A stretch of 64,000 nucleotides of DNA from Streptomyces sp. SLBN-31 (GTDB taxonomy: Bacteria > Actinomycetota > Actinomycetes > Streptomycetales > Streptomycetaceae). Both the position numbers and the translations under genes were made by a program. The number at the start of each line of letters is the position of its first letter. Position 1 is the first letter of the stretch. Of this stretch, positions 1 through 64,000 are shown in pieces. The notes beneath the pieces are model-generated. The model did not search any database and had not been told where the DNA came from. It saw nothing but the letters and a program-made list of their open reading frames with translations. The DNA lies in contig NZ_VFNC01000001.1 in the NCBI RefSeq assembly GCF_006715395.1, forward strand, positions 868,001 through 932,000, written 5' to 3'.

Positions 1-32
1 CTGTCGTACATACCTCTCTGAACGGAGCTGTG

Positions 33-989
33 ATGCAGGACGTCTCCACACTCGTCGCCCAGGCGAGGGAAGGCCGGCCGCGAGCCGTGGCCCGGCTGAT
101 CTCCCTGGTGGAGGGGGCGTCCCCGCAGCTCAGGGAGGTCATGGAGACACTCGCCCCGCTGACGGGCAACGCCTATGTGGTCGGTCTGACGGGCTCGCCC
201 GGCGTCGGCAAGTCCACGTCCACGTCGGCGCTGGTGACCGCGTACCGCAAGCAGGGCAGACGGGTCGGTGTCCTTGCCGTCGACCCGTCCTCGCCCTTCT
301 CGGGCGGCGCCCTGCTCGGCGACCGCGTCCGCATGTCGGAGCACGCCTCCGACCCGGGCGTCTACATCCGCTCGATGGCGACCCGGGGCCACCTCGGCGG
401 GCTCGCCTGGGCGGCCCCGCAGGCCATCCGCGTCCTGGACGCGGCGGGCTGCGACGTGATCCTGGTCGAGACGGTCGGCGTCGGCCAGTCGGAGGTGGAG
501 ATCGCCTCCCAGGCCGACACCAGCGTCGTCCTGCTGGCCCCCGGCATGGGCGACGGCATCCAGGCGGCCAAGGCCGGAATCCTGGAGATCGGCGACGTCT
601 ACGTCGTCAACAAGGCCGACCGCGACGGCGCCGACGCCACCGCCCGCGAGCTCAACCACATGCTGGGCCTCGGTGAGTCCCGCGGCCCGGGCGACTGGCG
701 CCCCCCGATCGTCAAGACGGTCGCCGCGCGCGCCGAGGGTGTCGACGAGGTCGTGGAGGCCCTGGAGAAGCACCGCGCGTGGATGGAGGAGCGCGGAGTC
801 CTCGCCGAGCGCCGCCGGGCCCGCGCCTCCCGCGAGGTCGAGACGATCGCCGTCACGGCCCTGCGCGAACGCATCGGAGACCTCCACGGCGACCGCCGCC
901 TGAGCGCCCTGGCGGAGCGCATCGTCGCCGGCGAACTGGACCCGTACCGCGCGGCGGACGAGCTGGTGGCGGGCCTGACCCAGGGCTGA
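33..989 (+). CDS. meaB: MeaB/ArgK-family P-loop GTPase, chaperone of a B12-dependent acyl-CoA mutase
   Basis: GTPase of the MeaB (ArgK, YgfD) family that protects and reloads adenosylcobalamin-dependent acyl-CoA mutases in the cytoplasm. Seen: 318 residues, normal for the family; Walker A GSPGVGKS at about residues 54-61; the DPSSPFSGGALLGDR segment; the ETVGVGQSE switch region; and the NKAD guanine-specificity motif. I start at ATG 33 because GGAG at 24-27 is then 5 nt away; the in-frame GTG at 30 leaves only 2 nt. The isobutyryl-CoA mutase gene lies about 9 kb downstream, so IcmA is a plausible client (inference). The gene preceding it is outside the window. A hairpin at 1006-1033 ends it. 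Confidence 0.93.
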   Translation: MQDVSTLVAQAREGRPRAVARLISLVEGASPQLREVMETLAPLTGNAYVVGLTGSPGVGKSTSTSALVTAYRKQGRRVGVLAVDPSSPFSGGALLGDRVRMSEHASDPGVYIRSMATRGHLGGLAWAAPQAIRVLDAAGCDVILVETVGVGQSEVEIASQADTSVVLLAPGMGDGIQAAKAGILEIGDVYVVNKADRDGADATARELNHMLGLGESRGPGDWRPPIVKTVAARAEGVDEVVEALEKHRAWMEERGVLAERRRARASREVETIAVTALRERIGDLHGDRRLSALAERIVAGELDPYRAADELVAGLTQG

Positions 990-1005
990 GGCCCCGGACG
1001 ACGAG

Positions 1006-1033
1006 GGGCGGGGTTCCTGTTCGGACCCCGCCC
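1006..1033. terminator. Hairpin between convergent meaB and MarR genes
   Basis: A perfect 9-bp stem, GGGCGGGGT (1006-1014) with ACCCCGCCC (1025-1033), and a 10-nt loop. It sits between two converging genes and could serve both strands. Confidence 0.65.
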
Positions 1034-1054
1034 GCCGTCCTGCCGGTCGGCCGC

Positions 1055-1531
1055 CTAGGGGCGTCCCCGCTGCCCGCGCAGGTGTTCCTGGATGGGCTTG
1101 AGGGCCTTGTCGAGTTCCGACAGTGCCTCGGGGGACAGCAGATCGATGAAGTGCCGCCGTACGGACGACACGTGGTGCGGCGCGACCTTCTGCATCGTCT
1201 CCATGCCGTGCTCGGTCAGCACCGCGTACAGGCCGCGCCGGTCGGACTCGCAGTTCTCCCGGCGGACCAGGTTCGCGTTCTCCATGCGGGTGATCTGGTG
1301 CGAGAGCCGGCTCTTGGACTGCAGGGTGGCGGACGCGAGGTCGCTCATCCGCATCCGTACGTCCTCCGACTCGGAGAGGTTCACCAGGATCTCGTAGTCG
1401 TTCATTGTCAGGCCGAACGGCTGCAGATCCCGTTCGAGCTGGTACGTCAACAGCCTGTTGACCTCCAGGTGGGTGCGCCAGGCGCACTGCTCCGCATCGG
1501 TCAGCCAGCGCGTGGCCGTCTCGGTCTCCAT
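1055..1531 (-). CDS. MarR-family transcriptional regulator
   Basis: A 158-residue MarR regulator, expected to act as a dimer with a winged helix. Seen: a helical N-terminus, the recognition region around residues 55-85 (SDLASATLQSKSRLSHQITR), and the wing motif RRENCESDRRGLYAVLTEHG that is typical of MarR proteins. The ATG at 1531 gives a normal family length. It converges on meaB and is followed on the same strand, upstream, by the AIM24 genes about 95 bp away, so it is probably a separate unit. Ligand and targets are not visible. It is not obviously linked in function to meaB. Confidence 0.88.
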   Translation of the reverse strand: METETATRWLTDAEQCAWRTHLEVNRLLTYQLERDLQPFGLTMNDYEILVNLSESEDVRMRMSDLASATLQSKSRLSHQITRMENANLVRRENCESDRRGLYAVLTEHGMETMQKVAPHHVSSVRRHFIDLLSPEALSELDKALKPIQEHLRGQRGRP

Positions 1532-1626
1532 GAATGAAGTCTACCTAAGAAGTTGAAAAGCGAACTAGTGAGGGTTTTCGCGTGACGGTGCGCACACGTT
1601 CGACGTCACACTCCGCAGACTACCGC

Positions 1627-2430
1627 TCACAGCCCGAAGCGACGCTGGAGGTCTCCCAGCTGTCCGGGAAGGCGCGGTGCCCCTCCCGGCTGTGAGGGCC
1701 CTGTGAAGGGCCCCCCGGAACCGGGGATTCCGGGCTCCTGCGGAACCATCCCCGTGGCCTGCTCGGCCATGAGGGTCTCGGACGACTGGAGCAGGACCGT
1801 GCCCGCCCCGACGAACTCGAACTGGTGCTCCTCTCCGGAGGCCCCTCCGAGGCCCGTCATCGCACGTAGACCGCCCATCACACCGGTCATGTAACCGTGG
1901 TCGTAGTGGTGGCACGGCGAGGGGCAGTCGGCCCAGCCGACGAGCGCCTGCGGGTCCACCCGGATCGGGGGTTCCATGAACACCACCGGACCGTTAGATG
2001 CGGCCACGAACTTTCCGGTTCCGATGAGTGTCAGAAAACCCGGCACGATCGATTGCTTGAGAGCGAGACTTGGCTGAAAAGCGAGCAAGTTGCCGGAGCG
2101 AATGGTCAGGTTGCCGTCGTCCAGGTCGTACGAATTCACGTCGAAGGCCCGGTCGGCGAGGAGCATCTTGCCCGAGCCCTCCGCCACGACCCAGTCGCTC
2201 GCGTGCAGAGGCGAATGGAACGACGTACGGACAAGTCGGTCGAGTCGACCGTGCCCGACGCCGTTGAACTCCATCGAGCCGTAGTACGCGATCATCTTCC
2301 CCTTCTGCAGGAACCACTGGCTCCCCTTGAGCTCGACGCAGAAGGTGTACTTGTTGACGTTGTCGTCGACCGGCAGGGTCATGGGGTCGTAGACCGTCGG
2401 GCCGCCGCCCGGAGCCCCGTACATGCTCAC
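1627..2430 (-). CDS. AIM24-family protein, third gene of a three-paralogue operon
   Basis: A 267-residue member of the AIM24 (former DUF124) family, a beta-rich fold of unclear function in bacteria. Seen: the family repeats of short beta strands with glycine turns, such as ILLSDRAFDV-like and GTVLLQSSE segments, and a low-complexity Gly/Pro C-terminus. The GTG at 2430 overlaps the TGA of the preceding gene by 4 bp (GTGA), implying translational coupling; ATG 2424 is an alternative start two codons in. It is the longest of three adjacent paralogues. No signal peptide or membrane helix is visible, so it is probably cytoplasmic. Function is unknown. Confidence 0.85.
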   Translation of the reverse strand: MSMYGAPGGGPTVYDPMTLPVDDNVNKYTFCVELKGSQWFLQKGKMIAYYGSMEFNGVGHGRLDRLVRTSFHSPLHASDWVVAEGSGKMLLADRAFDVNSYDLDDGNLTIRSGNLLAFQPSLALKQSIVPGFLTLIGTGKFVAASNGPVVFMEPPIRVDPQALVGWADCPSPCHHYDHGYMTGVMGGLRAMTGLGGASGEEHQFEFVGAGTVLLQSSETLMAEQATGMVPQEPGIPGSGGPFTGPSQPGGAPRLPGQLGDLQRRFGL

Positions 2431-3077
2431 AGCTTCTCCTCCGAGGCCTGGACGTAGACGGTGCCGCTGCCGCTGAACTCCAGCTGGAAGGCCTCGCCGG
2501 AGCCGCGGCCCACCATGTCGCGCCAGCCGAGGGCGGTCGACAGCTTGTTGCGTACGTCCCCGTAGTGGGCGACGTACGCCTGCGGATCGACGTGCACGGC
2601 CCGCCCCGGGGTGATCGGCACCTCGAAGACCCCGCCGTGCGCCATGACGGCCACCGACCCGTGGCCCTTCAGGGTCGTGGTGAACAGTCCCTGCCCGGTG
2701 ACCTGCCCGCGCACCATGCCCATCACCCCGCCCTGCGAGCCCATGAACATCGTGCCCTGCTCGAGGGTGCCCTCGAAGGCGAGCAGCCGGTCCGCCTCCA
2801 CGTACAGGGTGTCCCCGGTGAGGTCGATGACCTGGACGTGGTGCCCGCCGTGCCCGAACAGCACGGTCCCGCTGCCCTCGACGCTCATCAGCGGTGTCGC
2901 CTCGTTGGCCACCCGGCGGCCGATCATCGACATGATCCCGCCCTGGCCGCCCTGCATGTTGGGCGTGAAGGACACCTCGCCCTTGTAGGCGAGCATCGCG
3001 CCCCGCTGACTGAACAGCCGCTGCCCCGGCACCACCGTGGCCTCGATCATCTTGGAGTTGATCTCGCGGAAGCCCAT
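2427..3077 (-). CDS. AIM24-family protein, second gene of a three-paralogue operon
   Basis: A 216-residue AIM24-family protein, related to both neighbours. Seen: the segments FSQRGAMLAYKGEVSF near the N-terminus, VQVIDLTGDTLYVEADRLLAFEG in the middle (cut here to its family role as a beta strand pair), and EFSGSGTVYVQASEEK at the end. I start at ATG 3077, just after the TGA of the upstream gene (3081-3079); ATG 3086, three codons earlier and overlapping that gene, is possible. The tight spacing indicates one mRNA for all three AIM24 genes. No membrane segment is seen. Function unknown. Confidence 0.85.
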   Translation of the reverse strand: MGFREINSKMIEATVVPGQRLFSQRGAMLAYKGEVSFTPNMQGGQGGIMSMIGRRVANEATPLMSVEGSGTVLFGHGGHHVQVIDLTGDTLYVEADRLLAFEGTLEQGTMFMGSQGGVMGMVRGQVTGQGLFTTTLKGHGSVAVMAHGGVFEVPITPGRAVHVDPQAYVAHYGDVRNKLSTALGWRDMVGRGSGEAFQLEFSGSGTVYVQASEEKL

Positions 3078-3078
3078 C

Positions 3079-3711
3079 TCACACATCACCCGCGATCGTG
3101 TTCCGCTCGCTCGGCTGCACGTACACCAGCCCGTCCCCCTCGAACCGGATCTGGAAGGCCTCCCCGCCGCCCTCACCGAGCAGGGTGCGGAAGGTCACAC
3201 CGGACTGGAAGGACTGCCGCAGGTTCCCCTGGTGCGCGACGTACGCGCCGGGGTCGACGGTCAGCGGGTACTGCGCGCTCACCCTGAGCACCACCGCCGG
3301 CCCGTCGGACATGATCGCCGCCTGTCCGTGCCCCTCGACGGTGGTCGTGAACAGTCCGTTTCCCTGGGAGGCCCCGCGCAGACCGGTGAAGGTCGTGCCG
3401 GTGCGCAGACCCGCGTCCGTGGCGAGCAGGTTGCTCGACTCCACGAACAGCTTGTCCCCCTGAAGGCTGACCAGGTTGATCTCGGACGCGCGGTCGGCGA
3501 ACCAGCACGTGCCCTGCCCCCGCACCTCCATCACCGTCATCTGCTCACCGGTGAGGCGCCGCGTCACCATCCCCCGCAGCCCCTCCCCACCGCCACTGAG
3601 CTTCTTGAACGCCATCTGACCGTCGTACGCGACCATCGAGCCGTTCTTCGCCTTAACGGCGTCCCCGGTCATGTCGACGGCGAGCACTTTGCTGCCTTGA
3701 AGTCGGAACAT
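3079..3711 (-). CDS. AIM24-family protein, first gene of a three-paralogue operon
   Basis: A 210-residue AIM24-family protein. The open frame runs further upstream, but family homology begins at [16 protein letters not shown], so I use ATG 3711; the ribosome-binding site there is weak, and a GTG at 3717 is an alternative. Seen: strands such as [14 protein letters not shown] and the closing [14 protein letters not shown], which matches the end of the next paralogue. It leads the three-gene cluster and diverges from the DUF3817 gene at 3826. The 114-bp gap between them should hold both promoters. Function unknown. Confidence 0.82.
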
Positions 3712-3825
3712 CGCCACGCTGTGAAGGTAACCCCCCGACCCGTCCCCGCTCGCCCCTTTGTCACAATGGGGAACGCTTGTGCATCCGTTCACAAAGAGCG
3801 ACCTGTCTCCCACCGAAGGTGACCC

Positions 3826-4170
3826 GTGGACCTCAAGACCGCCACCGCCCTCCGACGCCTCCGACTCGTCTCGGCTCCCGAGGCCGTCTCCTTCCTGCTC
3901 CTGCTGCTGTGCTCCGTGCTGAAGCGGACGACGGACTTCAACGCGGTGCCGGTGATGGGCATGGTCCACGGCGTGCTGTTCGTCCTCTACGTGATCTTCT
4001 GGGCCGACGCCTGGAACCGCACCAAGTGGCCGCTGCGGACCGCCGCCGTCTACTTCGTCCTCTCCGTCCTGCCGACCGGCGGTTTCTTCGCGGAGCGCAG
4101 GCTCAAGCGAGCCGCCGAGGACGAGGTCATCGCCTCCCGCGCTCGCGCGGAAGGGATCGTGAACGCATGA
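3826..4170 (+). CDS. DUF3817 small integral membrane protein
   Basis: A 114-residue membrane protein of the DUF3817 family, function unknown. Seen: three hydrophobic helices (about residues 18-33, 45-60 and 70-88), the family motif around [15 protein letters not shown], the TKWPLR loop and the GGFFAERR segment, followed by a charged cytoplasmic tail. GTG 3826 is preceded by GAAGGT at 3815-3820. Its stop overlaps the next start by 4 bp. A paralogue lies at 9905-10243 in this window, sharing the GxxHGWLYVLY / KWP / FFVERK pattern. Confidence 0.87.
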
Positions 4171-4460
4171 TCGTCGCCTTCTCCGTGACCCCGCTCGGGG
4201 TCGGCGAGGACGTCGGCGAGTACGTCGCCGAAGCCGTCCGTGTGGTCCGCGAGTCCGGCCTGCCCAACCGGACCGACGCGATGTTCACCAGCGTCGAGGG
4301 CGAGTGGGACGAGGTGATGGACGTCGTCAGGCGGGCCGTGGCCGCCGTGGAGGAACGCGCGCCGCGCGTCTCGCTGGTCCTCAAGGCGGACATCCGCCCC
4401 GGCGTGACCGACGGCCTTACCTCGAAGGTGGAGACGGTGGAACGGCACCTCGCCCAGTAG
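4167..4460 (+). CDS. Thiamine-binding/MTH1187-family small protein
   Basis: A 97-residue protein of the MTH1187/YkoF-like (former DUF77) family, a ferredoxin-like fold often annotated as thiamine-binding. Seen: the family pattern [11 protein letters not shown] at the N-terminus, [19 protein letters not shown] central loop (here [16 protein letters not shown]), and a [13 protein letters not shown] strand. The ATG overlaps the DUF3817 stop (ATGA), so the two are translationally coupled. A strong terminator follows at 4476-4502. Binding of thiamine is inferred only from the family. Confidence 0.87.
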
Positions 4461-4475
4461 CACTCCAGGCCCCCG

Positions 4476-4502
4476 AAACCCCGGCCCGCGGAGCCGGGGT
4501 TT
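4476..4502 (+). terminator. Rho-independent terminator after the DUF3817/MTH1187 pair
   Basis: A perfect 10-bp stem, AAACCCCGGC (4476-4485) with GCCGGGGTTT (4493-4502), loop CCGCGGA, followed by further T residues. Confidence 0.85.
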
Positions 4503-4515
4503 TTCACACCCCCCA

Positions 4516-4574
4516 TTTGAGCGTTCGCTCAAAACAAAGTACCGTCGCCCCAGTGAGTTGAGCAGTCGCTCAAA
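4516..4574 (+). promoter_or_regulatory. Two palindromic operators and promoter of the SRPBCC-DUF4166-tetR operon
   Basis: Two near-identical inverted repeats, TTGAGCG-TT-CGCTCAA at 4517-4532 and TTGAGCA-GT-CGCTCAA at 4558-4573, are 41 bp apart (about four helical turns). TTGAGC at 4517-4522 also makes a -35 box with TACCGT at 4540-4545 after a 17-bp spacer, so the first operator covers the -35. The operon they precede ends in a TetR gene; autoregulation by that repressor is the simplest reading (inference). Confidence 0.75.
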
Positions 4575-4609
4575 AGCGGGAGCCACTCGGAACACACCTG
4601 GGGGAACGC

Positions 4610-5374
4610 ATGGCCCGCACCGGGCTCTACGTGGAGGCGCGCATCCGCACCCACCTCGAAGACCTCTGGACCCACACCCAGAACCCCGCCGCCCACCAGC
4701 GCTGGGACCTTCGCTTCACCGAGATCTCGTACCTGCCCCGCGCCGAGGGGGAGCCGCAGCACTTCCGGTACGCCACCCGGGTGCTGCCCTTCCTCACCGT
4801 CGCCGGCACCGGCGTCTCGGCGGGGGAGCGGGAACGCCCGGACGGCACCCGCACCTCCGCCCTCCGCTTCTCCTCCCCGCACCCCCTCTCCCTGCTGGCC
4901 GAGGGCAGCGGCTACTGGCGCTACGTCCCGGACGGCGACGGAGTCCGCTTCCTCACCGGCTACGACTACCGCCCCCGCTGGGGCGCCCTCGGCGCGGCGG
5001 CCGACCGCCTGCTGCTGCGCCCCCTGATGGGCTGGGCCACGGCCTGGTCCTTCGACCGGCTGCGCCTCTGGCTGGAGCGGGGCATCACCCCGGAGCGGGC
5101 ACTGCGCAACTGGCTGGCCGAACTGCTCGTACGCGCCCTCCTGATCACGGCGGGCTGCGCCGGCTTCGGCCTGGAGCACCGTTTCCTGCGGCTGTCGGGC
5201 CCCCTCGCGGCGCCGATGGCCTACGCCTGGCCGCTGCTCCTGGCCGTGACCGTCTCCCTGGCCCTGTTCGCGGGACCCCTGCCCTGCACCCCGGCGGCCC
5301 GCCGCTGCCTGCGCACACCCCCCACACCCGTGCGCGCCCCGCGCCTCCTGCGCACCCTGGGGAGCCCGCGATGA
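4610..5374 (+). CDS. SRPBCC-like protein with C-terminal membrane helices
   Basis: A 254-residue protein. Residues 1-150 look like an SRPBCC/polyketide-cyclase fold (N-terminal GLYVEARIRTHLEDLWTHTQ and the NPAAHQRWDLRFTEI segment, then beta strands ending in TGYDYRPRWG). Residues about 175-235 contain two hydrophobic stretches (LLVRALLITAGCAGFGL and YAWPLLLAVTVSLALF), so it is probably membrane-anchored by its C-terminus. It is the first gene of a three-gene overlapping operon with DUF4166 and TetR genes, controlled by the paired operators just upstream. Function unknown; a lipid or other hydrophobic ligand would suit the fold (inference). Confidence 0.8.
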   Translation: MARTGLYVEARIRTHLEDLWTHTQNPAAHQRWDLRFTEISYLPRAEGEPQHFRYATRVLPFLTVAGTGVSAGERERPDGTRTSALRFSSPHPLSLLAEGSGYWRYVPDGDGVRFLTGYDYRPRWGALGAAADRLLLRPLMGWATAWSFDRLRLWLERGITPERALRNWLAELLVRALLITAGCAGFGLEHRFLRLSGPLAAPMAYAWPLLLAVTVSLALFAGPLPCTPAARRCLRTPPTPVRAPRLLRTLGSPR

Positions 5375-6057
5375 CGACGATGACTCCGTCGATCTTCCGC
5401 ACCGCCATGGGCGCCGAGTTCGACCGCCTCCACCCCCAGCTGCGGCGCCGCTTCTCGGTCGGCCTGGCGAGCGGCGAGACGTGCACCGGCCGCGGCGTGA
5501 TGGACCGCATCTGGCACGGCGGGCCCTGGGTGAAGCCCTTCCTCGCCCTCGGCGCGACCCGCAACATCCTGGTCCCCAGCCCCGGCCGCGACGTCCCCTT
5601 CGTGATCGAGAACGTCCCGTACACGGACACCTTCGGCCGTGAGACGGTGAGCTTCGTGCGCACCTTCGACCTGCCCGGCCGCCCCCGCCGCTTCGACGCC
5701 CAGATGGTCCTGAGCCCCAAGAAGGACCGCGTCCTGGACTACCTGGGCACCCACCAGCACCTCGCCAGCGACCTCCACCTGCACGCCGAGCCGGACGGCT
5801 CCCTCCTCATCCGCTCCGGCGAACACCGCTTCCGAGAGGGCATGGTGGACGTAAGGGTCCCCGAACTGATCGGCGCCACGGCACAGGTGCGCGAGTCCTA
5901 CGACGAGACGACGAACCGCTTCCACATCCAAGTGAAAGTAGTGAACAAACACTTCGGCCCGCTCTTCGGCTACGAGGGCTCCTTCGAGGCGTCGTACACG
6001 GACATCCCGGCCATCCGCCCGGGCCTGCGACCGGTCCGCGAGGAGCGCCGCGCATGA
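5371..6057 (+). CDS. DUF4166 domain protein
   Basis: A 228-residue protein of the DUF4166 family. Seen: FDRLHPQLRRRFSVG near the N-terminus, a conserved DRIWHGGPWVKPFLALG stretch, FVIENVPY, and a C-terminal beta-rich part rich in charged residues. ATG 5371 overlaps the previous stop (ATGA) and its own stop overlaps the tetR start (ATGA), so the three genes are one translationally coupled unit. No signal peptide. The family is sometimes fused to saccharopine-dehydrogenase-like or epimerase proteins, but no catalytic motif is recognisable here. Function unknown. Confidence 0.85.
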   Translation: MTTMTPSIFRTAMGAEFDRLHPQLRRRFSVGLASGETCTGRGVMDRIWHGGPWVKPFLALGATRNILVPSPGRDVPFVIENVPYTDTFGRETVSFVRTFDLPGRPRRFDAQMVLSPKKDRVLDYLGTHQHLASDLHLHAEPDGSLLIRSGEHRFREGMVDVRVPELIGATAQVRESYDETTNRFHIQVKVVNKHFGPLFGYEGSFEASYTDIPAIRPGLRPVREERRA

Positions 6058-6698
6058 GCCCGGAGACGGCCAAGTCCCGGGAGACGAAGACCAAACTGCT
6101 CGAGGGAGCCCTGAACGTCCTCACCGAGCAGGGCATCGCGAAGACCTCGGCCCGCACGATCGCCACATCGGCCGGAGTCAATCAGGCCCTGGTCTTCTAC
6201 CACTTCGGCTCCGTGGACGAACTACTGGCCGCCGCCTGCCGGCACGGCGCCGAACAGGCGGTCGCCCGCTACCGCACCCGCCTGGCCGCGGTCACGTCCC
6301 TCTCCGAACTGCTCTCCCTGGGCCGCCGGATCCACGAGGAGGAACGCGAGGGCGGCCACGTGGCCCTCCTGGGTCAACTGCTGGCAGGCGCCCAGACCCA
6401 CACCGCCCTGGGCCCCGCCACGGCCGCGGGCCTGGACCTGTGGATCACCGAAATCGAGAGCACCCTCACCCGCGTACTCCCCAACACACCCTTCGGGGAG
6501 TTCGCCCACCCGAGAGGCCTGGCCCGCGCCGTGGCGGCGTCCTTCGTGGGCATCGAACTCTACGAGGGCGTCGACCGCGAGGGAGCCCACGCGGCCCTGG
6601 ACGCCCTGGAACAACTGGGAGCCCTGGTGGCCGCCCTGGAAGACCTGGGCCCGGTGGCCCAACGAGCGATCCGCCACCACCTGCGCCGCAGAGTCTGA
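6054..6698 (+). CDS. TetR-family repressor, likely autoregulator of its operon
   Basis: A 214-residue TetR regulator. Seen: N-terminal DNA-binding domain, about residues 10-60, with ALNVLTEQGIAKTSARTIA and the recognition helix GVNQALVFYHFGSVDELL, followed by an all-helical ligand domain. It is the last gene of the operon that begins behind two TTGAGCG-type palindromes (4517-4573), so those are its likely sites. Ligand unknown. It converges, across a long inverted repeat, with the winged-helix gene on the minus strand. Confidence 0.92.
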   Translation: MSPETAKSRETKTKLLEGALNVLTEQGIAKTSARTIATSAGVNQALVFYHFGSVDELLAAACRHGAEQAVARYRTRLAAVTSLSELLSLGRRIHEEEREGGHVALLGQLLAGAQTHTALGPATAAGLDLWITEIESTLTRVLPNTPFGEFAHPRGLARAVAASFVGIELYEGVDREGAHAALDALEQLGALVAALEDLGPVAQRAIRHHLRRRV

Positions 6699-6763
6699 GA
6701 AGCACGCCCAGGAAGTGCCACGACCCCCAGCAGAGCGTCCGCGGCACCACGGTGACCGCTCGC

Positions 6764-6789
6764 GCAGTTCCCCGCTCCCCTGGGTGCCT
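6764..6789. repeat. Copy of a common Streptomyces intergenic sequence
   Basis: The stretch CGCGCAGTTCCCCGCTCCCC closely matches, from memory, a C-rich sequence (CGCGCAGTTCCCCGCGCCCC) seen in many Streptomyces intergenic regions. Its role is not established. Confidence 0.4.
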
Positions 6790-6809
6790 GTAGTCGACGA
6801 CGGCGAGAA

Positions 6810-6917
6810 GGGGACGGGGTGGGGGGTGCCCGCCCGCAGTGTCGGGCGTCAACGCCGCTCACAAGCAAAGCCGACAGAACCGCCCGACCGAGGACGGACA
6901 CCCCCCACCCCGTCCCC
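6810..6917. repeat. 19-bp perfect G/C-tract inverted repeat between convergent regulator genes
   Basis: The arm at 6810-6828 (G-rich, GGGGACGGGG then TGGGGGGTG) is the exact reverse complement of 6899-6917. The 70-nt spacer is unremarkable. It lies between the 3' ends of the TetR gene and the minus-strand winged-helix gene, so it may be a bidirectional terminator. The G-tracts could also form other structures. Confidence 0.7.
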
Positions 6918-6923
6918 GACCCC

Positions 6924-7907
6924 TCACCCGTCCCCGGACACCAAAGCGATCCCCAACGGTGTCCGCTCGTACAGCACTTGATGCCCGTACCGCCGCGCGA
7001 CCAGCAGCCCGGCGTCCCGCAGCAGCGTCAGATGCGCGGAGACGGAGGACGGCGCGAGCCCCAGCCGATGGGCGAGCGCGCCGGTCCCGGCAGGTTCGTC
7101 GAGGGCGGCGAGCACGGCGGCACGCCCCCGCCCGAGGAGCCGTACCAGAACGTCCGGGGTGCGCTCGGCCGGCTCGGCCCACAGCCCGCCGATCCCCCGG
7201 GCCGGATACGCGAGGGTGGGCTGCCACGGCGGATCGAAGGTGCTGACCACGTCCGGCCAGATGAAGACGCTGGGCAGCAGAACGAGCCCCTGCCCCGCCA
7301 GCTCACGCTCGTGCTCGCCGCGGAACTCGACGGTCAGCGTCCCCGCCTCCCAGCCGAACCGCCGGTTGATCTCCGGCAGCAGCCCGCCGAGCCCCACCTC
7401 GGCCAGCCGCCGCGAGTGAAAGGCGATGTCGGCCTCCAGCAGGGCGCGCAGCCGCGGCCAGTCCGGGGCGATCAGGGCCCGCCAGACGCCCTCCATCGCG
7501 TCCGAGAGCTCCTCGACCATGCCTGCCGGATCCGCGAGCCACCGCTCCGCCGCCGCCGAGCCGAGAGCGCCAGGGGTGTCGGCAAGAGATTTCCACGTGT
7601 CCGCCAGAGCGACCTCCGGATCGCAGGCCCGTACCGCCGCGATCTCCTCCTCGAAGGAGGCGGCGGGCCCGATCGGCGGCGGACACAACCAGTCGGGACA
7701 GTGACCGGGCTGCGGCATCAGCAGCCACAGATCGCTGAGGTCCAGCCCCCGGGCCACCTCACCGACCCGCCGCAGCCACCGCGCGTGATACCCGTGCCGC
7801 TCGCGCCGCTTCAGCGTGCGCACCAGCTCCTGCGTCTCCCACAGCGGAGAGACGGCGAACCGGCACCGCAGAAAGTCGTCCTCCCCGAACCGCAGCCGCG
7901 AAGGCAC
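6924..7907 (-). CDS. ArsR-like winged-helix transcriptional regulator (DUF5937-type)
   Basis: A 327-residue protein with a large N-terminal domain and a C-terminal ArsR-type winged helix (about residues 255-315, with LAHRLGLAPSSVSAHLTLLR as the HTH and LLVARRYGHQVLYERT as the wing). This layout is typical of actinobacterial DUF5937 regulators. The open frame extends upstream, but the N-terminus that fits the family is VPSRLRFGEDDFLRCRF, giving GTG 7907; GGGAGG lies about 15 nt before it. It diverges from an MFS exporter gene starting at 7989, which is the obvious target. Confidence 0.82.
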   Translation of the reverse strand: MPSRLRFGEDDFLRCRFAVSPLWETQELVRTLKRRERHGYHARWLRRVGEVARGLDLSDLWLLMPQPGHCPDWLCPPPIGPAASFEEEIAAVRACDPEVALADTWKSLADTPGALGSAAAERWLADPAGMVEELSDAMEGVWRALIAPDWPRLRALLEADIAFHSRRLAEVGLGGLLPEINRRFGWEAGTLTVEFRGEHERELAGQGLVLLPSVFIWPDVVSTFDPPWQPTLAYPARGIGGLWAEPAERTPDVLVRLLGRGRAAVLAALDEPAGTGALAHRLGLAPSSVSAHLTLLRDAGLLVARRYGHQVLYERTPLGIALVSGDG

Positions 7908-7988
7908 CGCGCACCACCCACCCCTCCCAACATTCGCCCGAGCCCGAATCTCTAGGATGCCCCACCCCGCACCCGCAGGCTGCTGCCC

Positions 7989-9257
7989 ATGCCCGCAGCA
8001 GCACCCACACCCGCACCCCCGCCCCCCACCCGCTACACAGCCGTCTTCGCCGTCCGAGAGTTCCGCGCGGTCTTCGCCGCCCACGCCCTCTCCCTCCTCG
8101 GCCTGATCGTCAGCGAGATCTCCCTCTCCGTCCTCGTCTACGACCTGACCGGCTCCCCTTTGATGAGCGCCCTCACCTTCGCGCTCGGCTTCCTGCCGTA
8201 CGTGATCGGCGGCACCCTGCTCGCGGGCATCGCCGACCGCTTCCCGGCCCGCCGGGTGCTGGTCTCGTGCGACCTGCTGTGCGCGGGCTGCGTGGCGCTG
8301 ATGACGACGCCGGGCGCGCACATCGGCGTACTGCTGGCCATGCGCTGCGGCGTCGCGGCGGTCTCACCGGTGTTCCAGGGCACCCGCCTGGCCACGCTGG
8401 CCGACATCCTCGGCGACGGCGACCTGTTCGTGCTGGGCCGCTCGCTGCTGCGGATCGTGAGTCAGAGCGCGCTGCTCGTCGGGTTCGGGCTGGGCGGCCT
8501 GCTGCTGATCGTGGTCTCGCCGCGGCACGCGCTGCTGATCACGGTCGGCACGTTCTGCGCCTCCGCGCTGCTGCTCCGCTTCGGCACCCGGCGCAGGCCC
8601 GCCCGGACCGGCACGACGACCCCGCTGGTGAAGGACTCCCTCAGGGGCGCCCGCCAGGTCCTCTCCGACCGCCGGGTCCGCGCCCTGCTGCTGCTGTTCT
8701 GGATCCCGCCGATGTTCGCGGTGGCGCCGGAGGCGCTGGCGGCGCCGTACGCGGACGAGCTGTCGGCGGGCTCGGCGGGTCTGGGCCTGCTGATGTGCGC
8801 CCTGCCGGTCGGCACGATCGCCGGTGAACTGTACGCGGGCTCCCGGCTGCGCCCCGCGACCCGGGAACGCGTCGTGCTCCCTCTGCTCTGTGCGACGGTC
8901 CTGCCGTACGCCGGCTACGCCCTGCGCCCCGGCCTCGCCGCCTCGCTGGCGCTGCTGCTGGTCGCGGGCGCCGCGTCGGCGTACACCCTCGGCCTGGACC
9001 AGTGGTTCGTGCGGGCGGTGCCGGAGGAACTGCGGGGGCGGGCGATGACGCTGCTGCAGGCCGGGCTGATGACGATCCAGGGGGTGGGGATGGCCCTGGC
9101 GGGGGTGGTCGCGGAGTTCGCCGGGGTCAGGGCGACGGTCGCGGGGGCTGGAGTGCTCGGTGTCGTGGTCTGCGTCCTGCTCGCCCGAGAGGCCCGTCGT
9201 ACGGAGGCCCCCGAGCCCGCCGGACCGATGGGCGAGACGGGGCTGACCACCATGTGA
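7989..9257 (+). CDS. MFS transporter, 12-TM exporter type
   Basis: A 422-residue major facilitator protein. Seen: twelve hydrophobic segments, the cytoplasmic loop motif ADRFPARRV after TM2 (the family's D-R-x-x-R-R position), and GTRLATLADIL in the following region. It resembles the actinobacterial MFS proteins that pair with ArsR/DUF5937 regulators and are annotated as drug or macrolide exporters. It is divergent from such a regulator (6924-7907) across an 81-bp gap. A MarR gene follows 21 bp downstream and may be cotranscribed. Substrate unknown. Confidence 0.88.
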   Translation: MPAAAPTPAPPPPTRYTAVFAVREFRAVFAAHALSLLGLIVSEISLSVLVYDLTGSPLMSALTFALGFLPYVIGGTLLAGIADRFPARRVLVSCDLLCAGCVALMTTPGAHIGVLLAMRCGVAAVSPVFQGTRLATLADILGDGDLFVLGRSLLRIVSQSALLVGFGLGGLLLIVVSPRHALLITVGTFCASALLLRFGTRRRPARTGTTTPLVKDSLRGARQVLSDRRVRALLLLFWIPPMFAVAPEALAAPYADELSAGSAGLGLLMCALPVGTIAGELYAGSRLRPATRERVVLPLLCATVLPYAGYALRPGLAASLALLLVAGAASAYTLGLDQWFVRAVPEELRGRAMTLLQAGLMTIQGVGMALAGVVAEFAGVRATVAGAGVLGVVVCVLLAREARRTEAPEPAGPMGETGLTTM

Positions 9258-9278
9258 CCGGCCGGTAAGGTCAGGGGC

Positions 9279-9788
9279 GTGCCGAAGCCGCTCAGTCTTG
9301 CCTTCGATCCGATCGCCCGCGCCGACGAACTCTGGAAGCAGCGCTGGGGCAACGTGCCGTCGATGGCGGCCATCACGTCGATCATGCGCGCGCACCAGAT
9401 CCTGCTCGCCGAGGTCGACGCGGTGGTCAAGCCGTACGGGCTCACGTTCGCGCGGTACGAGGCACTGGTGCTGCTCACCTTCTCCAAGGAGGGCGAGCTG
9501 ACGATGTCCAAGATCGGCGAGCGCCTCATGGTGCACCCCACCTCGGTCACCAACACGGTCGACCGCCTGGTCAGGTCGGGTCTGGTGGCCAAGCGCCCCA
9601 ACCCCAACGACGGCCGCGGCACCCTGGCCTCCATTACCGACAAGGGCCGCGAGGTCGTCGAGGCGGCCACCCGCGACCTGATGGCGATGGACTTCGGCCT
9701 CGGGGTCTACGACGCCGAGGAGTGCGCGGAGATCTTCGCGATGCTGCGACCCCTGCGGGTGGCGGCGCACGACTTCGACGAGGACTGA
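9279..9788 (+). CDS. MarR-family transcriptional regulator
   Basis: A 169-residue MarR regulator. Seen: long N-terminal helix with RADELWKQRWG, the dimer helix, the HTH (MSKIGERLMVHPTSVTNTVDRLV) and the wing with KRPNPNDGRGTLASITDKG, both classic for the family. Start is GTG 9279. It is only 21 bp after the MFS gene, so it may be read from the same mRNA. The segment after its stop holds short C-rich direct repeats. Confidence 0.9.
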   Translation: MPKPLSLAFDPIARADELWKQRWGNVPSMAAITSIMRAHQILLAEVDAVVKPYGLTFARYEALVLLTFSKEGELTMSKIGERLMVHPTSVTNTVDRLVRSGLVAKRPNPNDGRGTLASITDKGREVVEAATRDLMAMDFGLGVYDAEECAEIFAMLRPLRVAAHDFDED

Positions 9789-9830
9789 CCCCGCACGACC
9801 CCGCCACCCCGCGACCCCGCACGACCCCGC
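9787..9830. repeat. Two 18-bp direct repeats in a C-rich spacer
   Basis: GACCCCGCACGACCCCGC occurs at 9787-9804 and again at 9813-9830, within a run of shorter GACCCC(GC) units extending to about 9850. It looks like slippage-prone simple sequence in the spacer before the DUF3817 gene. Confidence 0.7.
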
Positions 9831-9904
9831 GACCCCTGACGACCCCGCCCAGGTCCACGGACCCCGCCCAAGATCTCCCGGAACGGGCGGTTACGCTCGA
9901 CGCC

Positions 9905-10243
9905 ATGAAGAAGAGCGTGCTGACCCGCTACCGCGTCATGGCCTACGTCACCGGTGTGCTGCTGGTCCTGCTGACCCTGGGCGTGATCGCCAAGTACGGG
10001 CTCCACCTCGACGGGGCGGACAAGTTCACCACCTTCGTGGGGATCGCCCACGGCTGGCTCTACGTCCTCTACCTGGTCTTCGCCTTCGACCTGGGCTCGA
10101 AGGCGAAGTGGCCGGTCGGCAAGCAGCTGTGGGTGCTGCTCGCGGGGACGATCCCGACGGCCGCGTTCTTCGTGGAGCGCAAGGTCACCCACGAGCTGGA
10201 GTCCAAGGTCGCCGACCCGGCTCCGGTCTCCGCGAAGGCGTAA
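9905..10243 (+). CDS. DUF3817 small integral membrane protein (second paralogue)
   Basis: A 112-residue DUF3817 protein with three hydrophobic helices (about residues 12-30, 45-62 and 72-90). Shared with the copy at 3826-4170: the IAHGWLYVLYLVF segment, the SKAKWPVG loop and TAAFFVERK. The C-terminal tail is charged then Pro/Ala-rich, ending in PAPVSAKA. The last codons and the stop are copied again immediately downstream (10247-10277), evidence of a small tandem duplication. ATG 9905; no strong ribosome-binding site is visible. Function unknown. Confidence 0.85.
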   Translation: MKKSVLTRYRVMAYVTGVLLVLLTLGVIAKYGLHLDGADKFTTFVGIAHGWLYVLYLVFAFDLGSKAKWPVGKQLWVLLAGTIPTAAFFVERKVTHELESKVADPAPVSAKA

Positions 10244-10277
10244 CCGCCCCGGCTCCGGTCTCCGCGAAGGCGTAACC
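10215..10277. repeat. 31-bp tandem duplication covering the 3' end of the DUF3817 gene
   Basis: Positions 10215-10245 and 10247-10277 are identical (period 32 bp). The first copy encodes the last residues PAPVSAKA and the TAA stop; the second copy is non-coding. Confidence 0.9.
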
Positions 10278-10279
10278 GT

Positions 10280-10304
10280 TCCGCCGTACGGATCGCGTAC
10301 GGCG
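10280..10304. terminator. Hairpin after the DUF3817 gene
   Basis: A perfect 9-bp stem, CCGCCGTAC (10280-10288) with GTACGGCGG (10296-10304), and a 7-nt loop. No T-run follows. Confidence 0.6.
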
Positions 10305-10317
10305 GTCCGCCATCGAC

Positions 10318-10341
10318 ATTTACTTGGACGTCCTAGTAAAT
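10318..10341 (+). promoter_or_regulatory. 24-bp palindromic operator directly upstream of icmA
   Basis: ATTTACTTGGAC (10318-10329) followed by GTCCTAGTAAAT (10330-10341) is an inverted repeat with one mismatch. Its last base is 8 nt from the icmA ATG, so it must overlap the promoter or transcription start; TAGTAA(AT) inside it could be the -10 region, giving a very short leader. The size and symmetry suit a TetR-family acyl-CoA-responsive repressor (inference). Confidence 0.75.
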
Positions 10342-10349
10342 TCGAGAGT

Positions 10350-12050
10350 ATGGACGCTGACGCCATCGAGAAAGGCCGCCGACGCTGGCAGGCCCGCTAC
10401 GACGCCTCCCGCAAGCGGGAAGCCGACTTCACCACGCTCTCCGGCGATCCCGTGGAGCCGGTGTACGGGCCCCGACCAGGAGACGAATACGAGGGATTCG
10501 AGCGGATCGGCTGGCCGGGGGAGTACCCCTTCACCCGCGGGCTGTATCCGACCGGCTACCGCGGGCGGACCTGGACCATCCGCCAGTTCGCGGGGTTCGG
10601 CAACGCCGAGCAGACCAACGAGCGCTACAAGATGATCCTCGCCAACGGCGGCGGCGGTCTCTCCGTGGCCTTCGACATGCCGACCCTCATGGGGCGGGAC
10701 TCCGACGACGCGCGCTCGCTCGGCGAGGTCGGCCACTGCGGCGTCGCCATCGACTCCGCCGCCGACATGGAGGTCCTGTTCAAGGGCATCCCGCTCGGCG
10801 ACGTCACGACGTCCATGACGATCAGCGGGCCCGCCGTCCCCGTCTTCTGCATGTACCTGGTCGCCGCCGAGCGGCAGGGCGTGGACCCCGCCGTCCTCAA
10901 CGGCACCCTCCAGACGGACATCTTCAAGGAGTACATCGCGCAGAAGGAGTGGCTCTTCCAGCCCGAGCCGCACCTGCGCCTCATCGGCGACCTGATGGAG
11001 TACTGCGCCGCCGGCATCCCCGCCTACAAGCCGCTGTCGGTCTCCGGGTACCACATCCGCGAGGCGGGGTCCACGGCCGCACAGGAGCTGGCCTACACGC
11101 TCGCCGACGGCTTCGGCTACGTCGAACTGGGTATCTCCCGCGGCCTGGACGTCGACGTCTTCGCGCCCGGCCTCTCCTTCTTCTTCGACGCGCACGTCGA
11201 CTTCTTCGAGGAGATCGCCAAGTTCCGCGCGGCCCGCAGGATCTGGGCCCGGTGGATGCGGGACGTCTACGGAGCCCGGTCCGAGAAGGCCCAGTGGCTG
11301 CGCTTCCACACGCAGACCGCCGGCGTCTCCCTCACCGCCCAGCAGCCGTACAACAACGTGGTGCGTACGGCCGTGGAAGCGCTCGCGGCGGTGCTCGGCG
11401 GCACCAACTCGCTGCACACCAACGCCCTCGACGAGACCCTCGCCCTGCCCAGCGAGCAGGCCGCGGAGATCGCGCTGCGCACCCAGCAGGTGCTCATGGA
11501 GGAGACCGGGGTCGCCAACGTGGCCGACCCGCTGGGCGGTTCGTGGTTCGTGGAGCAGCTGACGGACCGGATCGAGGCGGACGCGGAGAAGATCTTCGAG
11601 CAGATCAAGGAGCGGGGCCTCAGAGCGCATCCGGACGGGCGGCACCCCATCGGGCCCATCACCTCCGGCATCCTGCGCGGGATCGAGGACGGCTGGTTCA
11701 CCGGTGAGATCGCGGAGTCCGCGTTCCGCTACCAACAGGCCCTGGAGAAGGGGGACAAGAAGGTCGTCGGCGTCAACGTCCACACCGGGTCCGTCACCGG
11801 GGACCTGGAGATCCTGCGGGTCAGCCACGAGGTGGAGCGGGAACAGGTACGCGTGCTGGGTGACCGCAAGGCCGCCCGGGACGAGGCCGCCGTCCGGACG
11901 GCCCTCGACGCCATGCTCGCCGCCGCCCGCTCGGGCGCCAACATGATCGAGCCGATGCTGGACGCCGTACGCGCCGAGGCGACCCTGGGCGAGATCTGCG
12001 GGGTGCTGCGGGACGAGTGGGGGGTGTACACGGAGCCGGCCGGTTTCTAG
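10350..12050 (+). CDS. icmA: Isobutyryl-CoA mutase large (catalytic) subunit
   Basis: B12-dependent isomerase subunit that interconverts isobutyryl-CoA and n-butyryl-CoA, linking valine breakdown to fatty and polyketide precursors. Seen: 566 residues, the length known for IcmA; the methylmalonyl-CoA mutase TIM barrel with [17 protein letters not shown] substrate segment (here [21 protein letters not shown], cut to its role), [12 protein letters not shown], and the AQQPYNN and GGTNSLHTN motifs. The C-terminal cobalamin-binding DxHxxG domain is absent, as expected, so a separate small IcmB subunit must be encoded elsewhere. ATG 10350 follows a 24-bp palindrome. The MeaB-like GTPase at 33-989 is a likely partner. 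MutA-like alternatives are less likely on length. Confidence 0.9.
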
Positions 12051-12069
12051 GCTCCGCCGCCACACGCGC

Positions 12070-12099
12070 GGGTGCCGGGGGGCTCGCCCCTCGGCACCC
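12070..12099. terminator. Hairpin between convergent icmA and tetR
   Basis: GGGTGCCG (12070-12077) pairs with CGGCACCC (12092-12099), with further G/C pairing in the loop. It lies between the two converging genes. Confidence 0.6.
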
Positions 12100-12104
12100 C
12101 GGGC

Positions 12105-12719
12105 TCACGAGGTCAGCCCCACCAGCAGAATGCGGGTGAAGCCGCGCACCCACTCCTCGTCCGCCGCCTCGGCGCTCACCAGCGTCCGGTGGACCACCGC
12201 GCCCGCCACCACGTCGAAGATGAGGTCGACCGTGCGGGCCGCCTCCGCGGGGTCCGACTCCGCCGGCAGTTCGCCGCGCTGCTGGGCGCGCTCCCGGCCC
12301 TGAAGGACCAGCCGCTTCTGCGGCTCCACGATCGACGTGCGGATCCGTGCGCGCAGGGCGTCGTCGCGGGTCGACTCCGCGACCACCGCCATCAGGCCGC
12401 ACGCCGCCTCAGGGCGGGCGAGGATCGCCGCGAACTGCAGGACGACGCCCTCGATGTCGGCGGCGAGGCTGCCGAGGTCGGGCAGCCGCAGCTCGTCGAA
12501 GAGTTCCGCCACCGCGTCGACGACCAGTTCGTTCTTGCCCGCCCAGCGCCGGTAGAGGGTCGTCTTCGCAACCCCGGCCCGCATCGCCACGTCTCCCAGG
12601 GTGAGCTTGGACCAGCCCAGCTCCACCAGCGCCTCCCGCGTGGCCGCCAGGATCGCGGCGTCCGCGGCAGCGCTGCGCGGGCGCCCCGTGGCACGGGGGG
12701 CGCGGCTGCGGCTCTGCAT
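12105..12719 (-). CDS. TetR-family transcriptional regulator
   Basis: A 204-residue TetR regulator. Seen: DNA-binding domain, about residues 15-65, with LVELGWSKLTLGDVAMRAGV and TTLYRRWAGKNELV, then a TetR_C domain with the DPAEAARTVDLIFDVVAGAV stretch. Start is ATG 12719; the open frame continues upstream but the family N-terminus fits here. It converges with icmA and diverges from the thioredoxin/TPR gene at 12996. A perfect palindrome at 12803-12819 in that gap is its likely own operator. Whether it also controls icmA is open, because the icmA palindrome has a different sequence. Confidence 0.9.
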   Translation of the reverse strand: MQSRSRAPRATGRPRSAAADAAILAATREALVELGWSKLTLGDVAMRAGVAKTTLYRRWAGKNELVVDAVAELFDELRLPDLGSLAADIEGVVLQFAAILARPEAACGLMAVVAESTRDDALRARIRTSIVEPQKRLVLQGRERAQQRGELPAESDPAEAARTVDLIFDVVAGAVVHRTLVSAEAADEEWVRGFTRILLVGLTS

Positions 12720-12802
12720 CCCAAGACCATAACCGGCGGTTCCCGTGACGCAGTGAGGGAGATCACCGGGGGGTGGTGTCCCGGAGGCACTCAGTGCCAT
12801 TA

Positions 12803-12819
12803 CGCTACGACTCGTAGCG
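12803..12819. promoter_or_regulatory. Palindromic operator in the tetR/thioredoxin intergenic region
   Basis: CGCTACGA-C-TCGTAGCG is a perfect inverted repeat with 8-bp arms. It is 84 bp upstream of the tetR start and between divergent genes, the usual place for a TetR self-operator (inference). Confidence 0.65.
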
Positions 12820-12995
12820 AAAGCTCGCGCGGCTCGCGCGGGTGACGCACTTGAGTGACGACCACAGGCGTGGGGTGGGGACCCGGCGCCGAACCAGCAC
12901 CACCACGCACCACGAAGACGCACGACGACCACGCATGATGACCGGCTTTCACCACGCTTTTCACGCGCGCGCACAGTACGGGGGAGGATAGACGC

Positions 12996-13976
12996 ATGCA
13001 GCCACGGAACATGTCCATGAGCGGAGTCGTCGACCTCGCCGCGGTGAAGGCGGCCCAGGAGGCCAAGGAGAAGGCGGAGCAGGCGCGTGCCGAGGCCGCC
13101 CGGCAGGGCGGCGGCCCGGGAGCCGTCTCGCCGGCGGACCTGGTGATCGACGTCGACGAGGCCGGCTTCGAGCGCGATGTCCTGCAGCGCTCCGCCGAGG
13201 TGCCCGTCGTCATCGACTTCTGGGCCGAGTGGTGCCAGCCCTGCAAGCAGCTGAGCCCGGTCCTGGAGCGGCTCGCCGTCGAGTACAACGGCCGTTTCCT
13301 GCTCGCCAAGATCGACGTCGACGCCAACCAGATGCTGATGCAGCAGTTCGGCATCCAGGGGATCCCGGCCGTCTTCGCGGTCGTCGCGGGGCAGGCCCTG
13401 CCGCTCTTCCAGGGGGCCGCCGGCGAGGCGCAGATCCGCCAGACCCTCGACCAGCTGGTGCAGGTGGCCGAGCAGCGGTTCGGCCTGACCGGTCTCACGG
13501 TCGACCCCGACGCCGAGCCGGGCGGCGCCCGTCCCGAGCCCGAGGAGATGCCGGCGGGGCCGTACGACGCCCTGCTCGAGGCCGCCGTACAGGCCCTGGA
13601 CTCGGGGGACTTCAGCGGTGCGGTCCAGGCGTACAAGAACGTGTTGAGCGACGACCCGGCCAACCCGGAGGCCAAACTCGGCCTCGCACAGGCCGAGTTG
13701 CTGCAGCGGGTGCAGGGTCTCGACCCGCAGGTCGTGCGCCGGGACGCGGCCGAGAAGCCGGCCGACGTGCGGGCGCAGATCGCCGCGGCGGACCTGGATC
13801 TCGTCGGCGGTCATGTGGAGGACGCCTTCGGGCGGCTCATCGAGACCGTCCGGCGCACGGTGGGTGACGACCGGGACGCGGTGCGTCTGCGACTGCTGGA
13901 GCTCTTCGAGGTCGTAGGGGCGGACGATCCTCGTGTGGCGACGGCCAGGCGGGCTCTGGCGCGAGCCCTGTTCTGA
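12996..13976 (+). CDS. Thioredoxin-TPR co-chaperone-like protein (YbbN/CnoX type)
   Basis: A 326-residue protein with an Ala/Glu/Lys-rich N-terminal helix (about residues 14-40), a thioredoxin domain (about 50-160) with FWAEWCQPCKQL, and a C-terminal TPR-like region (about 185-320) with the family's YDALLEAAVQALDSGDFSGA and DPANPEAKLGLAQAEL segments. The layout matches YbbN/CnoX, proteins that hold unfolded clients for chaperonins. Here both active-site cysteines of CxxC are present. ATG 12996 is preceded by GGGGGAGG. It diverges from a tetR gene. A 622-bp gene-free region follows. Confidence 0.9.
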   Translation: MQPRNMSMSGVVDLAAVKAAQEAKEKAEQARAEAARQGGGPGAVSPADLVIDVDEAGFERDVLQRSAEVPVVIDFWAEWCQPCKQLSPVLERLAVEYNGRFLLAKIDVDANQMLMQQFGIQGIPAVFAVVAGQALPLFQGAAGEAQIRQTLDQLVQVAEQRFGLTGLTVDPDAEPGGARPEPEEMPAGPYDALLEAAVQALDSGDFSGAVQAYKNVLSDDPANPEAKLGLAQAELLQRVQGLDPQVVRRDAAEKPADVRAQIAAADLDLVGGHVEDAFGRLIETVRRTVGDDRDAVRLRLLELFEVVGADDPRVATARRALARALF

Positions 13977-14038
13977 CCAGTCGCTAAACGTCACCGCATG
14001 TGATGCCCGAGTGAAAGATTTGCCGACGTAGCTCCACT

Positions 14039-14076
14039 GCGGCCGCGCTTTACCAAATCTTGGTAATCGCGGCCGC
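14039..14076. promoter_or_regulatory. Nested hairpin with internal TTACCAA palindrome
   Basis: Outer stem GCGGCCGCG (14039-14047) with CGCGGCCGC (14068-14076) is a perfect 9 bp. Inside it is a second perfect inverted repeat, TTACCAA-ATC-TTGGTAA (14050-14066). It could terminate the thioredoxin/TPR gene 63 bp upstream, or serve as a protein site. Confidence 0.65.
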
Positions 14077-14078
14077 TG

Positions 14079-14223
14079 TTACTTGGAGTAAGTTACGGGC
14101 TTTGATCTGTCGGGTTCTGTCCAACGATCAATAGTTTTGTTCCCACCCTCGAGTGCACCGTGCGTCGCCGCCCGAGACCTGTGGGTCGTCCTTCGGTTAT
14201 CCGGCCGTTACTACCGAGTAACG
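14079..14223 (+). promoter_or_regulatory. Two TTACT/AGTAA palindromes upstream of the DUF6230 operon
   Basis: TTACT-TGG-AGTAA is at 14079-14091, and CGTTACT-ACCG-AGTAACG at 14206-14223. With the TTACCAA palindrome just before, three related TTAC-type inverted repeats lie within 175 bp. TTACT/AGTAA symmetry recurs in TetR-type operators of lipid genes in actinobacteria (recollection), so control by a TetR or MarR protein is plausible. Confidence 0.55.
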
Positions 14224-14598
14224 AAGGCCCTTGTGCGGGCGGCGAGAATGCACCACGATCGGCCACGCTCGGTCCGTTCCCGTACCCCGACAGCCGGTTG
14301 GGTCGCGGGAGTTCCAGGGTCCCCACCGGGCAGAGCCAGCGCCAGGCGCGTCGGCTCTTGGGCAGGGGGGTCTTCACCCACTCGGTGAAGCCTGTCCAGC
14401 AAGGTTGTGCGTGATGCGTGTCAGGCGCGACCAGTGGTTGTCGCTCGGGGGTGATCGCCGGTGATCGGTGCGCGGTTCGCGCCTCCGAGACGGGCGCTCT
14501 CCTTCCCGAGGACGTAGCACTTCTCCCATCCCTGCCCGGACGAGCCGCCGACTGGAGGCAGCCGGGGCCAGGAGATGTACGTCCGAGAAGGAGGAAAT

Positions 14599-15231
14599 AT
14601 GGAGTCCCAGGTGCGTGGCGGGACCAGATGGAAGCGGTTCGCTGTGGTCATGGTGCCCAGCGTCGCCGCTACGGCCGCGATAGGTGTCGCCCTCGCGCAG
14701 GGCGCTCTCGCCGCGTCGTTCAGCGTCTCCGGCCAGCAGTTCAAGGTCACGGCCGACCAGCTGGAAGGCGACGGCTTCTCGCAGTACGGGGCCATCGACT
14801 CGGGGTACACCCTCGACGGCAAGAAGACGGCCCACCCGGTCGCGGTCTCGGCGTTCAAGTCCGCGTCCATCAAGGGCCTGTGCCAGTCGGTGGTCACGCC
14901 GAACGTCCCGATTTTCGGCAGCGTCAGCCTCATCCTGAAGGCGGGCGGCGGTGACAAGCCGGTCGAGGCCGACAACCTCTACATCGACCTCGACGACCTG
15001 TCGGCCGACGCGACGTTCACCAACATCGACATCGGTGTGGCCGCCGGGAACGCCAGCAAGGGCCCCGGCATCAAGAGCGGTGACGCCGCCAACCCGTATG
15101 GGTTCGCCCAGCAGGCCGAGCACGCCTCGCTGTCCGGCGTGAAGCAGACGGCGTGGGCGACCACCGCCGGAACCTTCAAGCTCAGCGGGCTGAAGATGTC
15201 CGTGCAGACGGGTACGCACGAGTGCTACTGA
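14599..15231 (+). CDS. DUF6230 secreted protein, first gene of an envelope operon
   Basis: A 210-residue protein of the DUF6230 family, sometimes misannotated as cholesterol esterase; function unknown. Seen: a Tat/Sec-like N-terminus with positive residues (RGGTRWKRF), a hydrophobic segment (residues about 15-35, VVMVPSVAATAAIGVALAQG), then a beta-rich domain with FSVSGQQFKVTADQLEGDGF and a C-terminal GLKMSVQTGTHECY with two to three Cys overall. The start is ATG 14599 with AAGGAGG 5 nt away; an upstream ATG at 14575 lacks such a site. It is followed by DUF6114 and Ser/Thr-rich genes on the same strand. It has a long structured leader. Confidence 0.85.
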   Translation: MESQVRGGTRWKRFAVVMVPSVAATAAIGVALAQGALAASFSVSGQQFKVTADQLEGDGFSQYGAIDSGYTLDGKKTAHPVAVSAFKSASIKGLCQSVVTPNVPIFGSVSLILKAGGGDKPVEADNLYIDLDDLSADATFTNIDIGVAAGNASKGPGIKSGDAANPYGFAQQAEHASLSGVKQTAWATTAGTFKLSGLKMSVQTGTHECY

Positions 15232-15240
15232 GCACTCTGT

Positions 15241-15275
15241 GACGGGCGGGGGAGCCGATGGCGCCCCCGCCCGTC
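15241..15275 (+). terminator. Strong hairpin between the DUF6230 and DUF6114 genes
   Basis: A perfect 12-bp stem, GACGGGCGGGGG (15241-15252) with CCCCCGCCCGTC (15264-15275), starts 9 nt after the DUF6230 stop. It has no T-run, so it may be a partial terminator or an mRNA-stability element that raises the first gene's expression over the later two. Confidence 0.65.
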
Positions 15276-15374
15276 CACCTTCCCGCACCTTCTTCACACG
15301 CATCACACTCACCACCACAGCGTCACCACACAGCACGATCACCACAGCAACGCCGCACCAGGGAGCTGTTTTCC

Positions 15375-15935
15375 ATGAGCGCCGAGACTCCTGCCGCACC
15401 CGTCGGCCAGTTCAGCCGCCGGAGGCTGCAGTTCCGCGCCTGGCGGGGTACGAGGCCGTTCTGGGCCGGACTGTTCGTCCTGCTCGCCGGCTTTCCGATC
15501 ATGTACTTCCCGTACGCGCATCTCCAGGTCGGTCACCTGACGTTGGCGATGGCCACCACCGGCGGAGCCGGTTCCCTGATCATCGGCGTGCTGCTCGTCG
15601 TCCTCGGCGTCAGCCTCTGGTTCCAGAAGCACGTACGGGTCTTCGCGGGCGTCGCCGCGATCCTGCTGGGCCTGGTGTCCATCCCGGTGTCCAATCTCGG
15701 CGGGTTCCTGATGGGGTTCCTGCTGTCGCTGGTGGGCGGGGCCATGGCCATCGCCTGGGCGCCGGGCGCGGAGCCCGGCGAGCAGCCGGCCCAGGAGGAC
15801 ACCACCGGGACGGGCGGTGCGCCGCAGGCCACCGACCCCGACACCGCCATCCTCAAGCCCGTGGTGGGCGAGCCGAACGATCTGTCAGGAACGAGCCCGG
15901 CCAACGGGGCGAACGGGAGGCACAGTGCCGGCTGA
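15375..15935 (+). CDS. DUF6114 integral membrane protein
   Basis: A 186-residue membrane protein of the DUF6114 family. Seen: a basic cytoplasmic N-terminus (RRRLQFRAWRGTRPFW), four hydrophobic helices (about residues 28-45, 55-82, 88-105 and 110-127), and an acidic, Pro/Thr-rich C-terminal tail (about 130-186). ATG 15375 fits the family N-terminus. The last 11 bases overlap the next gene, which starts at GTG 15925. DUF6114 is regularly found beside DUF6230, suggesting one envelope complex (inference from synteny). Confidence 0.85.
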   Translation: MSAETPAAPVGQFSRRRLQFRAWRGTRPFWAGLFVLLAGFPIMYFPYAHLQVGHLTLAMATTGGAGSLIIGVLLVVLGVSLWFQKHVRVFAGVAAILLGLVSIPVSNLGGFLMGFLLSLVGGAMAIAWAPGAEPGEQPAQEDTTGTGGAPQATDPDTAILKPVVGEPNDLSGTSPANGANGRHSAG

Positions 15936-17253
15936 CGAGGTGACCCACGGGGCTGATGTGGACGAGTCCCGTGTGAGAACCGGGCCGCGCCACGCGGCAC
16001 CCAAGAAGCCGCTGTTCACCCGGTTCCACATGCCGGCCGGCAAGGCGATAGCCATGGCGGCGATGCCGACCGCCGTCCTCATGGGCATGGGCTTCACGTC
16101 CTCGCTCGCCCTCGCGGACAGTGGTGGCTCGACGCCGACAGCGAAGAGCCTGACCGCCGACGAGTACAAGAACTGCGTTGCCGCGCTGGACGGTTCCTCG
16201 GCCTCGCCGTCGCCGTCCGCCTCGGCGAGCTCCAGCGACTCGGCCGATACCGCGACGCCCTCGCCGTCGTCCTCCGCCGGCACGTCGAAGGACTCCTCCG
16301 CAACGGGCACGGACTCGGGCACGGCCTCTTCGTCGGATTCAGGTTCCGACGACAAGGCCTCGCCCAGCCCGTCCGCGACGGACAGCGGGAGCAAGGACAC
16401 GTCCGGCGGCGCCACCGCCACGCCGACCCCCTCGGCGTCCGCGAGCGGCGACAGCGGCGGCGGTCTGCTGGGCGACCTCGGCGACGCGATCACCGGGATC
16501 TTCACCGGCGGCTCCGACTCCTCGTCGAGCGCGAGCCCGTCGCCGTCCCCCTCCGCGTCCTCCTCGTCGAGCGACACGTCCAAGGACTCCTCGACGTCGA
16601 GCGCGTCCGACACCGTGAAGGACACGACCAAGAAGGTCACCGACACGGTCAAGAAGACGACCGACACGGCCACCGGCACGGCCCAGGACGTCACCAAGTC
16701 GGTCGAGAAGGCAGCCGAGACGGCCACCTCCTCGCCGAGCCCGTCGGCGAGCTCCAGCACCGACGCGCAGAACTGCCCCGCCGCCACCGAGGACGTCAGC
16801 GGTGTCGACAACAAGGTGGCGGTGGCGGACGACCCCTGGTACCTCAGCGCCAGTTCGCTGCTGCTGAAGGGGGCCGACTACCAGGGCGTCGTCGAGGTGA
16901 AGACGGCCAACGGCACCAAGAAGAAGGTGCTGAAGTACGTCATATCGAACGGCACGGACATCGGCGACCTGAACCAGACGGTCAAGGACAAGCAGCAGAA
17001 CAAGACGTACCACGTGGAAGCCGGGAAGGGGACGACGTCCACCATCCGTGACGGCGACACCACGATGTACACGGAGTCCATCTCCGGGAACCTGTTCGGG
17101 CTGATCCCGATCACGTTCAGCCCCGACAACCCGCCGCCGCTGAACATCCCGTTGATCTACTTCACCAACGTCAAGGTCGTCCAGGCCGCCCAGTTCGGTG
17201 GCACGCTGCACGTGCCGGGCATGCACCTGTACACGACCGACGGAATCGGCTGA
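15925..17253 (+). CDS. Secreted or anchored Ser/Thr/Pro-rich protein of the DUF6230/DUF6114 operon
   Basis: A 442-residue protein with three parts. Residues 1-65 have a basic segment then a hydrophobic stretch (KAIAMAAMPTAVLMGMGF) followed by ALA, like a signal peptide or anchor. Residues about 90-295 are low-complexity Ser/Thr/Asp/Pro with Lys/Thr-rich helices (TVKDTTKKVTDTVKKTTDT). Residues about 300-442 are a folded-looking beta domain with LLLKGADYQGVVEVKTANG. GTG 15925, preceded by GGGAGG (15915-15920), overlaps DUF6114 by 11 bp. The spacer looks designed to cross the cell wall (inference). No catalytic motif is recognised. Confidence 0.8.
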   Translation: MPADEVTHGADVDESRVRTGPRHAAPKKPLFTRFHMPAGKAIAMAAMPTAVLMGMGFTSSLALADSGGSTPTAKSLTADEYKNCVAALDGSSASPSPSASASSSDSADTATPSPSSSAGTSKDSSATGTDSGTASSSDSGSDDKASPSPSATDSGSKDTSGGATATPTPSASASGDSGGGLLGDLGDAITGIFTGGSDSSSSASPSPSPSASSSSSDTSKDSSTSSASDTVKDTTKKVTDTVKKTTDTATGTAQDVTKSVEKAAETATSSPSPSASSSTDAQNCPAATEDVSGVDNKVAVADDPWYLSASSLLLKGADYQGVVEVKTANGTKKKVLKYVISNGTDIGDLNQTVKDKQQNKTYHVEAGKGTTSTIRDGDTTMYTESISGNLFGLIPITFSPDNPPPLNIPLIYFTNVKVVQAAQFGGTLHVPGMHLYTTDGIG

Positions 17254-17290
17254 GCGCCGCCACAGGCCCGTTCGGGAGCCGCAAGGACTG

Positions 17291-17320
17291 AGGGCGCCCC
17301 CCGCTGCCGGGGGGCGCCCT
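17291..17320. terminator. Bidirectional terminator between the envelope operon and pyk
   Basis: A perfect 12-bp stem, AGGGCGCCCCCC (17291-17302) with GGGGGGCGCCCT (17309-17320), loop GCTGCC, between converging genes. Confidence 0.8.
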
Positions 17321-17350
17321 CAGCGCCGTACAACCGCCTTCGCGGGCCTG

Positions 17351-18775
17351 TCAGTTGCCGCCGCCGACGTGGTGGACGCGGAGCATGTTGGTGGTGCCGG
17401 GGACCCCGGGGGGCGAGCCGGCGGTGATGATGATGGTGTCGCCCGCCGAGAAGCGGTTGATCTTGGCGATCTCCTGGTCGACCATGTCGACCATCTCGTC
17501 CGTGGTGTCCACGAAGGGCACCACGTGCGACTCCACGCCCCAGCTCAGCGTGAGCTGGTTGCGGGTGTCCTCGTCGGTGGTGAAGGCGATGATCGGCTGC
17601 TGCGCGCGGTAGCGCGACAGCCGGCGGGCGGTGTCGCCGGACTGGGTGAAGGCCACCAGGCCCTTGGCGCCGAGGAAGTCCGCGATCTCGCACGCGGCGC
17701 GGGCGACGGAACCGCCCTGCGTACGCGGCTTCTTGCCGGGCACCAGCGGCTGCAGGCCCTTGCTCAGCAGTTCCTCCTCGGCCGCGGTGACGATCTTCGA
17801 CATCGTCTTGACGGTCTCGACCGGGTAGGCGCCGACGGAGGACTCGGCGGAGAGCATGACCGCGTCCGCGCCGTCCAGGATCGCGTTGGCGACGTCGGAG
17901 GCCTCGGCGCGCGTGGGACGGGAGTTGGTGATCATCGACTCCATCATCTGGGTCGCCACGATCACCGGCTTGGCGTTGCGGCGGCACAGCTCGATGAGGC
18001 GCTTCTGCACCATGGGGACCTTCTCGAGCGGGTACTCGACGGCCAGGTCACCGCGGGCCACCATGACGGCGTCGAACGCCATCACGACGTCCTCCATGTT
18101 GTCCACCGCCTGCGGCTTCTCCACCTTGGCGATGACCGGGACCCGGCGGCCCTCCTCGTCCATCACCTTGTGGACGTCGGCCACGTCCCTGGCGTCGCGG
18201 ACGAAGGACAGCGCGACCATGTCGCAGCCCATGCGGAGCGCGAAGCGCAGGTCCTCGACGTCCTTCTCGGACAGCGCGGGCACGTTGACGGCCGCGCCGG
18301 GCAGGTTGATGCCCTTGTGGTCGGAGACGACGCCGCCCTCGATGACGATCGTCTTCACCCGCGGGCCGTCGACGTCCAGGACCTTCAGCTCGACGTTGCC
18401 GTCGTTGATCAGGATCTGGTCGCCGCGGTCGACGTCACCGGGCAGGCCCTTGTAGGTCGTACCGCAGATGGTCTTGTCACCCGGGACGTCCTCGACGGTG
18501 ATGACGAACTCGTCACCCCGCTCCAGCTCGACCGGACCCTCGGCGAAGGTCTCCAGGCGGATCTTCGGGCCCTGCAGGTCGGCGAGGACACCGACGGGCC
18601 GGCCCGTCTCCTTCGACGCGGCACGGACGCGGTCGTACCGCGCCTGGTGCTCGGCGTGGGTGCCGTGGCTGAAGTTGAACCGGGCCACGTTCATTCCGGC
18701 CTCGATCATCGAGACCAGCATTTCGTGGGAGTCGACCGCGGGGCCGAGAGTACAGACGATTTTCGAACGGCGCAT
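17351..18775 (-). CDS. pyk: Pyruvate kinase
   Basis: Converts phosphoenolpyruvate and ADP to pyruvate and ATP, the last step of glycolysis. Seen: 474 residues, normal; N-terminal RRSKIVCTLGPAVDSHEM and ARFNFSHG; the active-site signature IAKVEKPQAVDNM and MVARGDLAVEYPLEKVP; the ATQMMESMI region; and a C-terminal allosteric domain. ATG 18775. TAGGAT at 18788-18783 would be a good -10 box giving an almost leaderless mRNA, but no matching -35 is seen. Its neighbours ackA, pta and pfkA are all central carbon genes. It is separate from ackA by a 120-bp gap. Confidence 0.97.
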   Translation of the reverse strand: MRRSKIVCTLGPAVDSHEMLVSMIEAGMNVARFNFSHGTHAEHQARYDRVRAASKETGRPVGVLADLQGPKIRLETFAEGPVELERGDEFVITVEDVPGDKTICGTTYKGLPGDVDRGDQILINDGNVELKVLDVDGPRVKTIVIEGGVVSDHKGINLPGAAVNVPALSEKDVEDLRFALRMGCDMVALSFVRDARDVADVHKVMDEEGRRVPVIAKVEKPQAVDNMEDVVMAFDAVMVARGDLAVEYPLEKVPMVQKRLIELCRRNAKPVIVATQMMESMITNSRPTRAEASDVANAILDGADAVMLSAESSVGAYPVETVKTMSKIVTAAEEELLSKGLQPLVPGKKPRTQGGSVARAACEIADFLGAKGLVAFTQSGDTARRLSRYRAQQPIIAFTTDEDTRNQLTLSWGVESHVVPFVDTTDEMVDMVDQEIAKINRFSAGDTIIITAGSPPGVPGTTNMLRVHHVGGGN

Positions 18776-18895
18776 GGGGTGGATCCTATCGGTTTGTTTC
18801 GCCGCGGAATATTCCGTCTGGCGGAAGATACAAATGGGCGGGCCGGCGCTCAGTTGCTTTGTTACCGCTCAGTTGTCACACGGCGGAGCCGCATA

Positions 18896-20101
18896 TCAAT
18901 ACCGACCGACCAGGGCGTAGGTCTGCGTCGCGATTTCCAGTTCTTCGTCGGTGGGCACCACCGCGACCTTCACCCGCGCGTCGGCGGGCGAGATCAGCCG
19001 CGGCTCGTCGCCGCGTACGGCGTTCAGCGCGCCGTCCACCGCGAGACCCAGGGTCTCCAGGCCCGCGACGGCCGCCTCGCGCACCGCTGCCGCGTTCTCG
19101 CCGACGCCCGCCGTGAACGCGATCGCGTCCACCGTACCCAGCACGGCGTAATAGGCGCCGATGTACTTCTTCAGGCGATGAATGTAGATGTCGAAGGCGA
19201 GCTTCGCCTCCTCGTCGCCCTCGTCGACCCGGCGTCGTATCTCCCGCATGTCGTTGTCGCCGCACAGGCCGACCAGCCCGCTCTTCTTGTTGAGAAGAGC
19301 GTCGATTTCGTCGATGGACATTCCGCCAACACGCGCCAAATGGAAGATGACAGCCGGATCCATGTCTCCCGAGCGCGTACCCATCACGAGCCCCTCCAAA
19401 GGCGTCAGTCCCATGGAGGTGTCCACGCACCGGCCGCCGCGCACCGCGGACGCGGAGGCGCCGTTGCCCAGGTGCAGCACGATCACGTTCACGTCCTCGG
19501 GCGCCTTCCCCAGCAGCTTCGCCGTCGCCCGCGAGACGTACGCGTGCGAGGTGCCGTGGAAGCCGTAGCGGCGCACGCGGTGCTCGTCGGCGGTGCGCAC
19601 GTCGATCGCGTAGCGGGCCGCGGACTCCGGCATCGTGGTGTGGAAGGCGGTGTCGAAGACGGCGACCTGGGGCAGGTCGGGCCGCAGGGCCTGCGCGGTG
19701 CGGATGCCGGTGAGGTTGGCGGGGTTGTGCAGCGGGGCCACCGGGATCAGCCGCTCGATCTCGGCGAGCACGGCGTCGTCGATGACGGTCGGCTCCGTGA
19801 ACGTCTTCCCGCCGTGCACCACCCGGTGGCCGATGGCGGCGAGCTCGCGGGAGTCCAGCCCGAGCCCGTCCTTGGCCAGCTCCTCCGACACCGCCTTCAG
19901 GGCGGCGTCGTGGTCGGCGATCGGCCCGCTCCACTCACGGGTGTCGTCGGCGCCGACGTGCGTGTGCCGGATCCGCGAGGACTGCTCGCCGATGCGCTCG
20001 ACGAGCCCCATGGCCAGCCGGGTGCTGTCCCGCATGTCGAGGAGCTGGTACTTCACCGACGAGGAGCCGGAGTTGAGGACGAGGACGCGGGACGCGCTCA
20101 C
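18896..20101 (-). CDS. ackA: Acetate kinase
   Basis: Interconverts acetyl phosphate plus ADP and acetate plus ATP. Seen: 401 residues, standard length; N-terminal LVLNSGSSSVKYQL; HRVVHGG; FDTAFHTTMP; the HLGNGASASAV phosphate region; and GLVMGTRSGDMDP. GTG 20101 overlaps the pta stop by 4 bp (GTGA), giving a coupled pta-ackA operon. Together they form the reversible acetyl-CoA to acetate route. No terminator is obvious in the 120 bp before pyk, so partial readthrough into pyk is possible. Confidence 0.97.
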   Translation of the reverse strand: MSASRVLVLNSGSSSVKYQLLDMRDSTRLAMGLVERIGEQSSRIRHTHVGADDTREWSGPIADHDAALKAVSEELAKDGLGLDSRELAAIGHRVVHGGKTFTEPTVIDDAVLAEIERLIPVAPLHNPANLTGIRTAQALRPDLPQVAVFDTAFHTTMPESAARYAIDVRTADEHRVRRYGFHGTSHAYVSRATAKLLGKAPEDVNVIVLHLGNGASASAVRGGRCVDTSMGLTPLEGLVMGTRSGDMDPAVIFHLARVGGMSIDEIDALLNKKSGLVGLCGDNDMREIRRRVDEGDEEAKLAFDIYIHRLKKYIGAYYAVLGTVDAIAFTAGVGENAAAVREAAVAGLETLGLAVDGALNAVRGDEPRLISPADARVKVAVVPTDEELEIATQTYALVGRY

Positions 20102-22188
20102 TGGACGGTCGCCTTCTGTGTCGGGGTCTGGGCCTGGATGGCGGTGATGGCCACGGTGTTGACGATGTCCGAGACCAACGCGCCCCGGGACAGGTCGTTG
20201 ACCGGCTTGTTCAGGCCCTGCAGCACCGGGCCGACCGCGATCGCGCCGGCCGAACGCTGCACCGCCTTGTAGGTGTTGTTGCCCGTGTTGAGGTCGGGGA
20301 AGATCAGCACTGTCGCCTGCCCGGCCACGTCCGACTCCGGCAGCTTGGTCGCCGCGACGGTCGGCTCCACGGCGGCGTCGTACTGGATCGGCCCCTCGAT
20401 CTTCAGGTCGGGCCGCCGCTGCCGCACCAGCTCCGTCGCCTCCCGCACCTTGTCGACGTCGGCCCCGTACCCGGAGGTGCCGGTCGAGTACGACAGCATC
20501 GCGATCCGCGGCTCCACGCCGAACTGCTCGGCGGTGGTGGCCGCCTGGATGGCGATGTCGGCGAGCTGCCGGGCGTCCGGGTCGGGGTTCACCGCGCAGT
20601 CGCCGTAGACCAGCACCTTGTCGGCGAGGCACATGAAGAACACCGACGAGACGATGTCGGCGCCCGGCCTGGTCTTGATGATCTCGAAGGCGGGCCGGAT
20701 GGTCGCCGCCGTGGAGTGCACGGATCCCGAGACCATGCCGTCGGCCAGCCCCTCCTGGACCATCAGCGTGCCGAAGTAGTTCGCGTCGCTGACCACGTCG
20801 TAGGCCAGCTCCACCGTGACGCCCTTGTGGGCGCGGAAGTCGGCGTACTTCTCGGCGAAGGAGTCGCGCAGCTCGCTGCGGGCCGGGTCGATCAGCTGCG
20901 AGTCGCCCAGGTCGATGCCGAGGTCGGCGGCCTTCTTGCGGATCTGGTCGACCGGGCCGAGCAGGGTGAGGTCGCAGATGCCGCGGCGCAGCAGCACCTC
21001 GGCGGCGTGCAGGATGCGCTCCTCGGTGCCCTCGGGCAGGACGACCCGGCGCTTGTCGGCGCGGGCCTGTTCGAGCAGCTTGTGCTCGAACATCATCGGG
21101 GTGAGGCGGTCGCTGCTGGGGGCGGAGACGCGCCGGATGAGGTCGGTGGTGTCGACGTGCCGCTCGAAGAGCCCGAGCGCGGTCTCGGCCTTGCGCGGCG
21201 TGGCCGCGTTCAACTTGCCTTCCAGGGCGAAGAGTTGCTCGGCCGTCGGGAAGCTCATGCCGGGCACGGAGAGCACCGGGGTGCCGGGCGCCAGGCGGGC
21301 GGCGAGGGTGAGGACGTTCTCGTCGGGCGCCTCGCCCAGGGTGAGCAGCACGCCGGCTATCGGCGGGGTGCCGGCGCTGTGCGCGGCCAGTGAGCCGACG
21401 ACCAGGTCGGCGCGGTCGCCCGGGGTGACGACCAGGCAGCCGGGGGTCAGGGCGCTGAGGAACTTCGGCAGCATGGCGCCGCCGAAGACGAAGTCGAGCG
21501 CGTCCCGGGCCAGCCCCGAGTCGTCGCCCAGCACGACCTTCGCGCCCAGCGCCTGGGCGATCTGGGAGACGGTCGGCGCGGACAGGGCGGGCTCGTCGGG
21601 CAGGACGTAACAGGGCACGGGCAGCCGCGAGTCCAGCTTCCCCGCGATCTCGTCCCGGTCCTCCCGGGCCACCCGGTTCGCCACCATGGCGAGCACGTCG
21701 CAGCCCAGGCCGTCGTACGCCCGGTAGGCGTTGCGGGTCTCGGCGAGCACGGACTCGCAGGTCTGCTTGCGGCCGCCCACCACCGGGATGACCGAGGCGC
21801 CGAACTCGTTGGCGAGGCGGGCGTTGAGGGACAGCTCGTCGGGAAGCTGGGTGTCGGCGAAGTCGGTGCCGAGGACGAGGACGACGTCGAAGTCGCGGGC
21901 CACGGCGTGGAACCGGTCGACGAGGACGGACACCAGCTCGTCGGTGCCCCGCTCGGCCTGGAGCGCGGAGGCCTCGTGGTAGTCCATGCCGTAGACGGTC
22001 CCCGGGTCCTGGGAGAGCCGGTAGCGGGCGCGCAGCAGCTCGAACAGCCGGTCGGGGCTGTGGTGGACCAGCGGCCGGAACACCCCCACCCGGTCGACCT
22101 GCCGGGTCAGGAGCTCCATGACCCCCAGCTCGACGACCTGGCGGCCGTCGCCGCGGTCGATACCGGTCACGTACACGCTGCGCGTCAC
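20098..22188 (-). CDS. pta: Phosphate acetyltransferase, long form
   Basis: Interconverts acetyl-CoA and acetyl phosphate. Seen: 696 residues with an N-terminal BioD-like domain, a central DRTGG domain (about residues 210-320) and a C-terminal catalytic PTA/PTB domain (about 370-690; DKRRVVLPEGTEERIL and YSTGTSGYGADVDKV). The N-terminal P-loop is degenerate: YVTGIDRGDGRQVVELG replaces the usual GSGKS-type loop, so that domain probably no longer binds nucleotide normally. I start at GTG 22188, where GGAG precedes; the frame stays open upstream without a better start. It is the first gene of pta-ackA and diverges from pfkA. Confidence 0.95.
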   Translation of the reverse strand: MTRSVYVTGIDRGDGRQVVELGVMELLTRQVDRVGVFRPLVHHSPDRLFELLRARYRLSQDPGTVYGMDYHEASALQAERGTDELVSVLVDRFHAVARDFDVVLVLGTDFADTQLPDELSLNARLANEFGASVIPVVGGRKQTCESVLAETRNAYRAYDGLGCDVLAMVANRVAREDRDEIAGKLDSRLPVPCYVLPDEPALSAPTVSQIAQALGAKVVLGDDSGLARDALDFVFGGAMLPKFLSALTPGCLVVTPGDRADLVVGSLAAHSAGTPPIAGVLLTLGEAPDENVLTLAARLAPGTPVLSVPGMSFPTAEQLFALEGKLNAATPRKAETALGLFERHVDTTDLIRRVSAPSSDRLTPMMFEHKLLEQARADKRRVVLPEGTEERILHAAEVLLRRGICDLTLLGPVDQIRKKAADLGIDLGDSQLIDPARSELRDSFAEKYADFRAHKGVTVELAYDVVSDANYFGTLMVQEGLADGMVSGSVHSTAATIRPAFEIIKTRPGADIVSSVFFMCLADKVLVYGDCAVNPDPDARQLADIAIQAATTAEQFGVEPRIAMLSYSTGTSGYGADVDKVREATELVRQRRPDLKIEGPIQYDAAVEPTVAATKLPESDVAGQATVLIFPDLNTGNNTYKAVQRSAGAIAVGPVLQGLNKPVNDLSRGALVSDIVNTVAITAIQAQTPTQKATVQ

Positions 22189-22291
22189 GCGTGCTCTCCG
22201 TTTCGTCGCTCGTCCGTCGCTGTTCGGCCCGAGTCCATACCGGTCATATGGGAGCTCGTGAAAATCGCCCACCGAGGTGAGCGGAACCTAC

Positions 22292-22320
22292 TTGACAATA
22301 CCCCCGGGGCTGGATAAGGC
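22292..22320 (+). promoter_or_regulatory. Candidate promoter for pfkA
   Basis: TTGACA at 22292-22297 is a perfect -35 box; after 17 bp comes TAAGGC at 22315-22320, a weak -10. It would give a leader of about 150 nt before the pfkA ATG. Confidence 0.4.
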
Positions 22321-22477
22321 GCCCGTCAGCATTCGTCCCCCATGTCAGGACCTGTGGCGGGGGTCGCACCGGGACCCATGGCCCTGTGCCGGACAAGGGG
22401 GGATCGGTGACCGTCTCCGGACATGAAACAATCGGACTGGCTCACCGGTATCAACAGCGAGCAGGAGACACAGCACG

Positions 22478-23503
22478 ATGCGCATCGGGGTTCTCACCGC
22501 AGGCGGCGACTGCCCAGGCCTGAACGCCGTGATCCGATCGGTCGTGCACCGAGCGGTCGACAACTACGGCGACGAGGTCATCGGCTTCGAGGACGGCTAT
22601 GCCGGCCTGCTCGACGGCCGCTACCGCAGTCTCGACCTCAACGCGGTCAGCGGCATCCTGGCCCGCGGCGGCACGATCCTGGGCTCGTCGCGCCTGGAGC
22701 GGGACCGCCTGCGCGAGGCCTGCGAGCGGGCCGAGGACATGGTCGAGGCATTCGGCATAGACGCGCTCATCCCGATCGGCGGCGAGGGCACGCTGACGGC
22801 GGCCCGGATGCTGTCCGACGCCGGTCTGCCGGTGGTCGGTGTGCCGAAGACCATCGACAACGACATCTCCTCCACGGACCGCACCTTCGGCTTCGACACC
22901 GCGGTCGGCGTCGCCACCGAGGCGATGGACCGCCTGAAGACGACCGCTGAGTCCCACCAGCGGGTGATGGTCGTCGAGGTCATGGGCCGCCACGCGGGCT
23001 GGATCGCCCTGGAGTCCGGCATGGCCGCCGGTGCGCACGGCATCTGCCTGCCCGAGCGTCCCTTCGACCCGGCGGACCTGGCCGAGATGGTCGAGGAGCG
23101 CTTCTCGCGCGGCAAGAAGTTCGCGGTCGTGTGCGTGGCCGAGGGCGCCCATCCCGTCGAGGGCAGCATGGACTACGGCAAGGGCGAGATCGACAAGTTC
23201 GGCCACGAGCGCTTCCAGGGCATCGGTACGGCACTCGCGTACGACCTGGAGCGCCGCCTCGGCAAGGAGGCCAAGCCGGTCATCCTCGGCCACGTCCAGC
23301 GCGGCGGCGTACCGACGGCGTACGACCGCGTGCTCGCCACGCGCTTCGGCTGGCACGCGGTGGAAGCGGCGCACCGGGGTGAGTTCGGCAACATGACCTC
23401 GCTGAAGGGCACCGACATCGTGATGGTGCCGCTGGCGCAGGCGGTGACCGAGCTGAAGACGGTGCCCAAGGACCGCATGGACGAGGCGGAGTCGGTGTTC
23501 TAG
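22478..23503 (+). CDS. pfkA: ATP-dependent 6-phosphofructokinase, actinobacterial type
   Basis: Phosphorylates fructose-6-phosphate to the 1,6-bisphosphate in glycolysis. Seen: 341 residues; GGDCPGLNAVIRSV near residue 10; GGEGT near residue 104; PKTIDNDI around 125; and VVEVMGRHAGW. Gly after GGE (rather than Asp) is the ATP-type feature, whereas Lys in PKTIDND is typical of the pyrophosphate-type lineage; this mix is known for Streptomyces enzymes. The gene diverges from pta, with a 289-bp gap, and ends before a 17-bp perfect terminator stem. Streptomyces have several pfkA copies, so the number is left off. Confidence 0.95.
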   Translation: MRIGVLTAGGDCPGLNAVIRSVVHRAVDNYGDEVIGFEDGYAGLLDGRYRSLDLNAVSGILARGGTILGSSRLERDRLREACERAEDMVEAFGIDALIPIGGEGTLTAARMLSDAGLPVVGVPKTIDNDISSTDRTFGFDTAVGVATEAMDRLKTTAESHQRVMVVEVMGRHAGWIALESGMAAGAHGICLPERPFDPADLAEMVEERFSRGKKFAVVCVAEGAHPVEGSMDYGKGEIDKFGHERFQGIGTALAYDLERRLGKEAKPVILGHVQRGGVPTAYDRVLATRFGWHAVEAAHRGEFGNMTSLKGTDIVMVPLAQAVTELKTVPKDRMDEAESVF

Positions 23504-23534
23504 GGCCCGCAAAGCGGACTTGGTGGGGGCCGCT

Positions 23535-23573
23535 GCGGTTCGGTCGCGCCCTGAAGGGGCGCGACCGAACCGC
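23535..23573. terminator. Bidirectional terminator after pfkA
   Basis: A perfect 17-bp stem, 23535-23551 with 23557-23573 (core CGGTTCGGTCGCGCC and its complement), 5-nt loop TGAAG, between the 3' ends of pfkA and the minus-strand HTH gene. Confidence 0.85.
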
Positions 23574-23636
23574 GCGACCAGCCACGACGGACCCGCGGGT
23601 GCCCGACGGCCCAGTCCCGCACATCCAGCGGAGCGC

Positions 23637-24446
23637 TCAGCGGGTGTTGTCCTGCACGGCGCCCCAGAAATGGTCGACGATCCGGTCCAGGAGGTCCCGT
23701 CCCGCCCGGCCGGCGTCGCTCGCCGCGCTTCCGTCGCCCCAGCTCAGTGAGGCGACCATCTGCCCCTGGTAGTCCTGGTGCAGCTCCTGGAGGGTGTCCT
23801 CCAGGAGGCGCCGGTCCAGCGGCACCATCCTGGCGACCGGGCGGACGTAGGCCTGCCAGCGTGTGGTCACCGCGCCGCGCAGGGCGTCGGCGAGCTTCGG
23901 CTCGCGTCCCGTGACGGTGACGAAGTCCGGCAGCGACAGATCGAGCAGGTCGGCGAGGGCGGCCGACTGACGGTCGCTGCCGCGCCAGGTGTTGTGCTCC
24001 TCCATGTGCAGGTAGGCGAGGAGTTCCAGGCCGACGCCGCGGGCCACGTCCTCGGGGGCGAGGCCGCGGGCCAGGCGGTGTTCGCGCAGGGTGCGCGGCC
24101 TGCCGATGAGTTCGGCGGGGGAGCACCACAGCACACCCGCGAGCGCGGCCAGTTCGGGGTTGGTGGGGGAGACGACCCCGCGTTCCCAGGCGATCACGAG
24201 ATCGGGGGTGACATAGGGGAGCCCGTACGAGGAGCACAGTCCGTAGGCGACGTGCTCCGGGCCCATGTTGAGCGCCGTGCGCAGCCGGCGGGCGGCGGTG
24301 GAGTCGAAGGGCGGGGCCGGCTGGGGCGGCCGGGTGGGGTGGATAGGGCGGTTGGGGTGGGGGTCCGGGTGGTGTGAGGGATGGCGCACGGGCACAACGT
24401 AGGGCCCCCGGGGTGCAGTGACTACGGTCTGTTCGGCCAGGATCAC
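23637..24446 (-). CDS. HTH (XRE-like) regulatory protein
   Basis: A 269-residue protein. After a Pro/His-rich N-terminal tail (residues 1-50) it shows an XRE-like HTH region (about 52-115, AARRLRTALNMGPEHVAYGL then TPDLVIAWERGVVSPTNPEL), a second HTH-like unit (REHRLARGLAPEDVARGVG, about 122-160), and a helical C-terminal part. ATG 24446 lacks a clear ribosome-binding site; GTG 24395 is an alternative that would remove 17 residues. It is alone on its strand between pfkA and the sugar ABC genes. Targets unknown. Streptomyces genomes often carry a homologue at this place (recollection). Confidence 0.78.
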   Translation of the reverse strand: MILAEQTVVTAPRGPYVVPVRHPSHHPDPHPNRPIHPTRPPQPAPPFDSTAARRLRTALNMGPEHVAYGLCSSYGLPYVTPDLVIAWERGVVSPTNPELAALAGVLWCSPAELIGRPRTLREHRLARGLAPEDVARGVGLELLAYLHMEEHNTWRGSDRQSAALADLLDLSLPDFVTVTGREPKLADALRGAVTTRWQAYVRPVARMVPLDRRLLEDTLQELHQDYQGQMVASLSWGDGSAASDAGRAGRDLLDRIVDHFWGAVQDNTR

Positions 24447-24742
24447 GGATTGTAGGAACGTACGGCTCGGGGGTGTCCGGGAGCGTTCCGGAGATCATCC
24501 TGCACCGGACCGGACGCGGCGGCGAGGACGGCGGGCCGCGGGCGCGCGTCACGGACGGTGAGGTCGATCTTCGCGCGCGAGGCGAATGGCAAGGTAGAGG
24601 GGCATATTCGCGGACCTGTGCGCGCGCCGGGTCCCGGGCGCGACCGCACAGCCGGCCCGGACGGCATTCCGCGGGTGCCGTCCGTGCGGGCGGGCCTCGA
24701 AGAGGGGTTCGCACGGTCGGCCCGCCGGCGGGTGGCGTGAAG
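24447..24742. other. 296-bp gene-free spacer
   Basis: No convincing gene. It contains the terminator hairpin of the sugar ABC operon near 24658-24684 and, on the right, a second pairing GGGCGGGCC/GGCCCGCC. The left part presumably holds the promoter of the HTH gene, but no consensus boxes stand out. Confidence 0.55.
24658..24684 (-). terminator. Hairpin downstream of the sugar ABC operon
   Basis: CGGACGGCA (24658-24666) pairs perfectly with TGCCGTCCG (24676-24684), loop of 9 nt, about 60 bp past the last permease stop. Confidence 0.6.
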
Positions 24743-25588
24743 TCACCCCTTCACCGCCCCGCCCAGTGCGAACCCCCCGCCCAGCCGCCGGGCGATGAGC
24801 ACGTACAGCAGGATCACCGGCGTCGAGTAGACGATCGAGAACGCCGCGAGCTGTCCGTACGCCACCATTCCCCGGTTGCCGAAGAACTCGTTGATGCTCA
24901 CGCTCGCCGGGATCTGGTCCGGTGTCAGCAGCAGCATGAACGGGACGAAGAAGTTCCCCCACATCATCACGAAGGAGAACACCGTCACCACCGCCACTCC
25001 GGGCCCCATCAGCGGCAGGACGATGCGGACGAGGGACTGCAGCGACGACGCCCCGTCCGTCCATGCCGCCTCCTCCAGCTCCTTGGGCACCCCGTCCATG
25101 AAGTTCTTCATCAGCCAGATGGCGAACGGGAGTTGGGAGGCGGCGAAGAACAGGATCGTGCCCTGCATGGTGTCGATCAGGTTCACCTGGACGAACAGCG
25201 CGTAGACGGGGACCATGACCGCGGTGATCGGCAGACTCGTCGCGAACAGGATCGTGAGGAGGAAGGGCCGGTTCAGGCGGGAGCGGAAGCGGGACAGCGG
25301 GTAGGCCGCGAGCGCCGCGCACACCACCGTCAGCAGGGTTCCTCCGCCGCACAGGATCAGGCTGTTGAGGAGCGGGGTGAAGGTGATGTCCTGCTTCAGG
25401 ATCGCGTCGAAGTTGGCCAGGGTGAGGCCGTCGGGCGCTTTCACCCTGAGGTCCGCGTGCGGGTCCACCGAGGACAGCAGGACCCAGGCCAGCGGGAGCG
25501 AGAAGGCGGCGGCGACCGCCAGCAGGCCCGCGTCGGCGGCCAGCCGGCGGCTGCGGCGGCGGGCGGCGAGGGTGACAGTGGGGGCCAT
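24743..25588 (-). CDS. Sugar ABC transporter permease, MalG/LacG type
   Basis: A 281-residue inner-membrane permease of a CUT1-type sugar importer. Seen: six hydrophobic helices; the ATPase-contact EAA loop ELEEAAWTDGASSLQSLVRI (residues about 185-205) followed by VLPLMGPG; and a C-terminal GGAVKG that matches the family ending. It is the third gene of a minus-strand operon after the binding protein and the other permease (6-bp gap). No ATP-binding gene is present, so the shared MsiK-type ATPase is expected to power it (established for Streptomyces sugar importers). Confidence 0.93.
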   Translation of the reverse strand: MAPTVTLAARRRSRRLAADAGLLAVAAAFSLPLAWVLLSSVDPHADLRVKAPDGLTLANFDAILKQDITFTPLLNSLILCGGGTLLTVVCAALAAYPLSRFRSRLNRPFLLTILFATSLPITAVMVPVYALFVQVNLIDTMQGTILFFAASQLPFAIWLMKNFMDGVPKELEEAAWTDGASSLQSLVRIVLPLMGPGVAVVTVFSFVMMWGNFFVPFMLLLTPDQIPASVSINEFFGNRGMVAYGQLAAFSIVYSTPVILLYVLIARRLGGGFALGGAVKG

Positions 25589-25594
25589 GGGGGA

Positions 25595-26557
25595 TCAGAC
25601 CTCCGTCCGCAGCAGGCGCAGATAGACCAGTGAGAACAGCGAGCCGACCACGAGCAGGAGCAGGGCGACCGCCGTGGCGTAGCCGATCATGCTGTTCTGG
25701 AAGGCCTGTTCGTACATGTACAGGGGCAGGGTCTGGCTCTTGTTGCCGGGGCCGCCGCGCGTCATCACCCAGATCAGACCGAACACGGACAGGGTCTGCA
25801 GGGTGTTGAGCATGAGGTTGGTACCGATGGAGCGGCGGATCATGGGCAGCGTGATGTGCCACAGCCGGCGCCAGCCGCCCGCGCCGTCGACCTCCGCCGC
25901 CTCCGTGATCTCGCTGGGGATCTCGTTCAGCGCGGCCGAGTAGACCAGCATCGAGAAGGCCGTGCCCCGCCAGACGTTGGCGAACGACACCGCCAGGATC
26001 GGCAGGGTGAACAGCCAGTTCTGGGAGGGCAGATGGAGCCACCGCAGGATGGCGTCCAGGGTGCCCTCGCGACGGAAGAACGCGTACAGCAGGAACCCCG
26101 CGACCACCTCCGGCAGGACCCACGCCGTGATGACGACCCCGCCCGTGAGCGTGCGCACCGGCTTCGAGGCGCGCTGCATCAGGGCGGCCAGGGCCAGGCC
26201 CAGCGTGTTCTGGCCGAGCAGGGACGACACGACGGTGAAGACGAGGGTCAGCCATACGGCGTTCAGGAACTCGTCGTCGGCGAAGGCCTTGCGGAAGTTC
26301 GCCAGACCCACGAAGGAGGAGTGGGCCTGGCCGGTGAGCTGGAGGTCGGTGAAGGCGATGTAGGCGCAGTAGGCGATCGGGCCGGCGAGGAAGAGCAGCA
26401 GCAGGACCAGGGCGGGGGAGACGGGCAGTGCCCGGAGCAGGGCGCGGCGGACGCCCGCGCCGGGCGTGCGGCGACCGGACGACGGGCCCGGGGGGACGGA
26501 ACCGGTGGTCTCGGGGCCGCCGTCGGCCGTCTTCGGGTGCGGGAGTGCGGCGGTCAT
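25595..26557 (-). CDS. Sugar ABC transporter permease, MalF/LacF type
   Basis: A 320-residue membrane permease. Seen: a Pro/Gly-rich cytoplasmic N-terminus (about residues 1-35), six hydrophobic helices starting with ALPVSPALVLLLLFLAGP, and the EAA loop EITEAAEVDGAGGWRRLWHI with LPMIRRS after it. I start at ATG 26557 (MTAALPHPK); the frame is open for 33 more codons upstream but that part overlaps the binding-protein gene and lacks family character. It sits between the binding protein (17-bp gap) and the second permease. Confidence 0.92.
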   Translation of the reverse strand: MTAALPHPKTADGGPETTGSVPPGPSSGRRTPGAGVRRALLRALPVSPALVLLLLFLAGPIAYCAYIAFTDLQLTGQAHSSFVGLANFRKAFADDEFLNAVWLTLVFTVVSSLLGQNTLGLALAALMQRASKPVRTLTGGVVITAWVLPEVVAGFLLYAFFRREGTLDAILRWLHLPSQNWLFTLPILAVSFANVWRGTAFSMLVYSAALNEIPSEITEAAEVDGAGGWRRLWHITLPMIRRSIGTNLMLNTLQTLSVFGLIWVMTRGGPGNKSQTLPLYMYEQAFQNSMIGYATAVALLLLVVGSLFSLVYLRLLRTEV

Positions 26558-26573
26558 CGGCGGGGGCCGCCGT

Positions 26574-27956
26574 TCACTTCCGCACGACCTGGTCGTCGGT
26601 GGCGTCCTTGAGCGCGTCGTCGTAGCCGCTCGCCGCCTCGTCGACGGACGTGTCACCCGTCGTGACGCCCTCCATCGCCTCCTGGATGGCGGTGGAGACC
26701 TTCGGGTACGCGGGGTAGGCGGGCCGGTAGTGGGTGCTGGCCACCAGGTCCGTGAAGAACTTGATGCCGGGCTGTGCCCTGGCGTACGCCGGGTCGCTCG
26801 CGACGTCCTTGCGTACCGCGATGCCGGAGTTGGCGACGTACCACTTCTCGGCGTTCGCCTTGGTCTGCATGGTCCTGATGAAGTCGAAGGCCAGGTCGGG
26901 GTTGCCGGCCTTGGCGGGGACCGCCCAGGTCCAGCCGCCGGACATGCTCACCTTGCCGGGTGCCTGCCCGTGCTGGGTGGGCATGGGCGCCAGCCCCAAC
27001 TCGCTGGACCACTCGTGCCATTCGTGCCCGCTGCCCTTCAGCCAGGCCTGCGGCAGCCACGACCCGTCGAGGGCGATGCCCAGCTTGCCCTTGGGCAGGA
27101 GGTCGCCGGCCACGATGGTCTGGATGTTGGGGTCGAGGGCTGTGGAGACGTCGGGCCCGAGCTTCTCCCGGTACACGGTGTGCACGAACGACAGCGCGTC
27201 CCTGAACCCCTGGCTCCCCGCGATCCACTTCTTCGACGCCCGGTCGTACAGCGGGTCGGAGGTGCCGTCGCCGGTGCCGTAGAGCAGCATCTCGAAGGTC
27301 TGCATCGTCGCCGCCTCACCGGCGGGCTTGCCGGTGTAGACGTTGATCGGGGTGACGCCGGGGACCTTCTTCTTGATGGCGCGGGCGGCGGAGAGGACGT
27401 CGTCCCAGCTCTTCGGCTGCCAGGTGGCGGGCAGCCCCGCCTTTTTGAAGATCCCCTTGTCGAACCACAGGCCCCGGGTGTCGGTGCCGTCCGGGACGCC
27501 GTACGTCCTGCCGTCCTCGCCCTTGGCGGCGTTCTTCGCGGTGTCGATGAACTGCTTCCAGTCGGGCCACTTGGCGAGGTAGGGGTCGAGCGGCTTCAGG
27601 TACCCGCTGGTGATGTCGGAGTTGATGAGGAACGTGTCCTCGTAGACCAGGTCGGGCGCCGTCTTGGGGGAGCGGAGCATCTGCTGGACCTTGGTGTAGT
27701 ACTCCGAGTCCGGGGCCTTGATCGGGATCAGCTCGACCTTCTTGCCCGGGTACTTCTTCTCGAACTGCTTCTTGATGTCGGCGAGATAGCCGTCCATCAC
27801 CTTGATGGAGTTGTCCGTGGACTGCTTGAAGGAGACCTTCACGGTGTCCGGGCTGCTGCCGGAGCCGCTGCCGCAGGCCGTGAGGGCGGTCGCGGCAAGG
27901 GCGGTGGTGAGGAGGACGGGGAGGAGGGGGAAGGCGGCGGTGGGGCGCACGGGCAT
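26574..27956 (-). CDS. Sugar ABC transporter solute-binding lipoprotein
   Basis: A 460-residue extracellular lipoprotein that captures the sugar for the two permeases. Seen: signal peptide with lipobox LTAC (Cys about residue 28), then GSGSGSSPDTVKVSF, and a family-1 binding-protein fold with GIPVYTG-type ligand residues (for example WQPKSWDDVLSAARAIKKK and GTDTRGLWFDKGIF). The start is uncertain among ATG 27956, GTG 27950 (best spaced from AGGAGG) and GTG 27974. It is the first gene of the operon. Upstream lies a promoter with a dre-like half site. The sugar cannot be named from sequence. Confidence 0.92.
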   Translation of the reverse strand: MPVRPTAAFPLLPVLLTTALAATALTACGSGSGSSPDTVKVSFKQSTDNSIKVMDGYLADIKKQFEKKYPGKKVELIPIKAPDSEYYTKVQQMLRSPKTAPDLVYEDTFLINSDITSGYLKPLDPYLAKWPDWKQFIDTAKNAAKGEDGRTYGVPDGTDTRGLWFDKGIFKKAGLPATWQPKSWDDVLSAARAIKKKVPGVTPINVYTGKPAGEAATMQTFEMLLYGTGDGTSDPLYDRASKKWIAGSQGFRDALSFVHTVYREKLGPDVSTALDPNIQTIVAGDLLPKGKLGIALDGSWLPQAWLKGSGHEWHEWSSELGLAPMPTQHGQAPGKVSMSGGWTWAVPAKAGNPDLAFDFIRTMQTKANAEKWYVANSGIAVRKDVASDPAYARAQPGIKFFTDLVASTHYRPAYPAYPKVSTAIQEAMEGVTTGDTSVDEAASGYDDALKDATDDQVVRK

Positions 27957-28004
27957 GACCTCCTGCGGCTGCACTTCGTCGTGGCGCGGGATGACTGCCC
28001 GGTG

Positions 28005-28034
28005 AACGTAAGTGGAGTGGTCTAGTCAGGTCAA
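28005..28034 (-). promoter_or_regulatory. Promoter of the sugar ABC operon with a GntR/DasR-like half site
   Basis: On the minus strand TTGACC (28034-28029) and TACGTT (28010-28005) are 18 bp apart. Between them, on the plus strand, AGTGGTCTAG (28016-28025) matches one perfect half of the dre consensus (AGTGGTCTAGACCACT) but the second half diverges. DasR or another GntR regulator is possible. Confidence 0.45.
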
Positions 28035-28088
28035 TGCGTGTGCGCGAGATCGGCACGGCCGGGGTCGTGTGCCGCTCGCAACCCCGAA

Positions 28089-28949
28089 CTACCGCTCGCC
28101 GCCCGGGCGTTCCACCCGCTTGGCGACGAACGGGCCGTTGAAGGTGCTGCCACGGAAGTCGAGGTGATCCCCTCCGTACGTCGCCGTCGGGCGGGCCCCC
28201 TCTCCGGCGTCCGGCCCTCCACGGCCCGCTGCCGCCGTCCGTGACGGGCGCAGTTCCCGCAGCACCGCCACCGCCGCCCCGGCCGCGTTCGCCGCCGCCC
28301 TCGGCTGCGAACCTCCCTCGTCGGCATGCGACTTGCCCTCGTCGGCCCGGTCGCTGATCCCCCGGATCACCAGCGCGTCCCCGCCCGCCAGGTGTACGGC
28401 GCTCGCCACGCCCGCCCCCTCCATCTCGACGGCGGCCGCGTCGCCGTAGTGCGCCTTCAGCTGCGCCGCCAAGGCCGAGCGGGCCGACGCCAGTACGACG
28501 TCGCCCGCCGCGATCGGCTTCAGGTGGGCCCGCGGGTCGTCCCGCAGCGCCTCCCGCGCCGCCTGCTCCAGACGGTGCGAGGCCCGCCACGCCTCGGGCC
28601 GGACCAGGAAACCGTCCGGGGTCTCCTTGCCGCCGTGGATGCCGTACACCTTGGTCGCGACGACCACGTCGCCCACCTCGATGTCGCTCTTGAGGGCGCC
28701 GGCGATCCCGACGAACAGCACCGCCTCCGGGTCCAGCCACGACACGACCCGTTCCGTCAGCGCCGCGGCCGTCAGGTTCCCCTCGCCCAGCTCCACCAGG
28801 GCCACCTCCCACGGGGTGCCCGGCAGGCGGCCCACCGAGGCGGCCGTCCCCCTCGGGTGCCGGACCCTGCGGATGTCCGTCAGGTGCTCCCGTACCGCCG
28901 TGAACTCCAGCGACAAGGCGGTCAGCACCGCCGCAGTGGGTTGCGTCAC
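28089..28949 (-). CDS. Nucleoside phosphorylase/MTA-SAH nucleosidase-like protein with beta-strand tail
   Basis: A 286-residue protein of the PNP_UDP_1 fold, which cleaves N-glycosidic bonds of nucleosides. Seen: VLTALSLEFTAVREHL at the start, LFVGIAGALKSDIEVGDVVVATKVYG, the substrate loop AAVEMEGAGVASAVHLAG, and VIRGISDRADEGK with the catalytic Asp. After residue 255 a Pro/Gly linker leads to the tail YGGDHLDFRGSTFNGPFV, a pattern I recall from Streptomyces NTPase-associated conflict proteins. Start is GTG 28949 with AAGGGA. It diverges, 65 bp apart, from a four-helix membrane protein. Housekeeping MTAN enzymes lack this tail and context, so a defence-type effector is a serious alternative. 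Confidence 0.82.
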   Translation of the reverse strand: MTQPTAAVLTALSLEFTAVREHLTDIRRVRHPRGTAASVGRLPGTPWEVALVELGEGNLTAAALTERVVSWLDPEAVLFVGIAGALKSDIEVGDVVVATKVYGIHGGKETPDGFLVRPEAWRASHRLEQAAREALRDDPRAHLKPIAAGDVVLASARSALAAQLKAHYGDAAAVEMEGAGVASAVHLAGGDALVIRGISDRADEGKSHADEGGSQPRAAANAAGAAVAVLRELRPSRTAAAGRGGPDAGEGARPTATYGGDHLDFRGSTFNGPFVAKRVERPGGER

Positions 28950-29014
28950 TCCCTTAAGGTACTTCCAAGTGACCTGCACAGACGTCGTGTTGGCGCGGAC
29001 CCGGGGGAGACGAC

Positions 29015-29548
29015 ATGCCCGAGCGAGAGGTCACCACGGCCCAGCTGCTTCTCGCCGAGTACCAGACTCTCAAGGACGAGCAGAAGACCCGTATCGGCTT
29101 CCGCGACAACCTCCTCTACGTCACCCTCACCATCGTCGCCGCCGTCATCGCCGCTGCCGCCCAGGCCAAGCAGTCCGCCATGCTGCTCGCGCTGCCGCCC
29201 GTCACCGTCGTCCTCGGCTGGACGTACCTCGTCAACGACGACAAGATCTCCGCGATCGGCACCTACGTGCGCGAGGACCTGGGGCCGCGGCTGGCCGAAC
29301 TCGCCCGGACCGAGCGGGCCTTCGGGTGGGAGACGGGCCACCGCGGCGACCCCCGCCGCCGCTCGCGCAAGATCATCCAGAGTGTGATCGACCTGCTGGC
29401 CTTCTGCGCGGTTCCCCTGGCCGGCCTCACCGTCTACTGGGCCGCCGGCCAGACCACCCCCGGCCTGCTCGCACTGTCCCTGTTCGAGGCGCTCACCGTC
29501 GTCGTCCTGGGCTCCCAGATCCTGCTGTACGCCTGGCCGTTCGCCTGA
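29015..29548 (+). CDS. Four-TM integral membrane protein, divergent partner of the nucleosidase
   Basis: A 177-residue protein with a soluble N-terminal helix (LLLAEYQTLKDEQKTRIGFRDN, cut here to its heptad-like pattern), two helices (about residues 30-48 and 53-72), a cytoplasmic charged middle (75-125, with REDLGPRL and HRGDPRRRSRK), and two more helices (128-150, 154-175). ATG 29015 follows GGGGGAG. I do not recognise a named family with certainty; the EYxxLKxEQxxRIxxRD opening recurs in Streptomyces membrane proteins found next to nucleosidase-like or NTPase genes (recollection). It could be a membrane effector or anchor for the nucleosidase (inference). Confidence 0.75.
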   Translation: MPEREVTTAQLLLAEYQTLKDEQKTRIGFRDNLLYVTLTIVAAVIAAAAQAKQSAMLLALPPVTVVLGWTYLVNDDKISAIGTYVREDLGPRLAELARTERAFGWETGHRGDPRRRSRKIIQSVIDLLAFCAVPLAGLTVYWAAGQTTPGLLALSLFEALTVVVLGSQILLYAWPFA

Positions 29549-29551
29549 CAG

Positions 29552-29593
29552 CCGTAGGGCGCGTTCGAGAGTCCCATCCGGCACGCCCTACGG
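29552..29593. terminator. Shared hairpin between the membrane gene and the response-regulator gene
   Basis: CCGTAGGGCG (29552-29561) pairs perfectly with CGCCCTACGG (29584-29593); 22-nt loop. It spans the 3' ends of two converging genes and includes the response-regulator stop. Confidence 0.7.
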
Positions 29594-30274
29594 GCCGCTC
29601 ACCCACCGGTACTGCAACTCCGGCCGCCCCACCGTCCCGTACTGCGGAGCCCGCGCGGCCCTGCCCGCCTCCACCAGATGCTCCAGGTACCGTCGCGCCG
29701 TGATCCGGGAGATCCCCACCGCCTCGGCCACTCCCGCGGCGGTCATGCCCTCCCCGCTGTCACGCAACGCGACGGTCACCCGCTCCAGCGTCGGTCCGCT
29801 GAGCCCCTTCGGCAGTGCCGCCGGGCCGGGCGCCCGCAGCGCGGCCAGGGCCCGGTCCACCTCGTCCTGGCCGCTGGCCTCGCCCGCGGCCCCCCGGAAC
29901 TCGGCGTACCGCACGAGCCGGTCGCGCAGGGTCGCGAAGGTGAACGGCTTCAGGACGTACTGCACGACCCCCAGCGAGACTCCCTCCCGCACCACCGTCA
30001 GATCCCGCGCCGAGGTCACCGCGATCACGTCCGCGTGATGTCCCGCCGCCCGCAGCGACCGCGCGAACTGCAGCCCGTGCACGTCCGGCAGATGCAGGTC
30101 GAGCAGGAGCAGGTCCACCGCCTGCCGGTCGAGCAGCCGGCGCGCCTCCGCCCCGCTGTGCGCCTTGCCGACCGCGACGAACCCCGGCACCCGGCCGACG
30201 TACATCACATGCGCGTCCGCGGCCACCGGGTCGTCCTCCACGACCAGCACCCGGATGGGCTGTCCGCTCGTCAT
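29588..30274 (-). CDS. CitB/DcuR-family response regulator
   Basis: A 228-residue regulator. Seen: receiver domain (about 1-125) with VVEDDP acidic pocket, phospho-acceptor Asp near residue 59 in LLLDLHLPDVHG, and KPF near 109; a C-terminal HTH (about 165-225) with TAAGVAEAVGISRITARRYLEHLV, typical of CitB/DcuR proteins. ATG 30274 overlaps the sensor-kinase stop by 4 bp, so the pair is translationally coupled. With the DctA gene upstream of the kinase, it most likely activates dicarboxylate uptake (inference from family and context). Confidence 0.93.
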   Translation of the reverse strand: MTSGQPIRVLVVEDDPVAADAHVMYVGRVPGFVAVGKAHSGAEARRLLDRQAVDLLLLDLHLPDVHGLQFARSLRAAGHHADVIAVTSARDLTVVREGVSLGVVQYVLKPFTFATLRDRLVRYAEFRGAAGEASGQDEVDRALAALRAPGPAALPKGLSGPTLERVTVALRDSGEGMTAAGVAEAVGISRITARRYLEHLVEAGRAARAPQYGTVGRPELQYRWVSGP

Positions 30275-31908
30275 ATGCCACGCCCAGGGACCACAGCGCT
30301 CTCCTCCGCCAACGGCAACCGCACCACGAACTCCGCTCCACCGCCGTCCGCCTCCGCCACGGACAGCGAGCCCTCGTGCCGCTGCACAGCCTGCCGGACC
30401 AGGGCCAGCCCCAGGCCACGGCCCCCCGGCCCGGCGGGCTTCGTGGTGAAGCCCCGCTGGAAGACCAGGTCGGCGTGGGCGGGGTCCACTCCGTCGCCCG
30501 TGTCCGCGACGCACAGGACGAGTTCGGTGCCCTCCGCGTACGCCGTCACCGTCACCCGCGCCCGCAGGCTGCCCTGCGCCGCGTCGACCGCGTTGTCGAT
30601 CAGGTTGCCGAGGATCGTCACCAGGTCCCGCGCCGGCAGCGAGGGCGGCAACAGGCCGTCGTCGAGGCGGCTGTCCTGCGACACCACCAGTTCCACACCC
30701 CGCTCGTTCGCCTGCGCCGTCTTGCCCAGCAGCAGCGCCGCCAGGACCGGTTCGCTCACCGCCGCCACCACCTGGTCGGTGAGGGCCTGGGCCAGTTCGA
30801 GTTCGGCCGTGGCGAAGTCGACGGCCTCCTCCGCGCGGCCCAGCTCGATCAGGGACACGACGGTGTGCAGCCGGTTCGCCGCCTCGTGCGCCTGCGAGCG
30901 CAGCGCCTGCGTGAAGCCCCGCTCGGAATCCAACTCGCCCATCAGGGACTGCAGTTCGGTCACGTCTCGCAGCGTGACCACGGTGCCCCGGCGCTCGCCG
31001 CCCGACACCGGTGACGTGTTCACCACCAGCACCCGGTCGTTCGTCAGATGCACCTCGTCCACCCGCGGCTCGGAGGCGAGCAGCGCCCCGGTCAGCGGCG
31101 CGGGCAGCCCGAGGTCCGCGACCGACCTGCCGACGACGTCCTCCTCGGACTGCTCCGACGGCAACCCCAGCAACTCCCGGCCCCCGTCGTTGATCAGCGC
31201 CACCCGGTACTGGCCGTCCAGCATCAGCAGCCCCTCGCGCACCGCGTGCAGCGCGGCCTCGTGGTAGTCGTGCATCCGGCTGAGCTCGGCCGCGTTCATG
31301 CCGTGGGTGTGCCGGCGCAGGCGGGCGTTGACGACGTACGTGCCGACCGCGCCGAGGACGAGGGCGCCGGCCGCGACCCCGAGCAGGGCCCACACCTGGT
31401 CCTGCACCTGCTTGCTGATCACCTTCACCTCGATGCCCGCGCTGACCAGTCCGATGATCCGGCCGTGGTCGTAGATCGGGGTGACCGCCCGGACCGAGGC
31501 GCCGAGCGTACCGGTGTAGGTCTCGGTGAAGGACGTGCCGTGCAGGGCGGGCTCGATGGTGCCGCGGAAGTGCCTGCCGATCTCCTCCTCGCGGGGGTGG
31601 GTCCAGCGGATGCCCCGCGTATCCATGATCGTGACGAAGTCGACGTCGGCGCCGCGCATCACCCGCAGCGCGTACGGCTGGAGCTCGGCCGTGGGGTTCG
31701 GGGTGTGGATCGCGGCCACCACGGACGGGGCGTCGGCGATGGAGCGGGAGACCGCCATGGCCTGGCGGGCGGCCGCGTCCTGCGCCTGCCGCTGGTCGGT
31801 GACGTACGTGAACAGTGCGTATCCGGCCACGACCACCGCTATCAGCACTGCCTGCATGGCGAACAGCTGACCGGCCAGGCTGCGGGGTCGGGGGAGGGGG
31901 ATGCGCAT
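30271..31908 (-). CDS. CitA/DcuS-family sensor histidine kinase
   Basis: A 545-residue membrane kinase. Seen: N-terminal TM helix (about 13-35), an extracellular PDC/PAS-like sensor (about 40-165; VTIMDTRGIRWTHPREEEIG and GRHFRGTIEPAL), a second TM helix (about 170-190), a cytoplasmic PAS (about 205-310), the His-box with RSQAHEAANRLHTVVSLIEL, and a HATPase with NLIDNAVDAA and GDGV near the C-terminus. Start ATG 31908. It is the first gene of the two-component operon, reads away from dctA (219-bp gap), and the sensor type binds C4- or tricarboxylates in known relatives. Confidence 0.94.
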   Translation of the reverse strand: MRIPLPRPRSLAGQLFAMQAVLIAVVVAGYALFTYVTDQRQAQDAAARQAMAVSRSIADAPSVVAAIHTPNPTAELQPYALRVMRGADVDFVTIMDTRGIRWTHPREEEIGRHFRGTIEPALHGTSFTETYTGTLGASVRAVTPIYDHGRIIGLVSAGIEVKVISKQVQDQVWALLGVAAGALVLGAVGTYVVNARLRRHTHGMNAAELSRMHDYHEAALHAVREGLLMLDGQYRVALINDGGRELLGLPSEQSEEDVVGRSVADLGLPAPLTGALLASEPRVDEVHLTNDRVLVVNTSPVSGGERRGTVVTLRDVTELQSLMGELDSERGFTQALRSQAHEAANRLHTVVSLIELGRAEEAVDFATAELELAQALTDQVVAAVSEPVLAALLLGKTAQANERGVELVVSQDSRLDDGLLPPSLPARDLVTILGNLIDNAVDAAQGSLRARVTVTAYAEGTELVLCVADTGDGVDPAHADLVFQRGFTTKPAGPGGRGLGLALVRQAVQRHEGSLSVAEADGGGAEFVVRLPLAEESAVVPGRGI

Positions 31909-32127
31909 GCCGTCAGTGTGCCTCGCAGGCCGATGGTGAACTAAATGAACGGAAGGGTGACCGCCCTCACAGCCGCACGGGATAGTCACCGCAATGCGGA
32001 AGCGAGCGGAAGCGGGACATTCGGTTCCAGCCATCGCAGCCGCCGTCGAGAACCGCACCCCCATCCCCATCCCCCGGACGTGAGCCGCACGCCGGTGATG
32101 CCGACGAAGACGTCAAGGAGGGCAGCC

Positions 32128-33510
32128 GTGGCCGCCAGCACCCCCGATACGGCACCTGCCGCACCCGCACGCAAGCGGGACCGCACCCATTACCTGTACA
32201 TCGCCGTCATCGTGGCGGTGGCACTCGGCATCGCCGTGGGGCTCATCTGGCCGGACGCCGGTGTGGAGCTCAAGCCGCTCGGCACCGGCTTCGTGAACCT
32301 GATCAAGATGATGATCTCGCCGATCATCTTCTGCACGATCGTGCTCGGCATCGGTTCGGTCCGCAAGGCCGCGAAGGTCGGTGCCGTCGGCGGTATCGCG
32401 CTCGGCTACTTCCTGGTGATGTCCCTGGTCGCGCTGACCATCGGCCTCGTCGTCGGCAACATCCTGCACCCGGGCGACGGGCTGCACATCACGAACGCGA
32501 TCAAGGCCTCCGGGCACGACCAGGTGTCCGCCGACGCGCTGCCGCCCGTCGACTTCGTCCTGTCGATCATCCCGCTGACGTTCGTCTCCGCCTTCACCGA
32601 GGGCCAGGTCCTGCAGACCCTGCTGATCGCGCTGCTCGCCGGCTTCGCGCTGCAGGCGATGGGCCCGGCGGGCCGGCCGGTCCTGAACGGCATCGAGCAC
32701 ATCCAGCGGCTCGTCTTCCGCATCCTCGCCATGGTCATGTGGGCCGCCCCGATCGGTGCCTTCGGCGCCATCGCCGCGGTGGTCGGCTCCGCCGGTGTCG
32801 ACGCGCTGAAGAGCCTCGCCGTCCTGATGCTCGGCTTCTACGTGACCTGCGTGCTGTTCGTCTTCATCGTGCTCGGCGTCATGCTGCGGGCCGTCGCGGG
32901 ACTGAACATCCTCACCCTGTTCAAGTACCTGGCCAGGGAGTTCCTGCTGATCCTGTCCACCTCCTCCTCCGAGTCCGCGCTGCCGCGGCTCATCGCGAAG
33001 ATGGAGCACCTGGGCGTCAGCAAGCCCGTCGTCGGCATCACCGTCCCGACCGGCTACTCCTTCAACCTCGACGGCACCATGATCTACATGACCATGGCGT
33101 CCCTCTACATCGCCGACGCCCTGGGCACCCCGATGTCGATCGGCGAGCAGATCCCGCTGCTGCTCTTCCTGCTGCTGGCCTCCAAGGGCGCGGCGGGCGT
33201 CAGCGGCGCCGGTCTCGCCACGCTCGCCGGTGGCCTGCAGTCGCACAAGCCCGCCCTGGTGGACGGCGTCGGCCTGATCGTCGGCATCGACCGCTTCATG
33301 AGCGAGGCCCGCGCCCTGACCAACTTCGCGGGCAACGCCGTCGCCACCGTGCTGATCGGCACCTGGACCAAGGAGATCGACAAGGTGCGGGTCCGGCAGG
33401 TCCTCGCCGGTGAGCTGCCCTTCGACGAGACGACCCTCCTGGACGAGGGCGTCCAGCCCCACGCCGAGATCCCCGAGCAGGGCGGCGAGAAGGAGCTGGC
33501 GAAGGCCTGA
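32128..33510 (+). CDS. dctA: C4-dicarboxylate:cation symporter, DctA type
   Basis: A 460-residue secondary transporter of the DAACS family, importing succinate, malate or fumarate with cations. Seen: about eight membrane helices, the first hairpin serine motif STSSSESALPRLIAKMEHLG, VPTGYSFNLDGTMIYMTMA, and the GSAGVDALKS-like re-entrant loop; these cover the substrate-binding residues. I use GTG 32128 because AAGGAGG (near 32115-32121) sits before it; the frame is open further upstream but without a comparable site. It is divergent from the CitA/DcuS-type system, its likely regulator. Confidence 0.93.
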   Translation: MAASTPDTAPAAPARKRDRTHYLYIAVIVAVALGIAVGLIWPDAGVELKPLGTGFVNLIKMMISPIIFCTIVLGIGSVRKAAKVGAVGGIALGYFLVMSLVALTIGLVVGNILHPGDGLHITNAIKASGHDQVSADALPPVDFVLSIIPLTFVSAFTEGQVLQTLLIALLAGFALQAMGPAGRPVLNGIEHIQRLVFRILAMVMWAAPIGAFGAIAAVVGSAGVDALKSLAVLMLGFYVTCVLFVFIVLGVMLRAVAGLNILTLFKYLAREFLLILSTSSSESALPRLIAKMEHLGVSKPVVGITVPTGYSFNLDGTMIYMTMASLYIADALGTPMSIGEQIPLLLFLLLASKGAAGVSGAGLATLAGGLQSHKPALVDGVGLIVGIDRFMSEARALTNFAGNAVATVLIGTWTKEIDKVRVRQVLAGELPFDETTLLDEGVQPHAEIPEQGGEKELAKA

Positions 33511-33575
33511 GCCCCGCATCCCGGTGAGAGCACCGGGCGACTGAACACTCCCCCCGTCGACCAGTCGCCCGGCCG

Positions 33576-33628
33576 CGGAAGCCGAGTGGCGAAGTCCCAC
33601 CCCCCGTGGACTCGCCGCTCGGCTTCCG
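33576..33628. terminator. Bidirectional hairpin between dctA and tetR
   Basis: CGGAAGCCGAGTGGCGA (33576-33592) pairs with TCGCCGCTCGGCTTCCG (33612-33628), 16 of 17 bp Watson-Crick with one G-T. It lies between converging genes. Confidence 0.75.
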
Positions 33629-33656
33629 TGCGTCCGGGGCCCCGTCAGGACCCGCG

Positions 33657-34277
33657 TCAGGCGTCGGCCAGCTTCGTCACCAGGGAGCCGGCCAGTGACG
33701 CCGGTACCCCCGCGGCCGTCAGGGCGGTGACCGCCGCGGAGCGGCCCGCCTCCTCGGGCGGCAGCAGGCCGTCGTTCACGGCCTCCATGAGCGCGAAGAG
33801 CAGCTGCTCGTGCACGTACGCCAGTGCCGGCGCCGGCAGCGGGGAGCTGAAGACGCCACGGTCCAGGCCCTCCCGCAGCAGTGCGACGGAGGCCTCGCGC
33901 ACCGGGGCGAGCCGCTCGCGGATGCCCCGCATGGTGACGCTGCGCTGGGCCAGGGAGACCAGGATGCGGTAGCGGTCGGCGACCTCCCAGACCGCGAGGA
34001 CCGAGCAGGCCAATGCCTGCGCCGGATCCCCGGCCCTCTCCCGCCCCGCCGCGTGCGCGGCCGCCACCGCCTCCACGGCCCCGTCGACGAGCGTGCCGAC
34101 CAGCGCCTCACGGTTGGGGAAGTGGCCGTAGACCGTCCGTCGTACGACACCCGCCGCGCGCGCGATCTGGTCCATGGACGCGTCCGGGTCGCGCAGCAGC
34201 TCGGCGAGCGCGACGTCCAGGATGCGGCGGCGGTTGGCGTCGGCGCGGCTGCTGCTACCCGTGGTCATGGCTGACAT
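33657..34277 (-). CDS. TetR-family repressor of the adjacent exporter
   Basis: A 206-residue TetR regulator. Seen: DNA-binding domain with LDVALAELLRDPDASMDQIARAAGV-type helix set (here ending in VVRRTVYGHFPNREALVG), and a helical ligand domain. Start ATG 34277, preceded by a GGGGAGAGG stretch; ATG 34268 is three codons in. It diverges from a 14-TM exporter, with two perfect palindromes and a half site in the gap (34308-34372). Repression of both itself and the exporter is the straightforward model. Confidence 0.93.
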   Translation of the reverse strand: MSAMTTGSSSRADANRRRILDVALAELLRDPDASMDQIARAAGVVRRTVYGHFPNREALVGTLVDGAVEAVAAAHAAGRERAGDPAQALACSVLAVWEVADRYRILVSLAQRSVTMRGIRERLAPVREASVALLREGLDRGVFSSPLPAPALAYVHEQLLFALMEAVNDGLLPPEEAGRSAAVTALTAAGVPASLAGSLVTKLADA

Positions 34278-34307
34278 TGTGCCTCTCCCCACTTCCCCCG
34301 CAGCGAC

Positions 34308-34372
34308 TTGCACAGGGCTGTGCAATCGGCGTACATTACACATCGTTGTGCAAGTGCACAGTGCTGTGCAAC
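34308..34372. promoter_or_regulatory. Operators and promoter between tetR and the MFS exporter
   Basis: TTGCACAG-GG-CTGTGCAA (34308-34325) is a perfect palindrome; GTGCACAG-TG-CTGTGCAA (34354-34371) nearly so, 46 bp away; a half site TTGTGCAA lies at 34346-34353. TTGCAC (34308-34313) and TACATT (34332-34337), 18 bp apart, make a promoter for the exporter, so a bound repressor would block it. Confidence 0.85.
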
Positions 34373-34429
34373 CCGCAGTGCCAGTCCACCGTGCAAGACA
34401 CGCTGTTGCCGAGGAAGGCCACCCCTGCC

Positions 34430-36109
34430 ATGCGACTCTTCCTGACCGAACCGGTCGACCAGACGGAGCGCCCCTACGCCCGGCGTTGGTGGGCGCTCCT
34501 GGTCCTCTGCCTGAGCCTGCTGATCATCGTGATGGCGAACACCGCCCTCACGGTCGCGGCCCCCGACATGACCCGCGACCTGGGTCTGTCCAGCGCCGAC
34601 CTGCAGTGGGTCATCGACGGGTACACCGTCCCCTACGCCGCGCTGATGCTGCTGTTCGGCGCGATCGGCGACAAGTACAGCCGCCGCGGCGCCCTCCTGC
34701 TCGGCCTCACGGTCTTCGCCGGCGGTGCGGTCTTCGGCTACCTCGCCGACAGCGCCGCGACGGTCGTCGCGGCCCGCGCCGTGATGGGCACCGGCGCCGC
34801 GCTGATCATGCCCGCCACGCTCTCCCTGCTCGCCGCGACCTTCCCGCGGGCCGAACGCGCCAAGGCGATCACCCTGTGGACCGCCACGGCGGGCCTCGCC
34901 ATCGCCGCCGGTCCCGTCGTCGCCGGCGCGCTGCTGAAGAACCACGGCTGGGCCTCGACGTTCCTGATCAACGTGCCGATCGCCGCCGTCGCCCTCGTCG
35001 CCTCGCTCTTCCTCGTCCCGCCGTCCAGGGCCGGTCACAGCGACCGCGTCGACCACGTGGGAGGGCTGCTGTCGGTGGTCTGGATCGGCTCGCTGGTCTA
35101 CATGATCATCGAGGGCCCGCACTTCGGCTGGGGCGTCAAGGCGGTCACCGCCGCGGTCGTCGCCGGCGCCGGCCTGCTCGCCTTCGTCGCCTGGGAGCTG
35201 CGCCACCCGCGCCCGGTCCTCGACGTCCGCCGGTTCGCCCACCGCGGTTTCGCCGGCGCCAACCTCGCCGTCGCCCTCTTCTTCCTCGCCGTCTTCGGCG
35301 CCTTCTACTACCTGACCCAGCACCTGCAGTTCGTTCTCGGCTACGACGCCCTGCAGACGGGCCTGCGCATGCTCCCGCTCGCCGGTGCCGTCTTCGCCGG
35401 CTCGGCCGTGACCGGCCGGCTCACCCCGAGGGTCGGCATGAAGTGGACGGTCACCGCGGGCATGGTCGGCGGCACCACCGCCCTCGCCCTGCTCACCCGG
35501 ATCGACGCGACGTCCTCGTACGGCGACTTCCTCGCCCCCCTGATCATCCTGGGCCTGGCCATCGGCCTGGCGCTCTCGCCCTGCACGGACGCCATCATGG
35601 GCGCCTTCCCGGAGTCCCAGCTGGGCGTCGGCGGCGCGGTCAACGACACCTCGATCGAGCTCGGCGGCTCGCTCGGCATCGCGATCCTCGGCTCGCTGCT
35701 GGCGACCTCGTACTCCGGCCACCTCTCGGACGCCACCGCCGGCAGCAGGCTCCCCGCCACCACACTCGCCACCGCCCAGGACTCGGTCGGCGCCGGATAC
35801 GCCGTCGCGCAGGGCATCTCCGAGAAGGCGCGGCAGGCGGCCGCGCAGGCCGCGCGGGCGACCGATCCGCAGCAGGCGGCGCAGCTCAAGGCGCAGGCGC
35901 GGGAACTCGCCGCGGGCGCCCGGCAGATGGCCGACGCGGTCGGCTCGTCCTTCTCCTCCGCGGTCGCCCACACCAGCCTGATCGGAGCGGTGGTCCTGGG
36001 CATCGGCACCGTCGTGGTCGCCCTGCTGCTGCCCGGCAGCGAGAAGGGCGCCGGTGAAGAGGCCCGGGAGCAGGAGGAACGGGAACTCGTCGGCAGCGCG
36101 GCGAACTGA
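34430..36109 (+). CDS. 14-TM MFS drug-efflux transporter (DHA2, EmrB/QacA type)
   Basis: A 559-residue exporter. Seen: fourteen hydrophobic helices; VIDGYTVPYAALMLLFG in TM2; the loop GDKYSRRGALL; the efflux motif C region GAALIMPATLSLLAATFP; and an Ala/Gln-rich C-terminal loop (about residues 450-520) before the last helix. Start ATG 34430 with GAGGAAGG 10 nt before. Regulated through the paired operators described above by the divergent TetR. Substrate unknown; this type exports antiseptics, dyes or antibiotics. Confidence 0.93.
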   Translation: MRLFLTEPVDQTERPYARRWWALLVLCLSLLIIVMANTALTVAAPDMTRDLGLSSADLQWVIDGYTVPYAALMLLFGAIGDKYSRRGALLLGLTVFAGGAVFGYLADSAATVVAARAVMGTGAALIMPATLSLLAATFPRAERAKAITLWTATAGLAIAAGPVVAGALLKNHGWASTFLINVPIAAVALVASLFLVPPSRAGHSDRVDHVGGLLSVVWIGSLVYMIIEGPHFGWGVKAVTAAVVAGAGLLAFVAWELRHPRPVLDVRRFAHRGFAGANLAVALFFLAVFGAFYYLTQHLQFVLGYDALQTGLRMLPLAGAVFAGSAVTGRLTPRVGMKWTVTAGMVGGTTALALLTRIDATSSYGDFLAPLIILGLAIGLALSPCTDAIMGAFPESQLGVGGAVNDTSIELGGSLGIAILGSLLATSYSGHLSDATAGSRLPATTLATAQDSVGAGYAVAQGISEKARQAAAQAARATDPQQAAQLKAQARELAAGARQMADAVGSSFSSAVAHTSLIGAVVLGIGTVVVALLLPGSEKGAGEEAREQEERELVGSAAN

Positions 36110-36149
36110 CCCGCCCGGACCGTCGTCTCTTACGTCGATGCACTACCGT

Positions 36150-36179
36150 GCCGTGCCGGACCGTCCGGGACGGCACGGC
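36150..36179 (+). terminator. Hairpin after the MFS exporter
   Basis: GCCGTGCCG (36150-36158) pairs perfectly with CGGCACGGC (36171-36179), loop 12 nt. Confidence 0.65.
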
Positions 36180-36205
36180 CGTAGGCACGTATGGAGGCTC
36201 GGGGG

Positions 36206-36970
36206 ATGAAGATCGACTGGGACCGGCGGACCTGTGCGCGCAAGGGGCACGTCACCTACGCGCCGGACGACCCCCGCCTCCGTGTCCGGCTGCACGCCGA
36301 CACCGCGCTCGGCGAGGTGTGGCGCTGTCTGCGCTGCGGCGACTTCGTACTCGGTGAGCCGCACGGCTCGGGGCCGGCGTCCGAGGCGCCGCTCGTGCCG
36401 CGCGGCAAGGTGCTGCGCGATCTGTTCATCCTGCGCTTCCTGGCGATCGAGCGGGCCGTGCGCGGGGTGTTCATCGTGCTGGTGGCCGCGGCGGTGTGGC
36501 GGTTCAGCAACAGCCAGGACGCGGTGCGCCGGCTCTTCGACGAGTACCTGGACGTCTTCCGGCCCGTCTTCCGGCACTTCCACTACGACCTCGACCACTC
36601 GCCGGTCGTCGGCACCATCCAGAAGACGTTCGGCTACAAGCACTCCACGCTGCTGCTGGTGGCCGGACTGCTGCTGGCGTACGCGCTCATCGAGCTGGTC
36701 GAGGCGGTCGGCCTCTGGTACGCCAAGCGCTGGGCGGAGTACCTGACGGTCGTCGCGACCGCCGCCTTCCTGCCGCTGGAGATCTACGAGCTCACCGAGC
36801 ACGTCAGCTGGCTGAAGATCACCACCCTCGTCCTCAACATCCTCGCCGTGCTCTACATCGCCCTTGCCAAGCGGCTGTTCGGGCTGCGGGGCGGCCGCAG
36901 GGCGTTCGAGGAGGAGCGCCGCAGCGCCTCCCTGCTGGAGGTCGAGGAAGCGGCCGGGGTCCCGGTCTAG
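36206..36970 (+). CDS. DUF2127 membrane protein with N-terminal zinc-ribbon-like motif
   Basis: A 254-residue membrane protein. Residues 1-60 carry CARKGH and WRCLRC, a Cys/His pair arrangement like a small zinc site; residues about 80-235 contain four helices and match DUF2127 (LIELVEAVGLWYAKRWAEYL and PLEIYELTEHVSWL). I start at ATG 36206 because GGAGG at 36193-36197 is 8 nt upstream. Its TAG stop overlaps the stop of the minus-strand MarR remnant (palindromic CTAG). Function unknown. Confidence 0.85.
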   Translation: MKIDWDRRTCARKGHVTYAPDDPRLRVRLHADTALGEVWRCLRCGDFVLGEPHGSGPASEAPLVPRGKVLRDLFILRFLAIERAVRGVFIVLVAAAVWRFSNSQDAVRRLFDEYLDVFRPVFRHFHYDLDHSPVVGTIQKTFGYKHSTLLLVAGLLLAYALIELVEAVGLWYAKRWAEYLTVVATAAFLPLEIYELTEHVSWLKITTLVLNILAVLYIALAKRLFGLRGGRRAFEEERRSASLLEVEEAAGVPV

Positions 36971-37176
36971 GCGTCCCCGGCCCACGGGTCGGTGATCTGT
37001 CTGAGCAGGGTCAGGGCTTCGCGCAGCTGGTGCATGCGGCGCTTGCCCAGGTGCGCCTCCCACTCCTGCTCCACCTCGGCGACCACGTCCTGGGCGACCG
37101 ACCGAGCCGCGAGCGCTCGGTCGGCCAGGCACACCAGCCGGGCCCGTCCGTCGTGCGGGTCCGGCAGTCTGCGGAC
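36967..37176 (-). pseudogene. 3' fragment of a MarR-family regulator gene
   Basis: The minus-strand frame encodes RRLPDPHDGRARLVCLAD, the MarR wing, followed by the C-terminal dimerisation helices (VVAEVEQEWEAHLGKRRMHQ) and a normal stop. The N-terminal half with the recognition helix is missing; upstream sequence in all three minus frames shows no matching part. An in-frame GTG at 37194 exists, but the product would lack a DNA-binding domain. I read it as a 5'-truncated remnant, probably lost when the MerR/thioredoxin genes came to lie here. Confidence 0.65.
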
Positions 37177-37347
37177 ATTAGACCCGGGCCGCACATCCCC
37201 TGACCCGCGCGGCCCGTCCCCTCTCCCCGGGACGGAAAGCCTCGGGGCCGACGGCCGACGCATGAAGGCGAACCACAGTGGACCGTCGCTCGCGCCTTCA
37301 GATCCCGGCCGGCCTCCGCATGCCGTCGCCGCCGGTTCGGCCTTGCC

Positions 37348-37363
37348 TTGACGCGGGCGTCAA
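37348..37363. promoter_or_regulatory. MerR-type promoter palindrome
   Basis: TTGACGC-GG-GCGTCAA, a perfect 7-bp-arm inverted repeat 17 bp before the MerR start. TTGACG doubles as a -35 box, as usual for MerR-controlled promoters with operators in the spacer. Confidence 0.65.
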
Positions 37364-37380
37364 CGCCTACCGTCGTACTC

Positions 37381-37767
37381 ATGCGAATCGGCGAGCTGGC
37401 CGCACGGGCCGGGACCACGACGCGAGCGCTCAGGTACTACGAGTCGCGCGGGCTGCTGTCCGCGCGGCGCGACGAGCTGGGACACCGGACGTACGACGAG
37501 AACGACCTGAGGCTGCTGCGGCAGATCAGGACGCTCCAGGACTTCGGGTTCGACCTGGAGGAGACCCGGCCCTTCGTGGAGTGTCTGCGCGCGGGACATC
37601 CGGAGGGCGACTCCTGCCCGGCCTCGCTCGCGGTCTACCGGCGCAAGCTGGCCGAACTCGACGAGCTGATCGGCGAGCTGCAGGCGGTCCGGGCGCAGAT
37701 CGGGGTGCGGCTGGCCTCGTTCGATACGGAGCCACCGTTGTGCGAACTGGGAGGGCAGGGATTGTGA
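37381..37767 (+). CDS. MerR-family transcriptional regulator
   Basis: A 128-residue MerR regulator. Seen: N-terminal RIGELAARAGTTTRALRYYESRGLL (cut to its HTH core), then a wing with HRTYDENDLRLLRQI, and a coiled-coil dimer helix. Cysteines occur in ECLRAGHPEGDSCPAS and near the C-terminus (LCELGG), which could sense thiol state or a metal. Start ATG 37381; its TGA overlaps the thioredoxin GTG by 4 bp. A TTGACGC palindrome lies 17 bp upstream. A redox role is suggested by the coupled thioredoxin gene (inference). Confidence 0.92.
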   Translation: MRIGELAARAGTTTRALRYYESRGLLSARRDELGHRTYDENDLRLLRQIRTLQDFGFDLEETRPFVECLRAGHPEGDSCPASLAVYRRKLAELDELIGELQAVRAQIGVRLASFDTEPPLCELGGQGL

Positions 37768-38096
37768 TCAGGGCTGCGGGTGTTTCCGAGGTGACCGACG
37801 CGGATTTCACGACCGAGGTCATCGGCTCGGCATTGCCGGTACTGGTGGAGTTCACCGCCGACTGGTGCCCGCCGTGCCGGCAGATGGGGCCGGTGCTGAG
37901 CGCGCTCGCCGCGGAGGAGGGCGAGCGGCTGAAGGTGGTCCAGCTGGACGTGGACACCAATCCCGAGACGACGAACGCCTACAAGGTGCTGTCCATGCCG
38001 ACCTTCATGGTGTTCCGGGACGGTGAGCCGGTGCGGTCGATGGTGGGGGCGCGGCCCAAGCGGCGGCTCCTGGCGGAGATCGAGGACGCTCTCTGA
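37764..38096 (+). CDS. Thioredoxin
   Basis: A 110-residue thioredoxin with the active site FTADWCPPCRQMGPVL, the conserved cis-Pro region VLSMPTFMVFRDG, and normal length. The active site is WCPPC rather than the usual WCGPC, so its redox potential may differ from that of the main thioredoxin. GTG 37764 overlaps the MerR stop (GTGA), so both are made together. It is not adjacent to a thioredoxin reductase gene. A strong terminator follows. The combination looks like a thiol-stress module (inference). Confidence 0.93.
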   Translation: MIRAAGVSEVTDADFTTEVIGSALPVLVEFTADWCPPCRQMGPVLSALAAEEGERLKVVQLDVDTNPETTNAYKVLSMPTFMVFRDGEPVRSMVGARPKRRLLAEIEDAL

Positions 38097-38113
38097 GCCG
38101 ACGGCACAAGAAG

Positions 38114-38145
38114 AAATCCCCCGGGCAATTGCGCCCGGGGGATTT
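38114..38145 (+). terminator. Rho-independent terminator after merR-trx
   Basis: A perfect 13-bp stem, AAATCCCCCGGGC (38114-38126) with GCCCGGGGGATTT (38133-38145), loop AATTGC, followed by T-rich sequence. Confidence 0.9.
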
Positions 38146-38233
38146 TCTTGCGTATATTTAATGGTTCGCGACTTCATGGGATTTCGGTCGCAAAGAAGTT
38201 CAGTAGGCACAGTATATCGGCGCGGGAGTGGAA

Positions 38234-40468
38234 TTGTCAAACAGCGATGAAATTCGCGGTGAGCAGGAATTCATCGACACCCTTTACGCCCGCGTGGACG
38301 CCCTGCGCGCAGGCACCGAAGCCGGTGTCACGGACGCGCTCGCCCAGGGAAACACGCCCATGCAGGCCCGGCTCGAACGGGACATCCTGGTCGCCGAGCG
38401 GTCGGGACTGCTCGCCGCGCTGAACGCCGTCGACGGCTCGCTCTGCTTCGGCCGGATCGATCTCACCTCGGGGACGAAACACCACATCGGCCGGATCGGC
38501 CTGCGCACCGACGACGCCGAGCGCACCCCGATCCTCATCGACTGGCGGGCCGAGGTCGCCCGCCCGTTCTACCTGGCCACCGGCCACACCCCGATGGGCC
38601 TGCGCAGGCGCCGGCACATCACCACCGGCGGCCGCACCGTCACCGGCCTGCACGACGAGATCCTCGACCTCGGCGACCGGGAGCGCACCGGACACGAGGA
38701 CCCGACCGGCGACGCCGTCCTGCTCGCCGCGCTCGACGCCGCCCGCACCGGCCGTATGCACGACATCGTGCAGACCATCCAGGCCGAGCAGGACGAGATC
38801 ATCCGGGCGCCGCACCGCGGGGTCCTGGTCGTCGAGGGCGGCCCCGGCACCGGCAAGACGGCCGTCGCCCTGCACCGGGCCGCCTACCTCCTCTACGAGC
38901 ACCGGGAACTCCTTGCCAAGCGGGCCGTCCTCATCGTCGGCCCCAATCCCGCCTTCCTCGGCTACATCGGCGAGGTGCTGCCCTCCCTCGGCGAGACGGG
39001 CGTGCTGCTCGCCACGGTCGGGGAGCTGTTCCCCGGCGTGAAGGTGACGGCCACCGACTCCCGCGAGGCGGCCGCGGTGAAGGGCCGCGCCGACATGGCG
39101 GACGTCCTCGCCGAGGTCGTGGCCGACTGGCAGTCGCTGCCCGACCCGGTGATCGCGATCGAGCACGACCGGGAGGTGCTGATGCTCGACGACGGCCTGG
39201 TGAAGGTCGCCCGCGAGAAGACCCGGGCCGCCCGACTGCCGCACAACGTGGCCCGCGAGCACTTCGAGGGCCACATCCTCAACACCCTCACCGAGCTGTA
39301 CGCCGAGCGCGTCGGCACCGACCCCTACGACGGCGGCAGCCTGCTGGACGAGGCCGACATCACCCAGATCCGCGACGAACTCGCGGAGAACCCCGAGGTC
39401 TGGGCCGCCGTCGACCAGCTCTGGCCGCGGCTGACGCCGCAGCGCCTGGTCGCCGACTTCCTCGCCGACCCCGTCGGTTACCTCCCGGACGAGGACGCCG
39501 CCGCCGTCCGCCGCCCGGTGACCCGCGAGTGGACCGTCGCGGACGTGCCGCTGCTGGACGAGGCGGCCGAACTGCTCGGCGTGGACGAACGGCTGGCGCG
39601 GGCGCGCGCGGATCGCGAACGGCAGACGCAGGTCGCCTACGCGCAGGGCGTGCTGGACGTCTCCTACGCCTCGCGCACCTACGAGTTCGAGGACAAGGAC
39701 GAGGAGGACTCCGAGGTCCTGTCCGCGCACGACATCATCGACGCCGAACGGTTCGCCGAGCGCCAGGAGGAGGACGACCACCGTAGCGCCGCCGAGCGCG
39801 CGGCCGCCGACCGGACCTGGGCGTTCGGGCACATCATCGTCGACGAGGCGCAGGAGTTGTCGCCGATGGCCTGGCGGCTGCTGATGCGCCGCAGCCCCAC
39901 CCGCTCGATGACCCTGGTCGGCGATCCCGCGCAGACCGCGGAGGCGGCGGGCGTCGGCTCCTGGCAGCAGATCCTCCAGCCGTACGTCGAGGACCGCTGG
40001 GAGCACACCCGGCTTGGCGTCAACTACCGCACCCCCGCCGAGATCATGGAGCTCGCGGCGGCCGTGGTGCGCGCCGAGAACCCCGGCTTCGAACCGCCGA
40101 GCTCGATCCGCTCCACCGGCGTACGGCCCTGGGTCCGCGCCACCGACGACCTGCCCGGCGCGGTCGCGGAGGCGGTGAAGGAGCTGACCCCCGACGAGGG
40201 CCGGCTCGCCGTCATCGCCCCCCGCCACCTCCACCGCAGGCTCGCCGCGCGGCTGGACGGCGTGACGGCGGGCGCCGAGCCCGACCTGACGAGGACCGTG
40301 GTCCTCCTCGACCCGCGGCAGGCCAAGGGGCTGGAGTTCGACTCCGTGCTGGTGGTGGAGCCGGGGCTGTACGGCACGAGCGACCTGTACGTGGCACTGA
40401 CCCGGGCCACCCAGCGGCTGGGCGTCCTGCACACCGGACGACTGCCGAAGGCGCTGGTCACCGCGTGA
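38234..40468 (+). CDS. HelD-like RNA polymerase recycling ATPase (SF1 helicase fold)
   Basis: A 744-residue protein of the UvrD-like superfamily matching actinobacterial HelD/HelR, which frees stalled RNA polymerase and can oppose rifampicin. Seen: an N-terminal helical arm (about 1-80), Walker A EGGPGTGKTAVALHRAAYLL (about residue 200), Walker B with HIIVDEAQELSP, TLVGDPAQT, NYRTPAEIM and the C-terminal KGLEFDSVLVVEP / YVALTRATQRLGVL motifs. I choose TTG 38234, because GGGAG (38224-38228) is 5 nt upstream; GTG 38228 would overlap that site. No rifamycin-associated element of the known type is upstream. Other UvrD-like helicases are less likely given the family-specific N-terminus. Confidence 0.85.
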   Translation: MSNSDEIRGEQEFIDTLYARVDALRAGTEAGVTDALAQGNTPMQARLERDILVAERSGLLAALNAVDGSLCFGRIDLTSGTKHHIGRIGLRTDDAERTPILIDWRAEVARPFYLATGHTPMGLRRRRHITTGGRTVTGLHDEILDLGDRERTGHEDPTGDAVLLAALDAARTGRMHDIVQTIQAEQDEIIRAPHRGVLVVEGGPGTGKTAVALHRAAYLLYEHRELLAKRAVLIVGPNPAFLGYIGEVLPSLGETGVLLATVGELFPGVKVTATDSREAAAVKGRADMADVLAEVVADWQSLPDPVIAIEHDREVLMLDDGLVKVAREKTRAARLPHNVAREHFEGHILNTLTELYAERVGTDPYDGGSLLDEADITQIRDELAENPEVWAAVDQLWPRLTPQRLVADFLADPVGYLPDEDAAAVRRPVTREWTVADVPLLDEAAELLGVDERLARARADRERQTQVAYAQGVLDVSYASRTYEFEDKDEEDSEVLSAHDIIDAERFAERQEEDDHRSAAERAAADRTWAFGHIIVDEAQELSPMAWRLLMRRSPTRSMTLVGDPAQTAEAAGVGSWQQILQPYVEDRWEHTRLGVNYRTPAEIMELAAAVVRAENPGFEPPSSIRSTGVRPWVRATDDLPGAVAEAVKELTPDEGRLAVIAPRHLHRRLAARLDGVTAGAEPDLTRTVVLLDPRQAKGLEFDSVLVVEPGLYGTSDLYVALTRATQRLGVLHTGRLPKALVTA

Positions 40469-40470
40469 GT

Positions 40471-40519
40471 GACGCCGCTCGCCCGGGTGAGAGGTGCTCT
40501 CACCCGGGCGAGCGGCGTC
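40471..40519. terminator. 23-bp perfect hairpin between the HelD-like gene and glgB
   Basis: 40471-40493 pairs exactly with 40497-40519 (core CGCTCGCCCGGGTGAGAG and its complement) around a 3-nt loop GTG. It lies between converging genes and is the longest terminator stem in the window. Confidence 0.9.
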
Positions 40520-40531
40520 GGTGCCCCGCGG

Positions 40532-43429
40532 TCAGGCCGGTCGCAGCCAGATGGTCGCGAGCGGCGGGAGGGTCAGGCGGATGCTCGCCGGGCGGCCGTG
40601 CCAGCCCTGCGGCTCGGGCTTGACGACGTCCGCGTTGGTGACGCCGCCGCCGCCGTACTTGCCGATGTCCGTGTTGAGGTACTCGTGCCAGGCCGGTACG
40701 TCGTCGGGGGCGCCCAGCCGGTAGTCCTGCCGGACGACGGGGGAGAGGTTGGAGACGGCCAGCAGGGGGCTGCCGTCGGCGGCGAACCGCAGGAACGCGA
40801 AGACGTTGTCCTCCGCCGCGTCGCCCACGATCCACTCGAAGCCCGCCGGGTCGGTGTCCTGCTCCCACAGGGCCGGGGTGTGCCGGTAGACGGTGTTGAG
40901 GTCGCGGACCAGGTCCTGCACCCCGCGGTGGTCGGCCTGGGCGCCGTAGCCCGGGTCGAGCAGCCACCAGTCGGGCCCGCGTGCCTCCGACCACTCGGCT
41001 CCCTGCGCGAACTCCTGCCCCATGAACAGCAGTTGCTTGCCCGGGTGGGCCCACATGAAGGCCAGGTAGGCGCGCAGGTTGGCTCGCTGCTGCCACCAGT
41101 CGCCGGGCATCTTCGACACCAGCGACCGCTTGCCGTGGACGACCTCGTCGTGCGAGATCGGCAGCACGTAGTTCTCGCTGTAGGCGTACACCATCGAGAA
41201 CGTCATCTCGTTGTGGTGGTACTTGCGGTAGACCGGCTCGTGGCTCATGTAGTCGAGCGAGTCGTGCATCCAGCCCATGTTCCACTTCAGGCCGAAGCCC
41301 AGGCCGCCGAAGCCGCCCGGACCGCGGTGGTGCGTGGCCCGCGTGACGCCGTCCCACGCGGTGGACTCCTCGGCGATGGTCACCACGCCCGGCACCCGCC
41401 GGTACACCGTCGCGTTCATCTCCTGCAGGAACGCCACCGCGTCCAGGTTCTCCCGGCCGCCGTGCTCGTTCGGCACCCACTGCCCCGGCTCGCGCGAGTA
41501 GTCCAGGTACAGCATGGAGGCCACGGCGTCGACCCGCAGGCCGTCGATGTGGAACTCCTCGCACCAGTAGACGGCGTTCGCCACCAGGAAGTTGCGTACC
41601 TCGCGGCGGCCGTAGTCGAACTCCAGGGTGCCCCAGTCGGGGTGCGCGGACCGCAACGGGTCCTCGTGCTCGTAGAGGGGCCGCCCGTCGAACTCGGCCA
41701 ACGCCCAGTCGTCGCGCGGGAAGTGGGCCGGAACCCAGTCCATCAGGACGCCGATGCCGGCCTGGTGGAGCGCGTCGACCAGATACCGGAAGTCGTCCGG
41801 GGTGCCGAGGCGGGCCGTGGGCGCGTAGAAGCCGGTGACCTGGTAGCCCCAGGAGCCGCCGAAGGGGTGCTCGGCGACCGGCATCAGCTCCACGTGGGTG
41901 AAGCCGAGGTCCTTGACGTACGCGGGCAGCTGCTCGGCGAGCTGACGGTACGTCAGACCAGGTCGCCAGGACGGCAGATGGATTTCGTAGACGGAGAAGG
42001 GGGCCTGGTGGGCGGGGAGTTCCGCGCGCCGGGAGAGCCATTCCTCGTCCCGCCACTCGTGGTGGGAGGCGGTCACTATCGACGACGTGTCCGGCGGCTC
42101 CTGGGTGCGGCGGGCCAGCGGGTCGGCGCGCAGGGTCTTCGAGCCGTCCGGGCGGGTGATCTGGAACTTGTACAGCTCGCCCTCGCCGACCCCGGGCAGG
42201 AACAGCTCCCACACACCGGAGGAGCCCAGGGAACGCATGGGATGGCCGGTGCCGTCCCAGAAGTTGAAGGTGCCGGCCACGTGCACTCCGCGCGCGTTCG
42301 GCGCCCACACCGAGAACCGGGTGCCGGCCACGCCCTGGTGGGTCATCGGGTGTGCGCCCAGCACGGTCCACAGCTGCTCGTGCCGGCCCTCCCCGATCAG
42401 GTGCAGGTCCAGCTCGCCCAGCGTCGGCAGGAATCCGTAGGCGTCGTCGGTGTCCTGGACGGTGCCCTCGTACGTCACCTGGAGCCGGTAGGCCGGAACC
42501 TCGGCCAGGGGCACCAGTGCGGAGAAGAACCCGTCCCCGTCGTCGTGCAGCTCCGCCCGCAGCTCCCCCGCGACGACCGTCACGGCCAGCGCGTACGGCC
42601 GGAAGACGCGGAAGGCGACCCCGCCCGGGACGAGGTGGGCGCCGAGGACGGTGTGCGGGTCGTGATGCGTACCGGCGAGCAGCCGCTCGCGGTCGCCGGC
42701 GTCCAGGGCGGCGGAGGCCTCCGGCACGGGGACGGGGGCCGGCGAGCCGGCACCCGCCGCAGTGACCTCGCGGGAGGAACTCGCGGCGGCGTGCTCGGCG
42801 GCAGTGGTGTCCGCGGCGACGGCCTGGGACGCGGTGGTACCGACGGTGGTCGCCTCGGCCGCGACCTTCTTCGTCGCGGCCTTCCCGGCCGGGGTCTTCT
42901 TGGCGGCCGTCTTCGACGGGGCCGCCTTCTTCGCGGCCGCCTTCTTCACGGGGGCCGGTGCCGCCGCGGTCTTCCCCGCGGTGGTCGCCTTCTTCGCGGT
43001 CGCCTTCGTCGTGACGGCCTTCGCGGCGACGGCCTGCTCGGCGACCGTCTCCCCGGCCACCGCCTTCTTCGCGGCGGTCTTCTTCGCCACCGCCTTCTTC
43101 GCGAGGGCCTTCTCGGCCGGGGTCTTGGCCGCGACGACCTTCTTCGCCGGGCTCTTCTTCGCGGCGGTCTTCTTCGCCGTGCCCTCGCCCGTCGTGGCCT
43201 TGCGCGCCGCTGCCTTCACGGGCGTCGCCTTCTTCGCGGCGGCCTTCTCGGCGACCGCCTTCTCGGGCGTGGTCTTCTCGGCCGTCTTCCTGGCGGCCGG
43301 CGCCTTCTTCGGCGCGACGGCCTTCTCCGCCACCTTCTTCACAGTTTTCGCGGCCTTCTTGGCCGTCTCCTCGGCCGTTTTCTTCGGACTCTTCGGATCC
43401 GAACCGCTGGACGTGGGGCGGGGGGTCAC
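40532..43429 (-). CDS. glgB: Glycogen branching enzyme with an H1-like lysine/alanine N-terminal tail
   Basis: Transfers alpha-1,4-glucan segments to make alpha-1,6 branches. The catalytic part (about residue 241 onward) has the CBM48-like N domain, the GH13 barrel, nucleophile Asp in [11 protein letters not shown] (about residue 634) and acid/base Glu in [11 protein letters not shown]. Residues about 10-190 are instead Lys/Ala/Thr-rich ([28 protein letters not shown]), like histone H1 tails, then a Ser/Ala/Pro linker. GTG 43429 is chosen because GGAGG precedes it; MAVRPDGG at 43519 would overlap pep2. The total 965 residues is well above the usual 640-780. It ends the glgE operon order on the minus strand, 32 bp after pep2. 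Confidence 0.92.
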
Positions 43430-43461
43430 GGGCGGCGCCTCCTCGGCGAGGGTCGGTCGGT

Positions 43462-44850
43462 TCAGTACAGGTCGGACGTGGCGTAGTGCTCTATCGCCGC
43501 CATCGGGACGGACAGCCATTCGGGGCGGTGGCGGGCCTCGTAGAGCACCTCGTATATCGCCTTGTCCGTTTCGTATGCTCGCAGCAGCACCGGGTCGGTG
43601 CGTGGATCCTGGCCGCTGACCTCGGCGTATCCGGTGCAGAAGGCGGCCCGGCAGGTCTCGGCCCAGCCCTCGTCGGGCCGTTCGGCGGAGTGGGCCGCGT
43701 AGTCGAAGGACCGCAGCATGCCCGCCACGTCCCTCTCCGTCGGCTGCGGCATCCGCCGCTCCGCCAGCGGTTTCGACGGCTCACCCTCGAAGTCGATCAG
43801 CCACCACTGGCCGCCCGGCGAGCGCAGGCACTGTCCGAGGTGCAGGTCCCCGTGGATCCGCTGCGCGGTCCAGGTACGGCCCTCGGCGGCCAGGTCGGCC
43901 AGCGCGGTGAACGCCGTGCGCAGCGCGGGCGCGTACGGCCGCAGTGCGGGCACCGCCTGCGCGGCCGCGTCGAGGCGTTCCGTCATGCCGTCGGCCAGCA
44001 GCTGCATCTGGGTGTGCCCGAGCGTGACGGTCGGCAGGGCGCGGGCCAGCGCGGTGTGCACCTCGGCGGTGGCGCGGCCCAGCGCCCGGGCCTCGCTGCC
44101 GAAGTCCTCGCCCTTGGCGAGTTCCCGCAGCGCCAGCTCCCAGCCGTCGGAGGCGCCCTGCAGGAAGGGCTGCAGCACGCCGAGCACGTACGGCTCACCG
44201 CCCAGCTCCGCCCGCACCCACGCCGTCGGCGCCGGCACCCGGGGGCAGCCCTCCCGGGCGAGGGCCAGCGGCAGCTCCAGATCGGGGTTGACGCCGGGCA
44301 CCACCCGGCGCAACAGCTTCAGAATGAACGTATCTCCATAGATGACGGAGGAGTTCGACTGCTCGGCGGTCACCACGCGTGGGACGAGTCCGGAGCGGAT
44401 CTCGTGGCCGGCCTCGCGCTCGAAGCGCAGCCCGCCGATGCGGGCCTCGGAGCGCAGGGCCTCCAGGAGCACCTCGGCGGACCGGCCGTCGTACAGGGCC
44501 TCGTAGACTGTCCGGCCGGCGAGCGGGCCGTCCTCCACGTGTCCGATCAGCGCGGGCGCCAGCCGGGGCGGCAGCGCCTCGCGCACGCCTATCAGGAGCT
44601 GGTAGCAGTCACCGGGGTGCGGCTCGGCACCCAGGGTGAGCGGCTGATGGGCGCGCACCAGCAGGTGGTACAGGCCCAGCTTGCCGCCGGCCGGCAACAG
44701 CTCGGTGGCCTCTACCAGTGAGAATCCGGTGACCGGGCGTCCCTTGCCCGCGAACCAGCGCTGCCTCGGCAACCATTCCCTGAGCAATGGGTCCAGGGAT
44801 TCCAGCAGGCCAGGGCTGGTCTTGCCGGAAAGTGTGACCGTTTCCGCCAT
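43462..44850 (-). CDS. mak: Maltokinase (Mak/Pep2)
   Basis: Phosphorylates maltose with ATP to maltose-1-phosphate for GlgE. Seen: 462 residues; N-terminal [17 protein letters not shown]; the kinase-like loop [17 protein letters not shown] and [17 protein letters not shown] with the catalytic and Mg-binding Asp residues; C-terminal helical part. ATG 44850. It lies between treS and glgB. TreS and Mak are separate proteins here, not fused as in some other actinobacteria. Confidence 0.94.
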
Positions 44851-44898
44851 AACGTCACATTCCTTTCCCCGGGGTGGGCGGGGTGTTACGTATGCGTG

Positions 44899-44933
44899 CC
44901 CCGGGTGGGGCAGAGGAAACGCTCCACCCGGGG
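44899..44933 (-). terminator. Inverted repeat between treS and mak
   Basis: CCCCGGGTGG (44899-44908) pairs with CCACCCGGGG (44924-44933), 15-nt loop. Within the 95-bp gap of the operon, so it may attenuate rather than end transcription. Confidence 0.55.
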
Positions 44934-44945
44934 TTCTGCGTGGCC

Positions 44946-46642
<1,697 letters not shown>

Positions 46643-46646
<4 letters not shown>

Positions 46647-48694
46647 ATGGTGGGTGACCCTCCGATCTGCGGGGTGGACGGTCGCAGGACGGTGAACACG
46701 TGCGCCGGACGAGTGCCCGGTTCGAGGCGTACGTAATTTGCCCTGCCCCAGTGGTAGGTCTCGCCGGTGAGCTCGTCACGCACCGGCACCGACTCGTGCC
46801 AGTCCAGGCCGAGTTGCGGCATGTCCAACGAGACCGTGGCCTCCTGGGTGTGGTGGGGGTCGAGGTTGGCGACCACCAGAACAGTGTTCGATCCGCTCCG
46901 CTTCGAGTACGCGATGACGGCGTCCTGGTCCGCGTGGTGGAAGTGGAGGTCGCGCAGTTGGCGGAGGGCGGGGTTCGCCCGCCGGATGGTGTTGAGTTTG
47001 GTGATCAGGGGGGTGATGGTGCGGCCCTGGCGTTCGGCCGTCTCCCAGTCGCGGGGTTTGAGCTGGTACTTCTCCGAGTCCAGGTATTCCTCGCTGCCCT
47101 GGCGCAGCGGGATGTTCTCGCACAGCTCGTAGCCGGAGTACACCCCCCAGGTCGGCGAGAGGGTGGCGGCCAGGACCGCGCGGACCTCGAAGGCGGGCCG
47201 GCCGCCGTGCTGGAGGTACTCGTGCAGGATGTCGGGGGTGTTGACGAAGAAGTTCGGCCGCATGTAGGCCGCCGTGTCCGTCGACAGCTCGGTGAGGTAG
47301 TCGGTCAGCTCCTGCTTGGAGTTGCGCCAGGTGAAATACGTGTACGACTGCTGGAAACCGATCTGGGCCAGGGTGCGCATCATCGCCGGCCGGGTGAACG
47401 CCTCGGCCAGGAAGATCACGTCCGGGGCGGCGGCGTTGATCTCGGCGATCACCCGCTGCCAGAACACCACCGGCTTGGTGTGCGGGTTGTCCACCCGGAA
47501 GATCCGCACCCCCGCCGCCATCCACACCCGCAGCACCCGCAGCGTCTCGGCGACCAGCCCGTCCATGTCGGCGTCGAAGGCGATGGGGTAGATGTCCTGG
47601 TACTTCTTCGGCGGGTTCTCGGCGTAGGCGATGGTGCCGTCGGGCCGGTGGTGGAACCACTCGGGATGCTTGTGCACCCACGGATGGTCCGGCGAGCACT
47701 GCAGGGCGAAGTCCAGCGCGATCTCCAGCCCCTGCGCGCGGGCCTGCTCCACGAACCAGGCGAAGTCCTCCATCGTGCCCAGCCGCGGGTGCACGCTGTC
47801 GTGGCCGCCCTCCGGCGAACCGATCGCCCACGGCACCCCCACATCCTCCGGGCCGGGGGTGAGGGTGTTGTTGCGGCCCTTGCGGAACGTGGTGCCGATC
47901 GGATGGATCGGCGGCAGATAGACGACGTCGAAACCCATCGCCGCGATCGCCCGCAACCGCCGGGCCGCGGTCCGGAAACTGCCGTGCGGCTCCTCGGCGG
48001 TCCCCTCCGAACGCGGGAAGAACTCGTACCAGGCGCCGTACAGCGCCCGCTCCCGCTCCACCAGCAGCGGCAGCGTCTCCGAGGCCGTCACCAGCTCCCG
48101 CAACGGATGCGCGGCCAGCGCCGCGTCCACCTCCGGCGTCAACGCCGCCGCCAGCCGGGAGGCGGCCGGACGTGACTCGTCGCGCAGGGCGGCGGCCGCG
48201 GCCAGCACGGTGTCGCATGCCGGCGCGGGCGCGTCGGCGGCCGCCCGTTCGTACAGCCGTGCGCCCTCCTCCAGGACCAGCTCCGTGTCCATGCCGGCGG
48301 GGATCTTGATCTGGGCGTGGTGGCGCCAGGTGGCGACCGGGTCGCCCCAGGCCTCCACGGTGTACGTCCAGTGGCCGGGTTCTCCGGCGGTGACGGTGGC
48401 GCCCCAGCGGTCGGTACCGGGGGCCAGCTCGCGCATCGGCGTCCAGGGGCCCGGTCGGCCCTCGGGGTCGGTGAGGACGACATTGGCGGCGACGGCGTCG
48501 TGGCCCTCGCGGAAAACGGTGGCCGAGATCTCGAACGACTCTCCGGTGACCGCCTTCGCGGGGAGGCGGCCGTGCTGGACGACCGGGCGGACGTCGAGGA
48601 CAGGGATGCGTCCGACGCCGGCGGTGGCCGGCCGGTCGCAGGGCGTCTCGGCGCTGGGTGTCGGGGGTGCTGACGAGTGGTGCGTGGCGGGCAT
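46643..48694 (-). CDS. glgE: Alpha-1,4-glucan:maltose-1-phosphate maltosyltransferase
   Basis: Adds maltosyl units from maltose-1-phosphate to alpha-1,4-glucan chains; GH13_3 enzyme (Pep1). Seen: 683 residues; N-terminal sandwich domain; [11 protein letters not shown]; nucleophile Asp in [11 protein letters not shown]; acid/base Glu in [10 protein letters not shown]; and TYFTWRN. ATG 48694 has AGGAG at good spacing. It leads glgE-treS-mak-glgB on the minus strand. The 227 bp upstream holds the terminator of the subtilisin gene and must include the operon promoter; I could not pick out boxes with confidence. Confidence 0.96.
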
Positions 48695-48856
48695 GACCGC
48701 TCCTGTCCGCGTCAACGTGGGTGGCCGGTTGGCTGTGGGGAGGGGGGTCCTGCGTGGCTTCTGTCGTGAAAGGTACCGGAGGAGCCTTCCCACCCTGTTC
48801 GGGTGAGCATTCCGGCACTTTGTTAACTACTCACGCGTTTGTCTACACACAAGACT

Positions 48857-48882
48857 GGCCCCGTTCGTGACCGAACGGGGCC
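48857..48882 (-). terminator. Terminator of the subtilisin-like gene
   Basis: A perfect 11-bp stem, GGCCCCGTTCG (48857-48867) with CGAACGGGGCC (48872-48882), tetraloop, followed on the minus strand by a T-rich stretch (AGTCTTGTG). Confidence 0.8.
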
Positions 48883-48921
48883 GTCTCTGGGCCAAGTTCC
48901 CACGAAGTTCCTACGTAGTTC

Positions 48922-50121
48922 CTAAGAAGACGGCACCTGCAGCAGTTCGTCCGGCGAACCGGGTCCCCGTCCGGTTACCCCGGAGACCGCCAGTCGGAAC
49001 AGGGCGCGGGCGACCTGTGCCGGCGTGGCCCTCGGATGGCCGGCCAGGTACAGCGCGGCGGCGCCCGTCGCGTGCGGTGTCGCCATCGACGTGCCCGAGA
49101 AGGTCGCCTTCGCGGTGTCGCTCGTACCCCAGGCCGAGGTGATCGACACCCCTGGCGCGAAAAGGTCGACGGCGCCTCCGTAGTCGGAGAACCCCGCCCG
49201 GGCGTCCGTGCGGTCGGTCGCGCCGACCGTGATGGCCTCCTTGACGTCCGCCGGGGAGTGCAGGGCCGCCGGCATGCCGTCGTTCCCGGCCGCGACGGCG
49301 TAGGTGACACCGGAGGCGATGGAGTTGCGGACGGCCGCGTCGAGCTGGGCGTTGTGAACGGTGCCCAGGCTGAGGTTGGCCACCGCCGGCTTCCTCGCGT
49401 GCCGGGTCACCCAGTCGATCCCCGCGATGACCTGCGACGTCGTACCGGAACCGGAGCTGTCGAGGACCCTTACGGCGACCACCTTCGCCTTCTTGGCCAC
49501 GCCGTACGCGGTGCCCGCGACGGTCCCGGCGACGTGCGTGCCGTGGCCGTTGCCGTCCGAGGCGGTCCTGTCGTTTCCTATGAAGTCCCAGCCGTAGCTC
49601 GCGCGCCCGCCGAAGTCCTTGTGGGTGATCCGGATGCCGGTGTCGATCACGTAGACGGTCACCCCGGCGCCGGCGGAGGAGGGCCAGCTGTACCTCCCGT
49701 CCAGTGGCGCGGCCGGCTGGTCAATGCGGTCCAGGCCCCAGGACGGCGGTGTGCGCTGGGTGCGGTCGAGGGCGACGCGGGTGTCCTGGGCCACCGAGGC
49801 GACGCGCGGGTCGGCCGCGATCGCAGCCGCCTGTCTCGCGTCGGCTTCGATCGCGTAGCCGTTGAGGACCGAGCCGTAGGTGTGGCTGATTCGCGCACCG
49901 TATTTCTCGGCGATGCCCCTTCCCGCCGACGTCGGAGCCTTCGTTCCCCCCTGGAGCGTCACCAGGTAACTGCCGCTGACGGAGCCGGGCCGGCCGGCGC
50001 CGAGTATCCGCCCCTCCGGTGCGGCGTGCGCGGGCAGGGTGGCGGCCGAGAGCGCGGCGGCACAGGCCACCGCGGTCGGTCCCGCTGCCCGGCGCAGACG
50101 TCTGCTTCGCGTCCGTGCCAT
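48922..50121 (-). CDS. Secreted subtilisin-like serine protease (S8)
   Basis: A 399-residue extracellular peptidase. Seen: a Tat-like signal peptide ([20 protein letters not shown] and a hydrophobic run to AHAAP), an inhibitor-I9 propeptide (about 45-115), and the catalytic domain with Asp in [14 protein letters not shown], His in [14 protein letters not shown] and Ser in [15 protein letters not shown]. It matches the proteinase K subfamily. ATG 50121, preceded by GGGAGGGG. It is downstream of nothing on its strand and diverges from glgP, so it is probably a single-gene unit. Target proteins unknown. Confidence 0.94.
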
Positions 50122-50288
50122 GGTCGTTTTTCCCCTCCCTTTGACTCCCCTTCGGCAGCCTCTCGTGCGGTGAGAAGCCCCACAAGAGGGCCCAGGGGGT
50201 GAATCGGCCATGTCGGCCATGGGGGACCGGCGAAGGTTGCGGTGGTTTTCGGACTGTCCGCGACAGTGGCCGCCCTCTTGGACGCGCC

Positions 50289-50317
50289 GTGGTTACGAAG
50301 CCCCTCGCACCTATAAC
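50289..50317 (+). promoter_or_regulatory. Weak candidate promoter for glgP
   Basis: TATAAC at 50312-50317 is a reasonable -10; GTGGTT at 50289-50294, 17 bp away, is a poor -35. The leader would be about 60 nt. Confidence 0.3.
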
Positions 50318-50382
50318 GTCGTGGTTGACGACGAGACGCACAGCGTTGTGCGTCCGCACGGCACACGCGTCGAGGTGGGAAA

Positions 50383-53001
50383 GTGAAGGCTATCCGTCGT
50401 TTCACCGTCCGGCCCGTTCTCCCCGACCCCTTGCGGCCGCTCAGCGATCTCGCGCGCAATCTGCGCTGGTCCTGGCATGCGGAGACCCGCGACCTCTTCC
50501 AGTCCGTCGACCCCGAACGCTGGGCCGCCTCCGAGGGCGATCCGGTCCGGCTGCTCGGCAGCGTGTCGCCGGCGCGGCTCGCGGAGCTGGCCGAGGACCG
50601 CCGGTTCCTGCGCCGGCTGACGGCGGTCGTGGACGACCTCAACGACTATGTGACCGGCGAGCGCTGGTACCAGGCGCAGTCCGGCGGGCTCCCGGCCGCC
50701 GTCGCCTACTTCTCACCCGAGTTCGGCGTCACGGCCGCCCTGCCGCAGTACTCCGGCGGCCTCGGCATCCTGGCCGGCGACCACCTCAAGGCCGCCAGCG
50801 ACCTCGGCGTCCCGCTGATCGGCGTGGGACTGCTCTACCGGCACGGCTACTTCCGGCAGTCGCTCTCCCGTGACGGCTGGCAGCAGGAGCACTACCCGGT
50901 CCTCGACCCCAACGAGCTGCCGGTGACGCTGCTGAACGAGCCCGACGGCACCCCCGCCCAGGTCTCCCTCGCCCTGCCCGGCGGCCGGCGGCTGCACGCC
51001 CGGATCTGGCTGGCCCAGGTCGGCCGGGTGCCCCTGCTCATGCTCGACTCGGACGTCGAGGAGAACGACCTCGGCGAGCGCGGGGTGACCGACCGGCTCT
51101 ACGGCGGCGGCAGCGAGCACCGGCTGCTGCAGGAGATGCTGCTCGGCATAGGAGGAGTGCGGGCGGTGCGGACGTACTGCCGGCTGACCGGGCACCCGGA
51201 GCCGGAGGTGTTCCACACCAACGAGGGGCACGCGGGCTTCCTCGGCCTGGAACGCATCGCCGAACTGTGCGCCGAGGGGCTGGACTTCGACTCCGCGCTG
51301 GAGGCGGTGCGCGCCGGGACCGTCTTCACCACCCACACGCCCGTCCCGGCCGGCATCGACCGCTTCGACCGCGAGCTCGTCGCCCACCACTTCGGCCCCG
51401 ACGCCGAGCTGCCGAGCATCGACGTCGAGCGCGTGCTCCGGCTCGGCATGGAGACCTACCCCGGCGGCGAACCCAACCTGTTCAACATGGCCGTGATGGG
51501 CCTGCGCCTGGGCCAGCGCGCCAACGGCGTCTCGCTGCTGCACGGCCACGTCAGCCGGGAGATGTTCTCCGGACTGTGGCCGGGATTCGACCCCGACGAG
51601 GTGCCGATCACCTCCGTCACCAACGGCGTCCACGCCCCCACCTGGGTGGCCCCCGAGGTGTTCCGGCTCGGCGCCCGGCAGATCGGCGCCCAGCGCACCG
51701 AGGACGCGCTGACCGTCGGCGCCTCCGACCGCTGGGACGCCGTCGCCGACATTCCCGACCAGGACATCTGGGAGCTGCGCCGCAACCTGCGCGAGCAGCT
51801 GGTCGACGAGGTGCGCGCGCGGCTGCGCGCCTCGTGGCGGCAGCGCGGCGCCGGAACGGCCGAGCTGGGGTGGATCGACGGGGTGCTGGACCCCGACGTC
51901 CTCACCATCGGCTTCGCCCGCCGGGTCCCGTCGTACAAGCGCCTCACCCTCATGCTCCGCGACCGCGACCGGCTGATGGAACTGCTCCTGCACCCGGAGC
52001 GGCCCCTGCAGATCGTCGTGGCGGGCAAGGCGCACCCGGCGGACGACGGCGGCAAGCGCCTGGTCCAGGAGCTGGTCCGGTTCGCCGACGACCCCCGGGT
52101 CCGCCACCGCATCGTCTTCCTGCCCGACTACGGCATGGCGATGGCGCAGAAGCTCTACCCGGGCTGCGACATCTGGCTGAACAACCCGCTGCGCCCGCTG
52201 GAGGCCTGCGGCACGTCCGGCATGAAGGCGGCTCTCAACGGCTGCCTCAACCTCTCGGTCCTGGACGGCTGGTGGGACGAGTGGTTCCAGCCCGACTTCG
52301 GCTGGGCGATCCCCACGGCGGACGGGGTGGGCACCGACCCGGACCGGCGCGACGACATAGAGGCGGAGGCGCTGTACGACCTGCTGGAGCAGCGGGTGGC
52401 ACCCCGCTTCTACGAACGCGGACAGCACGGACTGCCCGACCGCTGGATCGAGATGGTCCGCCAGACCCTGACCCTCCTCGGTCCGAAGGTGCTGGCCGGC
52501 CGCATGGTGCGCGAGTACGTGGAGCGCCTCTACGCCCCGGCCGCGCAGGCGCACCGCGCGATGGACCCCGACTCCGCGCGCGAACTCGCCGCCTGGAAGG
52601 GGCGGGTGCGGGCCGCCTGGCACGAGGTGAAGGTCGACCACGTGGAGACGTCGGCCACCACGGCCACCGCGGAACTGGGCACCACGCTCGCCCTGCGGGT
52701 ACGCGTCGCCCTCGGCGACCTCGGTCCGGACGACGTGGAGGTGCAGGCCGTCTCCGGCCGGGTCGACACCCAGGACCGCATCGCGGACGCCGAGGCGGTC
52801 CCGCTGAAACCGGCGGGCGCCCCGGACCAGGACGGCCGCTGGGTCTACGAGGGCCCCCTCTCCCTCGACCGCACCGGCCCCTACGGCTACACCGTCCGCA
52901 TCCTGCCGGCGCACCGACTGCTGGCCTCCGGCGCGGAGTTGGGACTGGTGGCGGTGCCCAGCGAGGAGACCGGCGAGGGGGCGGGGGTGCTGATGCGCTA
53001 G
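50383..53001 (+). CDS. glgP: Alpha-glucan (glycogen) phosphorylase
   Basis: Releases glucose-1-phosphate from alpha-glucan ends, using pyridoxal phosphate. Seen: 872 residues, the shorter actinobacterial type; an N-terminal DUF3417 part (DLARNLRWSWHAETRDLF); the catalytic domain with YFSPEFGVTAALPQYSGGLG and HTNEGHAGF; and the PLP-binding Lys about residue 615 in GTSGMKAALNGCLNLS. GTG 50383 follows GAGGTGGGAAA. It reads away from the glgE operon and counters its activity, so the two units may be regulated in opposite ways (inference). Confidence 0.95.
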   Translation: MKAIRRFTVRPVLPDPLRPLSDLARNLRWSWHAETRDLFQSVDPERWAASEGDPVRLLGSVSPARLAELAEDRRFLRRLTAVVDDLNDYVTGERWYQAQSGGLPAAVAYFSPEFGVTAALPQYSGGLGILAGDHLKAASDLGVPLIGVGLLYRHGYFRQSLSRDGWQQEHYPVLDPNELPVTLLNEPDGTPAQVSLALPGGRRLHARIWLAQVGRVPLLMLDSDVEENDLGERGVTDRLYGGGSEHRLLQEMLLGIGGVRAVRTYCRLTGHPEPEVFHTNEGHAGFLGLERIAELCAEGLDFDSALEAVRAGTVFTTHTPVPAGIDRFDRELVAHHFGPDAELPSIDVERVLRLGMETYPGGEPNLFNMAVMGLRLGQRANGVSLLHGHVSREMFSGLWPGFDPDEVPITSVTNGVHAPTWVAPEVFRLGARQIGAQRTEDALTVGASDRWDAVADIPDQDIWELRRNLREQLVDEVRARLRASWRQRGAGTAELGWIDGVLDPDVLTIGFARRVPSYKRLTLMLRDRDRLMELLLHPERPLQIVVAGKAHPADDGGKRLVQELVRFADDPRVRHRIVFLPDYGMAMAQKLYPGCDIWLNNPLRPLEACGTSGMKAALNGCLNLSVLDGWWDEWFQPDFGWAIPTADGVGTDPDRRDDIEAEALYDLLEQRVAPRFYERGQHGLPDRWIEMVRQTLTLLGPKVLAGRMVREYVERLYAPAAQAHRAMDPDSARELAAWKGRVRAAWHEVKVDHVETSATTATAELGTTLALRVRVALGDLGPDDVEVQAVSGRVDTQDRIADAEAVPLKPAGAPDQDGRWVYEGPLSLDRTGPYGYTVRILPAHRLLASGAELGLVAVPSEETGEGAGVLMR

Positions 53002-53014
53002 CGGTCCGGCGGTG

Positions 53015-53051
53015 CCGGGCGGGGGCGCGGTCGTACGGCCGTCCCGCCCGG
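53015..53051. terminator. Hairpin between glgP and the DUF1990 gene
   Basis: CCGGGCGGG (53015-53023) pairs perfectly with CCCGCCCGG (53043-53051) between converging genes. Confidence 0.6.
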
Positions 53052-53068
53052 TTCGGGCCGCGGGGGCG

Positions 53069-53587
53069 TCACCACTCCGCGAGGTCGGCGCACATCCGGC
53101 GCAGCACCTTCCCGCAGCGCCGCGCGTACGCGTTCTGCAGGCCGCGGGTGGCCGCCCCGCCCGCTCGCGCGTACCACTTGGCCGGGCGGCTGAACGCCGA
53201 CACCGTCAGCCATACGGTGCCGTCGCCGGTGCGGTCCACGACGAACGCCTCCTCGCCGCACTCGGGATGTCCGGCCAGCGTGCCGTACGCCCAGCCGGCG
53301 CGGCGGGGTTCGTCGACCGTGTAGACGATCCGGCAGGGGGCCTTGATCATTCCGGCGAGGGTGACCGTGACGTCGACGTCGGCGGCGGCGCGGTCCGCGC
53401 TCGCCTCGATGCCGACGCCCATCTCCCGGTGCATCTCCCAGGTCAGCACCGCCTCGGAGGCCCGGCGGAAGACCTTCTCGCCCTCGCCGATGCGCGTACG
53501 CACATGCAGCTGGTGGAAGCCCGGCGGGCAGAACCCGCCGCGCCGGGTCGCGCCGATGTCGTCGTACGTGAAGTCGCTCGGGGGCAT
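53069..53587 (-). CDS. DUF1990 family protein
   Basis: A 172-residue protein of the DUF1990 family, which has an SRPBCC-like predicted fold and no established activity. Seen: FTYDDIGATRRGGFCPPGFH at the start, GEGEKVFRRASEAVLTWEMH, YGTLAGHPECGEEAFVV, and a C-terminal WYARAGGAATRGLQ. I use ATG 53587; ATG 53596 is three codons earlier. It converges with glgP and is preceded by the terminator of the M4 protease. No signal peptide. Confidence 0.87.
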   Translation of the reverse strand: MPPSDFTYDDIGATRRGGFCPPGFHQLHVRTRIGEGEKVFRRASEAVLTWEMHREMGVGIEASADRAAADVDVTVTLAGMIKAPCRIVYTVDEPRRAGWAYGTLAGHPECGEEAFVVDRTGDGTVWLTVSAFSRPAKWYARAGGAATRGLQNAYARRCGKVLRRMCADLAEW

Positions 53588-53601
53588 GGGACACAAGAGT
53601 A

Positions 53602-53640
53602 GGGCGGCACCCGGGGAAGTCCTCTCCCCGGGTGCCGCCC
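53602..53640 (-). terminator. Terminator of the first M4 metalloprotease gene
   Basis: A perfect 16-bp stem, 53602-53617 with 53625-53640 (core GCGGCACCCGGGGA), 7-nt loop, 16 bp past the M4 stop. Confidence 0.85.
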
Positions 53641-53656
53641 GCCAACCCCCCTCGGG

Positions 53657-55324
53657 TCAGCTGACGTTGACCGCGGACCAGGCCGCCGCCACCGCGTTGT
53701 ACTCGGTGCTGCCGGAGCCGTAGAGCGCGGCCGCCGCGCTCAGCGTGCCGGTGCGTGCCGACTTGTAGTTCGTCGTCGACGTGAAGTACGTCGTCAGCGC
53801 CTTGTACCAGATCTGCAGCGCCTTGGCGCGGCCGATGCCGGTGACCGTGGAGCCGTTGGACGTCGGCGAGTTGTAGCTCACGCCGTTGATCGTCTTGCTG
53901 CCGCTGCCCTCGGAGAGCAGGTAGAAGAAGTGGTTCGCCACACCCGAGGAGTAGTGGACGTCCAGGTTGCCGACGGAGGAGGACCAGTAGTCCGCCGAGC
54001 CGCCGTCCTTGCTGGGCTTGTCCATGTAGCGCAGCGGGGTGCCGTCGCCGTTGATGTTGATCTTCTCGCCGATGAGGTAGTCGCCGGCGTCGGAGGAGTT
54101 CGCGGCGTAGAACTCCACACCGGTGCCGAAGATGTCGGAGGTCGCCTCGTTCAGACCGCCGGACTCGCCCGAGTAGTTCAGGCCCGCGGTGTTGGAGGTG
54201 ACGCCGTGGCTCATCTCGTGCCCGGCGACGTCCAGGGACGTCAGCGGGTGGGTGTTGCCGGAGCCGTCGCCGTAGGTCATGCAGAAGCAGCTGTCGTCCC
54301 AGAAGGCGTTCACGTACGAGTTGCCGTAGTGGACGCGGGAGTAGGCGCCGACGCCGTTGTTCTTGATGCCGGAGCGGCCGAACGTGGACTTGTAGAAGTC
54401 CCAGGTCTCCTGCGCGCCGTAGGCGGCGTCGGCGGCCGCCGTCTGGTCGGTGGTGGAGCTGGAGGCGGCGCCGGTGCCCCACACGTTGTCCGCGTCGGTG
54501 AACAGCGTGCCGGTGCCCGAGGTCTTGTGGGCCAGGTTGTACGTCTTGTGGCCGCCGCGCGTGGTGTCGTACAGCTGGTACGTCGAACCCGACAGGTTCG
54601 TCGTCAGGCTGACGGTGCCCGAGTACAGCGTCTTGCCGGTGCCGGTGGCGTTCTCGATGCCCTGGTACTCGAAGAGCTTCTTGCCGGTGGCGGCGTCGGT
54701 GATGACGTGCAGCTGGTTGGGGGTGCCGTCGTCCTGCAGGCCGCCGACGACCGTCTCGTAGGCGAGGACGGGCTTGCCCGAGCCGGCCCAGATCACCTTG
54801 CGGGCGCCGTCGGCCGCGGACTTGGTGGAGCCCAGCGTCTTGGCGGCGCTGACCGCCTGCTTCTCGGCCTTGGCCGGGGTGAGCTGCGCCTTGAGGGAGG
54901 CGACCTTGATGGCGGCCTTCACGGCTCTGGTCACACCCTCGGTCCTGCCGGCCTTCGAGGTGTGGACGACGAGGTCGCCGCCGAGGACCGGCAGGCCCGC
55001 GTAGGTGCGCTCGTAGCGGGTGTGGGTGCTGCCGTCGGCGTCCTTGACGACGTCCTTGACGACCAGCTTCTCCTTGGCGCCCAGGCCTATCTTCTGCGCC
55101 GTCTCGGCGACGTCCGCCTGCGCCTCCTTGATGAGCGAGACGCGGGTCGCGGCCGAGAGCGCGGTGGGGGCGGCCGCCGGGCGGGCCGCGGTCGCGGCGT
55201 CCGCCTTGGTGGGGGCGGCGGCCGCGGTGCCGGTGGTCAGACCGGTGGTGAGCAGGGCTCCGGCGGCGACGGCGGTGGCGATGGCCAGAGTCGAGCGCTT
55301 GTGACGCGCGTAGAGGGGGGTCAC
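53657..55324 (-). CDS. Secreted neutral zinc metalloprotease, M4 (thermolysin) family
   Basis: A 555-residue extracellular endopeptidase. Seen: signal peptide (RHKRSTLAIATAVAAGALL to AAAAP), FTP/PepSY propeptide (about 60-200), and the catalytic domain with zinc-site VAGHEMSHGVTSNTAGLN (His 369 and 373) and third ligand Glu 393 in GGLNEATSD. There is no C-terminal accessory domain. GTG 55324 has AAGGAG 7 nt before. It lies directly downstream of, and is very similar to, the 674-residue M4 gene; one 153-bp block (54254-54406) is identical in both. Confidence 0.95.
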   Translation of the reverse strand: MTPLYARHKRSTLAIATAVAAGALLTTGLTTGTAAAAPTKADAATAARPAAAPTALSAATRVSLIKEAQADVAETAQKIGLGAKEKLVVKDVVKDADGSTHTRYERTYAGLPVLGGDLVVHTSKAGRTEGVTRAVKAAIKVASLKAQLTPAKAEKQAVSAAKTLGSTKSAADGARKVIWAGSGKPVLAYETVVGGLQDDGTPNQLHVITDAATGKKLFEYQGIENATGTGKTLYSGTVSLTTNLSGSTYQLYDTTRGGHKTYNLAHKTSGTGTLFTDADNVWGTGAASSSTTDQTAAADAAYGAQETWDFYKSTFGRSGIKNNGVGAYSRVHYGNSYVNAFWDDSCFCMTYGDGSGNTHPLTSLDVAGHEMSHGVTSNTAGLNYSGESGGLNEATSDIFGTGVEFYAANSSDAGDYLIGEKININGDGTPLRYMDKPSKDGGSADYWSSSVGNLDVHYSSGVANHFFYLLSEGSGSKTINGVSYNSPTSNGSTVTGIGRAKALQIWYKALTTYFTSTTNYKSARTGTLSAAAALYGSGSTEYNAVAAAWSAVNVS

Positions 55325-55552
55325 ACAAGCTCCTTGTGGTGGGGGAGTCCTCGCCCGGCGTGGGGCGCCGGGTTGCGGTTGCTGTGAAGTTGTGCGGCGG
55401 TTGTGAGGAAGAGTGACATCCAGGCGCGTACATGTCAGTCCCCTCAAGTGATGTTGGCCGAAAAGCGTCGGCAGGGTGAACATTGCAGGCATGTAAACCG
55501 AGTTGGCGTCGGTAAAGGGCCAACCTTCGGAACGTAAGGTGACGGCAAAAAG

Positions 55553-55592
55553 GGGCGCCGCCCCGGGGAGTCGAACCACCGGGGCGGCGCCC
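55553..55592 (-). terminator. Terminator of the second M4 metalloprotease gene
   Basis: A perfect 14-bp stem, GGGCGCCGCCCCGG (55553-55566) with CCGGGGCGGCGCCC (55579-55592), 12-nt loop, followed on the minus strand by a run of T (A's at 55547-55551). Confidence 0.9.
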
Positions 55593-55627
55593 TGAATTCG
55601 GGGCCTGAGGCCTCAGGGGCCCGCGGC

Positions 55628-57652
55628 CTACGGGAAGGTGAGCTTCCAGCTGTTGATCGTGCCGACGTCCTGCGCGGCCTGGTCCTGGACCCTCAACTTC
55701 CAAGTGCCATTGGCTGATTCGGTGGAGGCGTTCACGGTGTACGTGTCCGTCACGTTGTCCGCCGAGTCGGAGGAGCTGAAGTTCTTCAGCCGGTAGGCGG
55801 TGCCCGACGGACCGATCAGATCGATCACCAGGTCGCCGCGCCAGGTGTGAGTGATGTTCGGCGTGACCTGCAAGTTGGACGGTGCGTTTCCGGTCCGTCC
55901 GGAGACCGTGATCGAGGAGGTGACGGCGGGACCGTTGTCCGGAATCGACACCGGGGTCGAGCTCTCGTACGACGTCCCGGTACCGCCACCGCCGCCGGAG
56001 CGCGAGCCGACCGCCACGCCCGCCCACGCGTCCTGCACCGCCTTGTACTCGGCGGAGGTGGTGCCGTAGAGCTCACCTGCCGCCGCGAGGGTGCCGGTGC
56101 GCGCGGAGGCGTAGTTGGTGGTGGACGTGAACTTGGTCGTCAGCGCCCGGTACCAGATCTGCAGTGCCTTGGCGCGGCCGATGCCGGTGACCGGAAGTCC
56201 GTCCGCGGTCGGCGAGTTGTAGCTGACGCCGTTGATGACCTTGGCACCGCTGCCCTCGCTCAGCAGGTAGAAGAAGTGGTTGGCGGGGCCGGACGAGTAG
56301 TGCACGTCCAGACCGCCGAGGCCCGAGTACCAGCTGTCCTTGGACGCGCCGTCCTTGCTGGGCTTGTCCATGTAGCGCAGCGGGGTGCCGTCGCCGTTGA
56401 TGTCGATCTTCTCGCCGATGAGGTAGTCGCCGACGTCGGAGGAGTTGTTGGCGTAGAACTCCACTCCCGTGCCGAAGATGTCGGAGGTCGCCTCGTTGAG
56501 ACCGCCGGACTCGCCGCTGTAGTTGAGCCCCGCCGTGTTCGACGTGACTCCGTGGCTCATCTCGTGGCCGGCGACGTCGAGGGAGGTCAGCGGGTCCGCG
56601 TTGCCGGAGCCGTCGCCGTAGGTCATGCAGAAGCAGCTGTCGTCCCAGAAGGCGTTCACGTACGAGTTGCCGTAGTGGACGCGGGAGTAGGCGCCGACGC
56701 CGTTGTTCTTGATGCCGGAGCGGCCGAACGTGGACTTGTAGAAGTCCCAGGTGACCGCGGCCCCGTAGTGGGCGTCCGCGCCCGCGGTGGCCGCGTTCGA
56801 GGTGGTGCCGTTGCCCCAGGTGTTGCTGGTCTGCGAGAACAGCGTGCCGGTGCCCGAGGTGCCGTGGTTGAGGTTGTACGTCTTGTGGTTGCCGCGGTCG
56901 CCGTCGGTCAGGTTGTAGTTCGAACCCGACTGCGTCGTCGTCAGCGAGACGGTGCCGCTGTACTGGGTGTTGCCGGTGCCGGTGGCGTTCTCGATGCCCT
57001 GGTACTCGAAGAGCTTCTTGCCGGTGGTGGCGTCGGTGATGACGTGCAGCTGGTTCGGCGTGCCGTCGTCCTGGAAGCCGCCGATGACCGTCTCGTAGGC
57101 GAGGACGGGCTTCCCGCTCGCCGCCCAGATCACCTTGCGGGCGCTGTCGGCGGCGGTCTTGGTGCCGCCGAGCGTCTTGGCACGGCTCACGGCCTGCTTC
57201 TCGGCGGCCGCCTTCGTGATGTCCGGGGTGACGTCCGAGACCTTGATGGCCGCGTTCGTCGCCTTGATGACGCGCTGCGTGACACCCGACCTGGCGGTGT
57301 CGACCACGAGGTCGCCGCCGAGGACCGGCAGGCCCGCGTAGGTGCGCTCGTAGCGGGTGTGCAGGGTGCCGTCGGCGTCCTTGACGACGTCGCGGGCGAC
57401 GAGCTTCTCCTTCGACCCGAGGCCGATGTCACGGGCCGTCTGGCTGCGGGCCGTGTCGGCGTCGCGCAGCAGCTCGGCACGCTGCGAGGGGGAGAGCTTG
57501 ACGGCCGCGTGGGCCGGATTGCCCTTGCCGGAGGCCTGGGCCGGGGCGGCGGAGGCGGCGCCCGTCTGGACGGCCGCGGCGAGCAGGGCGGTGACGCCGG
57601 CTATGGCGAGGGTGTGGGAGGTGCGTCTGCGAGAGGAACTGCTTCTCAACAC
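55628..57652 (-). CDS. Secreted M4 metalloprotease with C-terminal P domain
   Basis: A 674-residue protease. Seen: signal peptide (RRRTSHTLAIAGVTALLAAA to SAAPA), propeptide (about 55-190), catalytic domain with VAGHEMSHGVTSNTAG (His 363 and 367; Glu 387 in GGLNEATSD), and a C-terminal P/proprotein-convertase domain (about 565-674; ITHTWRGDLVIDLIGPSGTAYRL and NGTWKLRVQDQAAQDVG) after a Ser/Gly linker. The P domain is absent in the neighbour at 53657. ATG 57652. The two genes are tandem paralogues with separate terminators. Confidence 0.95.
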   Translation of the reverse strand: MLRSSSSRRRTSHTLAIAGVTALLAAAVQTGAASAAPAQASGKGNPAHAAVKLSPSQRAELLRDADTARSQTARDIGLGSKEKLVARDVVKDADGTLHTRYERTYAGLPVLGGDLVVDTARSGVTQRVIKATNAAIKVSDVTPDITKAAAEKQAVSRAKTLGGTKTAADSARKVIWAASGKPVLAYETVIGGFQDDGTPNQLHVITDATTGKKLFEYQGIENATGTGNTQYSGTVSLTTTQSGSNYNLTDGDRGNHKTYNLNHGTSGTGTLFSQTSNTWGNGTTSNAATAGADAHYGAAVTWDFYKSTFGRSGIKNNGVGAYSRVHYGNSYVNAFWDDSCFCMTYGDGSGNADPLTSLDVAGHEMSHGVTSNTAGLNYSGESGGLNEATSDIFGTGVEFYANNSSDVGDYLIGEKIDINGDGTPLRYMDKPSKDGASKDSWYSGLGGLDVHYSSGPANHFFYLLSEGSGAKVINGVSYNSPTADGLPVTGIGRAKALQIWYRALTTKFTSTTNYASARTGTLAAAGELYGTTSAEYKAVQDAWAGVAVGSRSGGGGGTGTSYESSTPVSIPDNGPAVTSSITVSGRTGNAPSNLQVTPNITHTWRGDLVIDLIGPSGTAYRLKNFSSSDSADNVTDTYTVNASTESANGTWKLRVQDQAAQDVGTINSWKLTFP
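56600..56752 (-). repeat. 153-bp block identical to 54254-54406
   Basis: The bases 56600-56752 in the P-domain protease equal 54254-54406 in its paralogue without a single difference, although flanking codons differ freely. A second shared run of about 56 bp covers the GLLGKPSKD-coding region (near 54003 and 56350). Confidence 0.88.
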
Positions 57653-57881
57653 TGACTCCTTCTGCGTGGTCGCGGATCGCGCGACCAGGGGAGATCCGGA
57701 CGGTGGGTCGACCGCCCGGGCAGAACTGGGGTGGAGCTGTGGGGTTGCTGTGTTGAAGCTGTGGGAAGGGTGGCAGGAGATTGACCGCCTGTCAGGAGCG
57801 CGTCAGGAACTTGGCCGGAATTGGTTCGTTGACCGGATATCCATGTTCGCTATGCGAACCTGCCGCTGGCCTATGAGCCGA

Positions 57882-59672
57882 TCACGCGGGGTGCGGGCGC
57901 TCCCCGTGCCACGTCCCCCACAGCGCCGCGTACGCGCCGTCCGCCGCCACCAGCTGCTCGTGGGTGCCGAGTTCGGTGAGGCGGCCGTTCTCCATCACGG
58001 CCACGCGGTCCGCGTCGTGGGCCGTGTGCAGACGGTGCGCGATCGCGATGACCGTGCGCCCCTCCAGTACGGCGGCCAGGGCCCGCTCGGTGTGACGCGC
58101 GGTCGTCGGGTCCAGCAACGCCGTCGCCTCGTCCAGGATCAGCGTGTGCGGGTCGGCCAGCACCACGCGGGCCAGGGCGAGTTGCTGCGCCTGCGGACCG
58201 TCGGTGAGCCGGCCCCCCTCGCCGAGCGGGGTGTCCAGGCCGCCCGGCAGCTCGCGCACCCACTCGTCGGCGCCCACCGCCGCGAGTGCCGCCCACAACT
58301 CCCCGTCCGTGGCGTCCGGTTCGGCGATGAGCAGGTTGTCGCGGACCGTGCCCATGAACACGTGGTGCTCCTGGGTGACCAGGACGACCTGCCGGCGCAG
58401 CTGCTCGGGACCGAGGTCGACGACCGGCACACCGCCGACGGTCACCGACCCCTCGGTCGGCGCGTCGACCCCCGCGAGGAGCCGGCTGAGGGTCGTCTTC
58501 CCGGCGCCGGACGGACCGACGACCGCCAGCCGCTCCCCGGGCCGTACGGTCAGGTCGACCCCGTGCAGCACCTCGCCGCCGCGTTCGTAGGCGTACCGCA
58601 CCCCGGCCATGTCGATCCGGTCGCCGGCCGGCGTGGGTGAGCCGTCCCGCACCGCCCGCGGAGCCCGGGCGAGGCCCTCGACGCGGGCGAACGAGGCGCC
58701 GCTGTTCTGCAGTTGCTCGACGCGCATCAGGATGTCGTCCAGCGGCCCGCTCAGCCGCTGCAGATACAGGGCCGCCGCCACCACCGCGCCCAGGCTCAGC
58801 GTGCCGCGCCCGTGCAGCAGCCCGCCGGCCAGCAGGACCGCGGCGACCGGGACGAGATAGGACACCTCCACCACCGGGAAGAACACGCTCCGCAGGAACA
58901 GGGTGTACAGCCGGGTGCGCCGGGACGTCTCCAGCGCGTCCCGGGAGGCCGTCATGCGCCGCTCCTCGAGACGCAGCGCCTCGACCGTCCGGGCACCGGC
59001 CGCCGTCGCCGCGAGGATCTCCGCAACCTCCGAGGTGGCGGCTCCCTCGGCGAGATAGCCGTCACGGGCGCGCCGCAGATACCAGCGCAGGCCCCAGCCG
59101 ATGGGAACGAGCCCGAGCAGACCGCAGGCGCCCAGCAGCGGATGCAGCGCGAACACGGCGCCGAGCAGGAACAGCGCCTGCACGCCGTTGATGAGCAGGT
59201 CGGGTCCCGCGTCGCGCAGGGTGGTGCCGACCAGCGCCACGTCACCCGTGCCACGCGCGGTCAGATCACCGGTGCCGGCCCGCTCCACCACCGACGCGGG
59301 CAGCGCGAGCGTACGGTCGACGAACTGCTCCCGGACCCGGGCCAGCGTCCGCTCGCCGAAGCGATGGCCGACGTAGCGGGCCCAGCGGGCCAGCAGCAGC
59401 TGCGCGAGAGAGCAGAGCAGGATCCACAGGGCCAGCCGGTCGACGGCGCCCACGCCCCCGCCGGCCCGCACCTCGTCCACGATCCGCCCCACCAGCCACG
59501 GCCCGGCCAGCCCGGCGCCCGCGGCGAGCGCGTTGAGCGCGAGGACGGCGGCGAAGGCCCGGGAGTCGGCGCGGACGAGCCGCACCATCGCGCGCCGCAC
59601 GTCGGCGCGTCCGGCGACCGGGAGGTGCCCGGTGGACTCCGAGGCCACCGTACGGCTGGAATCCGATGTCAC
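57882..59672 (-). CDS. ABC exporter half-transporter with intact Walker motifs but degenerate signature
   Basis: A 596-residue half-transporter: six membrane helices (about residues 35-330) then a nucleotide-binding domain. Walker A GPSGAGKTTL and Walker B TLILDEATALLDP are intact, and the H-loop is in IAIAHRLHTAHDAD. The ABC signature is LTDGPQAQQ instead of LSGGQ. GTG 59672 overlaps the stop of the partner gene by 4 bp, so they are translationally coupled as a heterodimer. The partner lacks Walker A but has a perfect LSGGQ. Together they would form one normal and one dead ATP site. Substrate unknown (lipid, peptide or drug export). Confidence 0.9.
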   Translation of the reverse strand: MTSDSSRTVASESTGHLPVAGRADVRRAMVRLVRADSRAFAAVLALNALAAGAGLAGPWLVGRIVDEVRAGGGVGAVDRLALWILLCSLAQLLLARWARYVGHRFGERTLARVREQFVDRTLALPASVVERAGTGDLTARGTGDVALVGTTLRDAGPDLLINGVQALFLLGAVFALHPLLGACGLLGLVPIGWGLRWYLRRARDGYLAEGAATSEVAEILAATAAGARTVEALRLEERRMTASRDALETSRRTRLYTLFLRSVFFPVVEVSYLVPVAAVLLAGGLLHGRGTLSLGAVVAAALYLQRLSGPLDDILMRVEQLQNSGASFARVEGLARAPRAVRDGSPTPAGDRIDMAGVRYAYERGGEVLHGVDLTVRPGERLAVVGPSGAGKTTLSRLLAGVDAPTEGSVTVGGVPVVDLGPEQLRRQVVLVTQEHHVFMGTVRDNLLIAEPDATDGELWAALAAVGADEWVRELPGGLDTPLGEGGRLTDGPQAQQLALARVVLADPHTLILDEATALLDPTTARHTERALAAVLEGRTVIAIAHRLHTAHDADRVAVMENGRLTELGTHEQLVAADGAYAALWGTWHGERPHPA

Positions 59673-61380
59673 CGTACGACCTCCTCGGCGTCCGCGTCCC
59701 TGGCCACCAGCGCCCGGTAGGCGGGCTCCGCGTCGAGCAGTTCGCGGTGGCTTCCGGCGGCCACGACCGCTCCGTCCACCAGGAAGTACACGGTGTCCGC
59801 CCGGTCCAGCACGAGCGGGGACGTGCTCGTGACCAGCGTCGTACGGCCCTGCCGTGCCGCGCGCAGCCGTTCGGCGACCCGCGCCTCGGTGTGGGCGTCC
59901 AGGGCGGAGGTCGGCTCCACGGCGAGCAGCACCTCCGGGTCGGCCAGCAGGGCGCGGACCAGCCGTACCCGCTGGCGCTGGCCGCCGGAGAGGTTGCGGC
60001 CCTGGGCCTCGATGACCGAGTCGAGCCCGTCCGGCAGCCCGAGCACGACGTCCTCGGCGACCGCCGTGCGCACGGCCCGCTCGATGTCCCCCGGCGCCCG
60101 CTCCCGCCGCCCGCGGACCAGGGAGCGCAGCGTCTGCGCGAACAGGTCCGCCTCGTGGTCGGCGACCAGGACGCGCTCCCGGATCCGCGCCACCGGGATG
60201 TCGGCCAGAAGGACGTCGCCCCAGGTCGCCGCCGAGGGCGTGTATGCCCCGAGCCGGTCGACGACGGCCGCCGCGTCGGACGGGCGGGCCGCGGCCAGCG
60301 CGGTCAGCCGGGCCGGGAGGACCCGGACCCCGGACTCGGGGTCGTACAGGGCCGCGGGCCCGGCGGGCGCGTCATGGGTGCCGGTGTCGGCGAGGGGCTC
60401 CAGTCGCAGGAACCGCACGACGCGCCGGGCCGACACCAGCCCCCGGCTGATCTGGTAGCCGCACTCCACCCAGAAGGCCACCGGGCCCACCAGCACCGCC
60501 ACATAGCCGTACACGGACACCAACTCGCCGACACTGATGAGTCCTTGGGCGGCGAGTCGCGCCGCCAGCCAGGTCACCAGGGCAAGGAACAGCGTCGGCA
60601 GGCCCACCCCGAGCGCCTGGACCCAGCTGGTCACCGCGCCGACCCGGTAGCCCTGCCGGCGCAGGCGCTGCGAGTCGCGCCGGAAGGCCTGCGCGAACAG
60701 GCCCTTGCCGCCGAGGCCGTTGAGGACCCGCAGCCCGCCGGCGAGATCGGCGATCCGGGCCGTCAGGACGCCCTGCCGCTCCCGGTACTCGGTCTCCGCG
60801 CCCTGCAGCCGGGCCAGCAGCGGGCCCACGAGGACGACGATCACGGGCATGCCGAGCAGCACGACGGCCGCCACCAGCGGTGACACGGACAGCAGCAGAG
60901 CGGCGACCACGAGATAGGCGACCACCGCTCCGACACCGGGCCCCACCACCGTCAGCGACTGGCTGATCGTCTGCACGTCGCCCACCCCGATCGTGACGAC
61001 CTCCCCGGCCCCCACGCGCGCCGCAACGCGGCCCCCAGCCGCACCGCCTGCCCGACGACCACCTTCACCGTGCGGAAGTTGGCGTCCATGCGCACCCGGG
61101 TCATGGTGCGGTGCCGCATGATGCTCAGCCAGGCGTTGAACGCCCCCACCGCGAAGAGCAGGGCCGTCCAGCCCGCCAGTGCCGGGAAGTCCCCCGGCAC
61201 CAGCCCGTCGTCGATCGCCCGGGACAGCAGATAGGGGGTGGCCGTCAGCAGGACCATCCACACACTGCCCAGCACCGCCCCGGCGGCGCATCTGCCGGGC
61301 TGTCGGCGGACCAGCCACATCAGGTAGTGCCGGCCACTGCGGCAGTCGGGCGTGCCCGGATCCTCGTACGCGTCGATCAT
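59669..61380 (-). pseudogene. ABC exporter partner half-transporter, frameshifted, Walker A lost
   Basis: The N-terminal part (from ATG 61380: YLMWLVRRQPGRCAAGAVLG, then membrane helices to QAVRLGAAL) and the rest (from about 61012: VGAGEVVTIGVGDVQTISQ onward) are in different minus-strand frames. The switch lies in the alternating GC run at about 61015-61022; removing two bases (one GC) restores RRVGAGEVV. The NBD has LSGGQRQRVRLVRALL, but Walker A reads AARPSDAAAV and Walker B's Asp is replaced (VLLAVEPTSALD). It may be a true mutation, a programmed event or a base-calling error. The next gene remains open and is overlapped by 4 bp. Confidence 0.8.
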
Positions 61381-61455
61381 CTGCCGTGTCCTCCGCCTCG
61401 CCGCCCGGTGGCATCGGGTCCACGAAAGCGGTAACCGGCAGTGCGCTCAAGCGGA

Positions 61456-61690
61456 TTACCCCGGCGCGGGGGTGCGCCGGTCCCAGGGGAGGGCCCGCTC
61501 GAGCGGCGACGGCGATCAGAAGTCCTCGCGGCCCTGGCCGACGGCCAGTTGGACAACCATCGGAAAGCCCCTCGCCGTTCCAGTGCAGCGGGACGGCGAC
61601 CGCCGGCTGACCGGTGATGTTGAACGGCCTGTCGAAGGTGAGGCAGCGGTCCGTCAGTTCGTGCGCCCGGCCGTCATCCGGTACGACCCA
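61456..61690 (-). pseudogene. Decayed 3' end of an amidase-signature gene
   Basis: Minus-strand fragments match the end of amidase-family enzymes: FDRPFNITGQPAVAVPLHWNG in one frame, MVVQLAVGQGREDF in the next, and LERALPWDRRTPAPG followed by TAA (61458-61456) in a third. At least two frameshifts separate them, and nothing of the catalytic Ser-Ser-Lys part is present. It is a pseudogene remnant between the ABC exporter and the next, plus-strand, genes. Confidence 0.6.
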
Positions 61691-61774
61691 AGTCCTCTAC
61701 AGTCGTTGTTCGAAGTTTCACAAACAACGAACAATCATGGAGCGCCGACGAGCCGTGCGACGAGAAGGAGTCCG

Positions 61775-62015
61775 ATGAACAACCGCCTCCCCGCACGCCT
61801 TCGTCCTGGATCAACTCCTGGACGACCAGGCCGGCGTCCGCGCGGTCCTCGAGACGGGACGCCACCGACGTCATCACTCCCGGCCCCACCCTGCGCGACG
61901 CCGCCCTCGCCCTCCTGGTGCTCACCGGCCCCGACGACGTCGAGCTGGCGACCCGACTCCCGGCCGCCCTACGGGAGTTCGCCGATCCCGAGCACCCCGG
62001 CTTCCGTGAAATCCG
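61775..62015 (+). pseudogene. Remnant of an unidentified protein gene
   Basis: An ATG at 61775 has a good ribosome-binding site (AAGGAG, 61765-61770), but the coding signal then moves through two other frames: HAFVLDQLLDDQAGVRAVLE from 61794, and DATDVITPGPTLRDAALALL with LTGPDDVELATRLPAALREF after 61858, ending near GFREI. The pieces look like one former protein broken by two frameshifts. I do not recognise it. A 13-codon Arg-rich ORF (ATG 61737) ends at the same ATGA and may be its leader peptide. An AT-rich repeat, TTGTTCG (61706-61712) and CGAACAA (61728-61734), precedes it. Confidence 0.45.
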
Positions 62016-62021
62016 TTCGTC

Positions 62022-62957
62022 GTGGCGACCGCGCTGTGCGGATTCGCCCAGGGCTTTTGGACGATGATTCTGTTCCGGTTCCTCGCCGGTGTGAGCGCCG
62101 CGTTCGTCTCCCCGCAGATCTGGGCCTCCATCCCGGTCCTGGTCAAGCCCCAGCAGATCGTGCGGACCATGGGCTTCGCGACGGCCGGCCTGTCCATCGC
62201 ACAGTTCGCCGGCATCCCGCTCGGCAGCTGGCTCGCCGCCTCCTCCTGGCACCTTCCGTTCTGGGCCATCGGCGCGGTCTCGGCGCTGCTGTGGCTGGTG
62301 CTCGCCCGCTTCTTCCCGTCGGTGCCGGGTCACGCCGGGAACGCCGGTACCGGCCCTCGCGCCATGCTCCGCACGTACGGCACGGTCCTCGGCCGCGGCA
62401 GGCTGCGCTGGTTCCTCCTGGGCTACCTGGTCTTCCAGACCGGCAACTTCGAGGCCATCTCGTTCTTCGGATCCTGGTTCAACAGGGACTTCGGACTCGA
62501 CGTGGGATCCGTCGGCACCGCCATGATGGCGGTCGGCGCGGGCAACGTGATCGGCTCGCTGTTCGGCAGCAGGCTGGTGCAGCGCCTGGGGCTGTACCGC
62601 TCCCTGCTGTCGGCCGTGCTGGCCATGACCGTCCTGTACTGCCTGGTCCCGCTGTCGCCCAACCTCGGCACGGCCCTGGTGCTGCTGGCGCTCGTCATGA
62701 TGGTCGCCGGATTCGTCTTCCCGGTGTTCATGAGCGTCCTGCAGCAGCAGACGGAGACCGCACGCGGCACCGTCTCCTCGCTGGCGAACGCCGCGATGTA
62801 CGTCGGTACCACCATCGGCGGCGCCGTCGGCGGCGTCCTGCTCACCAAGGGCGACGGCTTCTGGGGCGTGGCCCTGTTCACCGTCGTCGCCTACGTCGCC
62901 TCGCTCGCCGTGTACGCGGCGGCCGGCGCCTTCCGCCGCGAGGAGGCCACCGCGTGA
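62022..62957 (+). pseudogene. 5'-truncated MFS transporter
   Basis: The frame encodes 311 residues starting inside the MFS fold: VATALCGFAQGFWTMILFRF corresponds to TM3 with its following RFLAGVSAAFVSPQIW, then eight to nine further helices to the end (AAAGAFRREEATA). A complete protein needs about 80-100 more N-terminal residues with TM1 and TM2, which are not found upstream. The break is at about 62015-62022, joined to the unrelated remnant. GTG 62022 could be used, but a working transporter is unlikely. The next gene overlaps its stop by 4 bp, so it may still be transcribed. Confidence 0.75.
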
Positions 62958-63928
62958 GCACGGCCGTGCTCTTCGACGCCTACGGGACTTCCGACGAGCT
63001 GTACGGCGCCGAAGTGCCCGTCCCCGTGCCGGCATCCGGCGAGGTGGTGGTCCGCTACACCGCGATCGGCGTCAACCCGATCGACTGGAAGCTCCTCGGC
63101 GGCGATTTGCGGGACCTCGTCCCCATGGACCTGCCCGGCTGCCTGGGCGTCGAGGCGGCGGGCGTGGTCGTGGACGTCGGCGCCGGCGTGCGGCGGTTCC
63201 AGGTCGGCAACGCCGTCATCCGGCACGGTCGCCCCGGCACCTACCGGCAGTACGATGCGGTCCCAGCCGCGCAGGAGGCCGACGAACTCACCGCGCAGCC
63301 GGGCCGGTTCTCGGCCGAGCAGGCGGCGGTGCTGCCGGTGGCGGCGGGCACCGCGTACTCCGCCCTGGTCCAGGTCGGGCTGCGGGCCGGCGAACGGCTC
63401 CTGGTGCGCGGCGCGTCCGGGGGAGTGGGCCTGGCGGCCGTCCAACTGGCCCGGCTGATGGGCGCCGAGGTGATCGGCACGGCGTCTGCCCGGCACCACC
63501 GGCTGCTACGGCGCCTGGGGGCGACCCCGGTCGCCTATGGAGACGGTCTCCTCGACCGGCTCGCCCCGCTCGGCCCGTCCGACGCCTCCGTGGACTGCGC
63601 GGGCGGCCCCCAGCCGACCGAGACAGCGGCGGAACTGGTTCAACCCAGGGTCCGACGGGTCACCGTCGCCTGGGAGCCGGGCGCCCGGGCCGGGGACGTG
63701 CCCCATCTGGAGCACGTCCCTCTCGAACTGGCCTCCACGCTGGACCTGATCGGACACAGGCCCTTCGAACTGCCCGTGGCCGCACGGTTCCCGCTGTCGC
63801 AGGCCGCCGAGGCGCTCGACCTCGGCCGGAAGGGCGGACTCGGCGGAAAGATCGTGCTCCTGCCCGGTGCCACCCCCACGGACCGGCTCCACCCCACCTC
63901 CCCCGAGGGACCACGGCCCGCGTCATGA
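62954..63928 (+). CDS. Quinone-oxidoreductase/MDR-family NADPH-dependent reductase
   Basis: A 324-residue medium-chain dehydrogenase/reductase of the quinone reductase type. Seen: GroES-like N-terminal part with IGVNPIDWKLLGGDL and LGVEAAGVVVDVGAGV; the NADPH loop LVRGASGGVGLAAVQLARLMGAEVIG (cut to its AxxGGVG core); and VDCAGG. No zinc-binding Cys is seen, as expected for this branch. GTG 62954 overlaps the truncated MFS stop (GTGA). Its substrate is unknown. Confidence 0.9.
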   Translation: MSTAVLFDAYGTSDELYGAEVPVPVPASGEVVVRYTAIGVNPIDWKLLGGDLRDLVPMDLPGCLGVEAAGVVVDVGAGVRRFQVGNAVIRHGRPGTYRQYDAVPAAQEADELTAQPGRFSAEQAAVLPVAAGTAYSALVQVGLRAGERLLVRGASGGVGLAAVQLARLMGAEVIGTASARHHRLLRRLGATPVAYGDGLLDRLAPLGPSDASVDCAGGPQPTETAAELVQPRVRRVTVAWEPGARAGDVPHLEHVPLELASTLDLIGHRPFELPVAARFPLSQAAEALDLGRKGGLGGKIVLLPGATPTDRLHPTSPEGPRPAS

Positions 63929-63937
63929 CCTGCCGCC

Positions 63938-64000
63938 ATGACGCCGAACATCGACGCCGCCGCGATGTTCGACGTCCTCGATCTGAGCGATCCCGAGACG
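63938..64000 (+). CDS. Start of a gene cut by the window edge
   Basis: From ATG 63938 the frame reads MTPNIDAAAMFDVLDLSDPE and continues to the window end. It is 9 bp after the oxidoreductase stop, so it may belong to the same operon. Too short to identify. Confidence 0.4.
   Translation, partial: MTPNIDAAAMFDVLDLSDPET

Follow-up and report, generated by a model that had tools for sequence, protein, structure and literature searches.

The glgB locus and its enzyme

The window, the 64,000-nucleotide stretch of Streptomyces sp. SLBN-31 DNA analysed here, encodes a glycogen branching enzyme, GlgB, whose N-terminus is a long tail rich in lysine and alanine. The relevant features are:

40532..43429, minus strand: glgB, glycogen branching enzyme with an N-terminal Lys/Ala tail, 965 aa (translation and TIGR01515)
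42698..43429, minus strand: tail and linker, residues 1-244, net charge +35 (composition; AlphaFold)
42815..43396, minus strand: core of Lys/Ala/Thr repeats (residues 12-205), its KK doublets frequently at a spacing of 5 (translation; HC2 match)
42698..42814, minus strand: Ala/Ser/Thr/Pro-rich linker, residues 206-244 (translation)
40532..42697, minus strand: catalytic body with GlgB_N, CBM48, alpha-amylase and C-terminal domains, net charge -36 (Pfam)
43438..43444, minus strand: glgB Shine-Dalgarno sequence, GAGGAGG, 8 bases ahead of the GTG start
43462..44850, minus strand: pep2, probable maltokinase (TIGR02457, 210 bits, under the cut-off of 375)
44946..46646, minus strand: treS, maltose alpha-D-glucosyltransferase (TIGR02456, 998 bits, cut-off 678)
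46643..48793, minus strand: probable glgE, maltosyltransferase (gene order)
50383..53001, plus strand: glgP, alpha-glucan phosphorylase (TIGR02094, 773 bits, cut-off 192)

The glgB gene runs on the minus strand from a GTG start at 43429 to a stop at 40532, and lies 32 bases from the stop of pep2. The pep2, treS and probable glgE genes are aligned with glgB, while glgP is farther out on the opposite strand. No NCBIfam model reached its own cut-off in the frame at 46643..48793, which is presumably glgE given the gene order at such loci. The neighbourhood matches the trehalose-to-glucan (GlgE) pathway gene set outlined in PMC5042117. Upstream of the probable glgE, an 11-base tandem repeat of 3.3 copies (48894-48929) overlaps a frame for a subtilisin-like protease at its 3' end. 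Elsewhere in the window, a 478 aa frame (15817-17253) contains a long Ser/Thr/Pro/Asp-rich stretch with a short K-T repeat, flanked by a hydrophobic segment on one side and a C-terminal domain on the other.

Judged by its sequence, the protein behind the tail is an intact type 1 branching enzyme (GH13). It scores 993 bits against TIGR01515 (cut-off 464), and the N1 (GlgB_N), CBM48, amylase and C-terminal domains all exceed their Pfam cut-offs. D634, E687 and D761, which we take to be the catalytic Asp/Glu/Asp, are present, and are invariant in 51 sequences. Most of the body is modelled by AlphaFold at high pLDDT, the loops at 521-533 and 721-747 being weaker, and residues 244-965 align across nearly the entire chain of Mycobacterium tuberculosis GlgB (PDB 3k1d; solved chain 722 aa), which, unlike the window enzyme, has no Lys/Ala tail. 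The body contains 10 Lys and 48 Arg.

The translation start that takes in the tail is well supported by the sequence, as the preliminary description had assumed. In the interval from the upstream stop to the enzyme, the GTG behind GAGGAGG is the sole in-frame start with a Shine-Dalgarno match of at least 4, and 114 of 121 proteins (window GlgB plus 120 relatives among the matches listed) begin with [MV]TP. On the Shine-Dalgarno position and the N-termini of the relatives, we reject a wrong start call. We scored a Lys/Ala (KA) tail at a cut-off of our own (at least 16 Lys, more Lys than Arg, net charge at least +10); window GlgB and its 120 listed matches pass it in 119 of 121 cases, ruling out an artefact of one assembly.

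A lysine-repeat tail on a glycogen enzyme

Residues 1-244 comprise 79 Ala, 48 Lys, 32 Thr, 14 Glu and 4 Arg, with two residues of the Ile, Leu, Met, Phe, Trp, Tyr and Cys set. The positive charge of this region balances the acidic body, leaving the whole protein at -1. The densest 50-residue stretch holds 15 Lys, compared with a maximum of 3-4 in the GlgE, TreS, Pep2 and GlgP frames; 46 of the 48 tail lysine codons are AAG. KK doublets (16) and closely spaced KK pairs (5) both exceed the values in shuffled tails (9.3 +/- 2.4 and 0.9 +/- 1.1, respectively). The tail is predicted to be disordered: AlphaFold pLDDT is below 50 across residues 1-229, and the model contains one low-confidence helix, at residues 17-35. 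No obvious acidic tail that could act as a partner was seen on GlgE, TreS or Pep2.

Lys-rich, Arg-poor, terminal and carrying KK doublets, the tail has the features of a lysine repeat. It matches the Pfam histone H1-like nucleoprotein family HC2 (PF07382) above the cut-off of 40, with 47.0 bits for whole GlgB and 43.1 bits for residues 1-244 alone, and by our count 109 of the 120 GlgB relatives among the matches listed have the same label. HC2 proteins generally stand alone. This match, the KK excess over shuffles and the full set of branching-enzyme domains bear out the earlier proposal that a normal GlgB carries a Lys/Ala tail of H1-like character. The resemblance to histone tails, however, is compositional, extending to residue content and spacing: the NCBIfam H1-like models fall below cut-off on the tail alone (NF038053, 46.3 versus 80; NF038052, 28.1 versus 135), and the longest DNA runs shared with seven genes such as hupS and topA, at 14-22 bases, are within those expected from synonymous shuffling. 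Copying of the tail from such genes is therefore unsupported.

Known Streptomyces carriers of lysine-repeat tails include HupS, TopA, HrdB and Ku (PMC7398561). The GlgB tail resembles these in its lysine content (23% versus 21-33% in six other tails), in KK doublets often spaced by 5, in its few arginines and in its terminal placement. It contains more Glu (5%) and is less densely charged (19 versus 29-33 per 100 aa) and, unlike HupS and TopA, GlgB is a glycogen enzyme without a nucleic-acid domain. An HC2 profile search of the window's genome returned nine places at E <=0.1, glgB being the only one above cut-off. Six of the other eight are linked by Pfam to nucleic acid or RNA polymerase, namely a HupS-type HU protein tailed at its C-terminus, topoisomerase I (TopA), an HhH-GPD protein (EndoIII type), RNase E/G, FtsK and a DksA/TraR zinc finger, while two frames (L227 and L230) have no Pfam match. 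Across 41 Streptomyces genomes, HC2 was matched in all 41 and above cut-off in 24. Thirty HC2 loci taken from these genomes comprise 12 HupS, 6 TopA, 4 DksA-type and 3 GlgB proteins, with single cases of an RNase E/G, an EndoIII-type protein, a sigma-70 factor, an L230-like protein and an unclassified frame; by our reading, with a Pfam check on 8, 25 of the 30 are nucleic-acid or RNA-polymerase kinds, 3 GlgB and 2 unclassified, although a profile search of this type is not an unbiased census of Lys/Ala tails. Published lysine repeats likewise sit chiefly on DNA-binding proteins (PMC7398561, PMC11229371, PMC6821194), whereas the low-complexity regions of polysaccharide-related proteins are Ser/Thr-rich, although its authors caution that two organisms supply many of them (PMC6821194). 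Tailed GlgB is thus an exception. In the window's own genome, N-terminal Lys/Ala stretches also occur on the EndoIII-type glycosylase (L225), the DksA/TraR-type zinc finger (L224) and FtsK (L229). The proteins at L230 and a further locus, L312, start similarly; in each, an acidic stretch precedes a Lys/Ala tail at the C-terminus, with no clear Pfam domain.

GlgBs with more than 100 aa before N1, mostly from Actinobacteria, have been termed 'Type 3', and their N0 region guessed to be a distant CBM48 relative; Streptomyces avermitilis Q82JF0 is an example (PMC6339891). The window tail, unlike N0 as guessed, has no CBM48 match (a Pfam scan at E 0.01 gave HC2 only) and is predicted to be disordered; nothing in it backs the CBM48 proposal. 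It speaks against viewing long GlgB N-termini as extra carbohydrate-binding domains. No paper on this Lys/Ala tail came up among those listed by our literature searches, though PMC5714199, cited as a repeat survey of Streptomyces proteins, may already name GlgB.

Distribution and evolution of the tail

The distribution of the tail was mapped on a GlgB tree (FastTree; some deep branches weak) of a non-random sample of 208 rows, or 202 distinct bodies once 6 duplicates were removed, of which 151 were Streptomyces-type. Rows were drawn from L002, 30 loci, 100 sequences hand-chosen among the matches listed and 80 named loci; two partial sequences (L075 and L111) and one with no readable start (L166) were left out of the counts. 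Starts were picked by motif or Shine-Dalgarno score and are doubtful for L024, L184, L186 and several outgroups, and L196 contains masked letters. A KA tail was found in 42 of the 202 bodies, all 42 of them Streptomyces-type, and 41 fall inside one GlgB-I clade of 73 sampled leaves; the exception, L190, sits outside. This near-restriction to one GlgB-I clade sets the tail apart from those of HupS and TopA.

In the remaining 32 clade leaves, below the cut-off, the tail is missing or a stub. They include Lys-rich stubs of 57-73 aa, near-complete losses (12-26 aa), a group with mostly VTSKK or VTPKK N-termini, and three sequences (L064, L149 and L033) in which 14-19 Lys are offset by acidic residues or by as much Arg (17-19 Lys, acid-balanced, in L064 and L149). 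L024, whose start is uncertain, instead displays a Pro/Thr/Ala stretch of net charge -25. Two genomes each encode near-sister GlgB-I copies, one tailed and one untailed (L139/L156 and L023/L171). Streptomyces GlgB-I proteins elsewhere in the tree have N-terminal extensions of 14-450 aa, mostly with more Arg than Lys, while the eight GlgB-II leaves carry 25-32 aa ahead of the enzyme with zero Lys; one of these eight is the GlgB-II paralogue encoded by the window's own genome (735 aa). These data show that GlgB-I of Streptomyces usually has an extended N-terminus, of which the Lys/Ala form is a clade trait. The mapping called for at the outset therefore recovers the tail in 41 of 73 members of one GlgB-I clade, but not genus-wide, which the clade restriction and the losses rule out, nor in GlgB-II; what that description lacked is that the Lys/Ala form belongs to a single clade and to just one of the two isoenzymes, and that its reduction or loss is frequent. 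Of 40 tailed genomes, 39 had at least two GlgB matches, as did 33 of the 84 others, a comparison that involves essentially one clade and for which an independent-pairs test is without power.

Outside Streptomyces, the N-termini of 19 readable GlgBs from other genera of the family (20 fetched; the start of L244 is unreadable) contain 0-3 Lys, leaving a whole-family trait unsupported. Among 120 Microbacteriaceae-type relatives, at least 6 Lys occur in 15 and at least 16 Lys in 2 of those, the N-termini reaching up to 109 aa with 18 Lys. Short N-termini are frequent in this set (P0123-P0242), and Lys exceeds Arg in 97 of the 120. A class-level survey of 40 loci chosen among the matches listed contained one clear Lys/Ala stretch (L273, 17 Lys in the 100 residues preceding the enzyme), one basic N-terminus with an uncertain start (L256) and one weak case (L290). 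By sequence, these shorter Lys-rich N-termini on some distant Actinomycete GlgBs probably arose independently.

The tail is coding, constrained and fast-changing. In 33 close pairs of tailed genes its dN/dS ranges from 0.20 to 0.93 (median 0.41), about four times that of the body (median 0.11), and is below 1 in 33/33, although alignment anchoring on repeats may depress the value. Over 492 close protein pairs, which are not independent of one another, tail length differs by a median of 25 residues and is equal in 33. Strain-to-strain variation in length, predicted earlier from the repeats, is evident in nine records named S. massasporeus (tails of 290-320 residues, net +43 to +52) and five named S. 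griseorubiginosus (261-325 residues). The window copy itself displays no sign of recent slippage, 18-mers being repeated in 9 of 706 cases, and its adjacent Ala codons are 1.5 sd more alike than shuffled. Among 11 tail residues tallied within the same 492 pairs, retention is highest for lysine (0.877), followed by Pro (0.835), Gln (0.834) and Ala (0.829). Substitutions between Lys and Glu (1225) are as common as those between Lys and Arg (1141), suggesting that charge is not strongly kept site by site. Net charge nevertheless grows with length across the 42 tails (rho 0.74). K/(K+R) is 0.85 in tails inside the GlgB-I clade, compared with 0.29 in the 78 Streptomyces rows outside it (GlgB-II included) and 0.16 in bodies.

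Possible roles of the tail

The data are suggestive of a tether between one of the two branching enzymes in the cell and DNA, RNA or some other partner of negative charge. Of the proposed functions, binding to a polyanion has the most support, since the other carriers of such tails in this genome mostly handle nucleic acid. We tentatively favour, at somewhat less than an even chance, a disordered lysine-repeat tether on one isoenzyme that holds it to nucleic acid or another polyanion through weak, multivalent, electrostatic contacts; the binding, its ligand, and the placement and regulation of the tailed enzyme we infer from the comparisons above. The tail would be of the HupS/TopA kind, set on one of two branching enzymes, and its lysines would contact nucleoid DNA, RNA or other polyanion in a salt-sensitive manner, so that GlgB-I would be held or concentrated there while untailed GlgB-II remained free. 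The HC2 match, the company and make-up of such tails, lysine ahead of an Arg-rich body, dN/dS below 1, the retention of lysine, the predicted disorder, the rise of charge with length and the Lys-rich N-termini of Microbacteriaceae-type GlgBs and L273 count for the tether. Against it stand the 32 clade members below the cut-off, the many losses indicating that the tail is not needed for branching itself, the tailed and untailed near-sister copies, the parity of Lys-Glu and Lys-Arg exchange and the faster evolution of the tail. Moreover, a nucleoid proteome of S. coelicolor (PMC3784963) names neither GlgB, SCO5440 nor glycogen in its main text, and E. coli accumulates its glycogen in space free of the nucleoid, the two being mutually exclusive (PMC12706056). 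A nucleoid-bound GlgB would, speculatively, work where nucleoid and glycogen meet or on small glucans at an early stage. The cell wall or teichoic acid, also considered initially, is an unlikely partner because the GlgB pathway is cytosolic.

A rival explanation is near-neutral, low-complexity drift, in which a disordered GlgB-I extension of little consequence turned to Lys/Ala in one clade and was kept by mild solubility selection. The varied make-up of other GlgB-I extensions, the many losses, the variable length, the Lys-Glu exchanges and the Pro/Thr/Ala stretch of L024 (start uncertain) are consistent with this explanation. We nevertheless consider it somewhat unlikely, as lysine enrichment opposes the arginine bias of the genome, all 33 pairs have tail dN/dS below 1 (with the reservation on anchoring given above), Lys-rich N-termini recur in other groups and the window copy shows no sign of recent slippage. 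Alternatively, the basic tail may pair with the acidic body, within or between molecules, leading to assembly or condensation on the growing glucan or to shielding of the enzyme. The near-neutral sum of tail and body fits such self-association, as does a median whole-protein charge of -7 for GlgBs of 40 tailed genomes versus -26.5 for those of 84 untailed genomes. Bodies without tails, however, are equally acidic (-32 in 84 untailed Streptomyces and -35 in 51 outgroup rows), so no tail-body co-evolution is seen, and the proposal is unlikely. Such body acidity is common among cytosolic enzymes.

Still more doubtful is a tail that binds polyphosphate or provides a platform for lysine modification (acetylation or pupylation) controlling activity or turnover. 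In E. coli, polyphosphate is bound by YihI through an N-terminus that is disordered and Lys-rich (PMC12345225); acetylation of HupS extends to its tail (PMC11229371); and Actinobacteria, which use Pup, have many proteins poor in lysine (PMC10665810). The PASK polyphosphate motif (20 residues, at least 75% D/E/S/K, one K), however, is absent: its best fraction is 0.60 in the window tail, and the 0.75 threshold is reached by 0/42 KA tails. A literature search by title and abstract start found no paper on modification of a GlgB tail. Under the preferred polyanion tether, acetylation could tune the attachment of GlgB-I, by analogy with HupS. An extended version, in which a histone-like, acetylation-tunable tail ties GlgB-I to the nucleoid and couples chromosome and glycogen store in hyphae, with strain-variable length tuning the coupling and with more than one origin in Actinomycetes, is quite improbable.

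In Streptomyces, lysine-repeat tails are regarded as marking DNA-binding proteins, and their occurrence on a sugar-polymer enzyme would point to a broader role for them or to a link of carbon storage to chromosome or RNA organisation. The split between tailed GlgB-I and untailed GlgB-II is reminiscent of the branching isoenzymes, each tissue-specific, that Bruton et al. reportedly described from S. coelicolor in 1995. Natural comparisons are at hand in tailed GlgB-I and untailed GlgB-II within one cell, the near-sister copies in two genomes and the losses in related species.
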